64,000 nucleotides of DNA from contig NZ_CP041763.1 in assembly GCF_007559005.1 (NCBI RefSeq), forward strand, positions 496,001-560,000, read 5' to 3'. The stretch comes from Gordonia zhaorongruii. Its GTDB lineage: Bacteria; Actinomycetota; Actinomycetes; Mycobacteriales; Mycobacteriaceae. Below are positions 1-64,000 of the stretch, piece after piece. The notes beneath the pieces are model-generated. The model was not told the DNA's origin. It did not search any database and saw nothing but the letters and a program-made list of their open reading frames with translations. Within the stretch, counting starts at the first letter, position 1. Each line of letters begins with the position of its first letter. A program made the position numbers and the translations under genes.

Positions 1-3000
1 GAGTTGGGGTGCTCACCGCCGATGACGAGGGTGCTCAGCTGCGGCAGGTCGTCCGGCGACATCGTCGTCAGCAATGACGGAGTGAGGAACGCGTGGGTGA
101 TCGTGGAATCGGCCATCAGATCAGACAGTTCGCGACCGCCGAGGAGACCGGCCGGTGCGATGTACATGCTCGCGGCGGCGCCGACCGCCATGATCATCTC
201 GAGCACAGAGGCGTCGAAGCTCGGCGACGCGAGGTGCAGTGTCCGGCTCTCTCCCGTGAGCGCCAGATGCGATACCTGTTCGGCGGCGAAGTCGGCGAGA
301 CCTCGGTGGCCCACCACGACGCCCTTCGGCCGTCCGGTGGTCCCCGAGGTGTAGATCAGGTACGCGGGCTGATCGACGTTCACCGACTCGGTGCGGTCGG
401 CGTCGGTGATGCCCGAGGCCGAATGGTCTTGCAGGGTGTCGATGATGTCGGCCGAGTCGAGGACGATGGTGGTGCGGTCGTGCGCCTCGGTGAGGAGAGT
501 GCGGGACGCCTGGTCGGTGACGACGATCCGCGCACCGGAGTCGGCGAGCATGAACTCGGTACGTGCGCGTGGGTACCCAGGATCGACCGGAACCCAAGCG
601 GACCCGGACTTGGCGACTGCCCACAGCGTGATCATCCAGTCGACCCCGCGAGGCAGCGACACGGCGACGTAACGCTCCGGCCCGGCGCCGGCTGCGATCA
701 GCAGCCGTGCCAACCGGTTGGACGACTCGTCGAGCTCGCGGTAGGTCAGCTGACGAGTGCTCGAGGTGTCAACCACCGCGGGGCGGAAGGGATCCGCGGC
801 GACCGCGGTGCGGAGGAGCTGTGACAGATGTTCCACCGGGCGGGATCCGCCACCCACTGCGGGCACCAGGTCGAGCCGGTCGGCGGGATCGAGGGTGCAG
901 GCGTCGCCGATCGAGATCTGGGGATCGTTCGATACCGTCTGCAGCAGCCTCACGCACCGTGAGGCGAGTCCCGCAGCGGTGTCGTGGTCGAAGAGCTCGT
1001 CCGCGTATCCGAGGGCGAGCTCCATGCCCCGGTTCTCGTCGGCCGCAGCGGACTGGTGGGAGACGGTGAACTCCAGGTCGAACTTGATGGTGCCGGTATC
1101 GACCTTGGCTGCGGTCGCCGACAGTCCGACGAAGTCGAGGGAGACCCGGGTGGCGTCCTCCAGTGCGACCGACACGTCGAAATAGGGTTGGCCGCTGCTG
1201 CTGCGCGGAGGATTCAGCTCGGTGACCAGTCGGTCGAACGGGACGTCGGCGTTGTCGAACGCGGCTAGGTCGCGTTCGCGCACGGTGGCCAGCAGGTCAG
1301 CGAACGAGGCGTTCTTATCCACCGGCGTCCGAAGGGCGAGCGTGTTGACGAACATGCCGACCAGCGGATCGAGATCATCGGTGCCACGTCCCGAGACCGG
1401 CGTGCCGACCACCACGTCGTCGGTGGTCGACACAGTGCGCAGCAGGGCGGCTACGGCGGCGTGCACGACCATGAAGAGGGTGGTGTCGTGTCGTTCGGCC
1501 AGTTGCACGAGACGGGTTCGGGTGGCGGCGTCGATCGGTGCGCAGACGTACGCCCCCGACCGTGTATCGGCGCGCGACGGAGACCGGTCGTAGGGAAGTT
1601 CCGTGTCGACGGGAGCGTTGCGCAGGGCGTCGGCCCAGTAGCCGATCTGGCGGCCGGCAGTGGATGCCGGATCGTCGAGCCACGCGATTCGGTCGGCGCT
1701 CGCCTGACCGTAGGTAATCGGGAGCTCGTTCCATGCAGGAGCTTCACCGGCCTGCCGGGACCGATACGCGGCCGCCAGGTCGGTGGCCAACGGGCCGAGC
1801 GACCACCCGTCGGCGGCGATGTGGTGAATCACCACGACGAGGGCGTGGTCGTGATTGCCGTTGGTGATGATCCGCGCCCGGATCGGCAAGTCCGCGGTGA
1901 GATCGAAGGGTTGAGCGGCGAAATCCGTAGCGCTCCCGGCCGAACTCGCATCGTAGGCGGGGATCTGGACGAGTCCGTCGGCCGCCGGATGCACGCGCTG
2001 GCAGGCGATACCCGCTTCGTCGCTGACCGTCGTGCGCAGCGGCTCGTGCCGGGCGACGACATCGTTCAGCGCCGTGCGCAGGGCCTCGATGTCGAGCTTG
2101 CCGATCATTCGGACGGTGAACGGGATGTGGTAATTCGAGGTTGATGTCGAATCGAGCCGTGCCGCCAGCCACAGCCGGCGTTGAGCGGGTGACAGGGGGA
2201 CCGGCCCGCTGATCGCGCGGGCGCGAGTTGCGGGGGCCGGCGGTGTGACGGCATGGTCGGACACCCCGAGCGCACGTATCGTCGCGACGATGCCGGCGAT
2301 GTCCGCTGAATCGAAGATGGCCCGGATGCCGATATCAGCGCCGGTGGATTTGGAGAGCCGGGCTGCCACCCGGGTGGCAGCGAGTGAGTTGCCGCCGAGC
2401 TCGAAGAAGCTCGATGTCATGGACACCTCGGATACGCCGAGGACGGTGCTGACCGTGTCGTGGACGCGGTGCTCCAGCGCGGTGTCCGGGGCGACGAGTA
2501 CGGTGGCGCCGCCCTGGCGGGCCAGATCAGGTCGCGGGAGCGCCCGGCGGTCGAGCTTGCCGTTGGTCGTCGTCGGAAGTGCGTCGCACACCATGACGAC
2601 GGTCGGAATCATGTGGTCCGGAAGGGCTGTCGACAGCTCGGATCGGAGATCGCGGTCGGCATTCAGGTCTCCGCTGACGTAGCCGACGACGATCGGATCG
2701 GCGAGCACGTCGTCCCGCACCACAGCCCCAGCGCTCCGGACGCTCGGCAGTGCGGCGAGAGCCGACTCGATCTCGCCGAGCTCGACGCGCTGACCGCGGA
2801 TCTTGATCTGGGAGTCGCTGCGTCCGAGGTACTCCAGTTCGCCGTCGGTACGACGACGAACGAGATCGCCGGTGCGGTAGAGGCGTCCTCCCGTCGCGAA
2901 CGGGTCGGGGACGAAGCGGTCCGCGGTGAGATCGGAGCGACCCAGGTAGCCGCGAGCCAGTTGCACGCCGCCGAGATACAGTTCGCCGATCGCACCGGTC

Positions 3001-5438
3001 GGCATCGGGGTGAGCCTGCGGTCGAGCACGTAAGCGGTGGTGTTGTGGACCGGCAGGCCGATGGGCACGATCGGATCAGCAGGGTCGCACGCGCTGTGGT
3101 TGGTGACATCGATCGCGGTCTCGGTGGGGCCGTACAAGTTGTGGACCGGCGCCGCGGTGAGGGCGGCGGTCGCGGCGACGATGCTGGGTGTCAGCGCTTC
3201 GCCGCTGGTGAAGATCATTCGCACTGAAGCGAGCGCATCGTGCGTCCGGTCGGCGGTCTTCTCGTCTACGGAGCTTCCGAGTGCCTCGGCGAAGGCGGAG
3301 AGCATCGACGGGACGAAGTGCAGTGCGCTCACGCGCGTCTGCTCGATGACACGCCGCAGGTACCACGGGTCGCGGTGCCCGTCCGGCGCGGCGATGACCA
3401 CTGCGGCACCGGCGATGAGCGGCCAAAAATACTCCCATACGGAGACGTCGAAGCTGGCGGGCGTCTTGTGGAGCACCCGGTCGTCGGGTGTGAGTGCATA
3501 GGCGTCCTGCATCCAGAGCAGGCGGTTCATCAGCGCGCGATGCGTCACCAGAACCCCCTTCGGCGTTCCAGTGGATCCCGAGGTGAACAGCAGGTAGGCC
3601 CCGTTGTCCGGTCGGGTCGATTCCACCGTCGCTGTCCGGCCGGTCGGCGGCTCGGCCCGCAGAGTCTGCAGCGTCGCGGTGGGTACGCGCAGGTCTGCGT
3701 GCAATCCGTCGGGCACGATGACCAGTTCGGGCGCGGCGACGTCGAGGATGTGGTGCAGCCGTGACTCCGGCTCGTCCGGAGAGAGCGGCACGAACACGGC
3801 ACCCGAGCAGGTCACTGCGTGTAGGGCCGTGTGCAGATCGATTCCGCGTGGAAGCATCACGCCGACAATCGATTCAGGACCGATGCCCCGGCGGCGCAGT
3901 GACTCGGTGAGGGTCGTGACCCGGCGCTGAACCTCGCCGTAGGTGAGGCTGTCGCCGTCCGGGCCGATGAACGCCGTGCGGTCGTCGAACTGCCGGTACG
4001 CCTCGGCGAGCATCGCGGCGAGGGTGCGGTCGCCGTAGCGGACCGCAGAGCCCACGGCATGCCGGTTCAGCTGTGCGGCCTCGTCGCCGCTCGCCAGCGG
4101 CAGATCGGTGACGGCGAGCGCCGGACCGGCACCCGCGAAGCAGGAGAGGAAGTCGATGAGACGCCGGTGGTGGTCCTGCACCTCCGTCTGGCTGTAGACG
4201 TTCGGGTTGGCCTCGAGGTCCAAGCTCATGCCGCCGAACATCGTGTCGTAGACGTTCACCGAGGCGTCCTCGACGGGACCGGTCGACAGGATGTTCAATT
4301 CTCCGGGAAGCGAACCGAAGTCGATGTGCTTGAAGAACAGCATCACGTTGACCATCGGCCCGAAGAAGCCGCGTCGGCCACCCTGTGCGCCGAGGACCTC
4401 GGAGGTGATGTCCTCGTGCCGGAACCGCTGGTGACGCACCGCGTTCTTGACCTCTGAATTCACTGCACGGATCAGATCGTCGATACGGCGCGGGCCGTCG
4501 GCGTCGTCGATGCTCGAGAGGACGGGGACGACGTTGGAGGTGAGGCCTGCCGAGGTGCGCAGTGCGTCGGTGTCGCGGACTGCGACCGGGAGGCTGATCA
4601 TCGTGTCGTCGGTGTTGTTGAAGCGGGCCAGATACAGCGCGACGGCCGCGCTGATGACCGAGGCCGGACGGACTTCTAGCTCGGCGGCCCGGCCGCGGAT
4701 CTGCGCGACGACGTCATCGTCGAGAGCCTCGGACACGATCGTCGCGAGGGGTGCGGCGACGTCGGTGCGCGTGGAGAACGACGTCGTGGGCAGCGCGCCG
4801 GTGCCGGTGACGAGGCGGCGCGTCCAGAAGTCGCAGGAGTCGCTGAACCGCTCCGAACCGCGGTAGTCGGCGTCGATTCCGGCGACGTCGGCCATCGTAG
4901 CGATGTCGGCGTCGGGCAGCGGACTGCCGTCGGCAGCCGTGTATCGCTGAGCGACGCGGAGCATCATGTACATTGCCGCGTAGCCGTCGAAGGCCAGGTG
5001 GTGGCCCCAGCAGTACCAGATGCTGTGTGCGGGGCCGAGAGTCAGCAGGTATGTCTGCAGGAGCGGATCGGTGAACAGGTCGGGGACGCGCGACCGGTGC
5101 TCGTCCATCCACTGCCGGGCCGCCGCGGCCGGATCATCGTGATACGAGAAGTCGCGCTGCCCGAGTTCGATGACCCGGTCGGTGTCGACCAGCACCGTCG
5201 GTTCATCCTCGCCGTTCCGGATGAGTCGCAGCAGTCCGGACTCGGTCTCGGCAGTCGTATCGGCGACCGCCCGGTCCAATCGTGACGATTCGACCTCCCC
5301 GTGAAATTCGACGAAGGCAGCCACCGACATGGGCACATGCGGATCGATCTGCTGCGCGTAGTAGATGCCACGCTGTGCTGCGGTAAGCGGCAACTCCACC
5401 CGGGTCGATCCGGAATGGATGAGATTGTCGGTGCTCAC
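1..5438 (-). CDS. Nonribosomal peptide synthetase, 5' part (C-A-T-C-A..., cut by window edge)
   Basis: Multidomain peptide synthetase; 1812 complete codons are visible and the reading frame leaves the window at base 1. Domains in order: condensation 1 (about 12-440, catalytic HHLAFDG at 146-152), adenylation 1 (about 460-965, core SGSTGTPKG near 616, ending in NGKLDRR), carrier domain (GGNSL, phosphopantetheine Ser about 1018), condensation 2 (HHIAADG at 1205), adenylation 2 (TSGTTGRPKG near 1698, incomplete). Aligning adenylation 1 to GrsA gives the pocket residues D-V-W-H-F-S-L-I-D plus the usual Lys, which is the known serine code. Adenylation 2 shows D-A-L-F-V-G before the edge, too little to assign. 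The GTG start at 5438 has a perfect AAGGAGG 5 bases upstream. Starting with a condensation domain means it either acylates the first residue or takes a chain from another synthetase. The product is unknown; a siderophore or lipopeptide is possible. Confidence 0.93.
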   Translation of the reverse strand, partial: MSTDNLIHSGSTRVELPLTAAQRGIYYAQQIDPHVPMSVAAFVEFHGEVESSRLDRAVADTTAETESGLLRLIRNGEDEPTVLVDTDRVIELGQRDFSYHDDPAAAARQWMDEHRSRVPDLFTDPLLQTYLLTLGPAHSIWYCWGHHLAFDGYAAMYMMLRVAQRYTAADGSPLPDADIATMADVAGIDADYRGSERFSDSCDFWTRRLVTGTGALPTTSFSTRTDVAAPLATIVSEALDDDVVAQIRGRAAELEVRPASVISAAVALYLARFNNTDDTMISLPVAVRDTDALRTSAGLTSNVVPVLSSIDDADGPRRIDDLIRAVNSEVKNAVRHQRFRHEDITSEVLGAQGGRRGFFGPMVNVMLFFKHIDFGSLPGELNILSTGPVEDASVNVYDTMFGGMSLDLEANPNVYSQTEVQDHHRRLIDFLSCFAGAGPALAVTDLPLASGDEAAQLNRHAVGSAVRYGDRTLAAMLAEAYRQFDDRTAFIGPDGDSLTYGEVQRRVTTLTESLRRRGIGPESIVGVMLPRGIDLHTALHAVTCSGAVFVPLSPDEPESRLHHILDVAAPELVIVPDGLHADLRVPTATLQTLRAEPPTGRTATVESTRPDNGAYLLFTSGSTGTPKGVLVTHRALMNRLLWMQDAYALTPDDRVLHKTPASFDVSVWEYFWPLIAGAAVVIAAPDGHRDPWYLRRVIEQTRVSALHFVPSMLSAFAEALGSSVDEKTADRTHDALASVRMIFTSGEALTPSIVAATAALTAAPVHNLYGPTETAIDVTNHSACDPADPIVPIGLPVHNTTAYVLDRRLTPMPTGAIGELYLGGVQLARGYLGRSDLTADRFVPDPFATGGRLYRTGDLVRRRTDGELEYLGRSDSQIKIRGQRVELGEIESALAALPSVRSAGAVVRDDVLADPIVVGYVSGDLNADRDLRSELSTALPDHMIPTVVMVCDALPTTTNGKLDRRALPRPDLARQGGATVLVAPDTALEHRVHDTVSTVLGVSEVSMTSSFFELGGNSLAATRVAARLSKSTGADIGIRAIFDSADIAGIVATIRALGVSDHAVTPPAPATRARAISGPVPLSPAQRRLWLAARLDSTSTSNYHIPFTVRMIGKLDIEALRTALNDVVARHEPLRTTVSDEAGIACQRVHPAADGLVQIPAYDASSAGSATDFAAQPFDLTADLPIRARIITNGNHDHALVVVIHHIAADGWSLGPLATDLAAAYRSRQAGEAPAWNELPITYGQASADRIAWLDDPASTAGRQIGYWADALRNAPVDTELPYDRSPSRADTRSGAYVCAPIDAATRTRLVQLAERHDTTLFMVVHAAVAALLRTVSTTDDVVVGTPVSGRGTDDLDPLVGMFVNTLALRTPVDKNASFADLLATVRERDLAAFDNADVPFDRLVTELNPPRSSSGQPYFDVSVALEDATRVSLDFVGLSATAAKVDTGTIKFDLEFTVSHQSAAADENRGMELALGYADELFDHDTAAGLASRCVRLLQTVSNDPQISIGDACTLDPADRLDLVPAVGGGSRPVEHLSQLLRTAVAADPFRPAVVDTSSTRQLTYRELDESSNRLARLLIAAGAGPERYVAVSLPRGVDWMITLWAVAKSGSAWVPVDPGYPRARTEFMLADSGARIVVTDQASRTLLTEAHDRTTIVLDSADIIDTLQDHSASGITDADRTESVNVDQPAYLIYTSGTTGRPKGVVVGHRGLADFAAEQVSHLALTGESRTLHLASPSFDASVLEMIMAVGAAASMYIAPAGLLGGRELSDLMADSTITHAFLTPSLLTTMSPDDLPQLSTLVIGGEHPN

Positions 5439-5517
5439 GCGGTCCTCCTTCGTCAGCGGTCTGTAAGTACTACGGCTGGGAGGAGGTCGCGGATTGGTCG
5501 CGTGACGTGAATCTTCT

Positions 5518-5537
5518 CCAGGGGCGGCCACCCCTGG
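5518..5537. terminator. GC-rich hairpin between VOC gene and NRPS
   Basis: A 7-bp perfect stem (CCAGGGG / CCCCTGG) with a 6-base loop lies in the 272-bp gap 5439-5710. A second, weaker inverted pair (CGCCAC / GTGGCG) is at 5606-5626. Both lie downstream of the minus-strand VOC gene and upstream of the NRPS start, so they could end the VOC transcript or sit in the NRPS leader. No T-run follows. Nothing else recognisable is in this gap. Confidence 0.35.
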
Positions 5538-5710
5538 GTATCGGTGCTGGTCGGCCGCGAGAGGACTTCCGTCGATTCTTCGGTCACGGTGGCAGCTTTC
5601 CGCGACGCCACGTCAGGGATGTGGCGCTGAGTCCGGCCGAGGACGGAAATGGGTGACGGAAAGCCGCTGTCTGCTCGTGCGCAGAGTGCTCTCAGGCGTG
5701 GAGAGCGTTC

Positions 5711-6502
5711 TCAGGCACCGACCGGCGGGACGCAGATGCTGATCGTCGCGCCCATCGGGTCCTTGAAAGCACCGAGGACGCCGAACGGTGTCGCCTCGGG
5801 TTCCATGACGACGCTGCCGCCGAGGTCGACGGCGCGCGCGATCGTCGCGGGGGCGTCGTCGACGGTGATGAACCCTTCCCAGAAGGACGGGTGGTCGTCG
5901 GGCAGCATTCCCTGCCCGGGCATGAAGCCGCCGACCTGGACCGAGTCGAGCAAGGCCAAGCCGTAGCGGCTCGGGCCGGTCGCATCAGGCGCACCGCCGG
6001 TGCCGCCCTCGGTGATGCTCCAGCCGAAGAGTTCGGTGTAGAAGGCGGTCGATGCCGCGAAGTCCATCGTCATCGTCTGGAACCAACACGGTGCGCCCGG
6101 CGAATCCATGACGGTGAAGCCCGGGTGCTTCTGCGGCTGCCACAGCGCGAAGGCTGCGCCGGCCGGATCGGCGAGCACCGCCATCACCCCGAGATCGCCG
6201 ACTGCCATCGCGGGGACCAGCGTGGTCGCGCCCAACGATTCGGCGCGAGTGGCGACGTTGGCCGCGTCCGCGACGTGGAAGTACACCGACCAGGCATCCG
6301 CCGGACCGTCCGGACCGGCCTGCACGAGCCCTGCGACCTCCCGGCCGCGCGCCGACAGCATCCGGTAACCGCCGAGAGCGGGATCGGGGTCACTCGCCGT
6401 CCAGCCGAAGACCTGCGCATAGAAGCCGGCGGCGCGGTCGGCGTCGCTGGTGGTGAGGTCGAGCCACACAGGGGCACCCATGGGCGCGGAGTAGTCGGGC
6501 AT
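5711..6502 (-). CDS. Tandem VOC (glyoxalase/bleomycin-resistance fold) protein
   Basis: 263-residue protein made of two vicinal-oxygen-chelate modules. The first half begins APVWLDLTTSDADRAAGFYA; the second repeats the pattern as CWFQTMTMDFAASTAFYTELFG. Each module has the typical FY..lFGW segment and a later hydrophobic strand with DPxGA. The substrate cannot be predicted. Members often act as small metal-dependent lyases or isomerases, or merely bind ligands. The ATG at 6502 (MPDYSAPMG) is chosen over an in-frame ATG 15 codons upstream because it is preceded by AAAGGA and begins the conserved region. It is transcribed toward the NRPS, but nothing ties the two functionally. Confidence 0.8.
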   Translation of the reverse strand: MPDYSAPMGAPVWLDLTTSDADRAAGFYAQVFGWTASDPDPALGGYRMLSARGREVAGLVQAGPDGPADAWSVYFHVADAANVATRAESLGATTLVPAMAVGDLGVMAVLADPAGAAFALWQPQKHPGFTVMDSPGAPCWFQTMTMDFAASTAFYTELFGWSITEGGTGGAPDATGPSRYGLALLDSVQVGGFMPGQGMLPDDHPSFWEGFITVDDAPATIARAVDLGGSVVMEPEATPFGVLGAFKDPMGATISICVPPVGA

Positions 6503-6580
6503 CAGGCGGTCCTTTGCGTTTCGGATCCTTCTCCGACGATTGTTCACGCGTCGCGCCCGAGTTTCAGCCGTTCGGCCGAC

Positions 6581-6961
6581 TCACCAGTACCCGTCCGGGT
6601 CCTTCGCGGGCGACTCGCGGGGAATGATCCCTTCGGCGACGCCGTGCTGGATACTCGCGGACATTCGCGGGCAGGTGGGGAGCATCGCCGGGTTCCCGCC
6701 CTCCTCGCGAATCGCCGTGAACTCCGGGCAACGGGCTCGTGCCTCGTCGTTCCACTGGACGCTCGTGTGGTGCGGGCTCGTCTTCTTGACGAGCACGCAG
6801 GCATGGCAGGTGCGGCATTCGATCTCGGTGAGACCGCCCGACAGGTAATGCCTGCGGTCGCGGGCGGTCGCATCGGCGATCGAGGCGAGGCGGGCCGGGT
6901 CCCCCGAATAATCGGGGGCCTTGGCCCACCCGCCTGCCGGTTGCTCCTGCGACCCGGGCAT
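6581..6961 (-). CDS. Small cysteine-containing protein coupled to kshA
   Basis: 126-residue soluble protein of unknown function. A central CRTCHAC motif followed by KKTSPHHTS and a later CPEF and TCPRM give several Cys and His residues that could bind a metal, but no family was recognised with confidence. Its ATG overlaps the kshA stop codon by one base (TGATG), so it is probably translated with kshA. From memory, M. tuberculosis also has a small conserved protein (Rv3527) beside kshA, so an accessory role in steroid oxidation is plausible. That is inference. Confidence 0.7.
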   Translation of the reverse strand: MPGSQEQPAGGWAKAPDYSGDPARLASIADATARDRRHYLSGGLTEIECRTCHACVLVKKTSPHHTSVQWNDEARARCPEFTAIREEGGNPAMLPTCPRMSASIQHGVAEGIIPRESPAKDPDGYW

Positions 6962-8151
6962 CAGACCGACGCGCCCTCGGAGTCTGCGCCCTCGGAGTCC
7001 GCGTTCTCGGCAGCCGCGGCTTCTGCGGCCTTCTCCTCCGCCTGGCGCCGCAAATTCTCCTCGACCTCGATATTCCAGTTCTCGAGCGCCTTCTCGGTGT
7101 CGATCTCGTACTCGAATCGACCGGACATCTCATCGGTGACGTCCTCGGCGTCCACGTAGTACTGCTCGTACCAGCGGCGGAGCTGGTAGACGGGACCGTC
7201 CTCCTCGACCAGCAGCGGGTTGTCGATACGGGTCTTGCCACGCCAGATCTCGACGTCCTGCATGAACCCGACCTCGACGCCCTGGGTGATCTTCTTGACC
7301 ATCTTGGCGCCCTGCTCGGCGGTGAGGCCGTCGGGGATCTTCGCCATGACGCCGAACATCAGCACGAACGAGTTCTCGTCGATCGGGTAGTGGCAGTTGG
7401 TCAGGATGGTCTCGATCGCGTAGTCGCCGTAGTACTGGACCATCGGGTTCAGCATGTAGGACGGACCGTAGTACGCGGCGATCGACTCCAGCCGGGTGTC
7501 ACCGTACGCCGACGTCAGTGCGATGTCGGGGCGGCCGCGGCTGTTCATGTACTGCGCCGCGGTCTCGCCTTCGAAGACGTTCTTGAAGTAGTCGGGCAGG
7601 GCGTAGTGCACGTAGAAGAAGTGCGCCATGTCGACGACGTTGTCGATGATCTCGCGGCAGTTGGAGCCCTCGATGACGAGGCGGTTCCAGGTCCAGTCGG
7701 TCCACTGCTCGTCGCCGTGCTCGGCGAGCTCGGGGATGATCACGTCCTCCGGCGGCGGGTTGCCCTCGGGGTCGTTGTAGACGAACGCCTGGCCGTTGCG
7801 GGTCATCGTGGACCACTTGCGCGTCTTGGCCAGCTTGGGGTGGCGCTTGGCGTACGGCACGCCGGCGCACCGGCCCTTGCCGTTCCACTCCCAGCCGTGG
7901 AAGGCGCACGCGATGTTGTCGCCGCGCAGCTTTCCCTGCGACAGGTCGGCGCCCATGTGGCGGCAGTAGGCATCGAGGCACTTGATCTCTCCGGCGCTGT
8001 CGGCCCAGACGACCAGCTTGGTGCCGAAGATCTCGAGGGAGTGCGGCTTTCCGTCGTTGTAGTCGGAGGCCAGCCCGATGCAGTGCCAACCCCGTGCGAA
8101 GCGGGTCGGGGGCGCTCCGGTGTCGATCTCCCGAATGTCGGTGTCAGTCAT
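6961..8151 (-). CDS. kshA: 3-ketosteroid 9-alpha-hydroxylase, oxygenase component
   Basis: Rieske non-heme iron oxygenase that 9-alpha-hydroxylates 3-ketosteroids, opening ring B together with the 1,2-dehydrogenase KstD and the reductase KshB. Neither KstD nor KshB is in this window. The Rieske cluster motif is complete: C63-x-H65 and C82-x2-H85. The mononuclear-iron segment VVDMAHFFYVHYALPDY follows. 396 residues, close to characterised KshA proteins. The C-terminus is a low-complexity Ala/Glu tail with a DSEGADSEGA repeat, probably disordered. It is divergent from hsaA across a 135-bp region with two KstR-type operators, so steroid induction is expected. Confidence 0.95.
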   Translation of the reverse strand: MTDTDIREIDTGAPPTRFARGWHCIGLASDYNDGKPHSLEIFGTKLVVWADSAGEIKCLDAYCRHMGADLSQGKLRGDNIACAFHGWEWNGKGRCAGVPYAKRHPKLAKTRKWSTMTRNGQAFVYNDPEGNPPPEDVIIPELAEHGDEQWTDWTWNRLVIEGSNCREIIDNVVDMAHFFYVHYALPDYFKNVFEGETAAQYMNSRGRPDIALTSAYGDTRLESIAAYYGPSYMLNPMVQYYGDYAIETILTNCHYPIDENSFVLMFGVMAKIPDGLTAEQGAKMVKKITQGVEVGFMQDVEIWRGKTRIDNPLLVEEDGPVYQLRRWYEQYYVDAEDVTDEMSGRFEYEIDTEKALENWNIEVEENLRRQAEEKAAEAAAAENADSEGADSEGASV

Positions 8152-8206
8152 CTCAGTGGCTCCTCATCGATGTCTGCTCGTTGTTGCGGCTGTGATGACT
8201 CAATAG

Positions 8207-8220
8207 TAGAACATGTTCCA
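8207..8220. promoter_or_regulatory. KstR-type operator 1
   Basis: TAGAACATGTTCCA matches the KstR consensus TnnAACnnGTTnnA at every fixed position. KstR is the TetR-family repressor of upper cholesterol catabolism in mycolata. It is the copy nearer kshA. Binding is inferred from the motif and the gene context. Confidence 0.8.
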
Positions 8221-8228
8221 GTCAGAAT

Positions 8229-8242
8229 AAGAACGTGTTCTA
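8229..8242. promoter_or_regulatory. KstR-type operator 2
   Basis: AAGAACGTGTTCTA matches the KstR consensus except at the first base. It lies about two helical turns from operator 1 and nearer to hsaA, which suggests one repressor dimer per divergent promoter. Confidence 0.7.
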
Positions 8243-8286
8243 ATATTGGTATCGAAGCCACCAGCCACACGAACAGGAGAAGGCAC

Positions 8287-9471
8287 ATGGGAGCACAGCG
8301 AAGCGAGGCTGCGCAGCAGGTTCTGGACAAGATCGATGCACTGCTGCCCGAGCTCGCGCAGCGCGCACAGTCCACTGAGGATGCGCGTCGCATCCCTGAT
8401 GAGGTCGCCGAGCTCCTCACCGAGACCGGGTTCTTCAAGCTGATGCAGCCGTCGCAGTGGGGCGGCCACGAGACCGATCCGGTCACGTTCTACGAGGCGG
8501 TTCGTCGATTGGCCACCGCGTGCGGATCCACGGGGTGGGTCGCAGGCATCGTCGGCATCCACAACTGGCATCTGGCCCTCTTCCCGCAGCAGGCGCAGGA
8601 AGACGTGTGGGGCGAGAACCCCGACGTCCGGATCTCGTCCTCGTACGCACCGATGGGCGCAGGTGAGGTCGTCGACGGCGGGTACAAGGTCAATGGCTCG
8701 TGGGCCTGGTCGTCGGGCTGCGACCTCGGCGAGTGGGTCGTCGTCGGCGGACCCGTCATCAAGGACGGCAAGCCCGTCGACTTCGTCAGCTTCCTGATCC
8801 CGCGCGGCGATTACACCATCAAGGACGTGTGGAACGTCGTCGGACTCCGCGGAACCGGCTCCAACACCATCGAGGTGAAGGACGCGTTCGTGCCGACGCA
8901 TCGCATGCTGAGCTTCCGCACCATGGGCCAGGGCAAGGCGCCCGGCCTGGAGCAGAACACCGCCCCCGTCTACAAGATGCCGTGGGGCACCATCCACCCG
9001 TCCACCATCTCGGCGCCGATCGTCGGCATGGCGTACGGCGCGTACACCGCGCACGTCGAGCACCAGGGCAAGCGCGTCCGTGCGGCCTACGCGGGCGAGA
9101 AGTCGAAGGACGACCCGTTCGCCAAGGTCCGCATCGCCGAAGCAGGCAGCGACATCGACGCCGCGTGGCGACAGTTGGCGGGCAACCTGCAGGACGAGTA
9201 CGACCTGATTCTCGCGGGCGAAGAAGTCCCGATGGAGATGCGTCTGTGCGCCCGCCGCGACCAGGTGCGCGCCACCGGCCGCGCCATCACGGCCATCGAC
9301 CGCCTCTTCGAGAACTCGGGTGCGCACGCCCTGGAGAACGGCACCCCGATCCAGCGCTTCTGGCGTGACGCCCATGCCGGGCGCGTCCACGCGGCCAACG
9401 ATCCCGAGCGCGCGTACGTCGCCTACGGCAACGGCGAGTTCGGTATCCCCATCGGCGACACGATGGTGTGA
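8287..9471 (+). CDS. hsaA: 3-HSA hydroxylase, oxygenase component
   Basis: Flavin-dependent monooxygenase with an acyl-CoA-dehydrogenase fold. It hydroxylates 3-HSA to the catechol 3,4-DHSA in steroid ring A/B degradation, using FMNH2 supplied by HsaB. 394 residues, the length I recall for the M. tuberculosis enzyme, with characteristic stretches such as VCGSTGWV-like (ATACGSTGWVAGIVG), VNGSWAWSSGCD, GLRGTGSNT and AHAGRVHAANDPERAYV. The ATG at 8287 is chosen over a much longer in-frame extension because it has AGGAGA 5 bases upstream and matches the family N-terminus. First gene of the hsaA-hsaC-hsaB unit; hsaD is not between them. Confidence 0.95.
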   Translation: MGAQRSEAAQQVLDKIDALLPELAQRAQSTEDARRIPDEVAELLTETGFFKLMQPSQWGGHETDPVTFYEAVRRLATACGSTGWVAGIVGIHNWHLALFPQQAQEDVWGENPDVRISSSYAPMGAGEVVDGGYKVNGSWAWSSGCDLGEWVVVGGPVIKDGKPVDFVSFLIPRGDYTIKDVWNVVGLRGTGSNTIEVKDAFVPTHRMLSFRTMGQGKAPGLEQNTAPVYKMPWGTIHPSTISAPIVGMAYGAYTAHVEHQGKRVRAAYAGEKSKDDPFAKVRIAEAGSDIDAAWRQLAGNLQDEYDLILAGEEVPMEMRLCARRDQVRATGRAITAIDRLFENSGAHALENGTPIQRFWRDAHAGRVHAANDPERAYVAYGNGEFGIPIGDTMV

Positions 9472-9482
9472 TCCGGGTCTGA

Positions 9483-10445
<963 letters not shown>

Positions 10446-10552
10446 TCCTGAACGTGCGCACTCGGGATCTGGAGTCGGTGCCGATCTCGAGTGGATGCGT
10501 CCAGAACCCAAGCGGCATGAAGAATCCTGAACGGATCACGAAGGGATAACCA

Positions 10553-11128
10553 ATGGCACCCCTATCGCCCTACGGCACAGAAGAATTCGATTCAAGGCAG
10601 TTTCGGACGGCGATGGGGCAGTTCTGCACCGGCGTCGCCGTCATCACCACGGTGACCGACGAGGGGAACCCGGTGGGCTTCGCCTGCCAGTCGTTCGCTT
10701 GTCTGTCGCTCGACCCGCCGCTCGTCGTCTTCTGCCCGATGAAGACCTCGCGGACGTGGCCGCTGATCGAGCAGAGCGGGACGTTCGTCGTCAACATCCT
10801 GTCGAACAAGCAGCAGGATGTGAGTGCGGTGTTCGGCGCGCCGGGCGACGACAAGTTCTCGAAGGTCGACTGGGATCCGTCGCCTGGCGGAGCACCGGTG
10901 ATCCGGCACAGCCTCACGTGGGCGGAGTGCTCGGTCGAAGCGGTCAACGACGGCGGTGACCATCACGTCGTGATCGGTCGGGCGAAGGTCCTCGGCGAGG
11001 TACTCCAGGACAAGCCGCTCCTGTTCTACCGGGGCGGCTACCTGTCGACGGAACACCCCCGCGTCACCCCTGCGGCCGAGGCGCTCGACTACTTCGTCAC
11101 CTGGAACGGCGGAGATACGTGGTTGTGA
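10553..11128 (+). CDS. hsaB: Flavin reductase of the 3-HSA hydroxylase
   Basis: 191-residue flavin reductase of the split-barrel fold that reduces FMN with NADH and passes it to HsaA. Family features seen: RTAMGQFCTGVAVITTV near the start, GFACQSFACLSLDPPLVVFCP, and the end HHVVIGRAKVLG then PLLFYRGGYL. The ATG at 10553 follows AAGGGATAACC. The stop codon overlaps the start of the next gene (GTGA at 11125-11128), so translation is probably coupled. Confidence 0.93.
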   Translation: MAPLSPYGTEEFDSRQFRTAMGQFCTGVAVITTVTDEGNPVGFACQSFACLSLDPPLVVFCPMKTSRTWPLIEQSGTFVVNILSNKQQDVSAVFGAPGDDKFSKVDWDPSPGGAPVIRHSLTWAECSVEAVNDGGDHHVVIGRAKVLGEVLQDKPLLFYRGGYLSTEHPRVTPAAEALDYFVTWNGGDTWL

Positions 11129-12393
11129 GTGGCGGTGATGTGAGTGGCGGGGATGTGAGTAGCGGGGAACCGGGCGACGCGGACGTGACCAAGCCGTTCA
11201 CCGACGCGATCGCCGAAGCTGAGCGCATGGTGGCATCGGCCGAGTTCGCCGAGACCGATGCCGAACGCGCCGAAGGTCTCGACTACCTGGCGGGCGGGAT
11301 CTCGTCGATCCTGCAGTTGGCCCGGACGCACAGCAAGACGCATCCGTACTTCGTGACCTCGACCGGACCGCACGCAAAGATGGGCCTCGATAATCCGGAC
11401 ACGCTCTACCACCACGCCGCCGTCGTGCCCGATGCCACATACGTGGTCCGCGGGATCCGTGGAAGCACCACCGATCTGAGTTTTCAGGTCCTGCGGGGCG
11501 ACTACACGCCGACCGATGTCCCCGGTGGCGACGACGCATTCGACGACCGGCGGATCGCCATCTCCGATGACGGGTCGTTCGAGATCACGTTCGGGCCGGC
11601 CCGTGACCGGGCCGATGCAGCGGACGTGAATGCCAGTGGGACGGGCGCAGGCCGGACGCAGAACTACTTCACGCTCGGTGACGGCGCGTCCATGCTCGCC
11701 GTGCGCGAGGTGTACAGCGACTGGTCCAGCGAGACGAAGGGATCGATCACGATCGAGCGTGTCGACACGGTGGGCACCGCACCGGCAGCGCTCGACACGG
11801 AGACCATCGCGCGCCGCTACCGGATCGCGGCGAAGATGCTGACCGCCCGGATCAACACGTGGTTCAACTTTCCGAAGTGGTTCTACCTGGACGAGCCGGT
11901 CAACACGTTCACGGCGCCGCGGACGACCCCGGGCGGCCTCTCGACCCAGTACTCGTCGGTCGGGCATTTCGACCTGCCCGCAGGGAAGTCGATGGTCGTC
12001 ACCGTGCCCGAGTCGGAAGTGCCCTATCAGGGATTCCAGCTCGGCAGCCTCTGGTACATCTCGCTCGATTACGTGAATCACCAGACGTCGCTCAACTCCG
12101 CACAGGCCCAGGTGGACCCGGACGGCATGATCCGCATGGTGATCTCCGACCATGATCCGGGCATCGCGAACTGGATCGAGACGACCGGCCGCCGCCGCGG
12201 CATCCTGCAGTTCCGGTGGCAGCGCACGAATGGTCCCGTCGAACCGCTCCTCGGCCCGACTTCGATCGTCGTCGACGACGGAGACGTACCCGTGCACCTC
12301 CCGTTCCTCGACCAGAACCGGATCGACGCGGAGGGCTGGCAGGCGCGTATCGCCGCGCGTCAGCGTGCCTTCGCGCGCCGGATGATGGGCTGA
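11125..12393 (+). CDS. DUF1214-like protein of the steroid cluster
   Basis: Roughly 422-residue protein whose C-terminal third resembles DUF1214 (GFQLGSLWYISLDYVNHQTS, VISDHDPGIANWIETTG, RRGILQFRWQRT). No catalytic motif can be named. The GTG at 11125 overlaps the hsaB stop by four bases; another in-frame GTG lies two codons upstream at 11119. The first residues are a short Gly/Ser repeat (SGGDVSGGDVSSG). From memory, Rv3531c next to an SDR and a sulfotransferase-like gene in M. tuberculosis is the counterpart. Its placement directly behind hsaB suggests a part in steroid metabolism. Confidence 0.75.
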   Translation: MSGGDVSGGDVSSGEPGDADVTKPFTDAIAEAERMVASAEFAETDAERAEGLDYLAGGISSILQLARTHSKTHPYFVTSTGPHAKMGLDNPDTLYHHAAVVPDATYVVRGIRGSTTDLSFQVLRGDYTPTDVPGGDDAFDDRRIAISDDGSFEITFGPARDRADAADVNASGTGAGRTQNYFTLGDGASMLAVREVYSDWSSETKGSITIERVDTVGTAPAALDTETIARRYRIAAKMLTARINTWFNFPKWFYLDEPVNTFTAPRTTPGGLSTQYSSVGHFDLPAGKSMVVTVPESEVPYQGFQLGSLWYISLDYVNHQTSLNSAQAQVDPDGMIRMVISDHDPGIANWIETTGRRRGILQFRWQRTNGPVEPLLGPTSIVVDDGDVPVHLPFLDQNRIDAEGWQARIAARQRAFARRMMG

Positions 12394-12412
12394 ATCTCCT
12401 CGAAAGGACACC

Positions 12413-13195
12413 ATGCCGAATCTTCTCGACCGCAGAGTCGTCGTCGTCTCCGGCGTCGGGCCCGGCCTTGGCCGTGCCGTCTGCCTGCGTGCCGCGCGCA
12501 ACGGAGCGAGAGTGGTGCTGGCAGCGCGCACGCAGTCGCGTCTCGACGAGGTCGCCGCGCAGGTGCGAGATGCCGGCGGAGAAGCCCTCGCGGTGCCGAC
12601 CGACATCACCGACGACGCTGCGGTCGACAACCTCGTGCAAGCCGTGAACGACGAGTACGGGCGCGTGGACGTACTGGTCAACAACGCCTTCGCAGTACCG
12701 TCGATGAAGCCGTTGGGCCGCACCGACTTCGAGCAGATCACGTCGAGTATCGATCTGACGGTGCTCGGCACGCTGCGTGTCATCAAGGCGTTCACGCCGG
12801 GCCTCGCCGAGACAGCCGGGTCGATCGTGAACATCAACTCGATGGTGATCCGACATTCGGAGCCCCGCTACGGCAGTTACAAGATCGCGAAGTCGGCACT
12901 GCTCGCGATGTCCCAGAGCCTTGCGACGGAACTGGGGGAGCAGGGGATCCGGATCAACTCGGTGGCGCCCGGATACATCTGGGACGACCAGTTGAAGTGG
13001 TACTTCGGTCAGATCGCCGAGAAGTACGGGATCACCGCCGATCAGGTGTACGAGCAGACCGCCTCGAAGAGCGATCTGAAGCGACTTCCCGAGCCGGAGG
13101 AGATCGCCGACGCGGTGATGTTCCTGGCATCCGACATGGCTCGATCGGTCACCGGACACACCCTCGACGTGAACTGCGGGGAATACCATGACTGA
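12413..13195 (+). CDS. Short-chain dehydrogenase/reductase
   Basis: 260-residue classical SDR. It has the cofactor loop SGVGPGLGRA near residue 14, a VLVNNAF strand in place of NNAG, and the catalytic tetrad region INSMVIRHSEPRYGSYKIAK with YxxxK. The C-terminus HTLDVNCGEYHD is typical. NAD(P)-dependent oxidation or reduction of a hydroxyl group is expected; a steroid or acyl-CoA intermediate is likely from context. It lies 19 bases after the DUF1214-like gene and overlaps the next gene by eight bases. Confidence 0.88.
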   Translation: MPNLLDRRVVVVSGVGPGLGRAVCLRAARNGARVVLAARTQSRLDEVAAQVRDAGGEALAVPTDITDDAAVDNLVQAVNDEYGRVDVLVNNAFAVPSMKPLGRTDFEQITSSIDLTVLGTLRVIKAFTPGLAETAGSIVNINSMVIRHSEPRYGSYKIAKSALLAMSQSLATELGEQGIRINSVAPGYIWDDQLKWYFGQIAEKYGITADQVYEQTASKSDLKRLPEPEEIADAVMFLASDMARSVTGHTLDVNCGEYHD

Positions 13196-14324
13196 ACCGC
13201 GCACGTCGGTCGGCACCGTGGAGGACCTGCATGCCTCCGCGTCGCGGACCGTCGGACTCGACGACTTCGGTGACCAGGACTACCTGGAGCCGCTGCAGGT
13301 ACTGCTCGACTCCTATCAGCGCGATGCGGGCCTCACCGAGACCGGCAGCAAGATGTTCCGGTTCTTCCTCAAGGGCGCGCTCATCGCGCGGCTGCTGAGC
13401 GAGGCGGGCTGGAAGAACAACCCGCAGTGCGCCGACGTGCCGATCGAGCGGCCGATCTTCGTCACCGGACTGCCGCGCACCGGTACCACCGCCTTGCATC
13501 GTCTTCTCGCCGCCGATCCCGCGCACCAGGGCCTGGAGATGTGGCTGACCGAGTTTCCGCAACCCCGCCCGCCGCGTGACACGTGGGAGGACAACCCGGT
13601 CTTCGCGCAGATCGAAGCCGGTCTCAACCAGCATCACGTCGCGAATCCGGAGTTCATGGGCCTCCACTACATGAGTGCCGGCGAGGTGGAGGAGTGCTGG
13701 CAGCTGCTGCGGCAGTCCGTCATGTCGATCTCGTACGAATCGCTCGCGTACGTGCCGGGCTACTCGTCGTGGCTCGCACAGCAGGATTGGACTCCTGCGT
13801 ACCGACGGCATCGGCGCAATCTGCAGCTGATCGGGTCGAATGACCCGGAGCGACGGTGGGTGCTGAAGAACCCGAGCCACCTGTTCGCGTTGGACGCCCT
13901 GATGGCGGCGTACCCGGATGCGCTCATCGTGCAGACGCATCGCCCACCGGAGACGATCATCCCGTCTATGTGCAGCCTCGCTGAGCACGCGACCGACGGC
14001 TACTCGACGGTCTTCACCGGGGAGCGGATCGGGCAGACGCAACTCGAGTTGTGGTCCAGGGGACTGCGCGAATTCTCTTCGGCTCGAGCGAAGTACGACC
14101 CGGCTCAGTTCGTGGACGTCGAGTTCGACGAACTGCGCGCCGACCCGTTCGCCGCGGTGCAACGGGTGTACGACGCGGCAGGCGCCGAATTCACCCGCGA
14201 TGCACGCGACGCGATGACCGTGCTCGACGAGGAGTCGAAGTCCGGCGACCGCCGCCCTGCGCACAAGTACTCGCTGGAGGACTACGGTCTCACCGCCGCA
14301 CAGGTGCGTGCCGCTTTCGCGTGA
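13188..14324 (+). CDS. Sulfotransferase-like protein
   Basis: 378-residue protein of the sulfotransferase family. The phosphosulfate loop is visible as PIFVTGLPRTGTTALHRLLA (near residue 90), and a second segment RRWVLKNPSHLFALDALMAAYPDA is typical of actinobacterial members. These enzymes transfer sulfate from PAPS to hydroxyls; whether this one does is unknown. It starts inside the end of the SDR gene (8-bp overlap), so it is part of the same transcript. From memory, Rv3529c-Rv3531c form the same trio near kshA in M. tuberculosis. The cysD/cysNC genes at 21.5 kb could supply PAPS. Confidence 0.85.
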   Translation: MTEPRTSVGTVEDLHASASRTVGLDDFGDQDYLEPLQVLLDSYQRDAGLTETGSKMFRFFLKGALIARLLSEAGWKNNPQCADVPIERPIFVTGLPRTGTTALHRLLAADPAHQGLEMWLTEFPQPRPPRDTWEDNPVFAQIEAGLNQHHVANPEFMGLHYMSAGEVEECWQLLRQSVMSISYESLAYVPGYSSWLAQQDWTPAYRRHRRNLQLIGSNDPERRWVLKNPSHLFALDALMAAYPDALIVQTHRPPETIIPSMCSLAEHATDGYSTVFTGERIGQTQLELWSRGLREFSSARAKYDPAQFVDVEFDELRADPFAAVQRVYDAAGAEFTRDARDAMTVLDEESKSGDRRPAHKYSLEDYGLTAAQVRAAFA

Positions 14325-14335
14325 GCGTACGGCGG

Positions 14336-14374
14336 GATTTCGACTCTCCCTCGCTCCGCTCGGTCGGCTCAATC
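14336..14374. repeat. Degenerate palindromic repeat copy
   Basis: Begins GATTTCGACTC and ends GGCTCAATC around a CGCTCCGCTCGG core. It is an inverted-orientation, diverged relative of the TTGAGC...GTCGAAAC repeat family found at 14.5, 14.9 and 50 kb. It lies just after the sulfotransferase-like gene. Confidence 0.6.
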
Positions 14375-14421
14375 ATCGAGTGGGGTCCCGGTGGTCGAGC
14401 CCTCCGCGAAACCGGTCGGTC

Positions 14422-14489
14422 ACTCGGTGGTCGAACTTTCCTCGGTGGTTGAGCCTCCTCGGTGGTTGAGCTTCCCTCGGAGGTTGAGC
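14422..14489. repeat. Short tandem repeats left of the GIY-YIG gene
   Basis: Four copies of about 14 bases (CTCGGTGGTTGAGC and variants) start at about 14422, 14441, 14458 and 14476, a period of 17-19. They lead directly into the left 46-bp inverted repeat. Confidence 0.7.
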
Positions 14490-14527
14490 CGCGGGCGAGG
14501 CGTTAGCCGAGGACGCGTGTCGAAACC
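14482..14527. repeat. Left 46-bp inverted repeat
   Basis: Starts GGTTGAGCCGCGG and ends GTGTCGAAACC. It pairs with 14906-14951 in inverted orientation with four mismatches. The next two bases (AC) extend the GTGGTTTC end seen in the 50-kb copy. Confidence 0.85.
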
Positions 14528-14539
14528 ACGCGACGCCGT

Positions 14540-14848
14540 TCACCCGTCGCCCGACTCCGTGCTCGGCCGGAACCCGCGCCTGGACAGGCCCGGCAACTGG
14601 TCGTAAGCACCGTCGATCGACGCCTTGCGCTTGGCCCGGGACCAGCCTTGCACTCGCTTCTCCATTGAGAAGGCCTCGGCGACGTTCTCGAACTCGGCGA
14701 CGAACTTCAGCTCGATCGGCCTGCGTCGTCGGGTGTACTCGGCACCGAGTCCGACGCTGTGCTGGTGCACGCGCGCATCCACGTTGCGGGTACTGCCGAC
14801 GTAGTAGGAGCCGTCTGCGCATTGCACGATGTACATGTAGGCCGTCAT
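14540..14848 (-). CDS. GIY-YIG endonuclease domain protein
   Basis: 102-residue single-domain nuclease of the UvrC/Intron-type fold. The N-terminus MYIVQCADGSYYVGSTRN holds the GIY-YIG counterparts YIV and YVG. The catalytic Arg is in DARVHQH and the metal-binding Glu in AFSMEKRVQGWSRAKR. The ATG at 14848 is chosen because it begins at the fold; upstream in-frame codons run through repeat-like DNA. Stand-alone GIY-YIG proteins are common but their targets are mostly unknown. Here the gene fills the space between two 46-bp inverted repeats, suggesting that it acts on, or moves with, these repeats. Confidence 0.85.
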   Translation of the reverse strand: MTAYMYIVQCADGSYYVGSTRNVDARVHQHSVGLGAEYTRRRRPIELKFVAEFENVAEAFSMEKRVQGWSRAKRKASIDGAYDQLPGLSRRGFRPSTESGDG

Positions 14849-14905
14849 GGGAATCAGTCTCCGGACGGACCGGCGTGGGGTCGAGCGGGTCGTGCACAGG
14901 GGCAT

Positions 14906-14951
14906 GGTTTCGACTCGCGTCCTCGGCTGGCGCCTCGGCCGCGGCTCAACC
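14906..14951. repeat. Right 46-bp inverted repeat
   Basis: Starts GGTTTCGACTCGCG and ends CGCGGCTCAACC. It is the inverted partner of 14482-14527 and runs straight into a 28-bp-period tandem repeat. Confidence 0.85.
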
Positions 14952-15100
14952 AGCGAGTAGGGCGGTCTGCGGATCAACCTGCGGGTAGGGCGGGGTGCAG
15001 CTCAACCAGCGAATAGGGCGAGCTGGGGCTCAACCAGCGAGGAGGGACGGGTTGCGGCTCAACCAGCGAGGGGACGGGTCGCGGCTCGACCAGCGAGGCT
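14941..15100. repeat. Six tandem ~28-bp repeats
   Basis: Six copies of a unit containing GCTCAACCAGCGAG begin near 14944, 14972, 15000, 15028, 15057 and 15084, a spacing of 27-29 bases. Copies vary between the conserved blocks. The array ends five bases before the stop codon of the acyl-CoA dehydrogenase gene, so it lies in that operon's 3' end. Confidence 0.8.
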
Positions 15101-15104
15101 GGGA

Positions 15105-16193
15105 CTACTGCAGCGAGATCTCGGCGAGGGCCTCGTGGGGGCGGCCGAAGAGCTGGGCGTCAGCGTTGGCACGCTTGAAGAACAGGCCGATGTCGTGCTC
15201 CCAGGTGATGCCGATTCCGCCGTGCAGCTGGATGGCCTCACCGGTCACGCGCAGGTACTCCTCGGAGCAGTAGGCGTGGGCGGCGGCCGCGAGCTCGGCG
15301 GCATCGTCACGGCCCTCGACCAGAGCGGCGACGGCGGCGCCGGACAGCGAGCGCATCGCCTCCACCGACACGTACATGTCGGCCATTCTGTGCTTCAGCG
15401 CCTGGAAGGACGCCAGAGTGCGCCCGAACTGCGAACGCGACTGCGTGTACTCGACGGTCAACGCAACCGCGCGGGCGGCACCGCCGACCTGCTCGGCCGA
15501 CAGCATCGTCCAGGCGAGCGTGCGGACGCGTTCAGCGAGGTCCGGAGGCGAGGCGATTGTGGTGGCCGGCACGTCGTCGAAGGTGACGCGAGCCAGGGCG
15601 CGGGTCGGATCGAGGACGGGCAGCGCAGTCACCGTGACACCGGGAGTGGACGCCGGGATCTCATGCAGGGTGATGGCGGCTGGGTCGTCGTCGGTGCCCG
15701 CGAGCACGAGGAACACGTCCGCGGACTCGCCGTCGAGAACGTAGTCGGCTGTGCCCGAGAGCATCCCGGCGTTCGCGGTGACACCGGGATCGGCCCACCC
15801 CTGCGGGCCCGCCCAGCAGAGGGCGCCGATGGTCTCGCCGGACGCGAGGCCGGGCAGGAGCCTGGCTGCGGAGTCGGGGTCGTCGGCGGCCAGCACCGTG
15901 CCGACCGCCAGCACCGCAGAGGAGAGGACGGGAACGGGTGCGAGCGCCGCACCGATCTCCTCGACGGCCAGAGCGGCTTCACCCCATGAGGCGCCCGCGC
16001 CGTCGTGATCCTCGTCGACGGCGAGTGCGGCGACGCCGATCTCGGTGCAGAGGGTGGTCCAGAGGCTCCGGTCGACGCGACCGTCCGCCGCCATGGCGGC
16101 ACGCACCGCGGCGGGGTCACTGCGCTTGCGCAGCAGGTCGCGGATCGAGTCGGTGAGCGCGGCGCGATCCTCGGCGCCGATCGGGGAGGTCAC
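15105..16193 (-). CDS. Acyl-CoA dehydrogenase subunit (FadE33-like)
   Basis: 362-residue acyl-CoA dehydrogenase-family protein, probably one subunit of a heteromeric FAD enzyme. C-terminal features: TQSRSQFGRTLASFQALKHRMADM (FAD-domain helix) and GEAIQLHGGIGITWEHDIGLFFKRA. The GTG start at 16193 overlaps the preceding stop by four bases (GTGA); an upstream ATG is rejected because it would overlap that gene by 49 bases. It ends an echA-fadE-fadE-fadE operon behind a KstR2-type operator. In M. tuberculosis, fadE31-fadE32-fadE33 of the KstR2 regulon are three adjacent dehydrogenase genes. The one-to-one assignment is inference. Confidence 0.85.
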   Translation of the reverse strand: MTSPIGAEDRAALTDSIRDLLRKRSDPAAVRAAMAADGRVDRSLWTTLCTEIGVAALAVDEDHDGAGASWGEAALAVEEIGAALAPVPVLSSAVLAVGTVLAADDPDSAARLLPGLASGETIGALCWAGPQGWADPGVTANAGMLSGTADYVLDGESADVFLVLAGTDDDPAAITLHEIPASTPGVTVTALPVLDPTRALARVTFDDVPATTIASPPDLAERVRTLAWTMLSAEQVGGAARAVALTVEYTQSRSQFGRTLASFQALKHRMADMYVSVEAMRSLSGAAVAALVEGRDDAAELAAAAHAYCSEEYLRVTGEAIQLHGGIGITWEHDIGLFFKRANADAQLFGRPHEALAEISLQ

Positions 16194-17158
16194 AGGCTCT
16201 CCAGAATCCGGGCGCGATGGTAGGCGGGCGTGCCCCACGCGGTGAGGAGTGCTCGGGTCTTCGTGAGATACAGCGAGAGATCGTGCTCGGCCGTGTAACC
16301 GATGGCGCCGAGCACCTGCAACGCGCGACGCGATGCCAGGTAGGCGGCGTCACCCGCGGCGACCTTGGCCGCTGCGACGTCGCGGCTCACAACGGTGCCT
16401 TCGGGCGCTTGGCCGTCGATGCCGACAGCGGCGCCGTGGACCAGCGGACGAGCCATCTCGACGGCGACCGCGACGTCGGCCAGATGGTGTTTCACCGCCT
16501 GGAACGAGCCGATCTCCCGGCCGAACTGCTTGCGTGACTTGGCGTAGTCAGCGGCGAGGTCCAGCATGGCCGAGCCCAGCCCGAGGAGCTGGGCTGCGGT
16601 CGCGAGCGCGCCGATATCGGCGGCAGCGGCGGTATCGACGTCGCCGAGGCCGCGATCGGCGGTGAGCACCGCGACGCGTCTCGTCGGGTCGACGGTGTCG
16701 AGGAGTTCGCCTGCGGTGGCTGTGGAGACTGCTCCGTCGGCCAGCAGGTACGCGTCTGCGACGTCCGGGTTGGCGGCACGCGGAGTCGCGGGTGGGAGCG
16801 CTGCGGTAGCGGGAGTGCCGGCCAGGACGGCTTCGAGCTCATTGGATGCGCTCGCGGCAGCGAGCACCGTGGGGACCACGGCCAGGGTCTCGGTGGCCGG
16901 GCCGGGCAGCGCGTACCGGCCCACGTGCTCGAGTGCCATCACCATCTCGGTGGCGCCTGCACCACTGCCGCCGACATCGTCGGGGACGAGCAGCCCGGTG
17001 ATGCCGGCCTCGGCCAGCTGTCGGTAGACGCTCAGGGCTCCGTCGGTGTCTCCGGACTCCGCCCACGCACGGGCAACCGAGATGCCGCCCGCGCGTTCGA
17101 TGATGCCGTCGACGGTCTGCGCCAGATCGGTGTGAATGTCGTTGAGCAGGAATTCCAT
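16190..17158 (-). CDS. Acyl-CoA dehydrogenase subunit (FadE32-like)
   Basis: 322 residues, short for the family (usually about 380) but typical of beta-type subunits in the actinobacterial heteromeric steroid dehydrogenases. It has KSRKQFGREIGSFQAVKHHLADVA and ALQVLGAIGYTAEHDLSLYLTK, but no C-terminal GTNEIQ segment. It starts at the ATG 17158, two bases after the stop of the upstream dehydrogenase gene, and overlaps the downstream start by four bases. A catalytic pair with the 388-residue protein encoded upstream is likely. Confidence 0.87.
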   Translation of the reverse strand: MEFLLNDIHTDLAQTVDGIIERAGGISVARAWAESGDTDGALSVYRQLAEAGITGLLVPDDVGGSGAGATEMVMALEHVGRYALPGPATETLAVVPTVLAAASASNELEAVLAGTPATAALPPATPRAANPDVADAYLLADGAVSTATAGELLDTVDPTRRVAVLTADRGLGDVDTAAAADIGALATAAQLLGLGSAMLDLAADYAKSRKQFGREIGSFQAVKHHLADVAVAVEMARPLVHGAAVGIDGQAPEGTVVSRDVAAAKVAAGDAAYLASRRALQVLGAIGYTAEHDLSLYLTKTRALLTAWGTPAYHRARILESL

Positions 17159-17160
17159 GA

Positions 17161-18327
17161 CTATCGGTCTCCGCGGGGCAGGCCGAGGAGTCGCTCGGCG
17201 ATCACATTGCGCTGAATCTCGTTGGTGCCGGCATAGATCGGACCGGACAGCGAGAACAGGTAGCCGCTCATCCAGGCGTCGTCGAGTTCGGCGTCCGGCC
17301 CCAGCAGGTCGAGGGCGGTCTCGTGAGTCGCGATGTCCCACTGCGACCAGAACACCTTGTTGATAGACGATTCCATGCCGAGTTGTCCGCCGGCTGCGAG
17401 CCTGCTCACCGTCTGATAGGTCGACAGTTCGTAGGCACGGGCACCGATCCAGGCGTCGGCGACGCCCGTGTCGGTGGCTGCGGTGGTGGGAACCTCGTCT
17501 CCCCGCGACTTCCACAGGGAGACGAGGCGATCGGTGGCGGCGAGGAACCGGCCCGGTGACCGCAGCGAGAGGCCGCGCTCGTTGGCGGCCGTGCTCATGG
17601 CCACCTTCCAGCCGTTGTTCACTTCGCCGATGACGCCGGACGCGCCGGGGTCGGCGGGATCGTCGGGCACGAACACGTTCTCCAGGAACAGCTCCGCGAA
17701 ACCTGGCTCGCCGTCGAGCTGGGCGATCGGGCGCACGGTGACTCCCTGAGCGCGCAGGTCGAACATGAAATAGGTGAGCCCGCGGTGACGCTGCGCTTCC
17801 CTGTCGGAGCGGAAGAGGCCGAAACCCCAGTCTGCGAAGCTCGACCTGGAACTCCACGTCTTCTGCCCGTTCAGCAGCCAGCCGCCTTCGGTGCGGGTCG
17901 CCGTCGAACGGAGCGACGCCAGGTCGCTGCCCGCTTCGGGTTCGCTCCACGCCTGCCCCCAGATGTCGGCGGCACGTGCCATGCGCGGCATGATCCGGGC
18001 CAGCTGCTCCGGGGTCGCGTGCTCGAAAAGCGTTGGGGCGAGCAGGAAGATGCCGTTCTGGCTCACGCGACCGGGCGCGCCGGATCGGTAGTACTCCTCC
18101 TCGAAGATGAGCCAATGCAGCAATGGCACGTCGCGGCCGCCGAACTCCTCGGGCCAGCTGACCACCGACATCCGGGCGTCGGCCATCTTCGACTCCCACT
18201 CGCGGTGGGCCTCGAAGCCCTCGGCGGTGTCCATGGAGGGGAGCGGGGTGGACGGCACGTTGTCGGTGAGCCAGGAGCGCACCTCGGTACGGAACGCCTG
18301 AGCGGCGTCGTCGAACAGGAGATCCAT
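17161..18327 (-). CDS. Acyl-CoA dehydrogenase subunit (FadE31-like)
   Basis: 388-residue dehydrogenase with the FAD and substrate segments WGQAWSEPEAGSDLAS and LNGQKTWSSRSSFADWG, ending SGPIYAGTNEIQRNVIAERL. The usual catalytic-Glu position before GTNEIQ is Ala, as often seen in heteromeric steroid dehydrogenases where the base sits elsewhere or in a partner. Its ATG shares one base with the crotonase stop (TGATG). It is probably the alpha partner of the 322-residue protein. An alternative reading is an echA13-fadE17-fadE18-like set; the KstR2-type operator favours lower-ring steroid catabolism. Confidence 0.9.
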   Translation of the reverse strand: MDLLFDDAAQAFRTEVRSWLTDNVPSTPLPSMDTAEGFEAHREWESKMADARMSVVSWPEEFGGRDVPLLHWLIFEEEYYRSGAPGRVSQNGIFLLAPTLFEHATPEQLARIMPRMARAADIWGQAWSEPEAGSDLASLRSTATRTEGGWLLNGQKTWSSRSSFADWGFGLFRSDREAQRHRGLTYFMFDLRAQGVTVRPIAQLDGEPGFAELFLENVFVPDDPADPGASGVIGEVNNGWKVAMSTAANERGLSLRSPGRFLAATDRLVSLWKSRGDEVPTTAATDTGVADAWIGARAYELSTYQTVSRLAAGGQLGMESSINKVFWSQWDIATHETALDLLGPDAELDDAWMSGYLFSLSGPIYAGTNEIQRNVIAERLLGLPRGDR

Positions 18328-19253
18328 CAGGGCTTGCCCTTCTCTGACTCGGAGCTCTTGGCGGCTGCGCCCTTCATGGACTTGGCGTCCATGCCGCCGA
18401 GTGAATCGCCGCCGTCCTCGGCGTTCGCCGCGTGTGCGTAGTGGTGCCAGCCGAACACGGAATCCATCGCGTTGCGCATGCCCATCTGGTCTTCGCAGAT
18501 GTTGACGGCCTTCTTACTCAAGAACAGGCCCTGCAGCGGCATCGCGGCGGCCTGCTCGCAGATCTCGTCGACCTTGGCGGCGAGATCGTCGCGTGGCACG
18601 ACGTGGTTGACCATTCCCCAGTCGAGGGCCTGGTTCGCGGTGAAGCGCTGCCCGGTGAAGAGGATCTCCTTGGCGCGACGCGGTCCGAGAACGAAGGCAT
18701 GCGCGAAGTACTCGACGCCGGGAATGCCCATGCGCGCGACCGGGTCCGAGAAGAACGCGTCGTCGGAGGCGACGATGAAGTCCGCGGACCAGGCGAGCAT
18801 CATCCCGCCGGCGATGCAGGCGCCGTGCACCTGTGCGATCACCGGTTTCGGTATCTCCCGCCACCGGCGGCACATGCCCATGTAGACCTCGGTCTCGCGG
18901 GCGAGGCGCTGATCGGCACCGCTCTTATCGGTGTGGTCCCAGTGCAGGGTGGCGACGTTGTCGTAGTAGGTGTCGAAGTCGCGTTCTGGCGTTCCGATGT
19001 CGTGGCCCGCAGAGAAGTGCTTGCCGTTGGCTCGCAGCACGATCACCTTCACGGAGGCGTCGTCGACGGCCTTGCGGAACGCGGCGTCGAGCGAGTACGT
19101 CATCACCGAGTTCTGTGCGTTGCGGTAGTCGGGCCGGTTCAGCGTCACATATGCGACGGCGCCGTCCGGACCGCCCGTCTCGTAAGCGACGGGCGCGGTG
19201 TCCGGGCCGAGGTCGTCGGGGCCGAGCGGCGGAGGGATCACGGCGTTGCTCAT
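18327..19253 (-). CDS. Enoyl-CoA hydratase/isomerase (crotonase) family
   Basis: 308-residue crotonase. The oxyanion-hole segments are present: GKHFSAGHDIG near residue 78 and HGACIAGGMMLAWSADF near 145. The active-site region FSDPVARMGIPGVEYF and the helix RRAKEILFTGQRF follow. The C-terminus is a charged, probably disordered tail. It is the first gene of the four-gene unit; the ATG at 19253 is 18 bases from a perfect KstR2-type operator. It likely hydrates or isomerises an enoyl-CoA made by the dehydrogenases of the same operon. Confidence 0.9.
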   Translation of the reverse strand: MSNAVIPPPLGPDDLGPDTAPVAYETGGPDGAVAYVTLNRPDYRNAQNSVMTYSLDAAFRKAVDDASVKVIVLRANGKHFSAGHDIGTPERDFDTYYDNVATLHWDHTDKSGADQRLARETEVYMGMCRRWREIPKPVIAQVHGACIAGGMMLAWSADFIVASDDAFFSDPVARMGIPGVEYFAHAFVLGPRRAKEILFTGQRFTANQALDWGMVNHVVPRDDLAAKVDEICEQAAAMPLQGLFLSKKAVNICEDQMGMRNAMDSVFGWHHYAHAANAEDGGDSLGGMDAKSMKGAAAKSSESEKGKP

Positions 19254-19271
19254 GCCTCCAGACTCTAACCT

Positions 19272-19285
19272 AGCAAGTGCTTGGT
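19272..19285. promoter_or_regulatory. KstR2-type operator
   Basis: AGCAAGTGCTTGGT matches the 14-bp KstR2 consensus AnCAAGnnCTTGnT at all fixed positions. KstR2 is the TetR repressor of the genes that degrade the C/D-ring propanoate intermediate of cholesterol. It lies directly upstream of the crotonase start and probably overlaps the promoter. Binding is inferred. Confidence 0.8.
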
Positions 19286-19313
19286 TGGTAGTCCGGGGAC
19301 GATCCGTGGGCGA

Positions 19314-19775
19314 TCAGGCCCGGGCGTGGGCCAGAACCGAGCCGATCGGGACGCTCACGGCCAGCACGATCAGGACCGCGACGTAGACGAAGGCAGCGGT
19401 GCGACGGGTGCGCAGGAGGGGCCAGGCGGTCCAGGCGGTCACCGCAAGGGTCGCGAAGAGGAGGACGGAACCCGCGTCGGTGACCAGCGGAACCGAGGCC
19501 AGCGATCCCACGATCACCAGGGCGTTCGCGACGCCCCAGCCGGCCAGTTGCCATACGCGTGTCCGTGCTCGGATCGCGGTCGTCAGATGCTGCTGAGCCG
19601 CTCCGATCACGATGAGTGCCACGCCGCAGACCAGGACCAGGTAGGCGGCGAGCCAGCTGCCCTTCGTCAGATCGAGTGGCCCGGCGACGGCGGCGACCAG
19701 GCCGCCGATGATCACGAACGCCGACCCGGCGGCGGTGTGCGGATCGACATCGACCCGGTAGCGGCTCGCGGTCAC
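19314..19775 (-). CDS. Four-helix membrane protein
   Basis: 153-residue integral membrane protein of unknown function with four clear hydrophobic segments (about 17-35, 42-60, 78-98 and 126-148). No motif or family was recognised. Its ATG overlaps the stop of the regulator gene by four bases (ATGA at 19772-19775), so it is the last gene of the DUF2249-cupin / ferredoxin / regulator operon and is probably co-regulated with it. Confidence 0.75.
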   Translation of the reverse strand: MTASRYRVDVDPHTAAGSAFVIIGGLVAAVAGPLDLTKGSWLAAYLVLVCGVALIVIGAAQQHLTTAIRARTRVWQLAGWGVANALVIVGSLASVPLVTDAGSVLLFATLAVTAWTAWPLLRTRRTAAFVYVAVLIVLAVSVPIGSVLAHARA

Positions 19776-20371
19776 TGCGAGCTGCCCGACAGCTGGGCCA
19801 GACAGTGATCTCCGTCGACGAATGCGTCGAGACGGGTGACGGTGCGCCCGTCCCGGTGGGCATCGAGCACGCCCTGCATCAGTCCCCTGTGCACGGAACA
19901 GGTGACCCCCGGGCGGCGCCGCGCCGCTTCGAGGAACGGGCAGCGGTCGAGTCGGATGGCGGCGCCGTCGACCGACGGTGCGAAACCCATGTCGTCGAGG
20001 ACGTCGACCACGTCCGACGCCGCTTCCACGTCGGGTCTCGCGCGGCCGCGTCCGAGTTCGCGGCCTGCGGTCATGGCCCGCTGCTGGCCGTCCGGCGTGT
20101 CACCCAGTGCGTCCACCAGGGCCTGTGCGAGGAATCCGTAATCCCGCGGTCCCGCGGGATCCATCGCCTGCCGGGAGCGGTACCGCATCTGCGGCCGACC
20201 GCGTCCGGATCCGGATTCGGGCCGCGCCTCGACCAGGCCGTCGTCGGACAGCGACTTGAGATGGAAGCGGACCGTCGTCTGCGGTGTGCCGAGCCGCGTG
20301 GCCAGGTCGGCGACCGTCACCGGCGACGCCGCGTCGCGCAGCGCTTGGAGAACAGTGGCGCGGAGACTCAT
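19772..20371 (-). CDS. Winged-helix regulator with Fe-S-type cysteines (SufR-like)
   Basis: 199-residue transcription factor. The N-terminal ArsR/DeoR-type winged helix spans about 5-75 (VADLATRLGTPQTTVRFHLKSL). The C-terminal half has C144-x13-C158-x2-H161 and C190, resembling the Fe-S ligands of SufR-type repressors. It probably senses iron-sulfur status, oxidants or nitric oxide and controls its own operon through the palindrome at 21353-21369. Its ATG at 20371 shares one base with the ferredoxin stop. It has no suf genes nearby, so it is not SufR itself. Confidence 0.82.
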   Translation of the reverse strand: MSLRATVLQALRDAASPVTVADLATRLGTPQTTVRFHLKSLSDDGLVEARPESGSGRGRPQMRYRSRQAMDPAGPRDYGFLAQALVDALGDTPDGQQRAMTAGRELGRGRARPDVEAASDVVDVLDDMGFAPSVDGAAIRLDRCPFLEAARRRPGVTCSVHRGLMQGVLDAHRDGRTVTRLDAFVDGDHCLAQLSGSSQ

Positions 20372-20721
20372 CAGCCGTCGACCGCCTGCGGTGGCAACGA
20401 CCTCACGAGCGGTGCGTCCGACCCCGTCGGTCCCAGCTTGGCGGCACCACCCGGCGACCCGAGCGGCTCGGACCGTCCGGGCAGCACCTCGGTGAAGAAC
20501 TCGGCGTTGTCGTTCAGGTACGGCTCCCACTCCTCGGGGGTGTCGTCCTCGTAGAAGATCGCCTCGACCGGGCACACCGGCTCGCACGCGCCGCAGTCGA
20601 CGCACTCGTCCGGGTGGATGTAGAGCGAGCGGCCGCCTTCGTAGATGCAGTCGACGGGGCACTCCTCTACGCAGGCACGATCCAGCACGTCGACGCAGGG
20701 GAGTGCGATCACGTACGTCAT
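20371..20721 (-). CDS. Seven-iron ferredoxin (3Fe-4S/4Fe-4S)
   Basis: 116-residue ferredoxin with Cys at 9, 17, 21, 25, 40, 43, 46 and 50. This is the Azotobacter FdI pattern (CX7CX3CP, then CX2CX2CX3CP) giving one 3Fe-4S and one 4Fe-4S cluster, with C25 in the free-cysteine position. After about residue 60 there is the usual extension plus a Gly/Pro-rich tail. It is an electron carrier in an operon with a Fe-S-type regulator and a cupin protein. It might serve a P450 or oxygenase of the steroid genes, but the operon context points to redox stress. Confidence 0.92.
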   Translation of the reverse strand: MTYVIALPCVDVLDRACVEECPVDCIYEGGRSLYIHPDECVDCGACEPVCPVEAIFYEDDTPEEWEPYLNDNAEFFTEVLPGRSEPLGSPGGAAKLGPTGSDAPLVRSLPPQAVDG

Positions 20722-20725
20722 GTCG

Positions 20726-21325
20726 TCACCGCCCCGCGCCCAGCGGTTCGATGGTCAGCGTGGGTTCCCGGTGGGAATGGACGGTGAGGTAGCTGAGGCC
20801 GTCCGGGCCCGCGGTGAACGAGCGACGCGACCGGGCCGGAAGCCAGAGCAGATCGCCTGCGCCGACCTCGAGGCCGTCCGCATCGGTGCCGACGGTGCCC
20901 GACCCGGCGATCACGTGCACCAGGACGTCGACCTCGCCGCCTTCGTGCGATGCGATCTCGCCGCCGCCCGCGAGGCGGATCAGGTTGGAATCCAGTCCCC
21001 GGTCCTTCGCCTGCAGCTTCCACGCGACGTCCGCGGCGTCGACGGGCTGCTGAGTCAGGTCCGCGGTGTTGCCGAGCTTGCGGGGCGGGGTGGCGGCGGT
21101 GGTCTTGCCGATCCGGACCCGGTAGTCGCGCTTCTCGCGGACCAGGTAATCCCACGAGTAGCCGCCCGCACGGTCGGCCTCGAACTCGTCGTGCAGGTGG
21201 CGCGGGTCGTGATCGTTGACGAGGATGATCGCCTCGCCGACGTCGAGGCCGTCGAACAACGAGAAGATCTTGGGGTGCCGCTGGGGTTTGGGGATCTCGC
21301 GGACGTCGAGGGTGATGTCGGGCAT
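20726..21325 (-). CDS. DUF2249-cupin fusion protein
   Basis: 199-residue fusion. Residues 1-75 form a DUF2249 domain (MPDITLDVREIPKPQRHPKI, then LDVGEAIILVNDHDPRHLH). Residues 115-190 form a cupin barrel (ASHEGGEVDVLVHVIAGSG and VGAGDLLWLPARSRRSF). The ATG at 21325 follows a strong AGGAGGT; an in-frame start 45 codons upstream would cross the operator and is rejected. DUF2249 proteins often accompany nitric-oxide or anaerobic-redox genes. The cupin may bind a metal or small ligand. The biochemical role is unknown. Confidence 0.82.
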   Translation of the reverse strand: MPDITLDVREIPKPQRHPKIFSLFDGLDVGEAIILVNDHDPRHLHDEFEADRAGGYSWDYLVREKRDYRVRIGKTTAATPPRKLGNTADLTQQPVDAADVAWKLQAKDRGLDSNLIRLAGGGEIASHEGGEVDVLVHVIAGSGTVGTDADGLEVGAGDLLWLPARSRRSFTAGPDGLSYLTVHSHREPTLTIEPLGAGR

Positions 21326-21352
21326 GGCGGACCTCCTGATTAAAAACAATTG

Positions 21353-21369
21353 ATACTTGTAAAAAGTGT
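21353..21369. promoter_or_regulatory. Palindromic operator of the DUF2249-ferredoxin operon
   Basis: ATACTT-N5-AAGTGT, a 6-bp inverted repeat with one mismatch in an AT-rich island 28 bases before the operon's start codon. It is a good candidate for autoregulation by the winged-helix regulator encoded in the same operon. Operators of similar ACACT-N5 layout are known for SufR. Confidence 0.5.
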
Positions 21370-21494
21370 AGCGCGCTGAACGATATTCGCGGCAACCGCG
21401 CGGCAACCCGGCTTCGACGTCGATCTGGGTCACAGTGGGATAGTCGTGGGGGAGCGACACCGTAACCCGACATGCCCATAGGAGGCTTCTCGCA

Positions 21495-22382
21495 GTGATC
21501 GAGGAACTCGAAGCCGAATCGGTTCACATCTTCCGGGAGGTCGCCGCCACGTTCGAGCGCCCCGTCATGCTGTTCTCCGGCGGCAAGGACTCGGTGGTGA
21601 TGTTTCACCTCGCCCGCAAGGCGTTCTGGCCCGCGCCCATGCCGTTCCCGCTGATGCACGTGGACACCGGCCACAATTTCGACGAGGTGATCGAGTTCCG
21701 CGACCGCATCGTCGAGAAGACCGGCGCGCGGCTCGTGGTGAGCAGCGTCCAGGACGACATCGACGCGGGACGCATCGTCGAGAAGACCGGCCCGGGCACC
21801 TCGCGGAACCGGCTGCAGACCACCGCGCTGCTGCGCGGCATCCGCGAAGGAAAGTACGACGCGGTGTTCGGCGGCGCCCGGCGGGACGAGGAGAAGGCTC
21901 GCGCCAAGGAGCGCGTCTTCAGCTTCCGGGACTCGTTCGGTGCGTGGGATCCCCGTAACCAGCGCCCCGAGCTCTGGAATCTGTACAACGGCAGATACTC
22001 GCCGGGTGAGCACATCCGCGTGTTCCCGCTCAGTAACTGGACCGAGCACGACATCTGGGAGTACATCGCGGTGGAGGACATCGAGCTTCCGCCCATCTAC
22101 TACGCGCACGAGCGATCGGTGGTGCCGCGCGACGGCATGCTCCTCGCTGACACCAGGTTCCTGGAGCGGTACCCGGACGAGACGTCGCACGTCGCGCGGG
22201 TGCGGTTCCGCACGGTCGGCGACGCGACATGCACCGGGTGCGTCGAGAGCGACGCCGACACCAACGAGAAGGTGATCGCCGAGGTGGCCTCGACCCGCGT
22301 GACCGAACGCGGTGCCACCCGCGCCGACGACCGGATCTCCGAAGCGGGCATGGAAGACCGCAAGAAGGAGGGCTACTTCTGA
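21495..22382 (+). CDS. cysD: Sulfate adenylyltransferase subunit 2
   Basis: Small subunit of ATP sulfurylase, which activates sulfate to APS. 295 residues. The PP-loop ATPase motif SGGKDS is at 28-33, followed by [25 protein letters not shown] and a C-terminal CTGCVES. The GTG at 21495 is preceded by AGGAGG. Its TGA overlaps the cysNC ATG (TGATG), so the two subunits are translationally coupled. It provides APS/PAPS for cysteine synthesis or sulfation. Confidence 0.95.
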
Positions 22383-24256
22383 TGAATGCGGCACCAGACA
22401 ACCCGGGCCCCGAGGTTCAGCGGTCGGACCTGTTGCGGATCGCGACCGCGGGCAGCGTCGACGACGGCAAGTCGACCCTCATCGGACGGTTGCTGTTCGA
22501 TTCGAAGTCGATCTTCAGCGACCAACTCGACGCCGTCGAACGCACCAGTGCGCAACGTGGCGATGAGACGGCCGACCTGTCGCTCCTGACCGACGGCCTG
22601 CGGGCCGAACGCGAGCAGGGCATCACGATCGACGTCGCGTATCGCTACTTCTCGACGCCGACCCGCAAGTTCATCATCGCCGACTCGCCGGGGCACGTGC
22701 AGTACACGCGCAACATGGTGACAGGCGCGTCCACTGCGGAGCTGGCGATCATCCTGGTCGACGGGCGCAAGGGCGTTCTCGAGCAGACGAAGCGGCATGC
22801 GTTCCTGTCATCGCTGTTGGGGATTCCGCATCTGACGGTCTGCGTCAACAAGATGGATCTCGTCGACTACTCGCAGGAACGTTACGAGGAGATCGTCGAC
22901 GACTTCACGGCGTTCGCCGCGAAACTCAACGTCACCGATGTCACCTTCATCCCGATCTCGGCGCTGCGCGGTGACAACGTCGTCGACCGGTCGGCGAACA
23001 CGCCGTGGTACGACGGTCGCTCGCTGCTCGGGCACCTGGAGAACGTGCACATCGCATCCGACCGCAACCTGATCGACGCGCGGTTCCCGGTGCAATATGT
23101 GATCCGGCCGCAGCGCGGTGACGGTTTCGACCATCGGGCATTCGCCGGAACCGTTGCCGGAGGCGGGCTCTCGGTCGGTGACGACGTGGTTGCCCTGCCC
23201 GGCGGGTTCGGTACCACGATCTCGAAGATCTGGGGCCCTGGCGGAAGCGAACTCACGGAAGCTGTTGCAGGATCGGCGATCTCGATCGAATTGGATGACG
23301 AGATCGACATCGTCCGCGGCGACATGATCGTCCGGCCCAACAACCGGCCGCACGTGGGGCGCGACCTCGACGCGATGGTCTGCTGGTTCTCCGAGACGAG
23401 CGCACTCGACGTCGGGAACACCTATCGGATGCTGTGCGGCACCCGCGACACCAGAGCTTCCGTCACATCGCTCAACTATCGTCTCGACGTCAACTCGCTG
23501 CACCGTGATAAGGACGCGAACGAATTGGCGCTCAACGAGATCGGGCGCGTGACCCTGCATTGTCAGCGGCCGATGATGTTCGACGAGTACCGCCGCAACC
23601 GGGACACCGGCAGCTTCATCCTGATCGACGAGTCGACCAACGCAACGGTGGCCGCAGGAATGATCGGCGCACCGGTCAGCCATGACTCCAACGTGGTGTG
23701 GCAGACGGGCAAGGTATCCCGTGAGCATCGGGCCCATCAGGGGTCGACGATCTGGCTGACGGGGTTGTCCGGGTCCGGGAAATCGACCATCGCAACCGAA
23801 CTGGAGCGACGTCTCGTCGCCGGCGGACGCCCGGCTTACCTGCTCGATGGCGACAATCTGCGCCACGGGCTCAACGCAGACCTCGGCTTCAGCGACGACG
23901 ATCGCCGCGAGAACATCCGCCGCAGCGCCGAGGTCGCGTCGCTGTTCGCGGATTCCGGTGCGGTCGCGCTCGTCTCGCTGATCAGCCCGTTCGCCGCCGA
24001 ACGCCAACGGGCGCGGGAGATTCACGACTCCCGCGGGCTTCCGTTCTTCGAGGTGTTCGTCGACACCCCGCTCGATGACTGCGAAGCGCGCGACCCGAAG
24101 GGGCTCTACGCCAAGGCCCGGTCCGGCGAGATCAGTCAGTTCACCGGGATCGACTCACCGTATGAGCGGCCCGTGACGCCCGAGTTGGTGGTCCGTCCGG
24201 GAGACGGATCACCTGCGGAGGTCGCAGAGCTCATCCTGCAGCGGTTGGGGTTGTAA
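22382..24256 (+). CDS. cysNC: Bifunctional sulfate adenylyltransferase subunit 1 / APS kinase
   Basis: 624-residue fusion. The CysN part is an EF-Tu-like GTPase with GSVDDGKST at 24-32, DSPGHVQY and NKMD, which drives APS formation with CysD. From about 455 an APS kinase follows: GLSGSGKST at 461-469, [20 protein letters not shown] and a conserved KARSGEI region, producing PAPS. The fusion is the usual mycobacterial form. The real start is the ATG at 22382 overlapping the cysD stop; longer readings run inside cysD. The transcript ends at the hairpin 24263-24289. Confidence 0.96.
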
Positions 24257-24262
24257 GGGGCG

Positions 24263-24289
24263 CTCGCCGGCTGCATTGCAGCCGGCGAG
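24263..24289. terminator. Bidirectional terminator hairpin after cysNC / eccA
   Basis: Perfect 12-bp stem (CTCGCCGGCTGC / GCAGCCGGCGAG) with loop ATT, lying between the convergent cysNC and eccA genes. Its stem core recurs after the ferritin gene at 49932-49970. Confidence 0.85.
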
Positions 24290-24328
24290 GATCAGTCCGG
24301 TCAGGCGCTCGAGCGATACTCGAACGCT

Positions 24329-26158
24329 TCACGCCCGACTCGACACCTGTGACACCGCGGCGCGGGTATCCGCTGCGGTCAGTGTCATCAGATCGGCGTC
24401 GGTGAGTGCATCGAGATCGGACGCAGCGGCCAGGCGGTGCTCGCGCTCCTCTTCGGCCGCTTCGATCAGATTGCGGACGTAGCGACCGTTGCCCGCGACG
24501 TCGATCGCGGGACGGTCCGCCGAGAACCGGGTGCTGAGCTGGTTGAACGAGTCGAGCAGTGCGGCACCGGCATCGGCGGACAACCGTGCGTCGCGGCGTT
24601 CGGCTAATGATTCGGCGATCCGCAGCAGCTCGTCCGGCGTGTACGACTCGAAGCGGATACGGCGCGCGAATCGCGATCCGAGGCCCTCGTTGGACGCGAG
24701 CAGCCGGTCGATCTGATCGTCGTACCCGGCGATGACGACGACGAGTCGGTCCCGATCGTTCTCCATGCGCGCCAGGAGCGTGTCGAGTGCTTCGCGACCG
24801 AACGCATCGCCGCCCGACAATCCTTCCTGGATCAGCGAGTACGCCTCGTCGACGAAGAGAACGCCGTCCAGCGCCGAGTCGATCACGGCCGACGTCTTCG
24901 GAGCGGTCGCCCCGAGATGCTCGCCCACGAGGTCCTTGCGGCTCACCTCGATCACCTTGTCGGTCGCCAGCAGGCCGAGCCCGCGGTACATCTTCGCGAC
25001 GATCCGCGCGATCGTCGTCTTGCCGGTGCCGGGCGGTCCGGTGAACGCCAGGTGGAGGCTGCGCGGCCTGGTCCGCAGACCCTTCGCGGCGCGCACCTCG
25101 GCGAGGAGGACGGCCGAACGGAGCCGTTCCACCTGATCTTTCACCGCGAGCAGGCCGACCTGGGCGTCCAGCTCGGCGGTCGCCTCGGCCAGGATGCGAG
25201 CCGATTCGGTGCTGTCGGCAGGCTGGCTGGCGCCAGTGCCAGTGCCAGTCTGGGTGCTGGACTCGAAGCCCGGCTCGGACGACGCGTCGGCGGACGGCCG
25301 TCCATCCTCGGGTGCCGCGATCACCAGCCGGTAGGCGGGATCGGAGATGGCGCGGGCGGCGTCGCGCAGCGTCGGGTCCAGCGCATACGCCTCCTGGAAG
25401 CAGCCCAGGGCGGCCTCCTCGTCTCCGCGCCCGGGGTCGGCTCGTGTCCGCAGTGCCATGCCGATGGCGAAGGTGGCCGCCGCCCGGCAGTTGTCGAGTT
25501 CGCTCTCGCGGGCGACGGTCAGCAGACGGATCCCCTCGTCGAACATGCCGAGTTGAATGCAGGCGGTCCCGGCCGCGTAGTCGGCCGCCGCGCAGAGCAC
25601 GCGGTCGCCCCAGTCGGCCCTCCGCGCGACTGCGGTCAGGACCGTCCGCCATTCGCCCGAACGCAGATGCCCCACTCCGCGGCAGAACGCGCTGATCGGC
25701 TCGTCCGATCCGGCCTCGTCGAGGACCGCCCGGGCTCCGTCCACGTCGCCACCGTCGATCAGCGACGATGCGTATGCCACCGACGCTCGCGCGGCCGTGG
25801 TGATCGGGTACTCGACGAACAGGCCGATCGGCGCCAGGCCGACCAGCGTGCCGCGCGGCAACCCGAGCCGCCGTTGCTGAACGCCGATGGAATCGCGGGA
25901 CCGGTGCAGACCGTGCAGCGCCGCGCCCGACCTGTCGCCTGCCGCGAGCCGGCCGAGCCACGCGTCGCCCATCCCAGGATCGAGTTCGGTCGCCCGCGCG
26001 AATGCGGTCGCCGAACGTTTCGGATCAGGAGGAGCATCGCTGGTCAGGATGCCGAGAGCGGCCAATCCTGCTTCGAAGAGCTGTCGAGCCCGACGATGAT
26101 CGTCCGCCCCGGCCGCCGTGAGATGAGCGCGCTCGAAGCGCGTCGCGATATCAGTCAT
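24329..26158 (-). CDS. EccA-like AAA+ ATPase of type VII secretion
   Basis: 609-residue cytosolic protein. The N-terminal half is a TPR-like helical domain; a Ser/Thr/Gly-rich linker (about 295-330) precedes a CbbX-type AAA+ domain. It has Walker [10 protein letters not shown], Walker [10 protein letters not shown], a sensor region [10 protein letters not shown] and the arginine segment [10 protein letters not shown]. EccA proteins assist ESX secretion of EsxA-type substrates. No eccB, eccC, eccD, eccE, mycP or esx gene is in the window, so it is an orphan here. The ATG at 26158 gives the family N-terminus; an upstream in-frame ATG is possible. It is divergent from purL by 68 bases. Confidence 0.87.
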
Positions 26159-26207
26159 CAGTCCCCCCGAACCCTGCTGTGGGAGCGACTCTAGCCGCAC
26201 GCCAGGT

Positions 26208-26226
26208 CTCGCATAGACTGAACGGC
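26208..26226 (+). promoter_or_regulatory. Probable leaderless purL promoter
   Basis: A -10-like TAGACT lies seven bases before the purL GTG (26227), with no Shine-Dalgarno sequence between. This spacing places the transcription start at or next to the start codon. Confidence 0.45.
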
Positions 26227-28512
26227 GTGAGCGCCCAGGTAGATACTGTTTCCAATGCCGCCGGTTCCCCCGACACTCCGCAGCCGTACGCGGAACTCGG
26301 ACTGAAGGACGACGAGTACGCGCGTATCAAGGAGATCCTGGGGCGGCGCCCCACGGACGCGGAACTCGCCATGTACTCGGTGATGTGGTCCGAGCACTGC
26401 AGTTACAAGTCGTCGAAGGTGCATCTGCGCTACTTCGGTGAGACCACCACCGACGAGATGCGGGCAGGCATGCTCGCGGGCATCGGCGAGAACGCCGGTG
26501 TCGTCGATGTGGGCGACGGCTGGGCCGTGACGTTCAAGGTCGAGTCGCACAACCACCCGAGCTACGTCGAGCCGTACCAGGGCGCGGCGACCGGCGTCGG
26601 CGGCATCGTCCGCGACATCATGGCGATGGGTGCTCGTCCGATCGCGGTGATGGATCAGCTTCGATTCGGTGCAGCCGATGCGCCCGACACGCGCCGCGTG
26701 GTCGACGGCGTGGTCCGCGGTGTCGGCGGCTACGGCAACTCGCTTGGCCTGCCCAACATCGGCGGCGAGACCGTGTTCGATGCCTCCTACCAGGGCAATC
26801 CGCTGGTCAATGCGCTGTGCGCCGGTGTCCTGCGCACCGAGGACCTGCATCTGGCGTTCGCATCCGGTACCGGCAACAAGATCATCCTGTTCGGTGCGCG
26901 CACCGGGCTCGACGGCATCGGCGGCGTCTCCGTGCTGGCGTCGGAGACGTTCGATGATTCGGATGAGGCAGGTCCGTCGCGTAAGAAGCTGCCGAGCGTT
27001 CAGGTCGGCGACCCGTTCACCGAGAAGGTCCTCATCGAGTGCTGCCTCGACCTGTACCGCGACGGTCTCGTAGTCGGCATCCAAGATCTGGGCGGCGCCG
27101 GACTGTCGTGCGCCACGAGCGAATTGGCGGCCGCCGGTGACGGCGGCATGCACATCGACCTCGAGAAGGTGCCGATGCGCGCCGAGGGCATGACCCCGGC
27201 CGAGGTGCTGTCGAGTGAGTCGCAGGAGCGCATGTGCGCCGTCGTCACGCCCGACAACGTCGACGAGTTCATGGCCGTGTGTGAGAAGTGGGACGTGCTC
27301 GCCACCGTCATCGGCGAGGTCACCGAGGGCGAGAACTTGGAGATCACCTGGAACGGCGAGACCGTCATCGACGTGCCGCCGCGCACCGTCGCCCACGACG
27401 GACCGGTCTACGAGCGTCCCGTCGCACGTCCGGACTGGCAGGACGACGTCATCGCGTCGACCACCGCTGGACTGAAGCGCCCGGAGACCGGTGACGAACT
27501 GCGCGAGACGTTCCTCAAGATGCTGGCCAGCCCCGCGCTGTGCAGCCGCAAGTTCATCACCGAGCAGTACGACCGGTACGTGCGCGGCAACACCGTGCTC
27601 GCCGAGCATGCGGACTCCGGCGTCATCCGGATCGACGAGGAGACCGGTCGCGGCATCGCGATCTCGACCGACACCTCGGGCCGCTACACGTACCTCGATC
27701 CCTACGCCGGCGCTCAGTTGGCGCTCGCCGAGGCCTTCCGCAACGTCGCGGTGTCGGGTGCGAGCCCCCGCGCGGTGACCAACTGCCTGAACTTCGGTTC
27801 GCCGGAGGATCCTGCGGTGATGTGGCAGTTCAGCCAGGCGGTGCGTGGATTGGCCGACGGTTGTGCCGAGTTGGGTATCCCGGTCACCGGCGGCAACGTC
27901 AGCTTCTACAACCAGACGGGGTCGACCCCGATCCTGCCGACCCCGGTCGTCGGCGTCCTCGGCGTCATCGATGACGTCCGTCGCCGCATCCCGACCGACA
28001 TCGGGACGGAACTGGGCGAGACGCTCATCCTGATGGGCGACACTCACGACGAATTCGACGGTTCCATCTGGGCGCAGGTGGAGCACGAGCATCTCGGCGG
28101 TGTACCGCCGAAGGTCGACCTCCAGCGCGAACGTCTGCTCAGCGACATCCTGGTCGCGGCCTCCCGCGACGGACTCGTCTCCGCGGCGCACGACATCTCC
28201 GAGGGCGGTCTCATCCAGACCGTCGCAGAGGCTGCGTTGGCCGGCGAGACCGGGTGCCGCATCCTGCTCCCCGAGGGAGCCGATCCGTTCGTGACGCTGT
28301 TCTCGGAGTCGTCGGGCCGAGTGCTCGTCGCCGTGCCGCGCACCGAGGAGTCGCGGTTCTGCGGCATGCTCAGCGCGCGCCAGGTCCCGTGGACCCGGAT
28401 CGGCGTCGTCGACCAGGGCAGCGATTCGCTCGAGGTGCAGGACCAGTTCTCGGTGAAGCTCACTGAGCTGCGCGAGGTGCACGAGGGCACGCTGCCCAAG
28501 CTGTTCGGCTGA
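26227..28512 (+). CDS. purL: Phosphoribosylformylglycinamidine synthase, PurL subunit
   Basis: Fourth step of de novo purine synthesis: ATP-dependent conversion of FGAR to FGAM, with PurQ (ammonia from glutamine) and PurS. 761 residues, the usual length of the small-type PurL. Features: [44 protein letters not shown], GGKxG-type loops and [13 protein letters not shown], then a second half with NCLNFGSPE and GGNVSFYNQ. The GTG at 26227 is chosen as the likely leaderless start; an upstream in-frame codon at 26179 lies in the divergent promoter. purF and purM are about 9 kb further on. Confidence 0.95.
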
Positions 28513-28548
28513 GGTCTGCCGTTACTCGCCGATCGAACCATTCCTGAG

Positions 28549-28562
28549 TAGAACGCGTTTCA
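28549..28562. promoter_or_regulatory. KstR-like operator before the DapB-fold gene
   Basis: TAGAACGCGTTTCA fits the KstR consensus TnnAACnnGTTnnA at all fixed positions. It ends 19 bases before the ATG at 28582. The half-sites are less symmetrical than those at kshA. Regulation by KstR is inference. Confidence 0.55.
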
Positions 28563-28581
28563 GTCACCTAGCGTGATCACC

Positions 28582-29670
28582 ATGACTCTGCGCGTCGTGG
28601 AATGGTCCACCGGAACCGTTGGAAGGCATGCGATCACCGGGATCGATGCCCATCCCGATCTTGAGTTGGTCGGTGTCTGGGTATCCGATCCGGCGAAGGT
28701 TGGAAAGGACGCCGGACGTCTCGCCGGCCTGGATCGCGATCTCGGGGTGCCGGCGACGAACGATCGAGATGCGCTTCTCGCGTTGAAGCCGGACGCGATC
28801 GTGCACACCGCGATGACCGATGACCGTGTCGCGGAATCGATCGGGGACCTGTCCGCGTTCGTAGCGGCCGGCATCAACGTCGTCTCCTCGGGGCCGGTGA
28901 TCCTGCAGTTCCCGTACGGTGTCCTCCCGGATTCGATGGTCGAGTCGGTTGAGAAGGCTGCGGAGTCGGGCGGAGCGAGCCTGCATGTGAACGGGATCGA
29001 TCCGGGTTTCGCGAACGATGTTCTGCCGCTGTCGATCACGAGCCTCTCGCAGCAGATCGACGAGGTCCGCGTGATGGAGATCGCCGACTACTCCACCTAT
29101 TACCAGCCGGTGGTGATGTCCGAGCTGTTCGGTTTCGGAAAGCCGATGGATCACCAGTCGATGCTCTTGACTCCGGGAGTCCTGTCGTTGGCGTGGGGGA
29201 GCGTTGTGCGCCAGATCGCGAAGGGTCTCGACGTCACGCTCGACGAGCCGCTCGTCGAGCGCTTCGACCGGGTGGCCGCTGAGGGCGAGGTCGACACGGT
29301 GTCTTTGACGATTCCGGACGGCACGATGGCTGCGCTGCATTTCCAGGTGGTCGGTCAGGTCGACGGCGTGGACCGGATCATTCTGGAGCATTACACGCGG
29401 ACGCATCCTGATCAGTGCCCGGACTGGCCGAAGCCTGCGGAGGGCGACGGTTGTTACCGGATCGAGGTGACCGGCGAGCCGGTCATGGCCGTGGAGATGA
29501 CTCACCACAGCCGCGACGGCGACCACAACGTGTCGGGGATGATCGTGACGGCCCAGCGTCTGGTGAATGCAGTGCCCGCGGTGGTCGCGGCGGAACCGGG
29601 TCTGGTGACTGCACTGGACCTTCCCCTGGTGACGGGGCGCGGTCTGGTGACGGGCGCGCCGCGGACGTAG
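28582..29670 (+). CDS. DapB-fold NAD(P)-dependent dehydrogenase-like protein
   Basis: 362-residue protein with an N-terminal Rossmann domain (RVVEWSTGTVGRHAITGI, VGVWVSDPAKVGKDAG, DAIVHTAMTD). Its central and C-terminal regions resemble dihydrodipicolinate reductase and diaminopentanoate dehydrogenase relatives (GIDPGFANDVLPL, then EIADYSTY). True DapB is about 250 residues and has a different active-site motif, so lysine synthesis is unlikely. Large mycolata genomes carry many such paralogues of unknown substrate. The ATG at 28582 is preferred; a GTG at 28573 is in frame. The KstR-like site upstream suggests a steroid-linked role. Confidence 0.75.
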   Translation: MTLRVVEWSTGTVGRHAITGIDAHPDLELVGVWVSDPAKVGKDAGRLAGLDRDLGVPATNDRDALLALKPDAIVHTAMTDDRVAESIGDLSAFVAAGINVVSSGPVILQFPYGVLPDSMVESVEKAAESGGASLHVNGIDPGFANDVLPLSITSLSQQIDEVRVMEIADYSTYYQPVVMSELFGFGKPMDHQSMLLTPGVLSLAWGSVVRQIAKGLDVTLDEPLVERFDRVAAEGEVDTVSLTIPDGTMAALHFQVVGQVDGVDRIILEHYTRTHPDQCPDWPKPAEGDGCYRIEVTGEPVMAVEMTHHSRDGDHNVSGMIVTAQRLVNAVPAVVAAEPGLVTALDLPLVTGRGLVTGAPRT

Positions 29671-29753
29671 AGACCGCGAAGGGTCAGCTCGCTCGAAGGC
29701 TGGAGCAGGCCCCGAGTGCGAGAGACCTGAGAGAGTCGGCCTTCGGACAGCGG

Positions 29754-31313
29754 TCAGTCGATGAATTCGATAGTCACTTCGTCCGGCGGTACCGGCTGAG
29801 GAGCCGATGGGATTCGACACTCGAGCCATCGCTCGATCCGCGACCTGCGCCGTCGCTGTCTGGATTCATCGGCCGGATCCGGTTGGGAAGGAGTGACGTC
29901 CGGATTCTCCCGAAGTAGCTTCTCGGGAAGGTGCGTGTGGTTGACCTGCCACGGTTCACTCGAACCGGTCGGCCGCCAGCCGACTCGGCCTTGATGTGGT
30001 CCGTGGGCGATGATCGTGGTCTCCCAGCCGCCCGGGTCGGTACTGACCTTGCGGTTGTCGCCACCGCACGCGGCGCCGAGGTGATCGATATCGGTGGGGC
30101 CGCCGTGCTGCCAGTCGGGCATGTGGTGTGCCTGAGTCCGGCTGAATGGAGCGGTGCATCCTGGTGCGGTGCAGCCGCGGTCACGGCCGAAGATGGCGAT
30201 GCGCTGCGCGAGTGAGGCGAGGCGCCGACCGCGACCGAGGTAGAGGATCGACGAACTGTGATCAGCGAAGACCTCGAGCCACGGCGTCGCATGTGCGGCT
30301 AGGTCGACGAGGTCTTTGACTGGAAGCCGAGTGCCGGTAGCGGTGTGCGCGACACCGGTGCGCTGTTCGATGTCGGTGAGGCTGGCGGTGACGACGAGAT
30401 GCGCCGGGAGTCCGGTGGGGCGTCCGAGTGCGCCGTGGCCGATGAGGTAGTCGAGCATCGCCTCGAGGGCATCGTGGTTGCGCTGTGTCTGCGTGCGGTC
30501 GTCGCGTTCAGCGGCGGCGGTGAGCGCAGCGGTGTCGATCTCGGGGTCGTTGGCCGCACCGTACGGTGACTGGTCGTCGTCCGGGTTGTTTATTCCAGGT
30601 GCGGCCCATTGCAGCAGGAGTGCTTCGAGTTTTGCGCGCAGTTCCGGCTTGAGCATGGCTCGTACCTTCGACATGAGCTGGCGGTCCTGCGGTTGAACGG
30701 TGAATCCGCGGGTGCGCTTGCGATCGCGATCATCGGTCAGGTCTCCGTCAGGATCGAGGTGCGCGAGGAGCCTGTTGCCGACGGTTGCCAGTCCGGCAGG
30801 CGACAGAGCACGGGCGGCTTCGGCGAGCTGGGCCTCAGCGTCGGCTCGCACATCGTCGGCGACGCGGTGGGGAATCCGATCCATGGTCTTCTCGATCTGG
30901 AGGACGTGGTCGGTTCCGATCGCCCCGTCCGACACTGCGTCCGCGGTTGCCGGGAGGGCCGGGTCGAGGGTCTCGCCCTGGAAACTTGTCATGTGGGCGA
31001 TCGCCGCAGCGACTGTGCGACGCCGTTTGGCCTCGCTCGACCCGAGTCGGAGGCCCGACTCGAGGTACGTCGTCGGACTCAGATACCCGGCTTTCCGGTA
31101 CGACATGCGGTCCGATAGCTCGGTGAAGAGTGCGGCGTCGACTCCGTCGGTGCGACGGTGGGCGCGCTCGAAGATCTCGACGGTCGGGAGGACCTCGTCG
31201 TCCGGCATCGCGACGAGAGATGTCGCGGCAAGTTTGGCTGCAGCGGCGTCGATGAGTTTGACCAGCTCGAGCGGAGTATCAGGTAGGTCGTGGTGGGTTT
31301 CGGGTCCGGTCAC
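29754..31313 (-). CDS. DUF222 / HNH endonuclease (13E12-type) protein
   Basis: About 519 residues. The N-terminal DUF222 region has the typical SYRKAGYLSPTTYLESGLRLGSSEAKRR. The C-terminal HNH nuclease domain is visible as DRGCTAPGCTAPFSRTQAHH, then DWQHGGPTDIDHLGAACGGDNR with zinc-type Cys and the His-Asn-His residues. This multicopy family is widespread in mycolata (REP13E12 in M. tuberculosis) and its function is unknown. GTG 31313 is chosen because GGAGG lies 8 bases upstream; ATG 31319 and GTG 31322 are too close to it. The gene looks intact. Confidence 0.88.
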   Translation of the reverse strand: MTGPETHHDLPDTPLELVKLIDAAAAKLAATSLVAMPDDEVLPTVEIFERAHRRTDGVDAALFTELSDRMSYRKAGYLSPTTYLESGLRLGSSEAKRRRTVAAAIAHMTSFQGETLDPALPATADAVSDGAIGTDHVLQIEKTMDRIPHRVADDVRADAEAQLAEAARALSPAGLATVGNRLLAHLDPDGDLTDDRDRKRTRGFTVQPQDRQLMSKVRAMLKPELRAKLEALLLQWAAPGINNPDDDQSPYGAANDPEIDTAALTAAAERDDRTQTQRNHDALEAMLDYLIGHGALGRPTGLPAHLVVTASLTDIEQRTGVAHTATGTRLPVKDLVDLAAHATPWLEVFADHSSSILYLGRGRRLASLAQRIAIFGRDRGCTAPGCTAPFSRTQAHHMPDWQHGGPTDIDHLGAACGGDNRKVSTDPGGWETTIIAHGPHQGRVGWRPTGSSEPWQVNHTHLPEKLLRENPDVTPSQPDPADESRQRRRRSRIERWLECRIPSAPQPVPPDEVTIEFID

Positions 31314-31322
31314 TGCCATCAC

Positions 31323-31665
31323 CTCCGCCTGTCTTCGCTGTCACTCCATTATATCAGGAAAGGTGATGTGGAACATAATAGATGCGAACGTACATTCTGC
31401 ACGGAATGTCGTGCGGCTTGGCGGGCAACAGCGCATTCCTCGGCAATTCCCGGTACCACGATGAGTGAGCTCCTCCCGCTCGGGTGAAAAGAGCCGCTGA
31501 TCGGCGTAGCTCTGCGTGTCGTCGCGATACCGGGTCCGCAGTGCGGCCGGTACTCGGAGATTTATCCGTGGCTATCTGCGAGAACGAGGATTCTCGGCGG
31601 TTCGGGCAACGACGTGTCACGCACGCTAGGCTTCACCGGTAGCCAGTCCGCAGGGAGGAATAGCA
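31323..31665. other. Intergenic region between DUF222 and dispanin-like genes
   Basis: 343 bp, AT-richer near 31345-31400 (TTATATCAGG, CATAATAG), which probably holds the promoter of the minus-strand DUF222 gene. The right end carries GGGAGGAATAGCA, the ribosome-binding site of the next gene. No convincing gene, RNA or repeat was seen. Confidence 0.5.
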
Positions 31666-32358
31666 ATGACCGGTCCGAATGATGGCGATCCGAGCGAGAA
31701 TCCCGACCATGGTCCGGACGGAGGTCGGGAGCCGAGTTCGGAGGGTGGCGCGACGCCGCCATCCGGCCAGCCGGAGTCGCCGGATTACGGCCAGCAGCAG
31801 GCGGATTACGGCCAGCAGCAGCCGGATTACGGCCAGCAGGGTCTGCCGGATTACGGCCAGCACCAGCCGGGATACGGTCAGCAGGGCCTGCCGGGTTACG
31901 GTCAGCAGGGCCTGCCGGGTTACGGTCAGCAGCCGGGATACGGCGGGCAGTCCGGATACGGTCAGGATCAGCCGGGATACGGTCAGCCGTTCGCGGGACA
32001 GCCGTACCCTCAGCAGGGTGGTCCAGCCGGTCCGCCGCCAGCCAACAATATGGCGTCGTCGATCATCGTGACCGTTCTCGGCTTCGTCCTCACGTGCGTC
32101 AGTTGCATCAGCCTGGTTGCCGGAGTGATCGGCATCGTGGCGATCGTGAAGGCAAACTCGGTCAACGGTTTGTGGGCGTCGGGCAATCAGGCCGGCGCGC
32201 ACGAAGCCGCGAACGAGGCGAAGAAGTACGCGAAAATCGCATGGATCGTCCTTGCGGTCATGATCGCGCTGTGGATCATCCTGGTGATCATTCTCGCGGT
32301 GACCGGCACTTCCGTCGGCTACTACGACTTCGACACCTACAGCGGCACCTCGACGTAG
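31666..32358 (+). CDS. Dispanin/CD225-like membrane protein with YGQQ repeats
   Basis: 230-residue protein. Residues 1-38 are acidic and disordered. Residues about 39-115 are tandem Tyr-Gly-Gln repeats ([15 protein letters not shown]). The C-terminal part has two membrane helices (about 127-152 and 190-216) joined by a loop [30 protein letters not shown], the layout of bacterial CD225/dispanin proteins. The Tyr-rich cytosolic part could phase-separate or bind partners; the role is unknown. The ribosome-binding site is GGGAGG. It is followed after 11 bases by a DUF2752 gene, a pairing often seen in actinobacteria. Confidence 0.82.
31781..31990 (+). repeat. Coding tandem repeat (YGQQ units)
   Basis: About ten imperfect 15-27-base units such as GATTACGGCCAGCAG and GGTTACGGTCAGCAG encode the Tyr-Gly-Gln repeats. 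Two adjacent GGTTACGGTCAGCAGGGCCT units are identical, so copy number is probably variable. Confidence 0.85.
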
Positions 32359-32369
32359 AGGCGTCGTCA

Positions 32370-32831
32370 ATGACCGGCGCCGCGCGGGCCACCGATCGGA
32401 GCCTCCCGGCCGCACTGCAGGCCGTGGCGAGGCACCGAATCGGCGGTCCGGCAGCGATACTCGCGGGGGTATCCGCGATCGGTGCGGCCGTCTGGTTCGC
32501 CGACCCGACGACGCCCGGTGGAATCATCCCGCCATGTCCGTTGAATTCGCTTCTGCACGTCAACTGTCCAGGGTGTGGGGTCTCTCGTGCGATCTATCAC
32601 CTACTGCATGGTGACGTCGTTGCCGCTCTGCACCACAACGCGTTATTCGTGATCGTTCTGGGACTGTCAGCGGTGGGCTTCGTGACTTACAGTGTCGGAC
32701 TATGGCGCGGACGGCGTCATCGCAGGTGGTACGAGGTGCGAAGCGTACCGATCTCGCTCGTGGTGATTACGCTGGCCTGGTTCGTGATTCGGAACATTCC
32801 AGTTGAGCCTTTCACCGGATTGAAGGTGTGA
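32370..32831 (+). CDS. DUF2752 membrane protein
   Basis: 153-residue membrane protein of the DUF2752 family. The signature NCPGCGVSRAIYHLLHGD is at about 66-83, preceded by IPPCPLN. Three hydrophobic segments are at about 28-46, 86-106 and 126-142. The paired cysteines suggest a metal or redox site, but the function is unknown. The ATG at 32370 lies just after the dispanin stop, which supports a two-gene operon; a much longer in-frame reading inside the dispanin gene is not credible. Confidence 0.82.
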   Translation: MTGAARATDRSLPAALQAVARHRIGGPAAILAGVSAIGAAVWFADPTTPGGIIPPCPLNSLLHVNCPGCGVSRAIYHLLHGDVVAALHHNALFVIVLGLSAVGFVTYSVGLWRGRRHRRWYEVRSVPISLVVITLAWFVIRNIPVEPFTGLKV

Positions 32832-32891
32832 CGTACACCCGAAGAGTCGCGTCTAGGTCGCGTCGCCCAGAAAGTCTCGGACGCTTGCCCG

Positions 32892-34394
32892 CTACAACGG
32901 CCAGTTGTGCACCGGCTCGCCCTCGTGCATGAGCGTCGCGTAGTCGGACAGCATGCCGTGCAGCGCCTGATCCCGGCTCTCGCCGGCGGCTTCGCGCACT
33001 TGAACCGCGCGGCGCTGCCACACCGATCCCGTCTGACGGGTGACACATCGGCCCTCGATGACTCCGAGGTAGCGGCGTCGTGCGGCTGCGGACACCCCGA
33101 ATGACGCAAGGCCCTCCTCGGCGAGCGGTAGGAGACGTCGCAGGGCGAGTTCGTCCGGCCGCACCCAGCCGATGTCGGGCCAGTACAACTGGGCGTCGAG
33201 TCCCCATTGCGCTCCCGAGGTCAGGTTCTCCCTGGCGGCGTCGAACGACATCCGCGACCACAGCGGTCGGTCCGCTTCCACCAGGCCGCGGACCACACCG
33301 TAGTAGAAGGCGGCGTTGGCCATTATGTCGACGACCGTCGGACCTGCGGGCAGCACGCGATTCTCCACGCGCAGATGCGCATTGCCGTCGAGAACGTCGT
33401 AGACGGGGCGGTTCCACCGGTACACGGTTCCGTTGTGGAGCTTGAGTTCGGTGAGTTCGGGAATCCGTCCGGCATCCAGTTCGGCGAGCGGGTCGACGTC
33501 GGTCGACACCGGCAGGAGGGCGGGGAAGTACCGGGTGTTCTCCTCGAACAGGTCGAAGATCGTGTTGATCCAACGCTCCCCGAACCACACGCGAGGGCGG
33601 ACTCCCTGATTCTTCAACTCCAGTGGGCGGGTGTCGGTGGCCTGTTGGAACACCGGTATCCGGGTCTCGTGCCATAGGGCCTTGCCTGCGAGGAACGGAG
33701 AGTTCCCTGCCAGTGCCACCTGAACGCCCGAGATGGCCTGGGCCGCATTCCAATGCGCGGCGAAGTCCTCGGGTGCCACCCGCAGATGCAACTGCAGCGA
33801 GGTGCAGGCGGCCTCCGGAAGAATCGAATCTGTGGTGGTGGTGAGGCGTTCGGCGGACGACTCCAAGGGCACGCCCGCGATGTCGATCGCCAGATCCTCC
33901 CCGCGCGCTGCGAAGATCTGCTCGTTGATCAAGTCGTACCGCGGGTTCGCCGAGATCCATTGATGCGCGAAATGCTCCTGCTGCAATGTCGGCAGCATGC
34001 CGATCATCACCAGGTGGTTTCCGGTCGACGCGGCTTTCGCCTCAGCGTTGTTCAACGACGATCGCAGTGCCTGCTCGAGGCTGACGGTGTCGCCTCCGAC
34101 GAACGGCCTCGGCGAGACGTTGATCTCGACGTTGAACTGGCCGAGCTCGGTCTGATAGTCGGGATCGGCGATTGCGTCGAGCACCTCGGCGTTCGCCATC
34201 GAGGGGTCGGCCCGAGCATCGATCAAGTTCAGCTCCACTTCCATACCGAGGAGTGGTTCAGGCGGGCGGCCGTGATCGGTGAACAGGCCGTCCGACAGCA
34301 TCCGGGCGATCGCATCTGTCCCGCGGGATACGCGCTCCCGGAAGCGCACGCGATCGGCTCCGTTGAACTTCTGCTGGCTCACTTCGGCGCCCAT
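32892..34394 (-). CDS. Glutamate-cysteine ligase family 2 (GCS2-like) protein
   Basis: 500-residue member of the GCS2 carboxylate-amine ligase family. Seen: LLGMEVELNLID near residue 48, GQFNVEINVSPRP, ACTSLQLHLRV and RVENRVLPAGPTVVDI. These enzymes form amide bonds with ATP; GCS2 relatives include YbdK-type ligases. Mycolata use mycothiol rather than glutathione, so true glutathione synthesis is unlikely and the substrate is open. The ATG at 34394 (MGAEVSQQKF) is chosen; the in-frame DNA upstream reads into the 32-bp repeat region. It is convergent with the DUF2752 gene. Confidence 0.85.
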   Translation of the reverse strand: MGAEVSQQKFNGADRVRFRERVSRGTDAIARMLSDGLFTDHGRPPEPLLGMEVELNLIDARADPSMANAEVLDAIADPDYQTELGQFNVEINVSPRPFVGGDTVSLEQALRSSLNNAEAKAASTGNHLVMIGMLPTLQQEHFAHQWISANPRYDLINEQIFAARGEDLAIDIAGVPLESSAERLTTTTDSILPEAACTSLQLHLRVAPEDFAAHWNAAQAISGVQVALAGNSPFLAGKALWHETRIPVFQQATDTRPLELKNQGVRPRVWFGERWINTIFDLFEENTRYFPALLPVSTDVDPLAELDAGRIPELTELKLHNGTVYRWNRPVYDVLDGNAHLRVENRVLPAGPTVVDIMANAAFYYGVVRGLVEADRPLWSRMSFDAARENLTSGAQWGLDAQLYWPDIGWVRPDELALRRLLPLAEEGLASFGVSAAARRRYLGVIEGRCVTRQTGSVWQRRAVQVREAAGESRDQALHGMLSDYATLMHEGEPVHNWPL

Positions 34395-34466
34395 GAGGCA
34401 ATGGTGCCGAACGACGAGGCGTTCCTGGTGCCGATCGATGCATTTGCTTTCCTGTCTGCCGTGCAG

Positions 34467-34498
34467 AGTTCCCCGCACAGCGGCGGAAACCGTGTCAC
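34467..34498. repeat. Direct repeat copy 1 (left of DUF559 gene)
   Basis: 32 bp beginning AGTTCCCCGCACAGCG and ending GGAAACCGTGTCAC. Copy 2 at 35434-35466 is the same apart from one extra T and one G/A change. The ends GTTCC/GGAAAC make it partly palindromic. Confidence 0.85.
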
Positions 34499-34609
34499 GA
34501 AGTCTCACGCGCTGAGCGGTGAAATCCAGACGGCGAGGTCCATCCACAGATCTCGGGCAAGGCGCGAGAACCCGAACCGCAGTGAGGGCTGATCGGTGAG
34601 GGTCGTCCC

Positions 34610-35497
34610 ATGACGGCGATCAGACCGGGCGTGTACCCGACGAAGCTTCTCAACCGGAGCGTGGGCCGTGCGGGCCTCGCCGAGCTGATCCGCACTCGAC
34701 ACGCGCGTCTGATCCGAAGAGGCTGGTACGAGGTGGGAAACGCGAACTCCGATGAGGTGGCCGCGGTAGCGCGCGGCGGAGTGCTCAGTTGCGTGAGCGC
34801 ATTGAGACGTCACGGGGTCTGGGTGCCGGAGACTCACGAACTGCACATTCGCGGGAACTCGTCGGCGGTGCGGTACCGGAAGGGGCCGTTCTGCCGGGAC
34901 TTCCGTCGCCCTTCGGCCGAAGAGGGCGCCGTCGACGACATCGCGGTTGCCGTTCGTCACGCCGCCCGTTGCCTGAGTGGAGAGGGCTTCGTCGTCGTGT
35001 GCGATTCGATCCTCAATCGGCGACTGATGACAGTCGACGAACTCGACTATCAGTTTCGTGACGCACCGCTGTGGGCGCAGCGTCTACTCGCCAAGTGCGA
35101 TGGAAGATCCGAGTCGGGCCCGGAGACCATGGCCAGGCTCCGGCTGCTCGGACAGAAGGTCCGGGTCCGGACCCAAGTGGTGATCGAGGGAGTGGGACGC
35201 GTGGACCTGCTCGTCGGCGACTATCTGATCATCGAAATCGACGGGTGGGAGTTCCACGGGGACCGTCAGCACTTCCAGAGTGACCGCAGTCGGGACATCG
35301 CGGCCCACGAGTTGGGCTTTCACACTCTCCGGTTCACGTACGCGGACGTGGTCTACCGATGGGACGAGACCAACGCTCAAATTCTGGCCGCGGTACGCGC
35401 TGGAGTGCACATCCGACGGAGCCGACGCGCGGGAGTTTCCCCGCACAGCGACGGAAACCGTGTCACAGGGTTATCGGACGGTATCGGGGAACCTTAG
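34610..35497 (+). CDS. AbiEi-like N-terminus with DUF559 (Vsr-type) nuclease domain
   Basis: 295-residue protein. The N-terminal part looks like the winged-helix region of AbiEi-type antitoxins (LIRTRHARLIRRGWYEV, GVLSCVSALRRHGVWVP). The C-terminal DUF559 domain is a PD-(D/E)XK nuclease: GRVDLLVGDYLIIEIDGWEFH, then HFQSDRSRDIAAHELGFHTLRFTYADVV. Such proteins are frequent in actinobacteria; defence or repair roles are suspected but unproven. The last 22 or so residues are encoded by the right direct repeat, so the gene end and the repeat are fused. No partner gene lies beside it. Confidence 0.82.
   Translation: MTAIRPGVYPTKLLNRSVGRAGLAELIRTRHARLIRRGWYEVGNANSDEVAAVARGGVLSCVSALRRHGVWVPETHELHIRGNSSAVRYRKGPFCRDFRRPSAEEGAVDDIAVAVRHAARCLSGEGFVVVCDSILNRRLMTVDELDYQFRDAPLWAQRLLAKCDGRSESGPETMARLRLLGQKVRVRTQVVIEGVGRVDLLVGDYLIIEIDGWEFHGDRQHFQSDRSRDIAAHELGFHTLRFTYADVVYRWDETNAQILAAVRAGVHIRRSRRAGVSPHSDGNRVTGLSDGIGEP
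35434..35466. repeat. Direct repeat copy 2 (3' end of DUF559 gene)
   Basis: 33 bp beginning AGTTTCCCCGCACAGCG and ending GGAAACCGTGTCAC, in the same orientation as copy 1, 967 bases away. It lies within the coding sequence of the nuclease gene. It forms a GTTTCC / GGAAAC inverted end pair. Confidence 0.85.
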
Positions 35498-35524
35498 ACG
35501 GGCTGAGATCGCTAGCATCGTGTC

Positions 35525-36394
35525 ATGCCGAACGAGATGACCGCCGACCTGCACACCCACACGAACTGCTCGGACGGCACAGACACTCCGCAACAGCTCC
35601 TGGCGAAGGCGAAGGTAGCGGGTCTCACCACGCTCGGCCTCACCGATCACGACACCGCAGCCGGATGGGACGAGGCTGCGCTGAACGTTCCCGCCGGAAT
35701 GAGAATCCTGCCGGGCGCCGAGTTCTCCACGAAGCATCCGGCACCTGACGGCACGCTCGTATCGGTGCATCTGCTCGGTTACCTGTTCGACCGGAACAAC
35801 GCGGAGATCGTCGCCGAGTGGGAGCGCATGAGCTCGGAGCGGTCCAACAGGGGTACGCGGATCGTCGAGAACCTGATCGACGCTGATTACCCGATCACCC
35901 TCGACCGGGTACGGGAGATCGCCGGCCGGACCAATATCGGACGTCCGCACATCGCTCGTGCGCTGGTCGAGGCAGGCTCCGTCGATTCGGTGGGTGAGGC
36001 GTTCGATGGTCTGCTGAACGACGAGGGCGCACATTACGTGGCGCTGCAGTCGTTGTCGCTGGAGAACGGCATCAGGATGATCGATGCGGCCGGCGGTGTC
36101 CCGATCATCGCGCACCCGCGTGCCCGTGCGGCGTCGTCGCTTCTGACGGAAGAGGTGCTCGAATCGTTGACGAAGCACGGTTTGAAGGGCATCGAGGTCC
36201 GCCATCCCGATCACGATGATGCCGCCCGAACGGAGCTCACCGGAATCGCGATCGACCTCGGCCTGATCCAGACCGGTTCGAGTGACTACCACGGCGAGAA
36301 CAAGGTTCTCCAGCTCGGGCAGGAGCGAACGCCGGACGACGTCGTCGAGCAGATCGTCGCTCTCGGATGCACGGCACCGTTCACGAAGCAGTAG
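35525..36394 (+). CDS. PHP-domain phosphoesterase
   Basis: 289-residue metal-dependent phosphoesterase of the PHP family. Metal-binding motifs are all visible: DLHTHTNCSDG at 8-18, LTDHD at 39-43, GAEFST, IIAHPRA and SSDYHG near the C-terminus. Relatives hydrolyse nucleotide 3',5'-bisphosphate or phosphoesters such as oligoribonucleotides. The ATG at 35525 is preceded by TAGCAT seven bases upstream, consistent with leaderless transcription. It is followed after seven bases by the SCP-like gene. Confidence 0.88.
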   Translation: MPNEMTADLHTHTNCSDGTDTPQQLLAKAKVAGLTTLGLTDHDTAAGWDEAALNVPAGMRILPGAEFSTKHPAPDGTLVSVHLLGYLFDRNNAEIVAEWERMSSERSNRGTRIVENLIDADYPITLDRVREIAGRTNIGRPHIARALVEAGSVDSVGEAFDGLLNDEGAHYVALQSLSLENGIRMIDAAGGVPIIAHPRARAASSLLTEEVLESLTKHGLKGIEVRHPDHDDAARTELTGIAIDLGLIQTGSSDYHGENKVLQLGQERTPDDVVEQIVALGCTAPFTKQ

Positions 36395-36401
36395 GAATCC
36401 C

Positions 36402-36815
36402 GTGGCACCGAAAGACAAGATCGACCCTGCACAGACGCGAGCCGCCGTGCTCGCAGTTGCCGAATGGCTGCGGGACGAGACCGTCGAGCAACCGAGTCGG
36501 CACGCACTCGCAGCAGCTGTGCGGGCCACGGCGCGGACCGTCGCTCAGGACGCGCCCGGCAACTCCGTGGAAGTGCGCGTCCCGCCGTTCGTTGCCGTCC
36601 AGTGCATCGAGGGGGTCCGTCACACGCGGGGAACTCCGCCGAACGTTCTCGAGACGTCGCCACGCCAATGGCTGCTCCTCGCGACGGGACTCGAGTCGCT
36701 CGACGACGCGGTGGCCGCCCACCAGGTGAGCGTCTCCGGGCATCGCGCAGGCGACGTCGCCGACTATCTGCCGGTGATCCCGCTTGCAGCGGTCGGGAGT
36801 TCGCTAGAACGCTAG
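36402..36815 (+). CDS. Sterol-carrier-family-like protein
   Basis: 137-residue soluble protein. The N-terminal helix AAVLAVAEWLRDE and the segment SVEVRVPPFVAVQCIEGVRHTRGTPPNVLE match the small SCP-like protein found upstream of purF in mycobacteria (from memory Rv0807). Ligand binding is possible; no catalytic site is visible. The GTG at 36402 is seven bases after the PHP stop. Its stop overlaps that of the convergent secreted-protein gene by four bases (CTAG). Confidence 0.75.
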   Translation: MAPKDKIDPAQTRAAVLAVAEWLRDETVEQPSRHALAAAVRATARTVAQDAPGNSVEVRVPPFVAVQCIEGVRHTRGTPPNVLETSPRQWLLLATGLESLDDAVAAHQVSVSGHRAGDVADYLPVIPLAAVGSSLER

Positions 36816-37273
36816 AACGCCTTCTGTTCTGCGCTGCACTGTCCGGTCGTCACGCGCTTCGAGTCCAGCGAACTGGTGTTGGACGCATTGGCGACGAAGG
36901 TGATGCGGCCGACTCCGGTTTTCACGTCGGTGAACTTCACAGTGTTGTCGGGTCCGACGACCCGCTTGGACCACTGCTCGCCGCCGTTGCGTCCGGTGTC
37001 GAGGTTCGCCCAGGTGAATGAGACGTCCTGGTCGTAGCCGAGTACCGACACGGCGTCGGTCTTCATCGTGATCGTCATGGTTCCGTCACCGTCGGCGGCG
37101 GCCCGAAGAACGGTGTTCGCCTGCAGAGGGAGGGGCGCCACGTTCGGATTGAGGTAGTTCATGGTGCAGGTGGTCGACGGCTCTGCCGACGCTTCACCTG
37201 CTACGCCGAATGGTGCGATGAGCGCCGTGCCGCCGATGGCGGCGGCGGCCAATGTCGCTGATCGTGCTCTCAC
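36812..37273 (-). CDS. Small secreted protein
   Basis: 153 residues with a clear signal peptide: a basic start (VRARS), a hydrophobic core ATLAAAAIGGTALIAPFGVAG and a likely cleavage after ASA near residue 30. The mature part of about 120 residues is Thr/Val-rich with two Cys (CTMNY near its start and GQC near its end) that may form a disulfide, suggesting a beta-sandwich. The family was not recognised. The GTG at 37273 has GGAAGG upstream and gives the best signal peptide. Export to the cell envelope is expected. Confidence 0.78.
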   Translation of the reverse strand: MRARSATLAAAAIGGTALIAPFGVAGEASAEPSTTCTMNYLNPNVAPLPLQANTVLRAAADGDGTMTITMKTDAVSVLGYDQDVSFTWANLDTGRNGGEQWSKRVVGPDNTVKFTDVKTGVGRITFVANASNTSSLDSKRVTTGQCSAEQKAF

Positions 37274-37456
37274 GGGGGTTTCCTTCCGTCGCGGTCGCAC
37301 CCGATCCTCGGTGCACCGGGTCGTGCTCGGTATGTCGCGCATCGAACGCGGACCGTTAGCCTGCCCACTTCAGCGTCCGAGAGTTTTCCGAACCGGCCGA
37401 CCGGCCAGTACGCTGGGGGGACGCCCGTCCCAGCCCTCGAACCCGGAGCGTCGCTC

Positions 37457-39022
37457 GTGACAGATCTGTCGATCCACTCCCGCAATCTGCTGGATCCGCA
37501 GCAGCCCGACGAAGTCGAGAACGAGCCGCGCGAGGAGTGCGGTGTCTTCGGTGTCTGGGCGCCCGGTGAGGACGTCTCCAAGCTGACCTATTACGGTCTC
37601 TACGCGCTGCAGCACCGAGGCCAGGAAGCTGCGGGGATCGCCGTCGGCGACGGCTCGCAGGTCCTCGTCTTCAAGGATCTCGGGCTCGTCAGCCAGGTGT
37701 TCGACGAGCAGACGCTCGCATCGATGCACGGTCACGTCGCCGTCGGGCATTGCCGATACTCGACGACCGGGTCCACCACCTGGGAGAACTCGCAGCCGAT
37801 CTTCCGCCACACCGATGCAGGTAGCGGCGTCGCACTCGGCCATAACGGCAACCTGGTGAACACCGCGGAACTTGCCGCCCGCGCACGCGAACTCGGCGTG
37901 TACGGCTCGGGCAGCCGCGGGGCCGCCACCTCCGACTCGGACGTCGTCGGTGCGCTGCTCGCGCACGGAGCGGCAGACAAGACCCTCGAGCAGGCGGCCG
38001 CCGAACTGCTGCCGAGCCTCAAGGGCGCCTTCTGCCTCACCTTCCAGGACGAGACGACGCTGTACGCGGCGCGCGACCCGCACGGCATCCGCCCGCTATC
38101 GCTCGGACGGCTCGACCGCGGCTGGGTCGTCGCCTCCGAGACCGCAGCGTTCGACATCGTCGGGGCGTCCTTCGTCCGCGACATCGAACCGGGCGAACTG
38201 CTCGCCATCGACCACAACGGCGTCCGCAGCACCCGGTTCGCCGAGGCGACGCCGAAGTTCTGCGTGTTCGAGAACGTCTACCTGGCTCGACCGGACAGCG
38301 TCATCAACGGTCGTGCGGTGCATTCGACCCGAGTCGACATCGGTCGGCGCCTCGCCCGCGAGGAACCGGCCGAGGGCGACCTGGTGATCCCGGTCCCCGA
38401 ATCCGGAACGCCTGCGGCGGTCGGCTTCGCGCAGGAATCCGGCATTCCGTACGGCCAGGGCCTCATGAAGAACGCCTATGTGGGGCGCACGTTCATCCAG
38501 CCGTCGCAGACCATCCGCCAACTCGGCATCCGTCTCAAGCTCAATCCGCTGCGCGAAGTGATCAGGGGCCGCAAACTCGTCGTGGTCGACGATTCGATCG
38601 TGCGCGGCAACACCCAGCGTGCGCTCATCCGGATGCTGCGCGAAGCCGGGGCGCTCGAAGTGCACGTGCGCATCGCATCGGCACCGGTCCGCTGGCCGTG
38701 CTTCTACGGCATCGACTTCGCGTCGCCCGCCGAGCTCATCGCCAACGGCATGGAGTCCGAGGAGCACATGGTCGACGGCGTGCGCCAGGCCATCGGTGCC
38801 GACACCCTCGGCTACATCAGCGTCGACGGGATGATCGCCGCCACCGGGCAGGAGTCGTCCAACCTGTGCGCCGCGTGCTTCGACGGTCACTACCCGATCG
38901 AGCTGCCGGAGGAGACGGCGATGGGCAAGGCCGTCCTCGAGACGATGAGCGGCGCCGATGGCAGCGTGCCGCACCCGTTGTCGGCGGGTAACGACAATGT
39001 CAGCGCCGTCATGCGGCCGTAG
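37457..39022 (+). CDS. purF: Amidophosphoribosyltransferase
   Basis: First committed step of purine synthesis, PRPP plus glutamine to phosphoribosylamine. 521 residues. An N-terminal propeptide of 27 residues precedes the catalytic Cys28 in EECGVFGVW. The glutaminase domain has ALQHRGQEAAGIA and GHNGNLVN, and the PRPP-binding loop is VVVDDSIVRGNT. C-terminal Cys residues in ACFDGHYPIE and earlier segments suit a Fe-S cluster, as in the Bacillus type. The GTG start at 37457 is in frame with the propeptide. purM follows after 117 bases. Confidence 0.96.
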   Translation: MTDLSIHSRNLLDPQQPDEVENEPREECGVFGVWAPGEDVSKLTYYGLYALQHRGQEAAGIAVGDGSQVLVFKDLGLVSQVFDEQTLASMHGHVAVGHCRYSTTGSTTWENSQPIFRHTDAGSGVALGHNGNLVNTAELAARARELGVYGSGSRGAATSDSDVVGALLAHGAADKTLEQAAAELLPSLKGAFCLTFQDETTLYAARDPHGIRPLSLGRLDRGWVVASETAAFDIVGASFVRDIEPGELLAIDHNGVRSTRFAEATPKFCVFENVYLARPDSVINGRAVHSTRVDIGRRLAREEPAEGDLVIPVPESGTPAAVGFAQESGIPYGQGLMKNAYVGRTFIQPSQTIRQLGIRLKLNPLREVIRGRKLVVVDDSIVRGNTQRALIRMLREAGALEVHVRIASAPVRWPCFYGIDFASPAELIANGMESEEHMVDGVRQAIGADTLGYISVDGMIAATGQESSNLCAACFDGHYPIELPEETAMGKAVLETMSGADGSVPHPLSAGNDNVSAVMRP

Positions 39023-39139
39023 TCGCGCCTGGGATACGACAGACTTCACACGTCAGGGCACTCAGGTAGCGTGAGTGCGTCAGATTGCGGTGGCCGATCA
39101 ACGGTCATGCGCCCAGAAATGTTCAGGAGAACCAACACC

Positions 39140-40225
39140 ATGACGGACGGGTCTGCCTCCGACCAGACTGCCGGCGCTTCATACGCGTCCGCGGGCGTAG
39201 ACATCGACGCAGGTGAGCGGGCCATCGAGCTGTTCGCGCCGCACGCCAAGCGTGCCACTCGCCCCGAGGTTCTCGGAGGACTCGGCGGCTTCGCGGGTCT
39301 CTTCTCGATGAAGGGCGACTACCGCGAGCCGGTACTCGCCGCGTCGAGCGACGGCGTCGGCACCAAGCTGGCGGTCGCGCAGGCGATGGGCGTGCACCAC
39401 ACGGTGGGTCGCGACCTGGTCGCCATGGTCGTCGACGATCTCGTCGTGTGCGGCGCGGAGCCGCTGTTCCTGCAGGACTACATCGCAGTGGGCAAGGTGA
39501 TCCCGGAGATGGTCGCCGACATCGTGAAGGGCATCGCCGACGGTTGCGTCGACGCCGGATGCGCACTTCTGGGCGGCGAGACCGCCGAGCATCCCGGTCT
39601 CATGGGCGACGGCCACTACGACATCTCGGCCACTGGCGTCGGCATCGTGGAAGCCGACTCGATTCTCGGACCCGACCGTGTGCGCCCCGGCGACGTCGTC
39701 ATCGCCATGGGGTCCTCAGGCCTGCATTCGAACGGATACTCGCTGGCCCGCAAGGTCCTCCTCGAACTGGGGCACCTGGATCTGGGCGGTCACGTCGAGG
39801 AGTTCGGCCGCACGCTCGGCGAGGAACTCCTCGAGCCGACGCGCATCTACGCCAAGGACTGCCTGGCGCTGGTTGCGGAATCCGAGGTCCGGACCTTCGC
39901 GCACATCACCGGGGGCGGCCTGGCCGACAACCTGGGCCGTGTCCTGCCCAAGGGGCTGGAAGCAGTTCTCGAGCGCGGCTCGTGGACGCCCGCCCCGATC
40001 TTCTCGCTCATCGCCCAGCGCGGCCGCGTCGAACGCGCCGAGATGGAGCGCACGTTCAACATGGGCGTCGGCATGGTTGCGATCGTCGCGCCCGAGGACA
40101 CCGATCGCGCGCAGGCGGTGCTCACTGCCCGCCACGTCGACAACTGGGTGCTCGGTTCGATCAAGCGCTCCGCGGATGGAGTGTCGGGTAGTGCCGAGCT
40201 CGTCGGGGACCATTCGCGGTTCTGA
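39140..40225 (+). CDS. purM: Phosphoribosylformylglycinamidine cyclo-ligase
   Basis: Fifth step of purine synthesis: ATP-dependent ring closure of FGAM to AIR. 361 residues. Features: SYASAGVDIDAGERAIE, SSDGVGTKLAVAQ, HHTVGRDLVAMVVDDLVVCGAEPLFLQDY, GGETAEHPGLM and HITGGGLADNLGRVLP. The ATG at 39140 has AGGAGA ten bases upstream; an in-frame codon 23 codons earlier lacks one. It follows purF in the same direction and probably shares transcription. Confidence 0.96.
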   Translation: MTDGSASDQTAGASYASAGVDIDAGERAIELFAPHAKRATRPEVLGGLGGFAGLFSMKGDYREPVLAASSDGVGTKLAVAQAMGVHHTVGRDLVAMVVDDLVVCGAEPLFLQDYIAVGKVIPEMVADIVKGIADGCVDAGCALLGGETAEHPGLMGDGHYDISATGVGIVEADSILGPDRVRPGDVVIAMGSSGLHSNGYSLARKVLLELGHLDLGGHVEEFGRTLGEELLEPTRIYAKDCLALVAESEVRTFAHITGGGLADNLGRVLPKGLEAVLERGSWTPAPIFSLIAQRGRVERAEMERTFNMGVGMVAIVAPEDTDRAQAVLTARHVDNWVLGSIKRSADGVSGSAELVGDHSRF

Positions 40226-40614
40226 GCCGGGTACGCAGCTGACGTCGCTTCGGTGACGGGGTGCGCCCTTCGACGACCGAGTTCATCGCTGGCACACCCG
40301 ATAGTCGTCGCTGCTGCAGAATGTGGCCAGAATATCGAGGCCAGAGGGAAGATTGCCCTCGGAGGGCCGCGTGCCGGTCATCTACCGCAGCGTCGCACTC
40401 GATCGGCGAGTCGGGAAGGCCTGCACTCGGCATCTGATCCGCGGGTCGGGACTGACGTCCGTTACCCGATCAGCGATGGGACGGCGGCGTCAACCGCGCG
40501 AAGAACACTGAACGGCCGAGCGGACGTCGTATCGGTCCGCTCGACCGTCAGGTGAGATTGCGCAGCCACTCGGAGGTGGCGACGTCTTGGGTACTGCAGA
40601 GGCAGAAGACTGCG
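40226..40614. other. Intergenic region after purM
   Basis: 389 bp between the convergent purM and DUF3073 genes. It contains a strong hairpin at 40517-40543 (listed). Short open frames here have no conserved-looking product, so no gene is called. Confidence 0.5.
40517..40543. terminator. Hairpin between purM and DUF3073 gene
   Basis: Perfect 9-bp stem CGAGCGGAC / GTCCGCTCG with a 9-base loop. It lies about 70 bases beyond the DUF3073 stop (minus strand) and could end that transcript and possibly purM as well. Confidence 0.6.
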
Positions 40615-40803
40615 TCAGGCGCGTCGCCATTCGTCTTCGCTGTATCGGCTGTCCTCGTCCGACCACGAGTCGGCGGCATACGACGAATGGCCGCTGCTGC
40701 CCGACAGTTCGCGCTGCAAACTGTCCAGATCGGTGTTCGGAGTGGAGTACTTCAGCTGACGAGCAACCTTCGTCTGCTTTGCTTTAGCCCGGCCGCGGCC
40801 CAT
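40615..40803 (-). CDS. DUF3073 small basic protein
   Basis: 62-residue protein with the conserved start MGRGRAKAKQTKVARQLKYS and a charged Ser-rich end. DUF3073 is an actinobacterial family of unknown function; I recall the M. tuberculosis member (Rv0810c) next to purM, as here. The basic start could contact RNA or ribosomes, which is speculation. The ATG at 40803 is chosen over one six codons upstream because it begins at the conserved MGRGRAK. Confidence 0.85.
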   Translation of the reverse strand: MGRGRAKAKQTKVARQLKYSTPNTDLDSLQRELSGSSGHSSYAADSWSDEDSRYSEDEWRRA

Positions 40804-40825
40804 ATTGGGACCCCCTCGCACAATG

Positions 40826-40855
40826 ACGGGGCGGCCAACGTCGTGGCGGCCCCGT
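40826..40855. other. Hairpin upstream of DUF3073 gene
   Basis: Outer stem ACGGGGC / GCCCCGT with a GGCCA / TGGC inner part. It lies 23 bases before the DUF3073 start on its template and downstream of ygfZ, so it is either a 5'-UTR structure or the ygfZ terminator. No U-run follows on the minus strand. Confidence 0.4.
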
Positions 40856-40966
40856 TCTATCCGTTAATAGTTCTCGTGCAGACAGTCTAGCGCGAACACG
40901 CAATTAAATCCCCTCCCCCTTCCCCAAGTGGGTGGCGAGAGGTGTCACAGTTGGCATAACAGGTGG

Positions 40967-42166
40967 TCAGGGCTTTCCGCGGAGCTTGTTGATGGCTGCC
41001 CGGCCCGCTGGAATCGCGTCGTCGGCGGTGTACAGGTCGGCATCGATGCGCGCTGCGGCGCCCGACTCGGCGTCGTCGCCGACGAGGAGTTCCGCGTCGG
41101 CCGGCACCGAGCGCTTCACGAGTGCGAGCGCCACCGGGCCCAACTCGAAGTGGTCGATGACGGTGCCGACGCGGCCGAGTGAGCGTCCGCCGACGAACAC
41201 CGAATCGCCCGTCGACGGCCGGTAGTCGGCACTGCCGTCGAGGTGCAGGAGTACCAGGCGCCGCGGGGGCCGACCGAGGTTCGCTACCCGGGACACCGTC
41301 TCCTGGCCGCGGTAGCACCCCTTCTCCAGGTGGACTGCGCCGCCTTCGTCGGGGCTGCCGATCCAGTCGGCCTCGTGCGGGATGGTCCGCTCATCGGTGT
41401 CCAGGCCCAATCGCGGACGCCCGGCGGCGACACGCAGCGCCTCGAGGGTCCACATTCCCGCAGGCGCCGCGCCCGCGTTGACGAGTGTCTCCCACCAGCG
41501 GGGCAGATCGTCGCGCGGCACCACGACGTCGACGACGGGTGCGGTGCGCCCCTCGCCGGTCGGCGGCATGACCCGCCAGAAGCCGAGCGGCTCGTCGTCG
41601 TGGTGGAGTTCGGGCAGGTCGCCTGCTGCATAGACGTCGGCGGCGGCCGGGATGTCCAGGACCGAGGCGATCTCACCGGTCCGCACGTCCGGGCCGACGA
41701 GCGTGATGACGGCCATGTCGGTCCGCAGGGTGGGCGTTACCTGGGCCCAGAAGACCATCTTGGTGAGGAAGTCCGACAGGGGCGCACCGCGAGCGGTCTC
41801 GGTGTCGAGCCAGGTGACCTCGTTGATGTCGGTCAGAACGAAGTGGTCCTCCACGCGGCCGTTCCCGTTGAGCGAGAGGTTCTCGGCGCTGCGCCGGTCA
41901 CCCAGCTCTGCCACGTGCTGCGTGGAGATCGTGTGCAGCCAGCTGAGCCGCTCGGGGCCCGCGAGTTCGATGACCGCACGATTGCTGCGGTCGACGATCG
42001 CCGCGCTCCGGGTGGCGCGACGTTGCTCGCCCAACGGATCGCCGTAATGCCACGCAACGCCGGGACTCGCGTCGTCCTCCGGGGTGACGACGGCGCCGGG
42101 CTGCGACGCGAGCAGGGGCGACACGTAGGTGTCGTCGGAAGCTGGACGAATCGGATCCGCAGACAT
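40967..42166 (-). CDS. ygfZ: YgfZ/GcvT-family folate-binding protein
   Basis: 399-residue protein of the tetrahydrofolate-dependent Fe-S maintenance family. It carries the diagnostic KGCYRGQET motif near residue 290, preceded by PHEADWIGSPDEGGAVHLE, and an N-terminal DRSNRAVIELAGPERLSWLHTI typical of GcvT relatives. It probably helps assemble or repair certain Fe-S enzymes. The ATG at 42166 is only 14 bases from the divergent pabC start. TAGACT six bases before the ATG suggests a leaderless transcript. Confidence 0.9.
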   Translation of the reverse strand: MSADPIRPASDDTYVSPLLASQPGAVVTPEDDASPGVAWHYGDPLGEQRRATRSAAIVDRSNRAVIELAGPERLSWLHTISTQHVAELGDRRSAENLSLNGNGRVEDHFVLTDINEVTWLDTETARGAPLSDFLTKMVFWAQVTPTLRTDMAVITLVGPDVRTGEIASVLDIPAAADVYAAGDLPELHHDDEPLGFWRVMPPTGEGRTAPVVDVVVPRDDLPRWWETLVNAGAAPAGMWTLEALRVAAGRPRLGLDTDERTIPHEADWIGSPDEGGAVHLEKGCYRGQETVSRVANLGRPPRRLVLLHLDGSADYRPSTGDSVFVGGRSLGRVGTVIDHFELGPVALALVKRSVPADAELLVGDDAESGAAARIDADLYTADDAIPAGRAAINKLRGKP

Positions 42167-42180
42167 ACCTGCAGTCTACG
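42167..42180. promoter_or_regulatory. 14-bp divergent ygfZ / pabC gap
   Basis: Only 14 bases separate two divergent start codons. The minus strand carries TAGACT six bases from the ygfZ ATG. The pabC promoter must therefore lie inside the 5' end of ygfZ. Confidence 0.5.
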
Positions 42181-43038
42181 GTGGTGGACGTGATCGTGGT
42201 CGATGGCAGCGGTGAGGTGCATGACCCCGAGGCCCCGTTGCTGCACGCCGACGACCTGGGGGCACTGCGCGGCGACGGAGTGTTCGAGACGATCCTCATC
42301 CGCGGTGGCCGCGCGCGCCTCGTCGATGAGCACCTGCGGCGTCTCGCAGACGGAGCAGCCGGTCTGGACTTGCCGGCACCCGACCCGACGGCGCTCCGGC
42401 GGTGCATCGATGTCGCAGAACGACAATGGGCCTCAGGCGACGAGGCCGCGCTTCGCGTCATCTGCTCGCGCGGCCGGGAGTCCGTTCCGGATGGGCCGCC
42501 GACCGTCTACGTGACGGTCGGTCCGCTCCCGGCGCGGTCGGTCGTGGCACGTCGTGCGGGCGTATCCGTCATGACTCTCGAGCGGGCCGACGACCCGGAC
42601 GTCGTACCGCGTGCCCCGTGGGAGTTACTCGGGGTGAAGGCACTCAGCTACGCGCGGAACATGGCGGCGCTGCGCCACGCGCACCGTGCGGGTGCCGACG
42701 ACGGCATCTACCTGTCCTCGGCCGGGTCGGTCCTGGAGAGTCCCCGAGCGAACGTCGTCGCCGTGATCGACGGGGTCTTGACGGCGACCCCGCGTGCGGA
42801 CGGGATCCTGCCGGGAATCACTCAGGCCGCGCTGTTCGCCACCGCGGAACGGCGCGGACTCGTCGTCGGCGAGCGACGGCTGACACCGGCGGACCTTCGC
42901 GGCGCCGACGGAGTGTGGCTGTTGTCGTCGCTCACTCTCGCTGCGCGGGTCCACGCATTGGACGGCGAACGGCTGCCGCCGCTGAGCGTGAGCGCGCCGG
43001 ACATCGCCGCGCTGGTGGACGAAGCAGTCGCCGGATAG
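42181..43038 (+). CDS. pabC: Aminodeoxychorismate lyase-like class IV PLP enzyme
   Basis: 285-residue fold-type IV PLP protein. It starts with the typical LLHADDLGALRGDGVFETILIRGG, has the PLP Lys in LLGVKALSYARNMAALR, the segment GSVLESPRANVVAVIDG, and GILPGITQAALFATAERRGL. Aminodeoxychorismate lyase makes p-aminobenzoate for folate; D-amino acid or branched-chain aminotransferases share the fold. Placement beside a folate-binding YgfZ protein, as I recall in mycobacteria, supports pabC. GTG 42181 or 42184 may be the start. Confidence 0.8.
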   Translation: MVDVIVVDGSGEVHDPEAPLLHADDLGALRGDGVFETILIRGGRARLVDEHLRRLADGAAGLDLPAPDPTALRRCIDVAERQWASGDEAALRVICSRGRESVPDGPPTVYVTVGPLPARSVVARRAGVSVMTLERADDPDVVPRAPWELLGVKALSYARNMAALRHAHRAGADDGIYLSSAGSVLESPRANVVAVIDGVLTATPRADGILPGITQAALFATAERRGLVVGERRLTPADLRGADGVWLLSSLTLAARVHALDGERLPPLSVSAPDIAALVDEAVAG

Positions 43039-43116
43039 CGATGCGAGCCTCCTGGCCGCGGCGCAGACTGGTCGTGGGTCATCTCAGTCACTAAGGGTTG
43101 CTTTCCGGATCACTGC

Positions 43117-43133
43117 TACTACGCTTCGTAGTA
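43117..43133. promoter_or_regulatory. Palindromic operator before cydA
   Basis: Perfect 7-bp inverted repeat TACTACG-CTT-CGTAGTA located 31 bases upstream of the cydA start. The regulator is unknown; the site does not match the CRP consensus TGTGA-N6-TCACA. Confidence 0.5.
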
Positions 43134-43164
43134 ACGCTCTTACACCGACGATTGTGAGGCGAGC

Positions 43165-44721
43165 GTGGACGTTGTAGACATCTCCCGGTGGCAGTTCGGC
43201 ATCACGACCGTGTACCACTTCATCCTCGTGCCGCTCACGATCGGACTCGCGCCGCTGATCGCGGTGATGCAGACGGTATGGCATCGCACCGGAAACGAGC
43301 AGTGGCTGCGCGCCACGAAGTTCTTCTCGAAGCTGTTCCTCATCAACTTCGCGCTCGGTGTGGCCACCGGCATCGTGCAGGAGTTCCAGTTCGGCATGAA
43401 CTGGAGCGAGTACAGCCGTTACGTGGCCGACGTGTTCGGCGCCCCGCTGGCGATGGAGGGGCTCGTCGCCTTCTTCATGGAGTCGACGTTCATCGGCCTG
43501 TGGATGTTCGGGTGGGGACGTCTCCCGCGCCGGATTCACCTGGCCTGCATCTGGATGGTGGCGATCGGCGTCAACGCCTCCGCCTACTTCATCGTGGCCG
43601 CCAACTCGTGGATGCAGCACCCGGTCGGTGCCGAGTGGGATCACACCCGCGACCGCCCGGCGATGAACAACTTCCTCGCCCTCATCACCAACAACACGAC
43701 CCTCGTGGCGTTCCCGCACGTCATCGCCGGAGCGCTGCTGACCGCATCCACGTTCGTCGCGATCATCGGCTTGTGGTGGATGGCGCGGAACTCGTTCCGC
43801 GCCCGCAAGCTCGAGGAGGCCGCGGTCAGCGGTGACGACTCGGAGGTGCCCGATACGACGTCGCCCAGCCAACTGGACCGCACACCGGAGCAGTTGCGCG
43901 CCGACAACGTGAAGCTGTGGCGACCGGTCACCAAGATGGCGCTGTGGGTCACGGTGGCCGCAGGCGTCGGACTGATGATCACCGGCGACATGCAGGCGCA
44001 ACTGATGTTCAAGCAGCAGCCGATGAAGATGGCGGCGGCCGAATCACTCTGTGAGACAGAGGAAGGCGCGGCGTTCTCCGTGCTGAGTATCGGACGGCAG
44101 AACAACTGCGATCACATCGAACACGTCATCAAGATCCCGAACATGCTGTCGTTCCTCGCGGATCACACCTTCACCAGCGAGGTGAAGGGCGTCAACGAGC
44201 TCCAGAAGACGTACCAGGAGGCGCTGAACATGCCTGGTCAGAACTTCGCGCCCAACCTGTTCGTGACGTACTGGAGCTTCCGCGCCATGATCACGTGGGC
44301 CGGCGGATCGGCGCTCGTCGCCCTGGCCGGCCTGTGGCTGCTGCGGAAGGGGCGCAGCGAGATCCCCATGAGATTCGGCAAGTTCGCGCTCTGGTTACTG
44401 CCGACGCCGTTCCTCGCCAATGCCTCCGGCTGGATCTTCACCGAGATGGGACGGCAGCCGTGGGTGGTGGTGCCGAACTGGGCGGACGAGGACGGTGATC
44501 CGCTCCGCATCCACATGCTGGTGCAGGACGGCGTCTCGAACCACCCTGCCGGCCTGGTGTGGACCACGCTGATCGGCTTCACGCTGCTGTACGGCGCGCT
44601 CGGCGTCGTCTGGTTCTACCTGGAGCGGCGCTATGTGATCGAGGGGCCCAGCGACAAGGACGCGGTGCCGCCGGACGAAGGCGCCGACGATTCGTCCGAC
44701 CACCTGTCGTTCGCCTACTGA
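43165..44721 (+). CDS. cydA: Cytochrome bd oxidase subunit I
   Basis: 518-residue membrane subunit carrying hemes b558, b595 and d of the high-affinity quinol oxidase. Seen: [22 protein letters not shown] with the heme ligand His18, [28 protein letters not shown]-like region, and the C-terminal [11 protein letters not shown]. The Q-loop is short, as in actinobacterial CydA. The GTG at 43165 lies 31 bases after a palindrome. It heads a cydA-cydB-cydD-cydC operon expected to be induced at low oxygen or under respiratory inhibition. Confidence 0.96.
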   Translation: [518 protein letters not shown]

Positions 44722-44732
44722 GGAGTGCACCG

Positions 44733-45779
44733 ATGACTCTGGAAAACGCCTGGTTCGTGATCATCGCGGTCCTGTTCGTCATGTACTTCGTCCTCGAGGG
44801 CTTCGACTTCGGCGTCGGCATGCTGATGCCGTTCCTCGGCAAGCGCAGCGAACCCGACGGCGACAAGCGGCGTAGAGCGCTGCTCAACACGATCGGACCA
44901 GTCTGGGACGGCAACGAGGTGTGGGTGATCACCGCGGGCGCAGCGATGTTCGCGGCCTTCGGCGGCTGGTACGCGACCATGTTCTCGGCGCTGTATCTCC
45001 CGCTCTTCCTGCTGCTGATCGGGCTGATCGTCCGCGTGGTCGCGATCGAGTGGCGCGGCAAGATCAACGAGTTGCGCTGGCGGCGCTGGTGCGACATCGG
45101 CATCGGACTCGGCTCCTGGCTGCCCGCCATCCTGTGGGGCGTCGCGTTCGCCAATGTGATCCGGGGTCTCCCGATCGGCGCCGACCAGCAGTACACGGGC
45201 GGATTCTTCAACCTGCTGAACCCGTACGCCCTGCTGGGCGGTGCAACGACCCTGCTCGTCTTCCTCACGCACGGAGCCGTGTTCATCGCTCTCAAGACGA
45301 CGGGGGTCCTGCGCGACGACGCTCAGACCGTCGCCGCGCGGCTGTCGATCCCGACTCTCGTCGTTGCGGCGGCGTTCCTGCTGTGGACGCAGCTCGAATA
45401 CGGCAAGCCGTGGACGTGGGCGATCGTCGCAGCTGGAGCCGTGGCGGCGGTCGTGATGGTGATCGGCGCGTTCGCGCGCCGCGAGGGTCTCGCGTTCGCG
45501 GCGACCTGCATCGCCATCGCCGGTACCGTGGCGCTGCTGTTCTGCGTGCTGTTCCCGAACGTGCTGCCGTCGACGACCGACGAGGCGTTCAACCTGACGA
45601 TCGGCAACACGTCGTCGAGTCACTACACGCTCGTTGTGATGACGTGGGCTGCGGGCCTGATGACGCCGGTCGTCCTGCTCTACCAGGGCTGGAGCTACTG
45701 GGTGTTCCGCAAGCGGCTGTCCGTGGAGCAGATCCCGCCGTCGATCGGACTCTCGTTCGGTGACCGTGCGTCACGATGA
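44733..45779 (+). CDS. cydB: Cytochrome bd oxidase subunit II
   Basis: 348-residue membrane protein with about eight to nine helices that supports CydA heme binding. The signature FVLEGFDFGVGMLMPFLG is at about 21-38, then GPVWDGNEVWVITAGAAMFAAFGGWYA. The ATG at 44733 follows AGGAG; longer readings overlap cydA and are rejected. It lies 11 bases after cydA and ends next to cydD. Confidence 0.96.
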   Translation: MTLENAWFVIIAVLFVMYFVLEGFDFGVGMLMPFLGKRSEPDGDKRRRALLNTIGPVWDGNEVWVITAGAAMFAAFGGWYATMFSALYLPLFLLLIGLIVRVVAIEWRGKINELRWRRWCDIGIGLGSWLPAILWGVAFANVIRGLPIGADQQYTGGFFNLLNPYALLGGATTLLVFLTHGAVFIALKTTGVLRDDAQTVAARLSIPTLVVAAAFLLWTQLEYGKPWTWAIVAAGAVAAVVMVIGAFARREGLAFAATCIAIAGTVALLFCVLFPNVLPSTTDEAFNLTIGNTSSSHYTLVVMTWAAGLMTPVVLLYQGWSYWVFRKRLSVEQIPPSIGLSFGDRASR

Positions 45780-45786
45780 TGCCGGC

Positions 45787-47556
45787 ATGACCACTGCCCA
45801 CGACGGCGTCGCAGCGGGGGCGGCTTCGGGTGATCCCGGCACGGAGCGCGCCGGCAATCGGGACAGTGCGGCGGCCCGGATGCGTCGAACGCCGCCGGTC
45901 GATCCGAGGCTGCTGCGGTACTCGCCGACGGCACGGCGGTACTCGGTGGCGATCGCGCTCTTCTCCGCGGGCACCGTTGCCGCCGTGATCGCCGGCGCGG
46001 TCGCCCTGGCCGGACTGCTCTCCGAGTTGATCACCGATCCGGCGTCGCGCAGTTTCGCCGCGCAGTCCGTGCATCTGGCGGTGATCGTGGCGGCTTTCGC
46101 CGCGCGTGCGCTCATGTCGTATCTGGGGGACCGGTACGCGCACCGCGCCGCGCTCGCGACGATCGCCGAACTCCGCGCCGAAGCGGCCGATGCGCTGACC
46201 GACCCGTCACGGACCCCGCCGCACGACCTCGTCGCCGAGCGGGACCGCGCCTCCACGATTCTGCTGCGCGGTCTCGACGCGTTGACCGATTACCTGTCCG
46301 ACTACGTGCCCGCGCTTCTCTCGACCGTGATCATCACTCCGCTGGTCGTGGTGGTGGTCGGCTGGGTGGATTGGCCATCGGCGGTGATCATCATCGTCAC
46401 TATTCCGCTGATCCCGATCTTCATGGTGCTGATCGGTCTGCTCACCAGGGACCGCACCACGCGCAAGCTCGATGCGATGAGCCGGCAGAGCTCCCAGCTC
46501 CTCGATCTCCTCGCCGGACTCCCGACGTTGCGGGCGCTCGGCCGCGCACACGGACCGTCGCAGCGCGTCGCCGATCTCGGACAGGACTTTCGCCGCACCA
46601 CGATGAGTTCGCTGCGGATCGCTTTTCTGTCCGGCGCAGTGCTGGAGATGCTCGCGACCCTCAGCGTCGCCCTCGTCGCGGTCGGGATCGGTCTACGACT
46701 CGTGTTCGGTGAGATGAGTCTGTACGCGGGCGTTCTCGCGCTGGTGCTTGCGCCGGAGGCGTACCTGCCGCTGCGCCGGATCGGTTCGGCGTTTCACGCC
46801 GCCGAGGACGGCATGGAGGCCTCCCGTGAAGCCCTCGACGTGATCTCCCGGGAGAGCCTCGCGCTCCAGGGCACTCGATGCATCGACGTCGCGGGCACGC
46901 AGATCGTTCTCGACGGAGTCGGTGTGCGTGGCCGCGACGGGTGGACCCCGCGCGAGGCGTCGGCGCTAATCGTGCCCGGACAGATGACCGTGCTGACCGG
47001 GCCGAACGGGTCCGGGAAATCGACGCTGCTATCGGCGATCCTCGGTCTCGAGGCGCCGGCCGAGGGCATGGTCACGGTCGGCGGGGTAAACGTGCGCGAG
47101 GTGGATCGAGAGCACTTTCATTCTCAGATCGCCTGGCTCCCACAGCATCCGGTGATCGTTCCGGGAACGGTCGCCGGCAATCTGGCACTGTTCGGCAGCC
47201 TCGATCCGGACGCTGCCGGTCGCGTGGCGCGGGCCGTCCGGTTCGACGAGGTGCTCGCCGACCTTCCGCTCGGCGACCAGACGCTCATCGGCGCGACGGG
47301 GGAGGGCATGTCGGCGGGCCAGCGTCAGCGGCTCGCGCTCGTTCGGACTCTCGCCTCGACCGCGCCGCTCCTCCTGCTGGACGAGCCGGCCGCCCACCTC
47401 GACGAGGAGACCGCATCAGCGGTGGTCGATGCACTGACCGAACGTGCGGCTGCGGGTGCCACGGTGATCGTGGTGTCGCATCACGACGACATGATCAGCG
47501 CAGGCGACGTCGTCGTCGAGATCTCCGGGGAGGTGGTCGGCGGTGTTCAGGCGTGA
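45787..47556 (+). CDS. cydD: ABC transporter CydD subunit (heme/thiol exporter)
   Basis: About 589 residues: a transmembrane exporter domain followed by an ATPase. Walker A is GPNGSGKST and Walker B LLLLDEPAAHLD, with signature SAGQRQRLALVRTL. CydDC is needed to assemble cytochrome bd; recent work supports heme rather than glutathione transport, and mycolata lack glutathione. ATG 45787 is chosen, seven bases after cydB; a GTG at 45760 overlapping cydB is possible. It overlaps cydC by 14 bases. Confidence 0.93.
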   Translation: MTTAHDGVAAGAASGDPGTERAGNRDSAAARMRRTPPVDPRLLRYSPTARRYSVAIALFSAGTVAAVIAGAVALAGLLSELITDPASRSFAAQSVHLAVIVAAFAARALMSYLGDRYAHRAALATIAELRAEAADALTDPSRTPPHDLVAERDRASTILLRGLDALTDYLSDYVPALLSTVIITPLVVVVVGWVDWPSAVIIIVTIPLIPIFMVLIGLLTRDRTTRKLDAMSRQSSQLLDLLAGLPTLRALGRAHGPSQRVADLGQDFRRTTMSSLRIAFLSGAVLEMLATLSVALVAVGIGLRLVFGEMSLYAGVLALVLAPEAYLPLRRIGSAFHAAEDGMEASREALDVISRESLALQGTRCIDVAGTQIVLDGVGVRGRDGWTPREASALIVPGQMTVLTGPNGSGKSTLLSAILGLEAPAEGMVTVGGVNVREVDREHFHSQIAWLPQHPVIVPGTVAGNLALFGSLDPDAAGRVARAVRFDEVLADLPLGDQTLIGATGEGMSAGQRQRLALVRTLASTAPLLLLDEPAAHLDEETASAVVDALTERAAAGATVIVVSHHDDMISAGDVVVEISGEVVGGVQA

Positions 47557-49222
47557 TCCGCTCATGCGCGCGTTCAGCTTTGTCGGCCTGCGGCCCCGTG
47601 CACTGCTGGCTGCGGTCGGACTCGGTGCGGCGGGAGCCTTGTCGGCGCTCGGACTGGCGGCCCTGTCGGCGTGGCTGATCACGCGCGCCTGGCAGATGCC
47701 GCCCGTGCTGTACCTCTCGGTGGCCGTCACAGCGGTTCGCGCACTGGGTATCTCGCGAGCGGTGTTCCGTTATCTGGAACGTCTCGCCACGCACGACCTG
47801 GCGCTGAACGCGATGTCGCGTGCCCGCGAGCGCGTGTACCGGGTGCTCGCGTCCGGGTCGCCGGAGCATTCGGTTCGTCAACGCCGGTCCGAACTGCTGG
47901 CACGCACCGCCGACGACGTCGACGAGATCGGCGACGCCGTGGTCCGCGGCCTGGTGCCGATGGCCGTGGGAGCGGTGACCGGCATCGCGGCGGTTGCCGT
48001 CATGTCGATGGTCTCGCCGTTGTCCGCCGTCGTGCTCGCTCTGGCGCTACTGGTCAGCGGGGTGCTCGGGCCGATCATCGCGACGCGGGCCTCGGTGCGG
48101 ATCGTCGGCGACGGTGCCCGAGCGCGCGAGCGAGTGGGTGCCGCGGCCACCGCTCTTCTGTGGCACGGCCCGGAACTGGTGGTGGCGCGGCGACGGTCCA
48201 CGGCGCTGGGCGAACTCCGTGCTGCCGACGACACCCACGCCGTGGCGGTCGATCGAGGAATGAGCAGGCAGGCGACAGCCGCGTCGCTGACGCCGGTCGC
48301 GATGCTCGTGAGCGTGGTCGCCGCGGCGGTGATCGCCGTCGACCTGGCGTCTCGGCTGCCGGGATCGCTGGCCGACGTGTCGTCGTCCGGTGAGGGGATC
48401 ACCCCGATGCTGTTCGGCGTGCTGGTGCTGTTGCCGCTCTCGTCGTTCGAGATGACGGGCCCGCTCACCGATGCGGCGATCGCGTGGGAACGCGGGCGGC
48501 AGAGCGCGGCGCGCGTCATGTCGTTGGTCGAAGACGCGGGGTCGGCTGCCACGGCTTCGTATGCCTCCGCATCGTCCGATCCGGTATTCGACCGCCGCCC
48601 GGCGACGCTGACCGCACAGCGCCTGCAGTGGGGTCGCACCGCCCCGCTCGGTCCGGATGGCGGGGTCGACCTCGATCTGCCGCCGGGGGGACGCTTGGTG
48701 ATCGTCGGCCCCAGCGGGTCCGGAAAGTCGACCCTCGCGCTGACTCTCGCCGGGCTGCTGCCGCCGCTCGGTGGCATCGTGTCCACCGCGCCCTCGGACT
48801 CGTCGTCGTGCGCTGCGTACTTCGCGGAGGAGGCACACCTGTTCTCCACGTCGGTGCGCGAGAATCTGCGCGTGGCGCGCGGGGATGTGTCCGACGACGA
48901 GATCGTCGAGGCACTCGACCGGGTCGGCCTGGGTGAGTGGCTCGCCGGACTGCCGGCCGGACTCGATACGGAACTCATCGGCGGCGGTGCCGCGCTGAGT
49001 GGCGGACAGCGGCGTCGGCTCCTGCTTTCCCGCGCACTGGTTCATCCGGCGAGAATTGTGATTCTCGACGAACCCACGGAACATCTGGATTCGAATGATG
49101 CCGGTCATGTTCTTCGTCGGATATTGGACGATGACGGCGTCTTCGGCGCGGACCGGGTGGTCGTGGCCGTTACCCACCAGCGAGCCGACGACCTCGGTGT
49201 TTCGGTGGTCGACCTGCGCTGA
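47543..49222 (+). CDS. cydC: ABC transporter CydC subunit
   Basis: 559-residue partner of CydD with an N-terminal membrane domain and C-terminal ATPase. Walker A is VGPSGSGKST, signature LSGGQRRRLLLSRAL, Walker B VILDEPTEHLD. The TMD contains RYLERLATHDLALNAMSRARERVYRVLA, typical of CydC. The GTG at 47543 sits behind GGGGAGG and overlaps cydD; an ATG at 47564 is an alternative. It is the last gene of the cyd operon, followed by a short hairpin. Confidence 0.94.
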   Translation: MFRRDPLMRAFSFVGLRPRALLAAVGLGAAGALSALGLAALSAWLITRAWQMPPVLYLSVAVTAVRALGISRAVFRYLERLATHDLALNAMSRARERVYRVLASGSPEHSVRQRRSELLARTADDVDEIGDAVVRGLVPMAVGAVTGIAAVAVMSMVSPLSAVVLALALLVSGVLGPIIATRASVRIVGDGARARERVGAAATALLWHGPELVVARRRSTALGELRAADDTHAVAVDRGMSRQATAASLTPVAMLVSVVAAAVIAVDLASRLPGSLADVSSSGEGITPMLFGVLVLLPLSSFEMTGPLTDAAIAWERGRQSAARVMSLVEDAGSAATASYASASSDPVFDRRPATLTAQRLQWGRTAPLGPDGGVDLDLPPGGRLVIVGPSGSGKSTLALTLAGLLPPLGGIVSTAPSDSSSCAAYFAEEAHLFSTSVRENLRVARGDVSDDEIVEALDRVGLGEWLAGLPAGLDTELIGGGAALSGGQRRRLLLSRALVHPARIVILDEPTEHLDSNDAGHVLRRILDDDGVFGADRVVVAVTHQRADDLGVSVVDLR

Positions 49223-49240
49223 CAGACGTCGGTTACGGCC

Positions 49241-49259
49241 TTATCGGATCTGCCGATAA
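49241..49259. terminator. Short hairpin after cydC
   Basis: Perfect 7-bp stem TTATCGG / CCGATAA with a 5-base loop, 19 bases after the cydC stop. It is AT-richer than most terminators here, so it could also be an operator for the downstream ferritin. Confidence 0.45.
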
Positions 49260-49309
49260 ATAGGGGAGCCTCAGTTAAATAAGGTTTCACTCCCCATTCT
49301 TTTATCGAC

Positions 49310-49328
49310 TTAGGGATACCGAACCTTG
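49310..49328. promoter_or_regulatory. IdeR-like box 1 upstream of ferritin
   Basis: TTAGGGATACCGAACCTTG keeps the outer half-sites TTAGG and AACCT of the IdeR consensus TTAGGTTAGGCTAACCTAA (11 of 19 positions). IdeR is the iron-dependent regulator that activates bacterioferritin in mycobacteria. Confidence 0.4.
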
Positions 49329-49394
49329 CTGGACGAATTCTATATTCGGCCTATTCTTGAAGGTGTCTGAAAGCGTCAGAAGTCGAATTCCCAG

Positions 49395-49413
49395 AATGGT
49401 TAGGCTAAGCAAA
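49395..49413. promoter_or_regulatory. IdeR-like box 2 / -10 region at the ferritin start
   Basis: Contains GGTTAGGCTAA, identical to the centre of the IdeR consensus, 13 of 19 positions overall. It also holds TAGGCT, a -10-like hexamer six bases before the ATG, so the transcript may be leaderless and the box would overlap the promoter. Confidence 0.45.
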
Positions 49414-49910
49414 TGAAAATGAGTGAAACCCTCGCGGTCGAGTTCGTCAAGCAGATCAACCGCGAATACGAGTCGTCGTTTCTCTACCGTCAGCTCGCGA
49501 TCGAGGCCGACCTCCGCGATCTGCCGGGCATCGCGTCCTGGCTGCGCAGCCAGTCGGGCGAGGAACTCGTTCACGCGGACAAGCTGATCGATCACCTCAC
49601 CGCACGGGACAACCACCCCGTCATCGGCGACATCGAGATCCAGTCGGTGAAGGTCGAGAAGATCTCCGACATCTTCGAGATCGCACTCGATGCGGAGCGA
49701 GCGGTGTCCGAAGGGATCCGCGAGCTGTACAAGCTCGCCGAGGACGAGCGCGACCTCGACTCGCGGCCCACTATCGACTGGTTCATCTCCGAGCAGGTCG
49801 AAGAGGAGGCCACCGTCAGCGAGATCCTCGGCCGCCTGCGCATGGTCGACGGCGACGGCTCCGGTGTCCTCCGCATCGACACCGAACTCGCGTCCGCAGG
49901 CGCCGCATAG
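49413..49910 (+). CDS. Ferritin-like iron storage protein
   Basis: 165-residue four-helix-bundle ferritin. Ferroxidase-type ligands are visible: Glu in NREYESSFLYRQLAIEADLRDL, ExxH in SGEELVHADKLIDHL, and EQVEEEATVSEILGRLRMV near the C-terminus. It resembles the ferritin BfrB rather than heme-bacterioferritin, since no conserved heme Met is evident. ATG 49413 is used; ATG 49419 is in frame. No Shine-Dalgarno is present, which fits leaderless expression. IdeR-like boxes upstream imply iron control. Confidence 0.88.
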   Translation: MKMSETLAVEFVKQINREYESSFLYRQLAIEADLRDLPGIASWLRSQSGEELVHADKLIDHLTARDNHPVIGDIEIQSVKVEKISDIFEIALDAERAVSEGIRELYKLAEDERDLDSRPTIDWFISEQVEEEATVSEILGRLRMVDGDGSGVLRIDTELASAGAA

Positions 49911-49931
49911 CCGACGCTCCTGCACCACACC

Positions 49932-49970
49932 ACGGCTCCCGCCGGCTGCAATGCAGTCGGCGGGAGCCGT
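49932..49970. terminator. Strong terminator after ferritin
   Basis: 18-bp stem beginning ACGGCTCCCGCC with loop AAT and a single G-U pair, 21 bases after the ferritin stop and followed by TTTCGG. Its inner GCCGGCTGC / GCAGTCGGC core nearly repeats the cysNC terminator. Confidence 0.88.
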
Positions 49971-49996
49971 TTCGGTCGTGATGCTCCCCGCGGCGT

Positions 49997-50042
49997 GGTT
50001 TCGACTCGCAGCTTCGGCTGGCGCCTCAGTTGCGGCTCAACC
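49997..50042. repeat. Solo 46-bp copy of the GIY-YIG flanking repeat
   Basis: Same length and orientation as the right arm of the nuclease unit at 14906-14951, with six mismatches; begins GGTTTCGACTCGCA and ends TGCGGCTCAACC. No nuclease gene is near. Confidence 0.8.
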
Positions 50043-50066
50043 GGCGAGAGGAGTTGCGTCCTCGTC

Positions 50067-50213
50067 GGTTGAGCGAGGGGGCGTCCTCTCGCTGGTTGAG
50101 CGAGGGCCGTCCTCTCGGTGGTTGAGCGAGCGAAGCGAGTCGAAACCACGTCGGCGGGAAATGGGAATGCTCGGCCGCTCTCGCTGGTTGAGCGAGCGGA
50201 GCGAGTCGAAACC
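50067..50213. repeat. TTGAGCGAG repeat cluster
   Basis: GGTTGAGCGAG occurs at about 50067, 50094, 50120 and 50186. The last two extend to 28-bp units (50120-50147 and 50186-50213) ending GCGAGTCGAAACC that differ at one base. Each unit is palindromic-like in its GAGCGAGCG core. The cluster ends six bases before the nitrobindin stop codon. Confidence 0.8.
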
Positions 50214-50218
50214 GGACC

Positions 50219-50836
50219 TCAGCCGATTACGCGATGCAGCTTCGCGGACAGGTGCGGGGTCAATTCCCCGTCCGGGTCGACGCGTTCCTCGACGTAGGCG
50301 AGGTCGCCGTCGGGCACCAGGCCGTAGAGTCGCTTGGCTCCGCCGGTGTGCACGCCGGTCTCGGTGCGGATGGTGACGTCGGTCGTCACGTTCCAGGACA
50401 TCTGGTTGAGTGGCCGACCGTAGAAGAGTTCCACCACGCCTTCCGCATGTGTGAGGAGAAGCTCGATGTCGTCTTCTTCGCTGATTCGCCAGAAACCTGA
50501 TTCGCGGAGATCGGGGCGCACGTAAGCGCCCTCGTCGTCGATGACCCAGGACCGGGACTGCCAGTTCAGGTAGTTGCCGCCGTCATGGGTGACGATGATC
50601 TGCTGACCGAACTGGTAATCCCCACCGGTCGCGTGGTCGTGGCCTTCGCCCTCGCCTTCCCAGACGCCGACAAGCGGCAGCAGAGCGAGGAGGCCAGGGT
50701 GCAGATCGGGGCCCTCGCGGAGGTTGGCGGTGTCGACGGGGAGGGGGAGATCGCCGATCGCGGGCACATTCTTTCCGGCGGTCTCCTGAGCGCGTTGCTC
50801 TGCGTCGGAGATCGCCTCATTGCCCGAACGTGTCAT
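50219..50836 (-). CDS. Nitrobindin-like heme-binding beta-barrel protein
   Basis: 205-residue protein of the nitrobindin/FABP-like family. The signature [14 protein letters not shown] (GxWxGxG) and the conserved C-terminal KLHRVIG with the probable heme-ligand His are present. Family members bind ferric heme and scavenge or isomerise reactive nitrogen species. The ATG at 50836 overlaps the stop of a 32-residue membrane ORF (ATGA); an in-frame codon 15 codons upstream would run through that ORF. From memory, the M. tuberculosis counterpart Rv0813c also sits next to sseC2-cysA2. Confidence 0.85.
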
Positions 50837-50931
50837 GACTCGTCGTTGACCAGTCGGTAGACGGTGTACAGCGCGAACCACACGATGAGCACAGTCGCCA
50901 GCGCGAGGAGGATGATGAAAAATGTTTCCAC
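50833..50931 (-). CDS. 32-residue single-helix membrane peptide
   Basis: Very short ORF starting at GTG 50931 and ending in a TGA that overlaps the nitrobindin ATG by four bases. The peptide [20 protein letters not shown] continues with [12 protein letters not shown]: one strong membrane helix (about 3-25) and a polar C-terminus. Codon use and the precise coupling support a real gene. The function is unknown; it may anchor or signal for the heme protein. Too short for most gene callers. Confidence 0.6.
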
Positions 50932-51075
50932 GGCCCGAATGTTACCGCGCAACCAGTGGCCGCCGTGAACCGGTTCGCGACCGCAGAGGGTGAACCTTGT
51001 CTCGTTCGGTGCCCATCCGGTTCGGCCTCGGCTCGTCGCCCGCAGCGGAGCCGTTCACCGGAGGCCTGACACAGC

Positions 51076-51109
51076 AGTGCGCCCCGGCCCAGTCGGGCCG
51101 GGGCGCACT
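51076..51109. terminator. Strong terminator after sseC
   Basis: Perfect 15-bp stem beginning AGTGCGCCCCGG with loop AGTC, 36 bases past the sseC stop (minus strand). It separates the cysA2-sseC transcript from the nitrobindin unit. Confidence 0.9.
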
Positions 51110-51144
51110 GAGTCGCCGGTGCGGATCAGTACTCCGCGGACCTG

Positions 51145-51450
51145 CTACTTCGAGACGGTGACGTCGTGATTGTGGACGCCCGGGCCCTCCGGCGACACGG
51201 TGACGTCGCCGTTGCCCTGCGAGCTGAGCGCACGCAGAGTCCAAGTACTGGGGGCCGCGAAGAACCGGAAGTCACCGGTTGCCGAAGCCACGACCTCGGC
51301 GGTGAACTCGCCGGTGCTGTCGAGCAGACGCACGAAGGCGCCCGCAACCGGATTACCGGCGCCGTCGACGACCTGACCGGTCAGAACGGTTTCCTTCTCG
51401 ACGTCGACGCCGGCCGGCAGGGTCTGGCCCTGCTTCGGTGCTGCACACAT
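51145..51450 (-). CDS. sseC: DUF1416 protein (SseC)
   Basis: 101-residue protein of the DUF1416 family, a small beta-sandwich resembling a prealbumin-like domain. Seen: MCAAPKQGQTLPAGVDVEKE, VLTGQVVDGAGNPVAGAFVRLLDSTG, ATGDFRFFAAPSTWTLRALS. It is invariably next to a rhodanese gene in actinobacteria and thought to serve sulfur metabolism, but the mechanism is unknown. The ATG at 51450 lies 40 bases after the cysA2 stop, in one operon. Confidence 0.9.
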   Translation of the reverse strand: MCAAPKQGQTLPAGVDVEKETVLTGQVVDGAGNPVAGAFVRLLDSTGEFTAEVVASATGDFRFFAAPSTWTLRALSSQGNGDVTVSPEGPGVHNHDVTVSK

Positions 51451-51490
51451 GTCAGAAATTCCTCTCAGATTACGTTCGGGCGAACCGAGC

Positions 51491-52318
51491 TCAGACCTCG
51501 ACCGGCACGCCGACGAGGGAGCCGTACTCAACCCAGCTGCCGTCGTAGTTCTTGACGTTCTTCTTGCCGAGCAGCTCCTGCAGGACGAACCAGGTGTGGC
51601 TGGAACGCTCGCCGATGCGGCAGTAGGCGATGGTCTCCTTGGCGTCGTCGAAGCCCTTGTCGGCGTACAGCTTCTCCAGGTCGTCCTCCGACTTGAAGGT
51701 GCCGTCCTCGTTGGCGGTCGACGACCACGGGATGTTGATGGCGCCGGGGACGTGGCCGCGCTGCTGAGCCTGCTCCTGCGGGAGGTGGGCCGGTGCGGCG
51801 ATCTTGCCCGAGAACTCGTCGGGGCTGCGGACGTCGACCAGGTTCTTGTTGCCGATGGAGTCGACGACCTCGTCGCGGAAGGCGCGGATCGAGGTGTCGG
51901 CTGCCTGCGCGGTGTAGGTGGTGGCGTCGCGGTTGACGGTCTCCGAGCTGAGCTCGCGGCCATCGAGTTCCCACTTCTTGCGGCCGCCGTCGAGCAGGCG
52001 GACATCCTTGTGGCCGTAGATCTTGAAGTACCAGTACGCGTAGGCGGCGAACCAGTTGTTGTTGCCGCCGTACAGGACGACGGTGTCGTCGTTGGCGACG
52101 CCGCGCTCGCTCAGCAGGGCTGAGAACTGCTCGGCGTTCAGGAAGTCGCGACGCAGGCCGTCCTGCAGATCCTTCTTCCAGTCGAGACGGATCGCACCGG
52201 GAATGTGGTTGGTGTCGTAGATCGAGGTGTCCTCGTCGACCTCGACGAACACAACGTTGTCGGTGTTGAGGTTCTGTTCAGCCCAATCGGCGCTGACCAG
52301 GACGTCGGAGCGTGCCAT
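51491..52318 (-). CDS. cysA2: Thiosulfate sulfurtransferase (rhodanese)
   Basis: 275-residue tandem-rhodanese protein. The N-terminal domain is inactive; the C-terminal one has the catalytic Cys in YCRIGERSSHTWF, the CRxGxR loop of thiosulfate sulfurtransferases. It moves sulfane sulfur from thiosulfate to thiol acceptors. The start is ATG 52318 (MARSDVLVSADW). Upstream is a leaderless cysteine-rich ORF, so expression is probably tuned by cysteine supply. The name follows mycobacterial use and is also given as sseA. Confidence 0.92.
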   Translation of the reverse strand: MARSDVLVSADWAEQNLNTDNVVFVEVDEDTSIYDTNHIPGAIRLDWKKDLQDGLRRDFLNAEQFSALLSERGVANDDTVVLYGGNNNWFAAYAYWYFKIYGHKDVRLLDGGRKKWELDGRELSSETVNRDATTYTAQAADTSIRAFRDEVVDSIGNKNLVDVRSPDEFSGKIAAPAHLPQEQAQQRGHVPGAINIPWSSTANEDGTFKSEDDLEKLYADKGFDDAKETIAYCRIGERSSHTWFVLQELLGKKNVKNYDGSWVEYGSLVGVPVEV

Positions 52319-52482
52319 GTGTATGTCCTTTCACAGGGAGAGACTGCGCTTGCCGCTGAAGACGCGGGTTCGCGGGGATGGTGGTCGAGACGATGCCGGA
52401 GCGAAGATCGCTAGCGGCGAACCGCGAGGTCGCGGTGCCGCAGGTGCCCGGGTCGGGCGAGATCACCGGCGCGCGTCACCGG

Positions 52483-52563
52483 CTACAGACAGCAACTGTT
52501 GGCGAGTCGACACAGGTCGATCGCCAGCCGGCGGGTGAGCATCAGCTCACTGCGGTGTTGCAT
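52483..52563 (-). CDS. Cysteine-rich leader peptide (attenuator ORF)
   Basis: 26-codon ORF, MQHRSELMLTRRLAIDLCRL then ANSCCL, ending TAG, upstream of cysA2-sseC. Three Cys codons, two adjacent, sit at the end. In mycobacteria leaderless poly-cysteine short ORFs upstream of cysA2 act as cysteine-responsive attenuators. Here the -10 hexamer TATTCT (52571-52576) lies seven bases before the ATG, which makes the mRNA leaderless. The 164-bp stretch to cysA2 (52319-52482) holds an ACCGCGA / TCGCGGT inverted pair near 52420-52436 that could form the regulatory structure. Confidence 0.75.
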   Translation of the reverse strand: MQHRSELMLTRRLAIDLCRLANSCCL

Positions 52564-52570
52564 GAAAACG

Positions 52571-52576
52571 AGAATA
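52571..52576 (-). promoter_or_regulatory. -10 element of the cysA2 leader ORF
   Basis: TATTCT on the minus strand, ending seven bases before the leader ATG. It lies just downstream of the lmeA stop codon, so cysA2-sseC has its own promoter. Confidence 0.6.
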
Positions 52577-52587
52577 CAACAGCGCGC

Positions 52588-53496
52588 TCAGGCGCCCGGA
52601 TCGATAGCGGGCGAGTAGTCGTCGACCCGTAGTGCGCCGGGGCCGCGTTCGCCGGTGACGACCAGGTCGCTTCCCCTGCTCATGGCCTTTTTCGGGATGA
52701 CGTCCCAGGCCATCGGCAAGACGGGCACGGTAGTCGAGAAGCGTTTCAACACGTGTGAGTAAAACTCTTTCGGCAGGTCCGCAGAGTAATGGTCCTCGGG
52801 GCCGTCGTACAGGTCGGTGGCCTCTATCCGGACGCGTCCGTCGACCACGGACAGCCGCGCTTTCACGCTGATCTTCACCTTCGGATGGTGATAGCCCGAC
52901 GCCGACGGCGGCAGGCCGTGGTCATGCTCGGGGGAGCCGGGGAGCGGAACGGTACCGCTGAGCATGACGCCCTCGCTCCGTTCCAGCAGACCGTCACCGG
53001 GACCGCCGCCGCCGACCTTGCCGTCGGGTGCCGGGGTGTTTATGTACAGGTCGAGGATCCCCATCAGCCTGCCGAGATTCACCGAGTTGATCCGGGTCTC
53101 CGCGGTCACCGATTGGGCTGTCAGCTCGGTCTGCGGAGTCACGTCCCACACGCGCCCGGTGTCGACGTCGCCGAGCCGGGCGTCGACGGTGGCGGTCGAG
53201 TCGTAATCGGTGTCGTCGTGCCCGTCGAAGGCGACGCCGCGTGCGCTGATGAGCATCGACCCGAACTCGCCGGAGGACGCGTGCGTCAGGAACGGAAAGC
53301 CGCCGAGACCCACTTCCGGCTCGTAGTCGATGCCCGACGACCGCTCAAGCGCGACGGCGATCCGATGCTCCGCCCGCGATGCGGCGAAAGTGTCGGCGAT
53401 ATATCCGATGACCAGCAGGATCACCGCCGCCACAACGGTCAGCGCAACCGCGCGGGCGACGCGTCGTCGCGGGGCGATTCGGGCTGACGTGGACAT
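52588..53496 (-). CDS. lmeA: LmeA-like DUF2993 cell-envelope protein
   Basis: 302-residue envelope protein with one N-terminal membrane anchor (about 13-35, [20 protein letters not shown]) and a periplasmic DUF2993 domain ([30 protein letters not shown]). The mycobacterial LmeA protein binds phosphoinositides and is needed for full-length lipomannan. Location next to glnR agrees with what I recall for Rv0817c. The ATG at 53496 begins just before the anchor. It is divergent from glnR by 91 bases. Confidence 0.83.
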
Positions 53497-53587
53497 TGGG
53501 TCTATTCTGTCATCACATCTCCTGAGAGCTGCGACCAGCGTCGATCGACAGTTCAACCAAGAGGCCACGACGAGAGCGGAGTGGTTA

Positions 53588-54289
53588 GTGGACCTGTTGT
53601 TGTTGACGTCGGAGCCATCGCCGGACTCCGTTCTGGAATCTTTGACGCTTCTTCCCCACGACGTTTCCTTGGCCCCGGTCGACACGTCGTCGTTGGTGAG
53701 CGCTGCCGAATCAGATCTCGTCCTCGTGGACGCTCGCACCGACCTCGCGAACGCCCGGGCCATCTGCCGATTGCTCGATACCACCGGTGTGCGGGTGGTC
53801 GCGGTGGTCGCCGAGGGCGGTCTCGTCGCGGTGAGTGCGGACTGGGGCATCGACGACTTCCTGCTTCCGGACACGGGTCCCGCGGAACTCGATGCGCGGT
53901 TGCGGTTGATCGTGGCGCGTGGCATCGACCCGGAGCCGGAGATATCGGACAAGATCGTGCTGGGCGATCTGGTGATCGACGAGAACACCTACACCGCACG
54001 ACTGCGCGGAAGGCCGATCGACCTGACGTACAAGGAGTTCGAGCTCCTCAAGTTCTTGGCGCAGAATCCCGGCCGGGTGTTCACCCGGGCGCAGCTCCTG
54101 CATGAGGTCTGGGGTTACGACTTCTTCGGCGGCACCCGCACCGTCGACGTTCATGTGCGCCGGCTCCGGGCGAAGCTCGGGTCCGACCACGAGTCCCTGA
54201 TCGGAACCGTGCGCAACGTCGGTTACAAGGCGGTGAAACCGTCGGTGCGCAAAGCCGAGGGCGAATACAACTCGGGGGAACCGGACTGA
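53588..54289 (+). CDS. glnR: OmpR-type nitrogen response regulator
   Basis: 233-residue response regulator. The receiver domain is at about 1-115 with the Asp in [11 protein letters not shown] but without the full acidic cluster of typical receivers, as in GlnR. The winged-helix DNA-binding domain is at about 130-222 ([46 protein letters not shown]). GlnR controls nitrogen assimilation in actinobacteria and may cross-talk with phosphate control; the pst operon lies downstream. The GTG at 53588 gives the family start; a longer version would cross the lmeA promoter. Confidence 0.86.
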
Positions 54290-54315
54290 ACGTGCGGCCG
54301 ACTACCCTCGGCCTC

Positions 54316-55200
54316 ATGAGCGACTTCTCGATTCGTACTGTTCGCGGCGCGCTGACTGCGGCCGACGTCGACCACGCACTGACCGTGCAGGCTGCTGCTA
54401 CCGAGGTGGACGGCACCGAACCGCTGTCGGAGCAGCACCTGATGGCGATCCGGGACGGCGGTGCGCTCCATCTGGTGTCCGAGCACGGCTACGGCAACGT
54501 CCTGTCGGCCCGCGACGGTGAGCCCCCGATGGCGGAGGCCGTGGTTCATCCCGACGCGCGAGGGGCGGGTGAGGGGCGCGCGCTAGTCGATGCGCTGCTG
54601 GCCGCCGCGCAGGAACTCGGCGATGGGCCGCAGGTGTGGGCGCACGGCGATCTGCCCGCGGCCGGGAAGGTGGCCGCCGCGCTCGGTCTGGAAAGCGAAC
54701 GGGAACTGCTGCAGCTGCGCAGGCCGCTGTCGGAGCCGCTGCCCGACGTCGCCGAGCGGTCGGACATCGTGCTCCGCACCTACCGGGAGAGCGACGACGC
54801 GGAGATCCTGCGCGTCAACAACGCGGCCTTCGACTGGCATCCCGAGCAGGGTGGGTGGACCCAACGTCAGGTGGATGAGCGGACAGGGGCGGACTGGTTC
54901 GATCCGAAGGGCGTCTTCCTCGCATTCGACGCCGCCGACCCGGACACGCTGCTCGGCTTCCACTGGACCAAAGTGGATAAGCCCGGTCTTGGTGAGGTGT
55001 ACATCGTGGGCGTCGACCCTGCTGCCCAAGGGCGCGGCCTCGGAAATCTGCTGACGCTGGCCGGTCTGCACTATCTGGCGGGCCGCGAACTCGATGCGGT
55101 GGAGCTGTACGTCGAGGGTGACAACGATGCAGCACTGAAAACGTATGGGCGGCTCGGGTTCACGCGGTATCGCGCAGACATCACGTACCGGCGGGGGTGA
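54316..55200 (+). CDS. mshD: Mycothiol synthase
   Basis: Final step of mycothiol synthesis: acetyl transfer from acetyl-CoA to the cysteine amine. 294 residues in two GNAT domains. The C-terminal active domain has VLRTYRESDDAEILRVNNAAFDWHPEQG, GFHWTKVD, GEVYIVGVDPAAQGRGLGNLLT and DAALKTYGRLGF. The N-terminal GNAT half is degenerate but can bind acetyl-CoA. The ATG at 54316 is chosen; a GTG at 54292 directly after glnR is in frame. It probably shares the glnR transcript. Confidence 0.93.
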   Translation: MSDFSIRTVRGALTAADVDHALTVQAAATEVDGTEPLSEQHLMAIRDGGALHLVSEHGYGNVLSARDGEPPMAEAVVHPDARGAGEGRALVDALLAAAQELGDGPQVWAHGDLPAAGKVAAALGLESERELLQLRRPLSEPLPDVAERSDIVLRTYRESDDAEILRVNNAAFDWHPEQGGWTQRQVDERTGADWFDPKGVFLAFDAADPDTLLGFHWTKVDKPGLGEVYIVGVDPAAQGRGLGNLLTLAGLHYLAGRELDAVELYVEGDNDAALKTYGRLGFTRYRADITYRRG

Positions 55201-55624
55201 CGCGACGGCCGCGTCGGTGGGCAGGCGGACGCGTGAGTTGAGCAGGTGAATGCCGAGTGGGTGTGTGGGGACCTTCCGTGCCTTGTCACGGTGATCTCGA
55301 TTCGTCGTCGTTGCTCGCTCCGCTCGCAGCGTCGTCACTCGATCGGCGAGGGGGTCGGCTGATTGGGGGAGAGGACGCGGGTGTCACTCGGTCGGCGGCG
55401 AGGAGCTGGTGTCGTTCGATCGGTGGACGAAGACGGGCTGCCGTGCCAGGTTTCGTACTCCGGACGAAACGGGCGTACCTGGTACTTCGTGTACCGGACA
55501 CCGCTTGTTCACCGGACGGGTCTGACTGTTTCCGATTCCGCTACCTCCGCGACGACTGGATCTAACCGGGCGCCGATAGCTTCGGCTCGTTACCTGAAGC
55601 TTATTGAAAGGCGACCGACTCACC
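55201..55624. promoter_or_regulatory. pstS upstream region
   Basis: 424 bp between mshD and pstS. It has a GTTTCGT / ACGAAAC hairpin at 55450-55470 and GGTAC / GTACC at 55481-55495. One GTTCACC at 55507-55513 resembles a half-site of actinobacterial phosphate boxes, but no second half-site at the right spacing was seen. A region near 55300-55345 resembles the TTGAGC/CTCGC repeat family weakly. No convincing gene is present. Confidence 0.45.
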
Positions 55625-56692
55625 ATGAGTGTCAACCGCAAGTTCGTCCACAGTGCAGGCGCCGCATCGGCGACCGTCGTCGCTGCCGCACTCGTTCTGT
55701 CCGCCTGCGGCAGTGGCTCCGATGCCGCGACCGTCACCGGTGAAGGCTCGACCGCCCAGCAGAAGGCGATGGAGGTCTTCTCCGAGGCGCTCGCCGACGG
55801 GGACAAGGTGAACCTCGACTACACCGGCTCGGGTTCGGGCGCCGGAATCAAGAAGTTCCTCGCAGGCGAGGTCGACTTCGCCGGCTCGGACTCCCCGCTG
55901 AAGGACGACGAGATCGCACAGGCCAAGGAGCGTTGCGGCGGCAACGAGGCATGGCACATCCCGCTCGTCGCGGGACCGGTCGCCGTCTCCTACAACCTTC
56001 CCGGCGTCGACAAGCTGGTCCTCGACTCGAAGACCCTCGCGAAGATCTTCGATTCGAAGATCAAGAAGTGGGATGACGCCGCCATCAAGGCGCAGAACCC
56101 GGGTGTCGAGCTGCCGTCGACGCCCATCATCCCGGTCCACCGCAGTGACAGCTCGGGCACCACCGACAACTTCACCAAGTACCTGAACGCAGCGGCACCG
56201 CAGGAATGGCCGTACGAGCACAGCAAGGAGTGGGCCGGCCACGGCGGCTCGGGTGCTTCGAAGTCGACCGGTGTCGGCGACACCGTGAAGAAGACCGAAG
56301 GTGCCATCACCTACGTCGAGTGGGGCTTCGCCACGGAGAACGATCTCGGCGTCGCCCAGATCGACTTCGGCGCGGGCGCAACCGAACTCACCCCGGAAAC
56401 CGCAGGCAAGGCACTCGACTCGGTGAAGTTCACCAAGCCGGGCAGCAAGGACCTCGTCGTCGACACCGAGGGCCTGTACGGGATGTCCGAGCCGGGCGCC
56501 TACCCGCTGCTGCTGACCCCGTACGAGATCGTCTGCTCCACCGGATACGACGACGCCAAGATCTCGGAGAGCCTGAAGACCGCGTTCAGCGAGATCCTCG
56601 ACAACGGCCAGGAAGGTCTGCCCGAGGCCGGGTACGTGCCGCTGCCCGAGAAGTTCAAGCAGACTCTCCGCGGGACGATTGACGCACTGTGA
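55625..56692 (+). CDS. pstS: Phosphate-binding lipoprotein
   Basis: 355-residue extracellular phosphate-binding protein of the Pst transporter. It has a lipoprotein signal peptide with lipobox LSAC, lipidated Cys28, then GSGSDAATVTGEGSTAQQKAM. The phosphate-binding loops are GEGSTAQ, FAGSDSPL and HRSDSSGTT. The ATG at 55625 gives a standard lipoprotein signal; a TTG seven codons upstream is in frame but unlikely. The stop overlaps the pstC start (GTGA). First gene of pstSCAB. Confidence 0.95.
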   Translation: MSVNRKFVHSAGAASATVVAAALVLSACGSGSDAATVTGEGSTAQQKAMEVFSEALADGDKVNLDYTGSGSGAGIKKFLAGEVDFAGSDSPLKDDEIAQAKERCGGNEAWHIPLVAGPVAVSYNLPGVDKLVLDSKTLAKIFDSKIKKWDDAAIKAQNPGVELPSTPIIPVHRSDSSGTTDNFTKYLNAAAPQEWPYEHSKEWAGHGGSGASKSTGVGDTVKKTEGAITYVEWGFATENDLGVAQIDFGAGATELTPETAGKALDSVKFTKPGSKDLVVDTEGLYGMSEPGAYPLLLTPYEIVCSTGYDDAKISESLKTAFSEILDNGQEGLPEAGYVPLPEKFKQTLRGTIDAL

Positions 56693-57741
56693 CGAGATCT
56701 GATTCACGAGTCGAGGCATCCGTGAGCTACGGAGAGTCGACTGTGTCCGAGGCGGGACAGGCCAACCGGCCGGTCCCGCCTTCCGGGCGTCCAGGCGCAA
56801 AGGAGCTGTCGAGCTCCGGCGTCGCGCGCACCGGCGACCGCGTGATGCGAACGCTCGCAACCGGTTCGGGCCTGATCGTCTCCACAGTCATCGGTCTGAT
56901 CGCACTGTTTCTGCTGATTCAGGCCATCCCGTCCCTGCTGAAGAACCAGGAGAACTTCTTCACCTTCGAAGGCTCCTGGGTGGTGTCGGGCGACGAGCTG
57001 CACTTCGGTATTCCGCAGCAGTTCTACGCCACCGTGCTGGTGTCGGTGATCGCGCTCATCATCGCGATGCCCGTCGCGCTGGGCATCGCGATGTTCGTCA
57101 CCGAGTACGCGCCGAAGCGGCTCAAGAAGCCGGTGGCGTACGTCGTCGACCTGCTGGCCGCCGTCCCGTCGATCGTCTACGGCCTGTGGGGCATCCTCGT
57201 CCTGGGCCCGGCGATGGTCGGGATCAACCAGTGGCTGGTGGATAACGCCGGGTTCCTGCCGTTCTTCTCCAAGCCGCAGAACGCGGCCAACATGTCGACC
57301 GGCGGCACCATGCTGACGGCCGGCATCGTGCTGGCCATCATGATCCTGCCGGTCATCACCGCAGTCACCCGAGAGGTGTTCGCGCAGACGCCGCGCGGCC
57401 ATCGGGAGGCGGCTCTCGCGCTCGGTGCGAGCCAGTGGGAGGTGGTGCGGTTCGCCGTACTGCCGTTCGGCTTCTCGGGCTACATCTCGGGAGCGATGCT
57501 CGGTCTGGGCCGTGCGCTCGGTGAGACGATGGCGTTGCTGCTGATCATCTCGACGGCCGGCCCGATCAACTTCAACCTGCTGGAGAGCGGTCAGACGTTC
57601 GCGACGGTCATCGCGAACAACGCCGCCGAGTTCGACGATCCGCTGAAGACCGGCGCGTTCATCTCGGCCGGACTGGTCCTCTTCGCCCTGACCTTCATCG
57701 TGAACGCTGCGGCGCGCGCGGTGATCGCACGAAAGGCGTGA
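56689..57741 (+). CDS. pstC: Phosphate ABC transporter permease PstC
   Basis: 350-residue permease with six membrane helices and the EAA-type loop HREAALALGASQWEVVRFAVLPFG. The N-terminal 60 residues are a hydrophilic extension (REASV-rich) ahead of the first helix at about 62. The GTG at 56689 overlaps the pstS stop by four bases; a GTG at 56722 with GAGG upstream is an alternative. It pairs with PstA in the inner membrane. Confidence 0.94.
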   Translation: MTRSDSRVEASVSYGESTVSEAGQANRPVPPSGRPGAKELSSSGVARTGDRVMRTLATGSGLIVSTVIGLIALFLLIQAIPSLLKNQENFFTFEGSWVVSGDELHFGIPQQFYATVLVSVIALIIAMPVALGIAMFVTEYAPKRLKKPVAYVVDLLAAVPSIVYGLWGILVLGPAMVGINQWLVDNAGFLPFFSKPQNAANMSTGGTMLTAGIVLAIMILPVITAVTREVFAQTPRGHREAALALGASQWEVVRFAVLPFGFSGYISGAMLGLGRALGETMALLLIISTAGPINFNLLESGQTFATVIANNAAEFDDPLKTGAFISAGLVLFALTFIVNAAARAVIARKA

Positions 57742-57742
57742 G

Positions 57743-58600
57743 ATGGAACTGATCACCATGTCGCCGCGGCGCAAGATCACCGACGGCGCTGTCCGGACCG
57801 GTGTCGTCATCTCGGTTCTGCTCGCGATCCTCCCACTCGGCTGGCTCCTGTGGACCCTGGTGTCGCGTGGTATCGAACCGATCCTCGACCCCGAATGGTG
57901 GATGGAGTCCGAACGCAAGGGCGGCGCTGCCAACGCGATCGTCGGCACCCTGGTCCAGACGGGACTGGCGGCGGTGGTCGCGGTGCCGCTGGGCGTTCTG
58001 GTCGGGATCTATCTCGTGGAGTACGGTTCCGCGCGCAGCACGCTGACCCGCGTGACCACGTTCATGGTCGACGTCCTGGCGGGCGTTCCGTCGATCGTCG
58101 CCGCACTGTTCGTCTACGCGGTCTGGCGCACCACGCTCGACCTGCCTCGGTCGGGGCTGGTCGTCGCATTGGCGCTGGTCCTGCTGATGGTCCCGCTGGT
58201 GGTGCGAGCCACCGAGGAGATGCTGAAGATCGTCCCGCAGGATCTGCGGGAGGCGGCGTACGCGCTGGGCGTTCCGAAATGGAAGACCATCCTGCGCGTC
58301 GTCCTCCCGACCGCGATGTCGGGGATCATCACCGGCATCATGCTGGCCATCGCCCGAGTGATGGGTGAATCGGCTCCGATCCTGATCCTGGTCGGTGCGA
58401 CCAGCGGCATGAACTGGAACCCGTTCCAGGGTGACCAGCAGTCGCTGCCGCTGATGATGATCCAGGAGTACAACAAGGGCCCCAGTGGCTACGACGAGGT
58501 GTGGGGTGCCGCGCTGACGCTGGTGATCGCGGTTGCGATCGTCTACGTCATCGCGCGACTGCTCGCCCAGTTCACCGGCCCGAAGATAGAAGGACGTTAG
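57743..58600 (+). CDS. pstA: Phosphate ABC transporter permease PstA
   Basis: 285-residue permease with six membrane helices. The EAA loop is [27 protein letters not shown], and the family segment [17 protein letters not shown] follows. The ATG at 57743 is one base after the pstC stop. Together with PstC it forms the phosphate channel driven by PstB. Confidence 0.95.
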
Positions 58601-58602
58601 AC

Positions 58603-59379
58603 ATGGCCAAGAGCCTGACCCTCGAAGAACTGAACATCTACTACGGCGATTTCCATGCCGTGCAGGACGTGTCGCTGAAGATCAAGCCGAAGTCGGTGAC
58701 CGCGTTCATCGGGCCGTCCGGCTGCGGCAAGTCGACGGTGCTACGAACGCTCAACCGCATGCACGAGGTGACGCCGGGCGCGTACACGACGGGTTCGGTG
58801 AAGCTCGACGAGCTCGATCTGTACGACAAGAACGTCGACCCGGTCGGTGTCCGCACCACGATCGGCATGGTGTTCCAGAAGGCCAACCCGTTCCCGACGA
58901 TGTCGATCCGCGACAACGTCGTCGCCGGTCTGAAGCTGAACGGTGTGAAGGACAAGAAGGAGCTCGACGAGGTCGCCGAGGCGAGCCTGCGCGGCGCCAA
59001 CCTGTGGAACGAGGTCAAGGATCGTCTCGACAAGCCGGGTGGCAGTCTCTCCGGCGGCCAGCAGCAGCGTCTGTGCATTGCGCGGGCGATCGCGGTGTCA
59101 CCGCAGGTGCTGTTGATGGACGAGCCCTGCTCGGCTCTGGACCCGATCTCGACCATGGCGATCGAGGATCTCATCGCCGAGCTCAAGAGCGATTACACGA
59201 TCGTCATCGTCACCCACAACATGCAGCAGGCCGCGCGGGTGAGCGACCAGACCGCGTTCTTCAACCTGATCGGCGCGGGCAAGCCCGGCCAGCTGGTGGA
59301 GGTCGGCGACACCAACAAGGTGTTCTCCGCCCCCGACCTGAAAGAGACCGAGGACTACATCTCCGGCCGCTTCGGCTGA
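58603..59379 (+). CDS. pstB: Phosphate ABC transporter ATPase PstB
   Basis: 258-residue ATP-binding protein. Walker A is [10 protein letters not shown]-loop [10 protein letters not shown], signature [14 protein letters not shown], Walker [14 protein letters not shown] and switch His in VTHNMQQ. The ATG at 58603 lies two bases after the pstA stop. A perfect palindromic terminator follows. phoU is convergent, not part of this transcript. Confidence 0.97.
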
Positions 59380-59390
59380 TCCACGGTACA

Positions 59391-59428
59391 GAGAATCGCC
59401 CCCGCCGGTACCGGCGGGGGCGATTCTC
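59391..59428. terminator. Bidirectional terminator between pstB and phoU
   Basis: Perfect 38-bp palindrome with 19-base arms starting GAGAATCGCCCCC and centred on GGTACC. It ends pstSCAB and may also end the convergent phoU transcript. Confidence 0.93.
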
Positions 59429-59459
59429 GTCTGGTCTTGTGAGCCGCAGGCGAGCGGTG

Positions 59460-60122
59460 TCAGCTCGCCTCGATCAACTGCTCCGGAGTTTTGCCGGTGG
59501 CCTGGAAGACGACGCGGCGGGCGATGAGGACGGCATGATCGGCGTAGCGCTCGTAGTAGCGGCCGAGGAGGGTGACGTCGACGGCGGCGGCCACACCGTG
59601 GGTCCAGTCGCGGTCCATCATCACGGTGAACAGGTGACGGTGCAGATCGTCCATCGCATCGTCGTCCTCCATCAGAGCGAGAGCGTCCTGGTAGTTCTGA
59701 CTCTCCAGGACCCGATGCGCGCTGTGGGCGAGTTCGACGGCGAGCCGACCCATCTCCTCGAAGAATCCGGTGACCTCGTCGGGCAGCGCCTTGGCCGGGT
59801 GGCGTCGTCGTGCGACCTTGGCGACGTGCAGGGCGAGCGCGCCCATGCGGTCGATCTCGGAGACCAGCTGGAAGCCGGAGACGATGGATCGCAGGTCGCC
59901 GGCGACCGGAGCCTGCAGGGCCATCAACTCGAACGCGAGGTCCTCGGCTTCGGCCGACTTGTCGGCGATCGGGTCATGGTCGGAGATCACCCGCTCGGCG
60001 AGTTCGAGATCGGCTTCGAGGAGGGCACGGGTAGCCAGTGCCATCTCCTCGCCGACTTGTTCGACAATCTGGCCAAGAACGGAGTTCAGGGCAGCCATCT
60101 GCTCCTGGTAGGCGTCACGCAT
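59460..60122 (-). CDS. phoU: Phosphate-signalling protein PhoU
   Basis: 220-residue all-helical protein with two PhoU domains, each with the metal-binding E(D)xxxD pattern ([17 protein letters not shown] in the first, [17 protein letters not shown] in the second). PhoU links the Pst transporter to a PhoR-type sensor and represses the phosphate response when phosphate is plentiful. In mycobacteria the homologues are called PhoY. The ATG at 60122 is near the family start MRDAYQEQM. The gene is convergent with pstB and stands alone. Confidence 0.94.
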
Positions 60123-60197
60123 ACGAAGATTCTACTGACACCCGTACGAACAAAACCGCAGGCCACGGTAAAAACAGGGTGAACAGTCGGCAGCCCG

Positions 60198-62483
60198 CTA
60201 GCTGCAGGTGGTGTCTCCGGCGTTGGTGACGGCCAAGTCGTTCGGGAGGCCGCTCCGGTTGACGGCTGCGGGCAGCTCACCGACCTTCAGGGTCGAGCCC
60301 GCTTCGGGAACAGTGCCGACCGATTCCATGCCCTGGAAGTTGGACCCGACGATCACCTGGACGCCGTCCTTCACTGCGCGGTCGGCCTGGATCTTGGCGC
60401 CGGGGAACATCTTCGCGATAGTCGCCGCGGAATCCTTCTGGCCGGCGGCGTAGTGGACGATGGTCTCGGTCGCCTTCTGGGAGGAGTCGCCGACACCGGA
60501 TACGGACACACCCTGTCGGATCATCTCGTCCATGATGTTGCTGGCGACGCCGGACTTTCCGGTGCCGTTGAGGACTCGGGTGGAGATGTTGCCGGGATAC
60601 TGGGCGGTCAGCTCCTTGCCGCCTGGCTTCTTGGCGCTGGTCTTCGGGGGCTCCGGCTTATCCTCGGAATCCTCCGAGTCGGCGGACTTCTTCTTTTTCT
60701 CGCCGGGAAGCGGATCGTCGTCGATGATCGCGTTGAAGATGGTGTTGATGTCATCGGTGCGCGGTAGCTCGTTGCCGTCCGCCGAGGTGCCCGCCGTGGG
60801 GACGGTGAGGAAGGTGACGTTGCCGGCGTCGATGCCCTGCATCGACTCGGCGAGCTCGATGAGCGCGTTCGTGTTGACGTTGTCGACCTGGCTGTACTTG
60901 ATGAACGTGTTGACGATCGAGTTCAGCTTGTTCGGGTTCGACAGGACGTCGCCGGACAGCGTGCCGCGCAGGAGTGACGACATGAACAGCTGCTGGCGTT
61001 TGATGCGTCCGTAATCGCCGTTGCCTTCGACCGCGATGTGGCGGGCGCGCACGTAGTTCAGCGACTGCTTGGCAGTCAGCGTCTTCCGGCCGGGCGTCTT
61101 GACGATGTAACCGAGCTGGTCGTCGAACAACGGGACCCGCGAACACACCTCGACGCCGCCGATAGCGCGAACGACGTGCTCGAATCCGGAGAAGTCCATC
61201 GCGATGAAGTGATTGATGTTCAGGCCGCTGACCTGGGTGAGGGTCTTGACCAGGCATGACGGTCCGCCTTCGGCGTACACGCTGTTGAGCTTCACGCCCG
61301 AGGCGGGCGGGATCGAGCCCTCGTACGATTTGGTCTTCGCGTTCCAGTCCTCGCACTCGGGTCGTTCGACGGCGAGGTCACGCGGCCATGAGACGGCGAC
61401 GACGCGGCTGCGGTCGGCGGGGATGTTCACCAGGAGGACGGTGTCCGAACGGGTGCCTTCGACGGTGGTGGCGTCGCCTGCGCCGAGGTCGGCGTTCTTG
61501 CCGTTGCGGGAGTCGGTGCCGACGATCAGGTAGGTCTGGTCGCCACTCTGACCGTCCTTGTCGCGGATGTTCTCATCGTCGGGGTCGACGGCGCTGATGA
61601 TGTTCCATGCGCCGTTCCAGCCCCGGTTGAGGTTCCACACGTAGCCGGTGCCGACGAGGGACAGGATGCAGGCGAGGGCAACCAGGACTCGGCTGGAGTT
61701 GGTGGCCATCTTCCGTGCGCGAGCCTTGCGCGTGGCGCTCGCCCTGCGCGGACGGACCCGCTGGATCACCTCGGTCAGGTCGGGCGTCGGTTCGAGCGGA
61801 CGCCTCCTGCTGGGTGTCGGTTCCGCAGATTCAGCGTGCTCGGCGGCCGGAATCGTCTGGGGTGCCTGGCGTTCGGGCTGCGATGCCGGGGTCGGCTCGG
61901 TGGGCGCCGCGGCAGCTTGCGCCCGCGACTCGTCGAGCGCTCGCGCGGCCGTCGCCTCGTCGGAGAGGTCCACGGGAGGGGCGTCGTCGCCGGTGACGGG
62001 CGGCAGGACCGAGGTGACGTCCGCGTCGTCGGCGGGACGACGGCGCGGTGGCTCGCCGGGTCGGCGCTGGTACTCGGGGTGCTGCTGGGCCTGCGCGGGG
62101 GGTTGTTGCGGAGGCGCTTGCCGGCCCGGGGGCTGCTGGCCCTGCGGTGCTCGACCCTGCGGTGGCGCGGGTGCGCGGCCCGGCTGGCCGGGTCGGGGAG
62201 GCTGTGGGCCGGCGGCCGGCGGGCTGCCCGGCTGTACGGGGCGTCCCTGATCGTCGACGCCCATCTGATCCATCAGCTGGCGGACGGTGAGGCGCCCGCG
62301 AGGGCGGACGTACTGCTCGCGACCAGTGGGTTCGCGGAGACCTTCGGCGTGTGGGTCGTCCCCGGTGTCGCCGAAACGCTCGCGGAAGTCGAACGAGTCG
62401 GACGGCCGTCCTGCGCGACGGGACCGCCGCGGCGGCGTCCGCTTATCGTCCGGCTCGTTGTCGCCGGGGCGGTCTGAACTCAC
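60198..62483 (-). CDS. LytR-CpsA-Psr cell-wall ligase
   Basis: 761-residue membrane protein. The cytosolic N-terminus of about 255 residues is Pro/Gln/Arg-rich and disordered, then one membrane helix (about 266-284). The LCP domain follows with SRVVAVSWPRDLAVE, the conserved Arg-rich end RARHIAVEGNGDYGRIKRQQ, and a C-terminal LytR_C domain (TRVLNGTGKSGVASNIM). LCP enzymes attach arabinogalactan or other polymers to peptidoglycan using pyrophosphate-linked lipids. The GTG at 62483 has GAGGT upstream. It lies between phoU and dusB, as I recall for Rv0822c. Confidence 0.9.
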   Translation of the reverse strand: MSSDRPGDNEPDDKRTPPRRSRRAGRPSDSFDFRERFGDTGDDPHAEGLREPTGREQYVRPRGRLTVRQLMDQMGVDDQGRPVQPGSPPAAGPQPPRPGQPGRAPAPPQGRAPQGQQPPGRQAPPQQPPAQAQQHPEYQRRPGEPPRRRPADDADVTSVLPPVTGDDAPPVDLSDEATAARALDESRAQAAAAPTEPTPASQPERQAPQTIPAAEHAESAEPTPSRRRPLEPTPDLTEVIQRVRPRRASATRKARARKMATNSSRVLVALACILSLVGTGYVWNLNRGWNGAWNIISAVDPDDENIRDKDGQSGDQTYLIVGTDSRNGKNADLGAGDATTVEGTRSDTVLLVNIPADRSRVVAVSWPRDLAVERPECEDWNAKTKSYEGSIPPASGVKLNSVYAEGGPSCLVKTLTQVSGLNINHFIAMDFSGFEHVVRAIGGVEVCSRVPLFDDQLGYIVKTPGRKTLTAKQSLNYVRARHIAVEGNGDYGRIKRQQLFMSSLLRGTLSGDVLSNPNKLNSIVNTFIKYSQVDNVNTNALIELAESMQGIDAGNVTFLTVPTAGTSADGNELPRTDDINTIFNAIIDDDPLPGEKKKKSADSEDSEDKPEPPKTSAKKPGGKELTAQYPGNISTRVLNGTGKSGVASNIMDEMIRQGVSVSGVGDSSQKATETIVHYAAGQKDSAATIAKMFPGAKIQADRAVKDGVQVIVGSNFQGMESVGTVPEAGSTLKVGELPAAVNRSGLPNDLAVTNAGDTTCS

Positions 62484-62570
62484 AGGTGTACCTCACTGAT
62501 CACTGGCTTGGAACATTCTAGAGGCCCGACCTGAAAGTTCGATTATCGGCGAGCCGCGGAATGCTGCGGA

Positions 62571-63767
62571 TCAGCCGCCGGAGTGCATGATCTCGGCGCC
62601 TTCGGGGACGATGTCTTCTTCGGGGTCGTCGAGCCAGCCCTCGGGCAATGCGACCGACGACGGTGAGCCCTGGCGTCCGCGCGGGCCGTGAGCGTCGCGC
62701 GGGAACGGCGTGTCCTTCGGCAGGGTCTCGATGAGTTCGCGCAGGTCGTCGAGCGTTTTCACGAGTGAGAGCTGCGAACGCAGACCCGAGCCGGCGGGGA
62801 AGCCGCGCAGGTACCAGGAGATGTGCTTGCGGATCTCGCGCATGCCCTTGTCCTCGCCGTGGTGTGCAGCGAGGAGCGACCCGTGCCGGAACATGATCTC
62901 GCCCACTTCGCCGAGATTCGGCGCTTGCGGAGCGGCGACGCCGCGGAGCCGGGCCGACAGTTCGGCGAACAGCCACGGGCGGCCAAGGCAGCCGCGGCCG
63001 ATCACCACGCCGTCGCAGCCGGTCTGCTCCATCATAGCGACGGCGTCGTCGGCTTCGAAGATGTCTCCGTTGCCGAGTACCGGCACCGTCGTCACATGTT
63101 CCTTGAGGCGTGCGATCTCGTCCCACGCCGCAGTGCCGGAGTACCGCTGCGAGGCGGTGCGGGCGTGCAGCGCGACCGCCTGGGCGCCCTCCTCGGCGGC
63201 GATGCGGCCGGCGTCGAGGTGAGTGTGGTTGTCGTCGTCGATGCCGATGCGGAACTTCACGGTCACCGGGATGTCGGTGCCCTCGGTGGCGCGGACCGCA
63301 GCCGCGACGATGTTGCGGAACAGTCGGCGCTTATAGGGAATGGCCGATCCGCCGCCGCGCTTGGTGACCTTGGGGACGGGGCAGCCGAAGTTCATGTCGA
63401 TGTGGTCGGCGAGGTTCTCGTCGACGATCATCTTGGCGGCCTTGTACGTGTACTCGGGGTCCACCGTGTAGAGCTGCATCGAGCGCGGCGTCTCGGACGG
63501 GTCGAACGTCGTCATGTGCATGGTGACGGGATGGCGTTCGACGAGCGCGCGCGCCGTCACCATCTCGCACACGTACAGCCCGGACACCGTCCCGGTGCGC
63601 TGGGCCTCGAGTTCACGGCACAGTACGCGGAAGGCGACGTTGGTGACGCCCGCCATCGGTGCCAGCACGACGGGGCTGGCGAGCTCGATGGGGCCGATAC
63701 GCAGAGGATCCCGGCCGGTCAGAAAGTCCGGTCGGGATTCCGTCTGGTCGAGTGTTGCGGTGTTCAG
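62571..63767 (-). CDS. dusB: tRNA-dihydrouridine synthase
   Basis: 398-residue FMN enzyme reducing uridine to dihydrouridine in tRNA. TIM-barrel motifs: SPVVLAPMAGVTNVAFRVLC, catalytic Cys in MNFGCPVPKVTKRGGGSA, HARTASQRYSG, GNGDIF and GRGCLGRPWLF. No ATG, GTG or TTG is found just before the fold. The likeliest start is CTG 63767 (LNTATLDQTE), overlapping the upstream stop by four bases (CTGA). The ATG at 63929 would put about 54 residues inside the preceding gene. The C-terminus has a short extra acidic tail. Confidence 0.87.
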   Translation of the reverse strand: MNTATLDQTESRPDFLTGRDPLRIGPIELASPVVLAPMAGVTNVAFRVLCRELEAQRTGTVSGLYVCEMVTARALVERHPVTMHMTTFDPSETPRSMQLYTVDPEYTYKAAKMIVDENLADHIDMNFGCPVPKVTKRGGGSAIPYKRRLFRNIVAAAVRATEGTDIPVTVKFRIGIDDDNHTHLDAGRIAAEEGAQAVALHARTASQRYSGTAAWDEIARLKEHVTTVPVLGNGDIFEADDAVAMMEQTGCDGVVIGRGCLGRPWLFAELSARLRGVAAPQAPNLGEVGEIMFRHGSLLAAHHGEDKGMREIRKHISWYLRGFPAGSGLRSQLSLVKTLDDLRELIETLPKDTPFPRDAHGPRGRQGSPSSVALPEGWLDDPEEDIVPEGAEIMHSGG

Positions 63768-64000
63768 GACGCCTTCTGCTCCCGCTTGCGGGCCTCTCGG
63801 GCCAGGGCGCGGTCTCGCATCTCCTCGAAGCGGGTGGCGTCCTTGTCGAGCTGGTCGAGGAACGCGGCCAACTCCTCGCGCGCCTTGTCGCCCTCGGGGC
63901 CGAAGTCGGTACGGTCGAACACGTTCCACTTGCGCAGGACCGGCTGGATGACCTCTTCGAGGTGCTGACGCAGGTCGTAGATGCCGTGCTTGGCCATCAG
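63764..64000 (-). CDS. Acyl-ACP desaturase (DesA1-type), C-terminal fragment at window edge
   Basis: The last 78 codons of a gene entering from the right edge. The sequence GIYDLRQHLEEVIQPVLRKW and the Glu/Lys-rich end match the C-terminal part of mycobacterial DesA1-type stearoyl-ACP desaturases, which introduce double bases into mycolic precursors. The diiron motifs lie outside the window, so the assignment rests on the tail and on the neighbour dusB. The ATG at 63997 is an internal Met, not the start. Confidence 0.7.
   Translation of the reverse strand: MMAKHGIYDLRQHLEEVIQPVLRKWNVFDRTDFGPEGDKAREELAAFLDQLDKDATRFEEMRDRALAREARKREQKAS

Follow-up and report, generated by a model that had tools for sequence, protein, structure and literature searches.

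Dispersed palindromes that accompany a particular gene are known from REP/REPIN sequences with their RAYT (TnpA-REP) proteins and from TIRtrons. The available portions of the reports on these systems describe a gene flanked by palindromes together with dispersed non-autonomous copies (PMC3116915, PMC3733652, PMC8266576). According to the same portions, the repeats have conserved ends and a spacer of set length, are extragenic, and fall into several groups, each near its own gene (PMC3116915, PMC3733652, PMC8266576).

Enzymes with an EDxHD or Vsr-like fold have been described in other settings. For I-Bth0305I, the available part of a review describes dimerisation on a target of nearly 60 bp (PMC3943268). 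VsrA of Caulobacter is a predicted Vsr-like mismatch-repair endonuclease; the available text of its paper mentions DUF559 once, and the word stem 'palindrom' is absent from it (PMC12907096). In the open-access literature, as covered by titles and the beginnings of abstracts, nothing was found that connects dispersed palindromes with DUF559/Vsr-like or AbiEi-nuclease genes.

Here we describe a DUF559 nuclease gene of Gordonia zhaorongruii that lies between two palindromes, and its relatives in other genomes. The gene is located in a 64-kb stretch of the chromosome, hereafter called the window. A first-pass annotation of the window had noted the repeats around this gene and had proposed either a cassette that is gained or lost by recombination between them or a nuclease that acts on its own flanks.

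Results

The nuclease gene and its flanking palindromes

Two 30-nt direct repeats (34469-34498 and 35437-35466) are located around the nuclease gene in the window. The first-pass annotation was right that these near-identical repeats are real: they share 97% identity over 30 nt and lie 968 bp apart. When up to three mismatches were allowed, the 30-nt repeat matched twice in the window and was absent from all 100 dinucleotide shuffles, so it is far beyond chance. Each repeat runs on into an inverted second half, and the whole unit is an imperfect palindrome of about 58 nt (Table 1). The right palindrome overlaps the 3' end of the nuclease ORF and, as had also been noted, the right repeat encodes the C-terminal tail of the product. 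This tail has low model confidence, and the paralogue stops about 20 residues sooner. The window's own two palindrome copies are decayed. Their hairpin z values are -1.6 and -2.3, whereas those of three lone copies range from -4.2 to -6.2. The GCS2 and PHP genes on the two sides are divergent, and thus the nuclease cassette occupies their common upstream region.

Table 1. Features of the nuclease locus, in window coordinates.
Feature	Position	Strand	Remark
Left (5') palindromic element, family 1, AGTTCCCCGC...GCGGTGAAAT, decayed	34466..34526	.	DNA hairpin z -1.6
Right (3') palindromic element, family 1, GTTTCCCCGC...CGGGGAAC	35435..35492	.	DNA hairpin z -2.3
Nuclease gene, 295 aa; weak AbiEi likeness in the N-terminal part, plus EDxHD/Vsr-like endonuclease domain (DUF559/MTES_1575)	34610..35497	+	
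Endonuclease domain, about residues 165-268; conserved E172, D199, E209, D211, H216, D225	35102..35413	+	
Left neighbour, glutamate-cysteine ligase-type gene (GCS2)	32892..34394	-	start set by reading sequence
Right neighbour, PHP-domain gene, divergent from GCS2 gene	35525..36394	+	

Lone copies and paralogues in the same chromosome

A search for further genomic copies of the repeat, proposed at the first pass, was productive. Six further family-1 elements, all exactly 55 nt long, were found in the 3.23-Mb chromosome with an arms-and-gap pattern, and the reversed-pattern control gave no match there. The G. zhaorongruii chromosome has three DUF559 genes. The second one (L039) is framed by two 80-nt repeats that are 80% identical and 1000 nt apart; they belong to palindrome family 2, unlike family 1 of the window gene. 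Family 2 has at least 11 exact-ended copies genome-wide, two of which are the flanks of L039, and all 11 are 61 nt long with common ends and a CTATAG centre. The third DUF559 gene has an inverted repeat at its 3' end alone, which is under the palindrome threshold, and no bracketing pair.

Dispersed palindrome copies without the gene exist in families 1, 2 and T (the last is described below). Among the lone copies of families 1 and 2, 11 of 15 lie outside ORFs as judged by a GC3-based ORF proxy. Lone-element copy numbers are low. A 400-kb sample of genome G553 yielded a single convincing lone copy, and nearly all other arm matches there were at noise level.

Bracketing in Gordonia and in other genera

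All Gordonia genomes searched (59/59), which represent each species by one genome, had a nuclease match at E 0.001 or better. We examined 107 loci, consisting of 77 from Gordonia, which are part of the matches, and 30 from other genera, which were taken from order- and phylum-wide samples and have E-values of about 1e-78 to 3e-20. L237, a split gene that was not positive, is excluded from this set, and the loci L261 and L262, which are the same as L230 and L067, respectively, were each counted once. A locus was regarded as positive when its left and right flanks had a common repeat scoring at least 17.

By this measure 63/107 loci were positive, compared with 9/425 shifted control intervals. 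The corresponding numbers were 38/77 against 6/305 shifted intervals of equal length in the same loci for Gordonia, and 25/30 against 3/120 for the other genera; thus 39 Gordonia loci and five other loci had no shared repeat above the threshold. In a mismatched-flank control, 29/1500 (Gordonia) and 10/1500 (other genera) were positive. Because many of the Gordonia loci are mutual orthologues (75 syntenic pairs), locus counts overstate independence, and clusters at 60% protein identity were therefore also counted. At least one positive locus was found in 41 of the 52 clusters, and in 16 of 23 when clusters of Gordonia alone were considered.

Palindromes were present at the 5' gene edge in 30/72 loci and at the 3' edge in 45/72, compared with 20/431 control windows. 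When palindromes were defined by 15/18 terminal pairs and a span of 46-110 nt, their median span across all loci was 70 nt. By this definition, the 63 positive loci had a palindrome on at least one side in 53 cases, on both sides in 34 and on neither in 10, and 29 of the 44 loci without a shared repeat had one on at least one side.

Bracketing was also seen at two of three Tsukamurella loci, which were counted apart from the 107. A set of 19 weak generic DUF559 loci (L238-L256) was examined as well. L238, L239, L240, L241, L243, L246 and L250 were dropped from it; their genes are cut by contig ends, so that the assumed gene position is wrong, and several gave false repeat scores. One of the 12 usable loci was positive (only L256 reached 17), with gene ends being uncertain in this set. 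Since these loci were mostly negative, bracketing seems to be a trait of this nuclease subfamily. Plasmid and phage collections gave four and one distant matches, respectively.

Palindrome families and nuclease clades

Judged by inspection, palindrome families track nuclease clades. Among pairs of loci without syntenic flanks, a palindrome was shared in 0/1566 at less than 45% protein identity, in 11/691 at 45-65% identity and in 2/14 above that. The clade-T arm pattern CCAGATGACACCTGAGCG had at least three matches in seven of the 59 genomes, and the reversed-pattern control had at most two per genome. These seven genomes are all six that have a clade-T nuclease among the loci examined, plus G038, whose nuclease (L053) carries a palindrome related to the clade-T family. 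Family 1 had eight matches in this genome (G000), six in G017 and at most two in every other genome, with at most one in the control. Two of the six matches in G017 flank its nuclease gene and four lie elsewhere.

The two families checked genome by genome, 1 and T, therefore co-occur with their own nuclease. Dispersal of the repeat in dozens of places away from nuclease genes had been named at the first pass as a sign against the proposed cassette. This applies in part, since six exact-ended lone copies of family 1 exist; however, the tested families occur where the matching nuclease occurs, and this strengthens the link between palindrome and nuclease.

Occupied and empty sites

The GCS2/PHP site was compared in 16 genomes with the PHP gene, the present genome counted. 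GCS2 and PHP genes are head to head in nine of them; in three, GCS2 is on the other side of the PHP gene, and in four it is not in view. Among the nine head-to-head genomes, the nuclease is present in this genome and in G023 and absent from seven, where a short spacer is left, so the locus is not fixed in relatives. The G023 nuclease (L120) is 66% identical to the window protein and has a family-1 palindrome at the PHP side only. G037 and G017, which are empty at the GCS2/PHP site, each carry a nuclease elsewhere, at a site that is syntenic between the two and has a family-1 palindrome on either side of the gene. The protein of G037 shares 61% identity with the window protein, and the palindrome pair there is too diverged for the shared-repeat threshold. 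In G017 the nuclease gene (L203, about 2860-3663) is shortened and much of the nuclease domain is lost; both flanking family-1 palindromes are nearly perfect. The region of this genome that matches the G037/G017 site is rearranged and has no nuclease at that position.

The idea of a cassette that can be gained or lost agrees with the site being empty in seven of nine head-to-head genomes, two of which carry a family-1-flanked nuclease elsewhere. The proposed route, loss through recombination between the repeats, is less well supported: none of the compared sites (GCS2/PHP in 16 genomes; L201-L203) showed a clean remnant with one palindrome, and the flanks are clearly direct in only 21 of 63 loci. 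Transposition and differential loss are both possible explanations of the presence/absence pattern.

L200/L201 resembles a G037/G017 cassette reduced to one palindrome, but it does not qualify as a clean scar, because the genes are in another order and one of them is inverted. Comparison of a lone palindrome (L152) with the 59 genomes revealed no empty site in synteny; other repeats, including a second palindrome family, were present in the query. One repeat in this query looked tRNA-like, and ARAGORN found no tRNA there. The stretch of L152 at about 1972-2038 is a further dispersed repeat in G025 and G055, probably a palindrome family given its matches on both strands. Two copies of this L152-type repeat lie about 1 kb apart in G055 (G055:C13:15495 and 16527), with no nuclease-like translation above score (L308). 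Long near-perfect palindromes of other types are present in three of the seven empty GCS2/PHP spacers (L121, L122 and L127).

Anatomy of the palindromic element

Elements of one family are almost uniform in length, with 55 nt in 6/6, 61 nt in 11/11 and 65 nt in 17/20 copies (lengths of 63-67 nt being permitted in the search for the last). The arms are invariant or almost so and the interior is variable. Covariation was absent from the interiors of the 11 family-2 copies, in which 75.3% of cells were paired compared with 75.8% in shuffles. A hairpin as the conserved feature was rejected on this basis, and inverted arms at fixed spacing on duplex DNA are favoured. The two halves of one element resembled each other no more than halves drawn from separate elements did (0.59 vs 0.61 and 0.44 vs 0.42). 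On the question of whether half-elements are exchanged at the centre, some pairs are alike in one half only, yet the halves correlate overall.

Among 120 elements, from families with unrelated arms, A+T makes up 66% of the central 4 nt and about 32% of the interior close by. Averaged over 42 nuclease clusters, central A+T was 0.56 vs 0.31 (p 0.0005), and in 25 control palindromes it was 0.35 vs 0.30. Such an anatomy would be expected of a duplex target that has two-fold symmetry and is cut in the middle.

Of the 63 positive loci, 21 have flanking copies that are clearly direct repeats and 11 have inverted ones; in the other 31 the copies are near-symmetric. The flanking pair of family 2 ranks 25 of 55 pairs in likeness and is no closer than lone copies, and so these flanks are not simply a fresh duplication of each other.

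The nuclease protein

The window protein is predicted to consist of an EDxHD/Vsr-like endonuclease domain and an N-terminus weakly like AbiEi. Its Pfam matches were DUF559 (24.7 bits, cut-off 20.6) and MTES_1575 (26.5 bits, under the cut-off of 38.2). Among nine proteins, DUF559 and MTES_1575 matched 9/9, AbiEi_4 2/9 and AbiEi_3_N 1/9, and the remainder were single weak matches. No transposase family, including Y1 HUH, was among the Pfam matches of the nine proteins, and the fold is EDxHD/Vsr-like. PADLOC AbiEi profiles matched 6/9 relatives (best 1e-6), with 0.003 for the window protein. NCBIfam gave no match. The nine named relatives of the window protein, from a search of genome contigs, are eight Gordonia loci and one labelled Acidobacteriaceae.

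An AlphaFold2 model of the window protein, built from nine sequences, had a pLDDT of 75 and a pTM of 0.68. Residues 165-268 of the model matched the structures of NGO0050 (Z 13.2), the catalytic domain of I-Bth0305I (3r3p; Z 13.1) and the Vsr-DNA complex (Z 10.8), and residues 46-164 matched the AbiEi antitoxin structure 6y8q (Z 5.8, weak by the tool's own note). Across the 107 loci, E172, D199, D211 and D225 are conserved in 107/107, H216 in 102/107 and E209 in 100/107. We assigned the motif name EDxHD to the E, D, H and D residues ourselves. Conservation of such active-site-type residues points to selection on catalysis.

Other repeats in the window and in related genomes

The first-pass annotation had counted the gene as the second repeat-enclosed nuclease in 64 kb. 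This was not confirmed for one candidate, the DUF222 gene at 29754-31322 (6e-60), which has no flanking palindrome pair and may be the gene that was meant. Dispersed, partly inverted and tandem units of the type GGTTGAGCGAGCGAAGCGAGTCGAAACC are present at 14476-15098 and 50078-50213, adjoin an acyl-CoA dehydrogenase gene (15105-16238) and lie near a DUF1416 gene. Tandem repeats of 21-24 nt at 31755-31987, in the predicted ORF 31666-32358, code for PDYGQQ-like units.

In G032 (C1, about 1.754 Mb; L155/L167), units of about 110 nt occur at 322-nt spacing around clade-T arm matches. The 400-kb sample of G553 contains 25 palindromes with at least 16/18 arm pairing, compared with two in a triplet-shuffled control. 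Two palindrome copies of 54-56 nt, AGAAATCCCCTTCGTCGG...GGGGATTTCT, lie 5.7 kb apart in G553 (L311, about 12527 and 18243).

Discussion

There is very strong evidence that clades of this nuclease are often bracketed by two members of a clade-specific palindrome family. We lean slightly towards the view that the gene and its two palindromes are one unit of a two-part selfish system that resembles REP/RAYT. As in REP/RAYT and TIRtrons, the gene is flanked by palindromes, lone copies are dispersed and, in this genome, mostly intergenic, and the ends are conserved at a set spacing. There are also several repeat families, each near its own gene. However, the enzyme is an EDxHD/Vsr-like nuclease and not a Y1 HUH protein, so that a defining feature of REP/RAYT is missed. 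Unlike REPINs, the interiors of family 2, the sole family examined in this respect, do not covary as a hairpin, and the ends of families 1, 2 and T have no GTAG tag. Copies are far fewer than in the genome of the REPIN paper, the available part of which gives 1376 matching positions with up to five mismatches (PMC3116915).

The EDxHD homing endonucleases are similar in another way. I-Bth0305I has the same catalytic fold (Z 13.1) and a long dimeric target, as reported in the available part of the review (PMC3943268). Unlike those enzymes, the present gene is free-standing and intergenic, and its N-terminal part is weakly AbiEi-like. The cassette bears two target-like elements and may not destroy one. 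Vsr mismatch endonucleases and VsrA share the catalytic fold (Z 10.8 against the Vsr-DNA complex). The N-terminal part resembles AbiEi of AbiE type IV systems, weakly so by structure; unlike AbiE, the protein has a C-terminal nuclease domain, and there is no AbiEii gene beside the window gene. A composite transposon or insertion sequence differs in that Pfam found no transposase family here and the flanks are without fixed orientation.

We infer the following mechanism from these features. Two nuclease monomers would bind both conserved arms of the 55-80-nt element through their N-terminal parts, and the EDxHD domains would cut or nick its AT-rich centre. With such a dimer, the palindrome would be both the target site and the end of the cassette, and a palindrome standing alone would be a non-autonomous passenger and a landing site. 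Breaks at lone or bracketed elements may be repaired in such a way that cassettes and palindromes are copied or moved, through homing-like repair or through cut-and-rejoin between element centres. Multiplication of lone copies is the weakest step of this mechanism. The earlier suggestion of a nuclease acting on its own flanks would fit the family-specific matching of nuclease and palindrome.

AbiEi proteins are regulators, and the palindromes might be operators or bidirectional terminators, with the AbiEi-like part repressing its own promoter via the inverted repeat and the 3' copy ending transcription. Pfam's own name for AbiEi_4 denotes a regulator, and the similarity of the N-terminal part to AbiEi, in both the PADLOC profiles (six of nine relatives, best 1e-6; window protein 0.003) and the structure match (Z 5.8), points the same way. 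The distance from the end of the 5' element to the matched gene start downstream is 31-194 nt (90-151 nt in 18/30), and several lone elements start no more than about 20 nt from a gene end, including some between convergent genes. However, one family occurs on both sides of the gene, copies lie far from any nuclease, the whole unit is present or absent at a syntenic site, and some loci have strong palindromes at the 3' side only. An operator also leaves the AT-rich centre that is common to unrelated families unexplained, and we regard this explanation as unlikely. It is similarly improbable that passive REP-like repeats are spread by another enzyme and that the nuclease gene is merely carried between two of them, gained and lost by homologous recombination. 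Near-full-length direct repeats at many loci (e.g. L102, L292 and L297) and the existence of empty sites agree with such a process, but clades would not be expected to have their own palindrome families under it, nor genomes with a tested family to have the nuclease. In addition, 11 of the 63 pairs are clearly inverted, the two flanks of family 2 resemble each other no more than lone copies do (rank 25 of 55 pairs), and a clean remnant with one palindrome was absent from the few sites compared.

The gene might also belong to defence or be a toxin-antitoxin gene, i.e. an AbiE-like or restriction-like nuclease, and the repeats would then merely reflect a defence hotspot. The AbiEi similarity of the N-terminal part is in line with this, and PGAP calls two of the three Tsukamurella relatives 'type IV toxin-antitoxin system AbiEi family antitoxin domain-containing protein'. 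The genomic neighbourhoods argue against it. The window neighbours are the GCS2 and PHP genes, with no adjoining AbiEii toxin gene, and the genes annotated next to the three Tsukamurella relatives are mutually unrelated and include no toxin (an antiporter subunit and an AAA ATPase; NUDIX and a GMC oxidoreductase; DUF2470 and an MFS transporter). Since family-specific repeats are not expected of a defence gene either, we consider this explanation very unlikely.

Many relatives of the nuclease in other actinobacteria are framed by their own, different palindromes, which suggests that nuclease and palindromes form a selfish DNA element of an undescribed kind. A wider proposal is tentative, and we give it somewhat less than an even chance. 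According to it, there is a not-yet-described class of mobile DNA in which dimeric EDxHD/Vsr-like nucleases with an AbiEi-type head would cut their own 55-80-nt palindromes at the centre, and which would spread as lone elements and as cassettes in many Actinomycetes.

If this is true, the REP/RAYT way of life would have originated a second time, independently, on the basis of homing-endonuclease chemistry, and gene-associated dispersed palindromes would have arisen at least twice with unrelated enzymes. A set of Actinomycete proteins annotated as 'DUF559' or 'AbiEi-domain' would gain a likely job and a predicted DNA target, namely the adjoining palindrome. Dozens of nuclease-target pairs with different specificities would become available, and their function would be directly testable in vitro. 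If the mechanism holds, the system would deserve a class of its own. The palindromic repeats of Gordonia and its relatives, for which we found no described mobiliser, would then have one.
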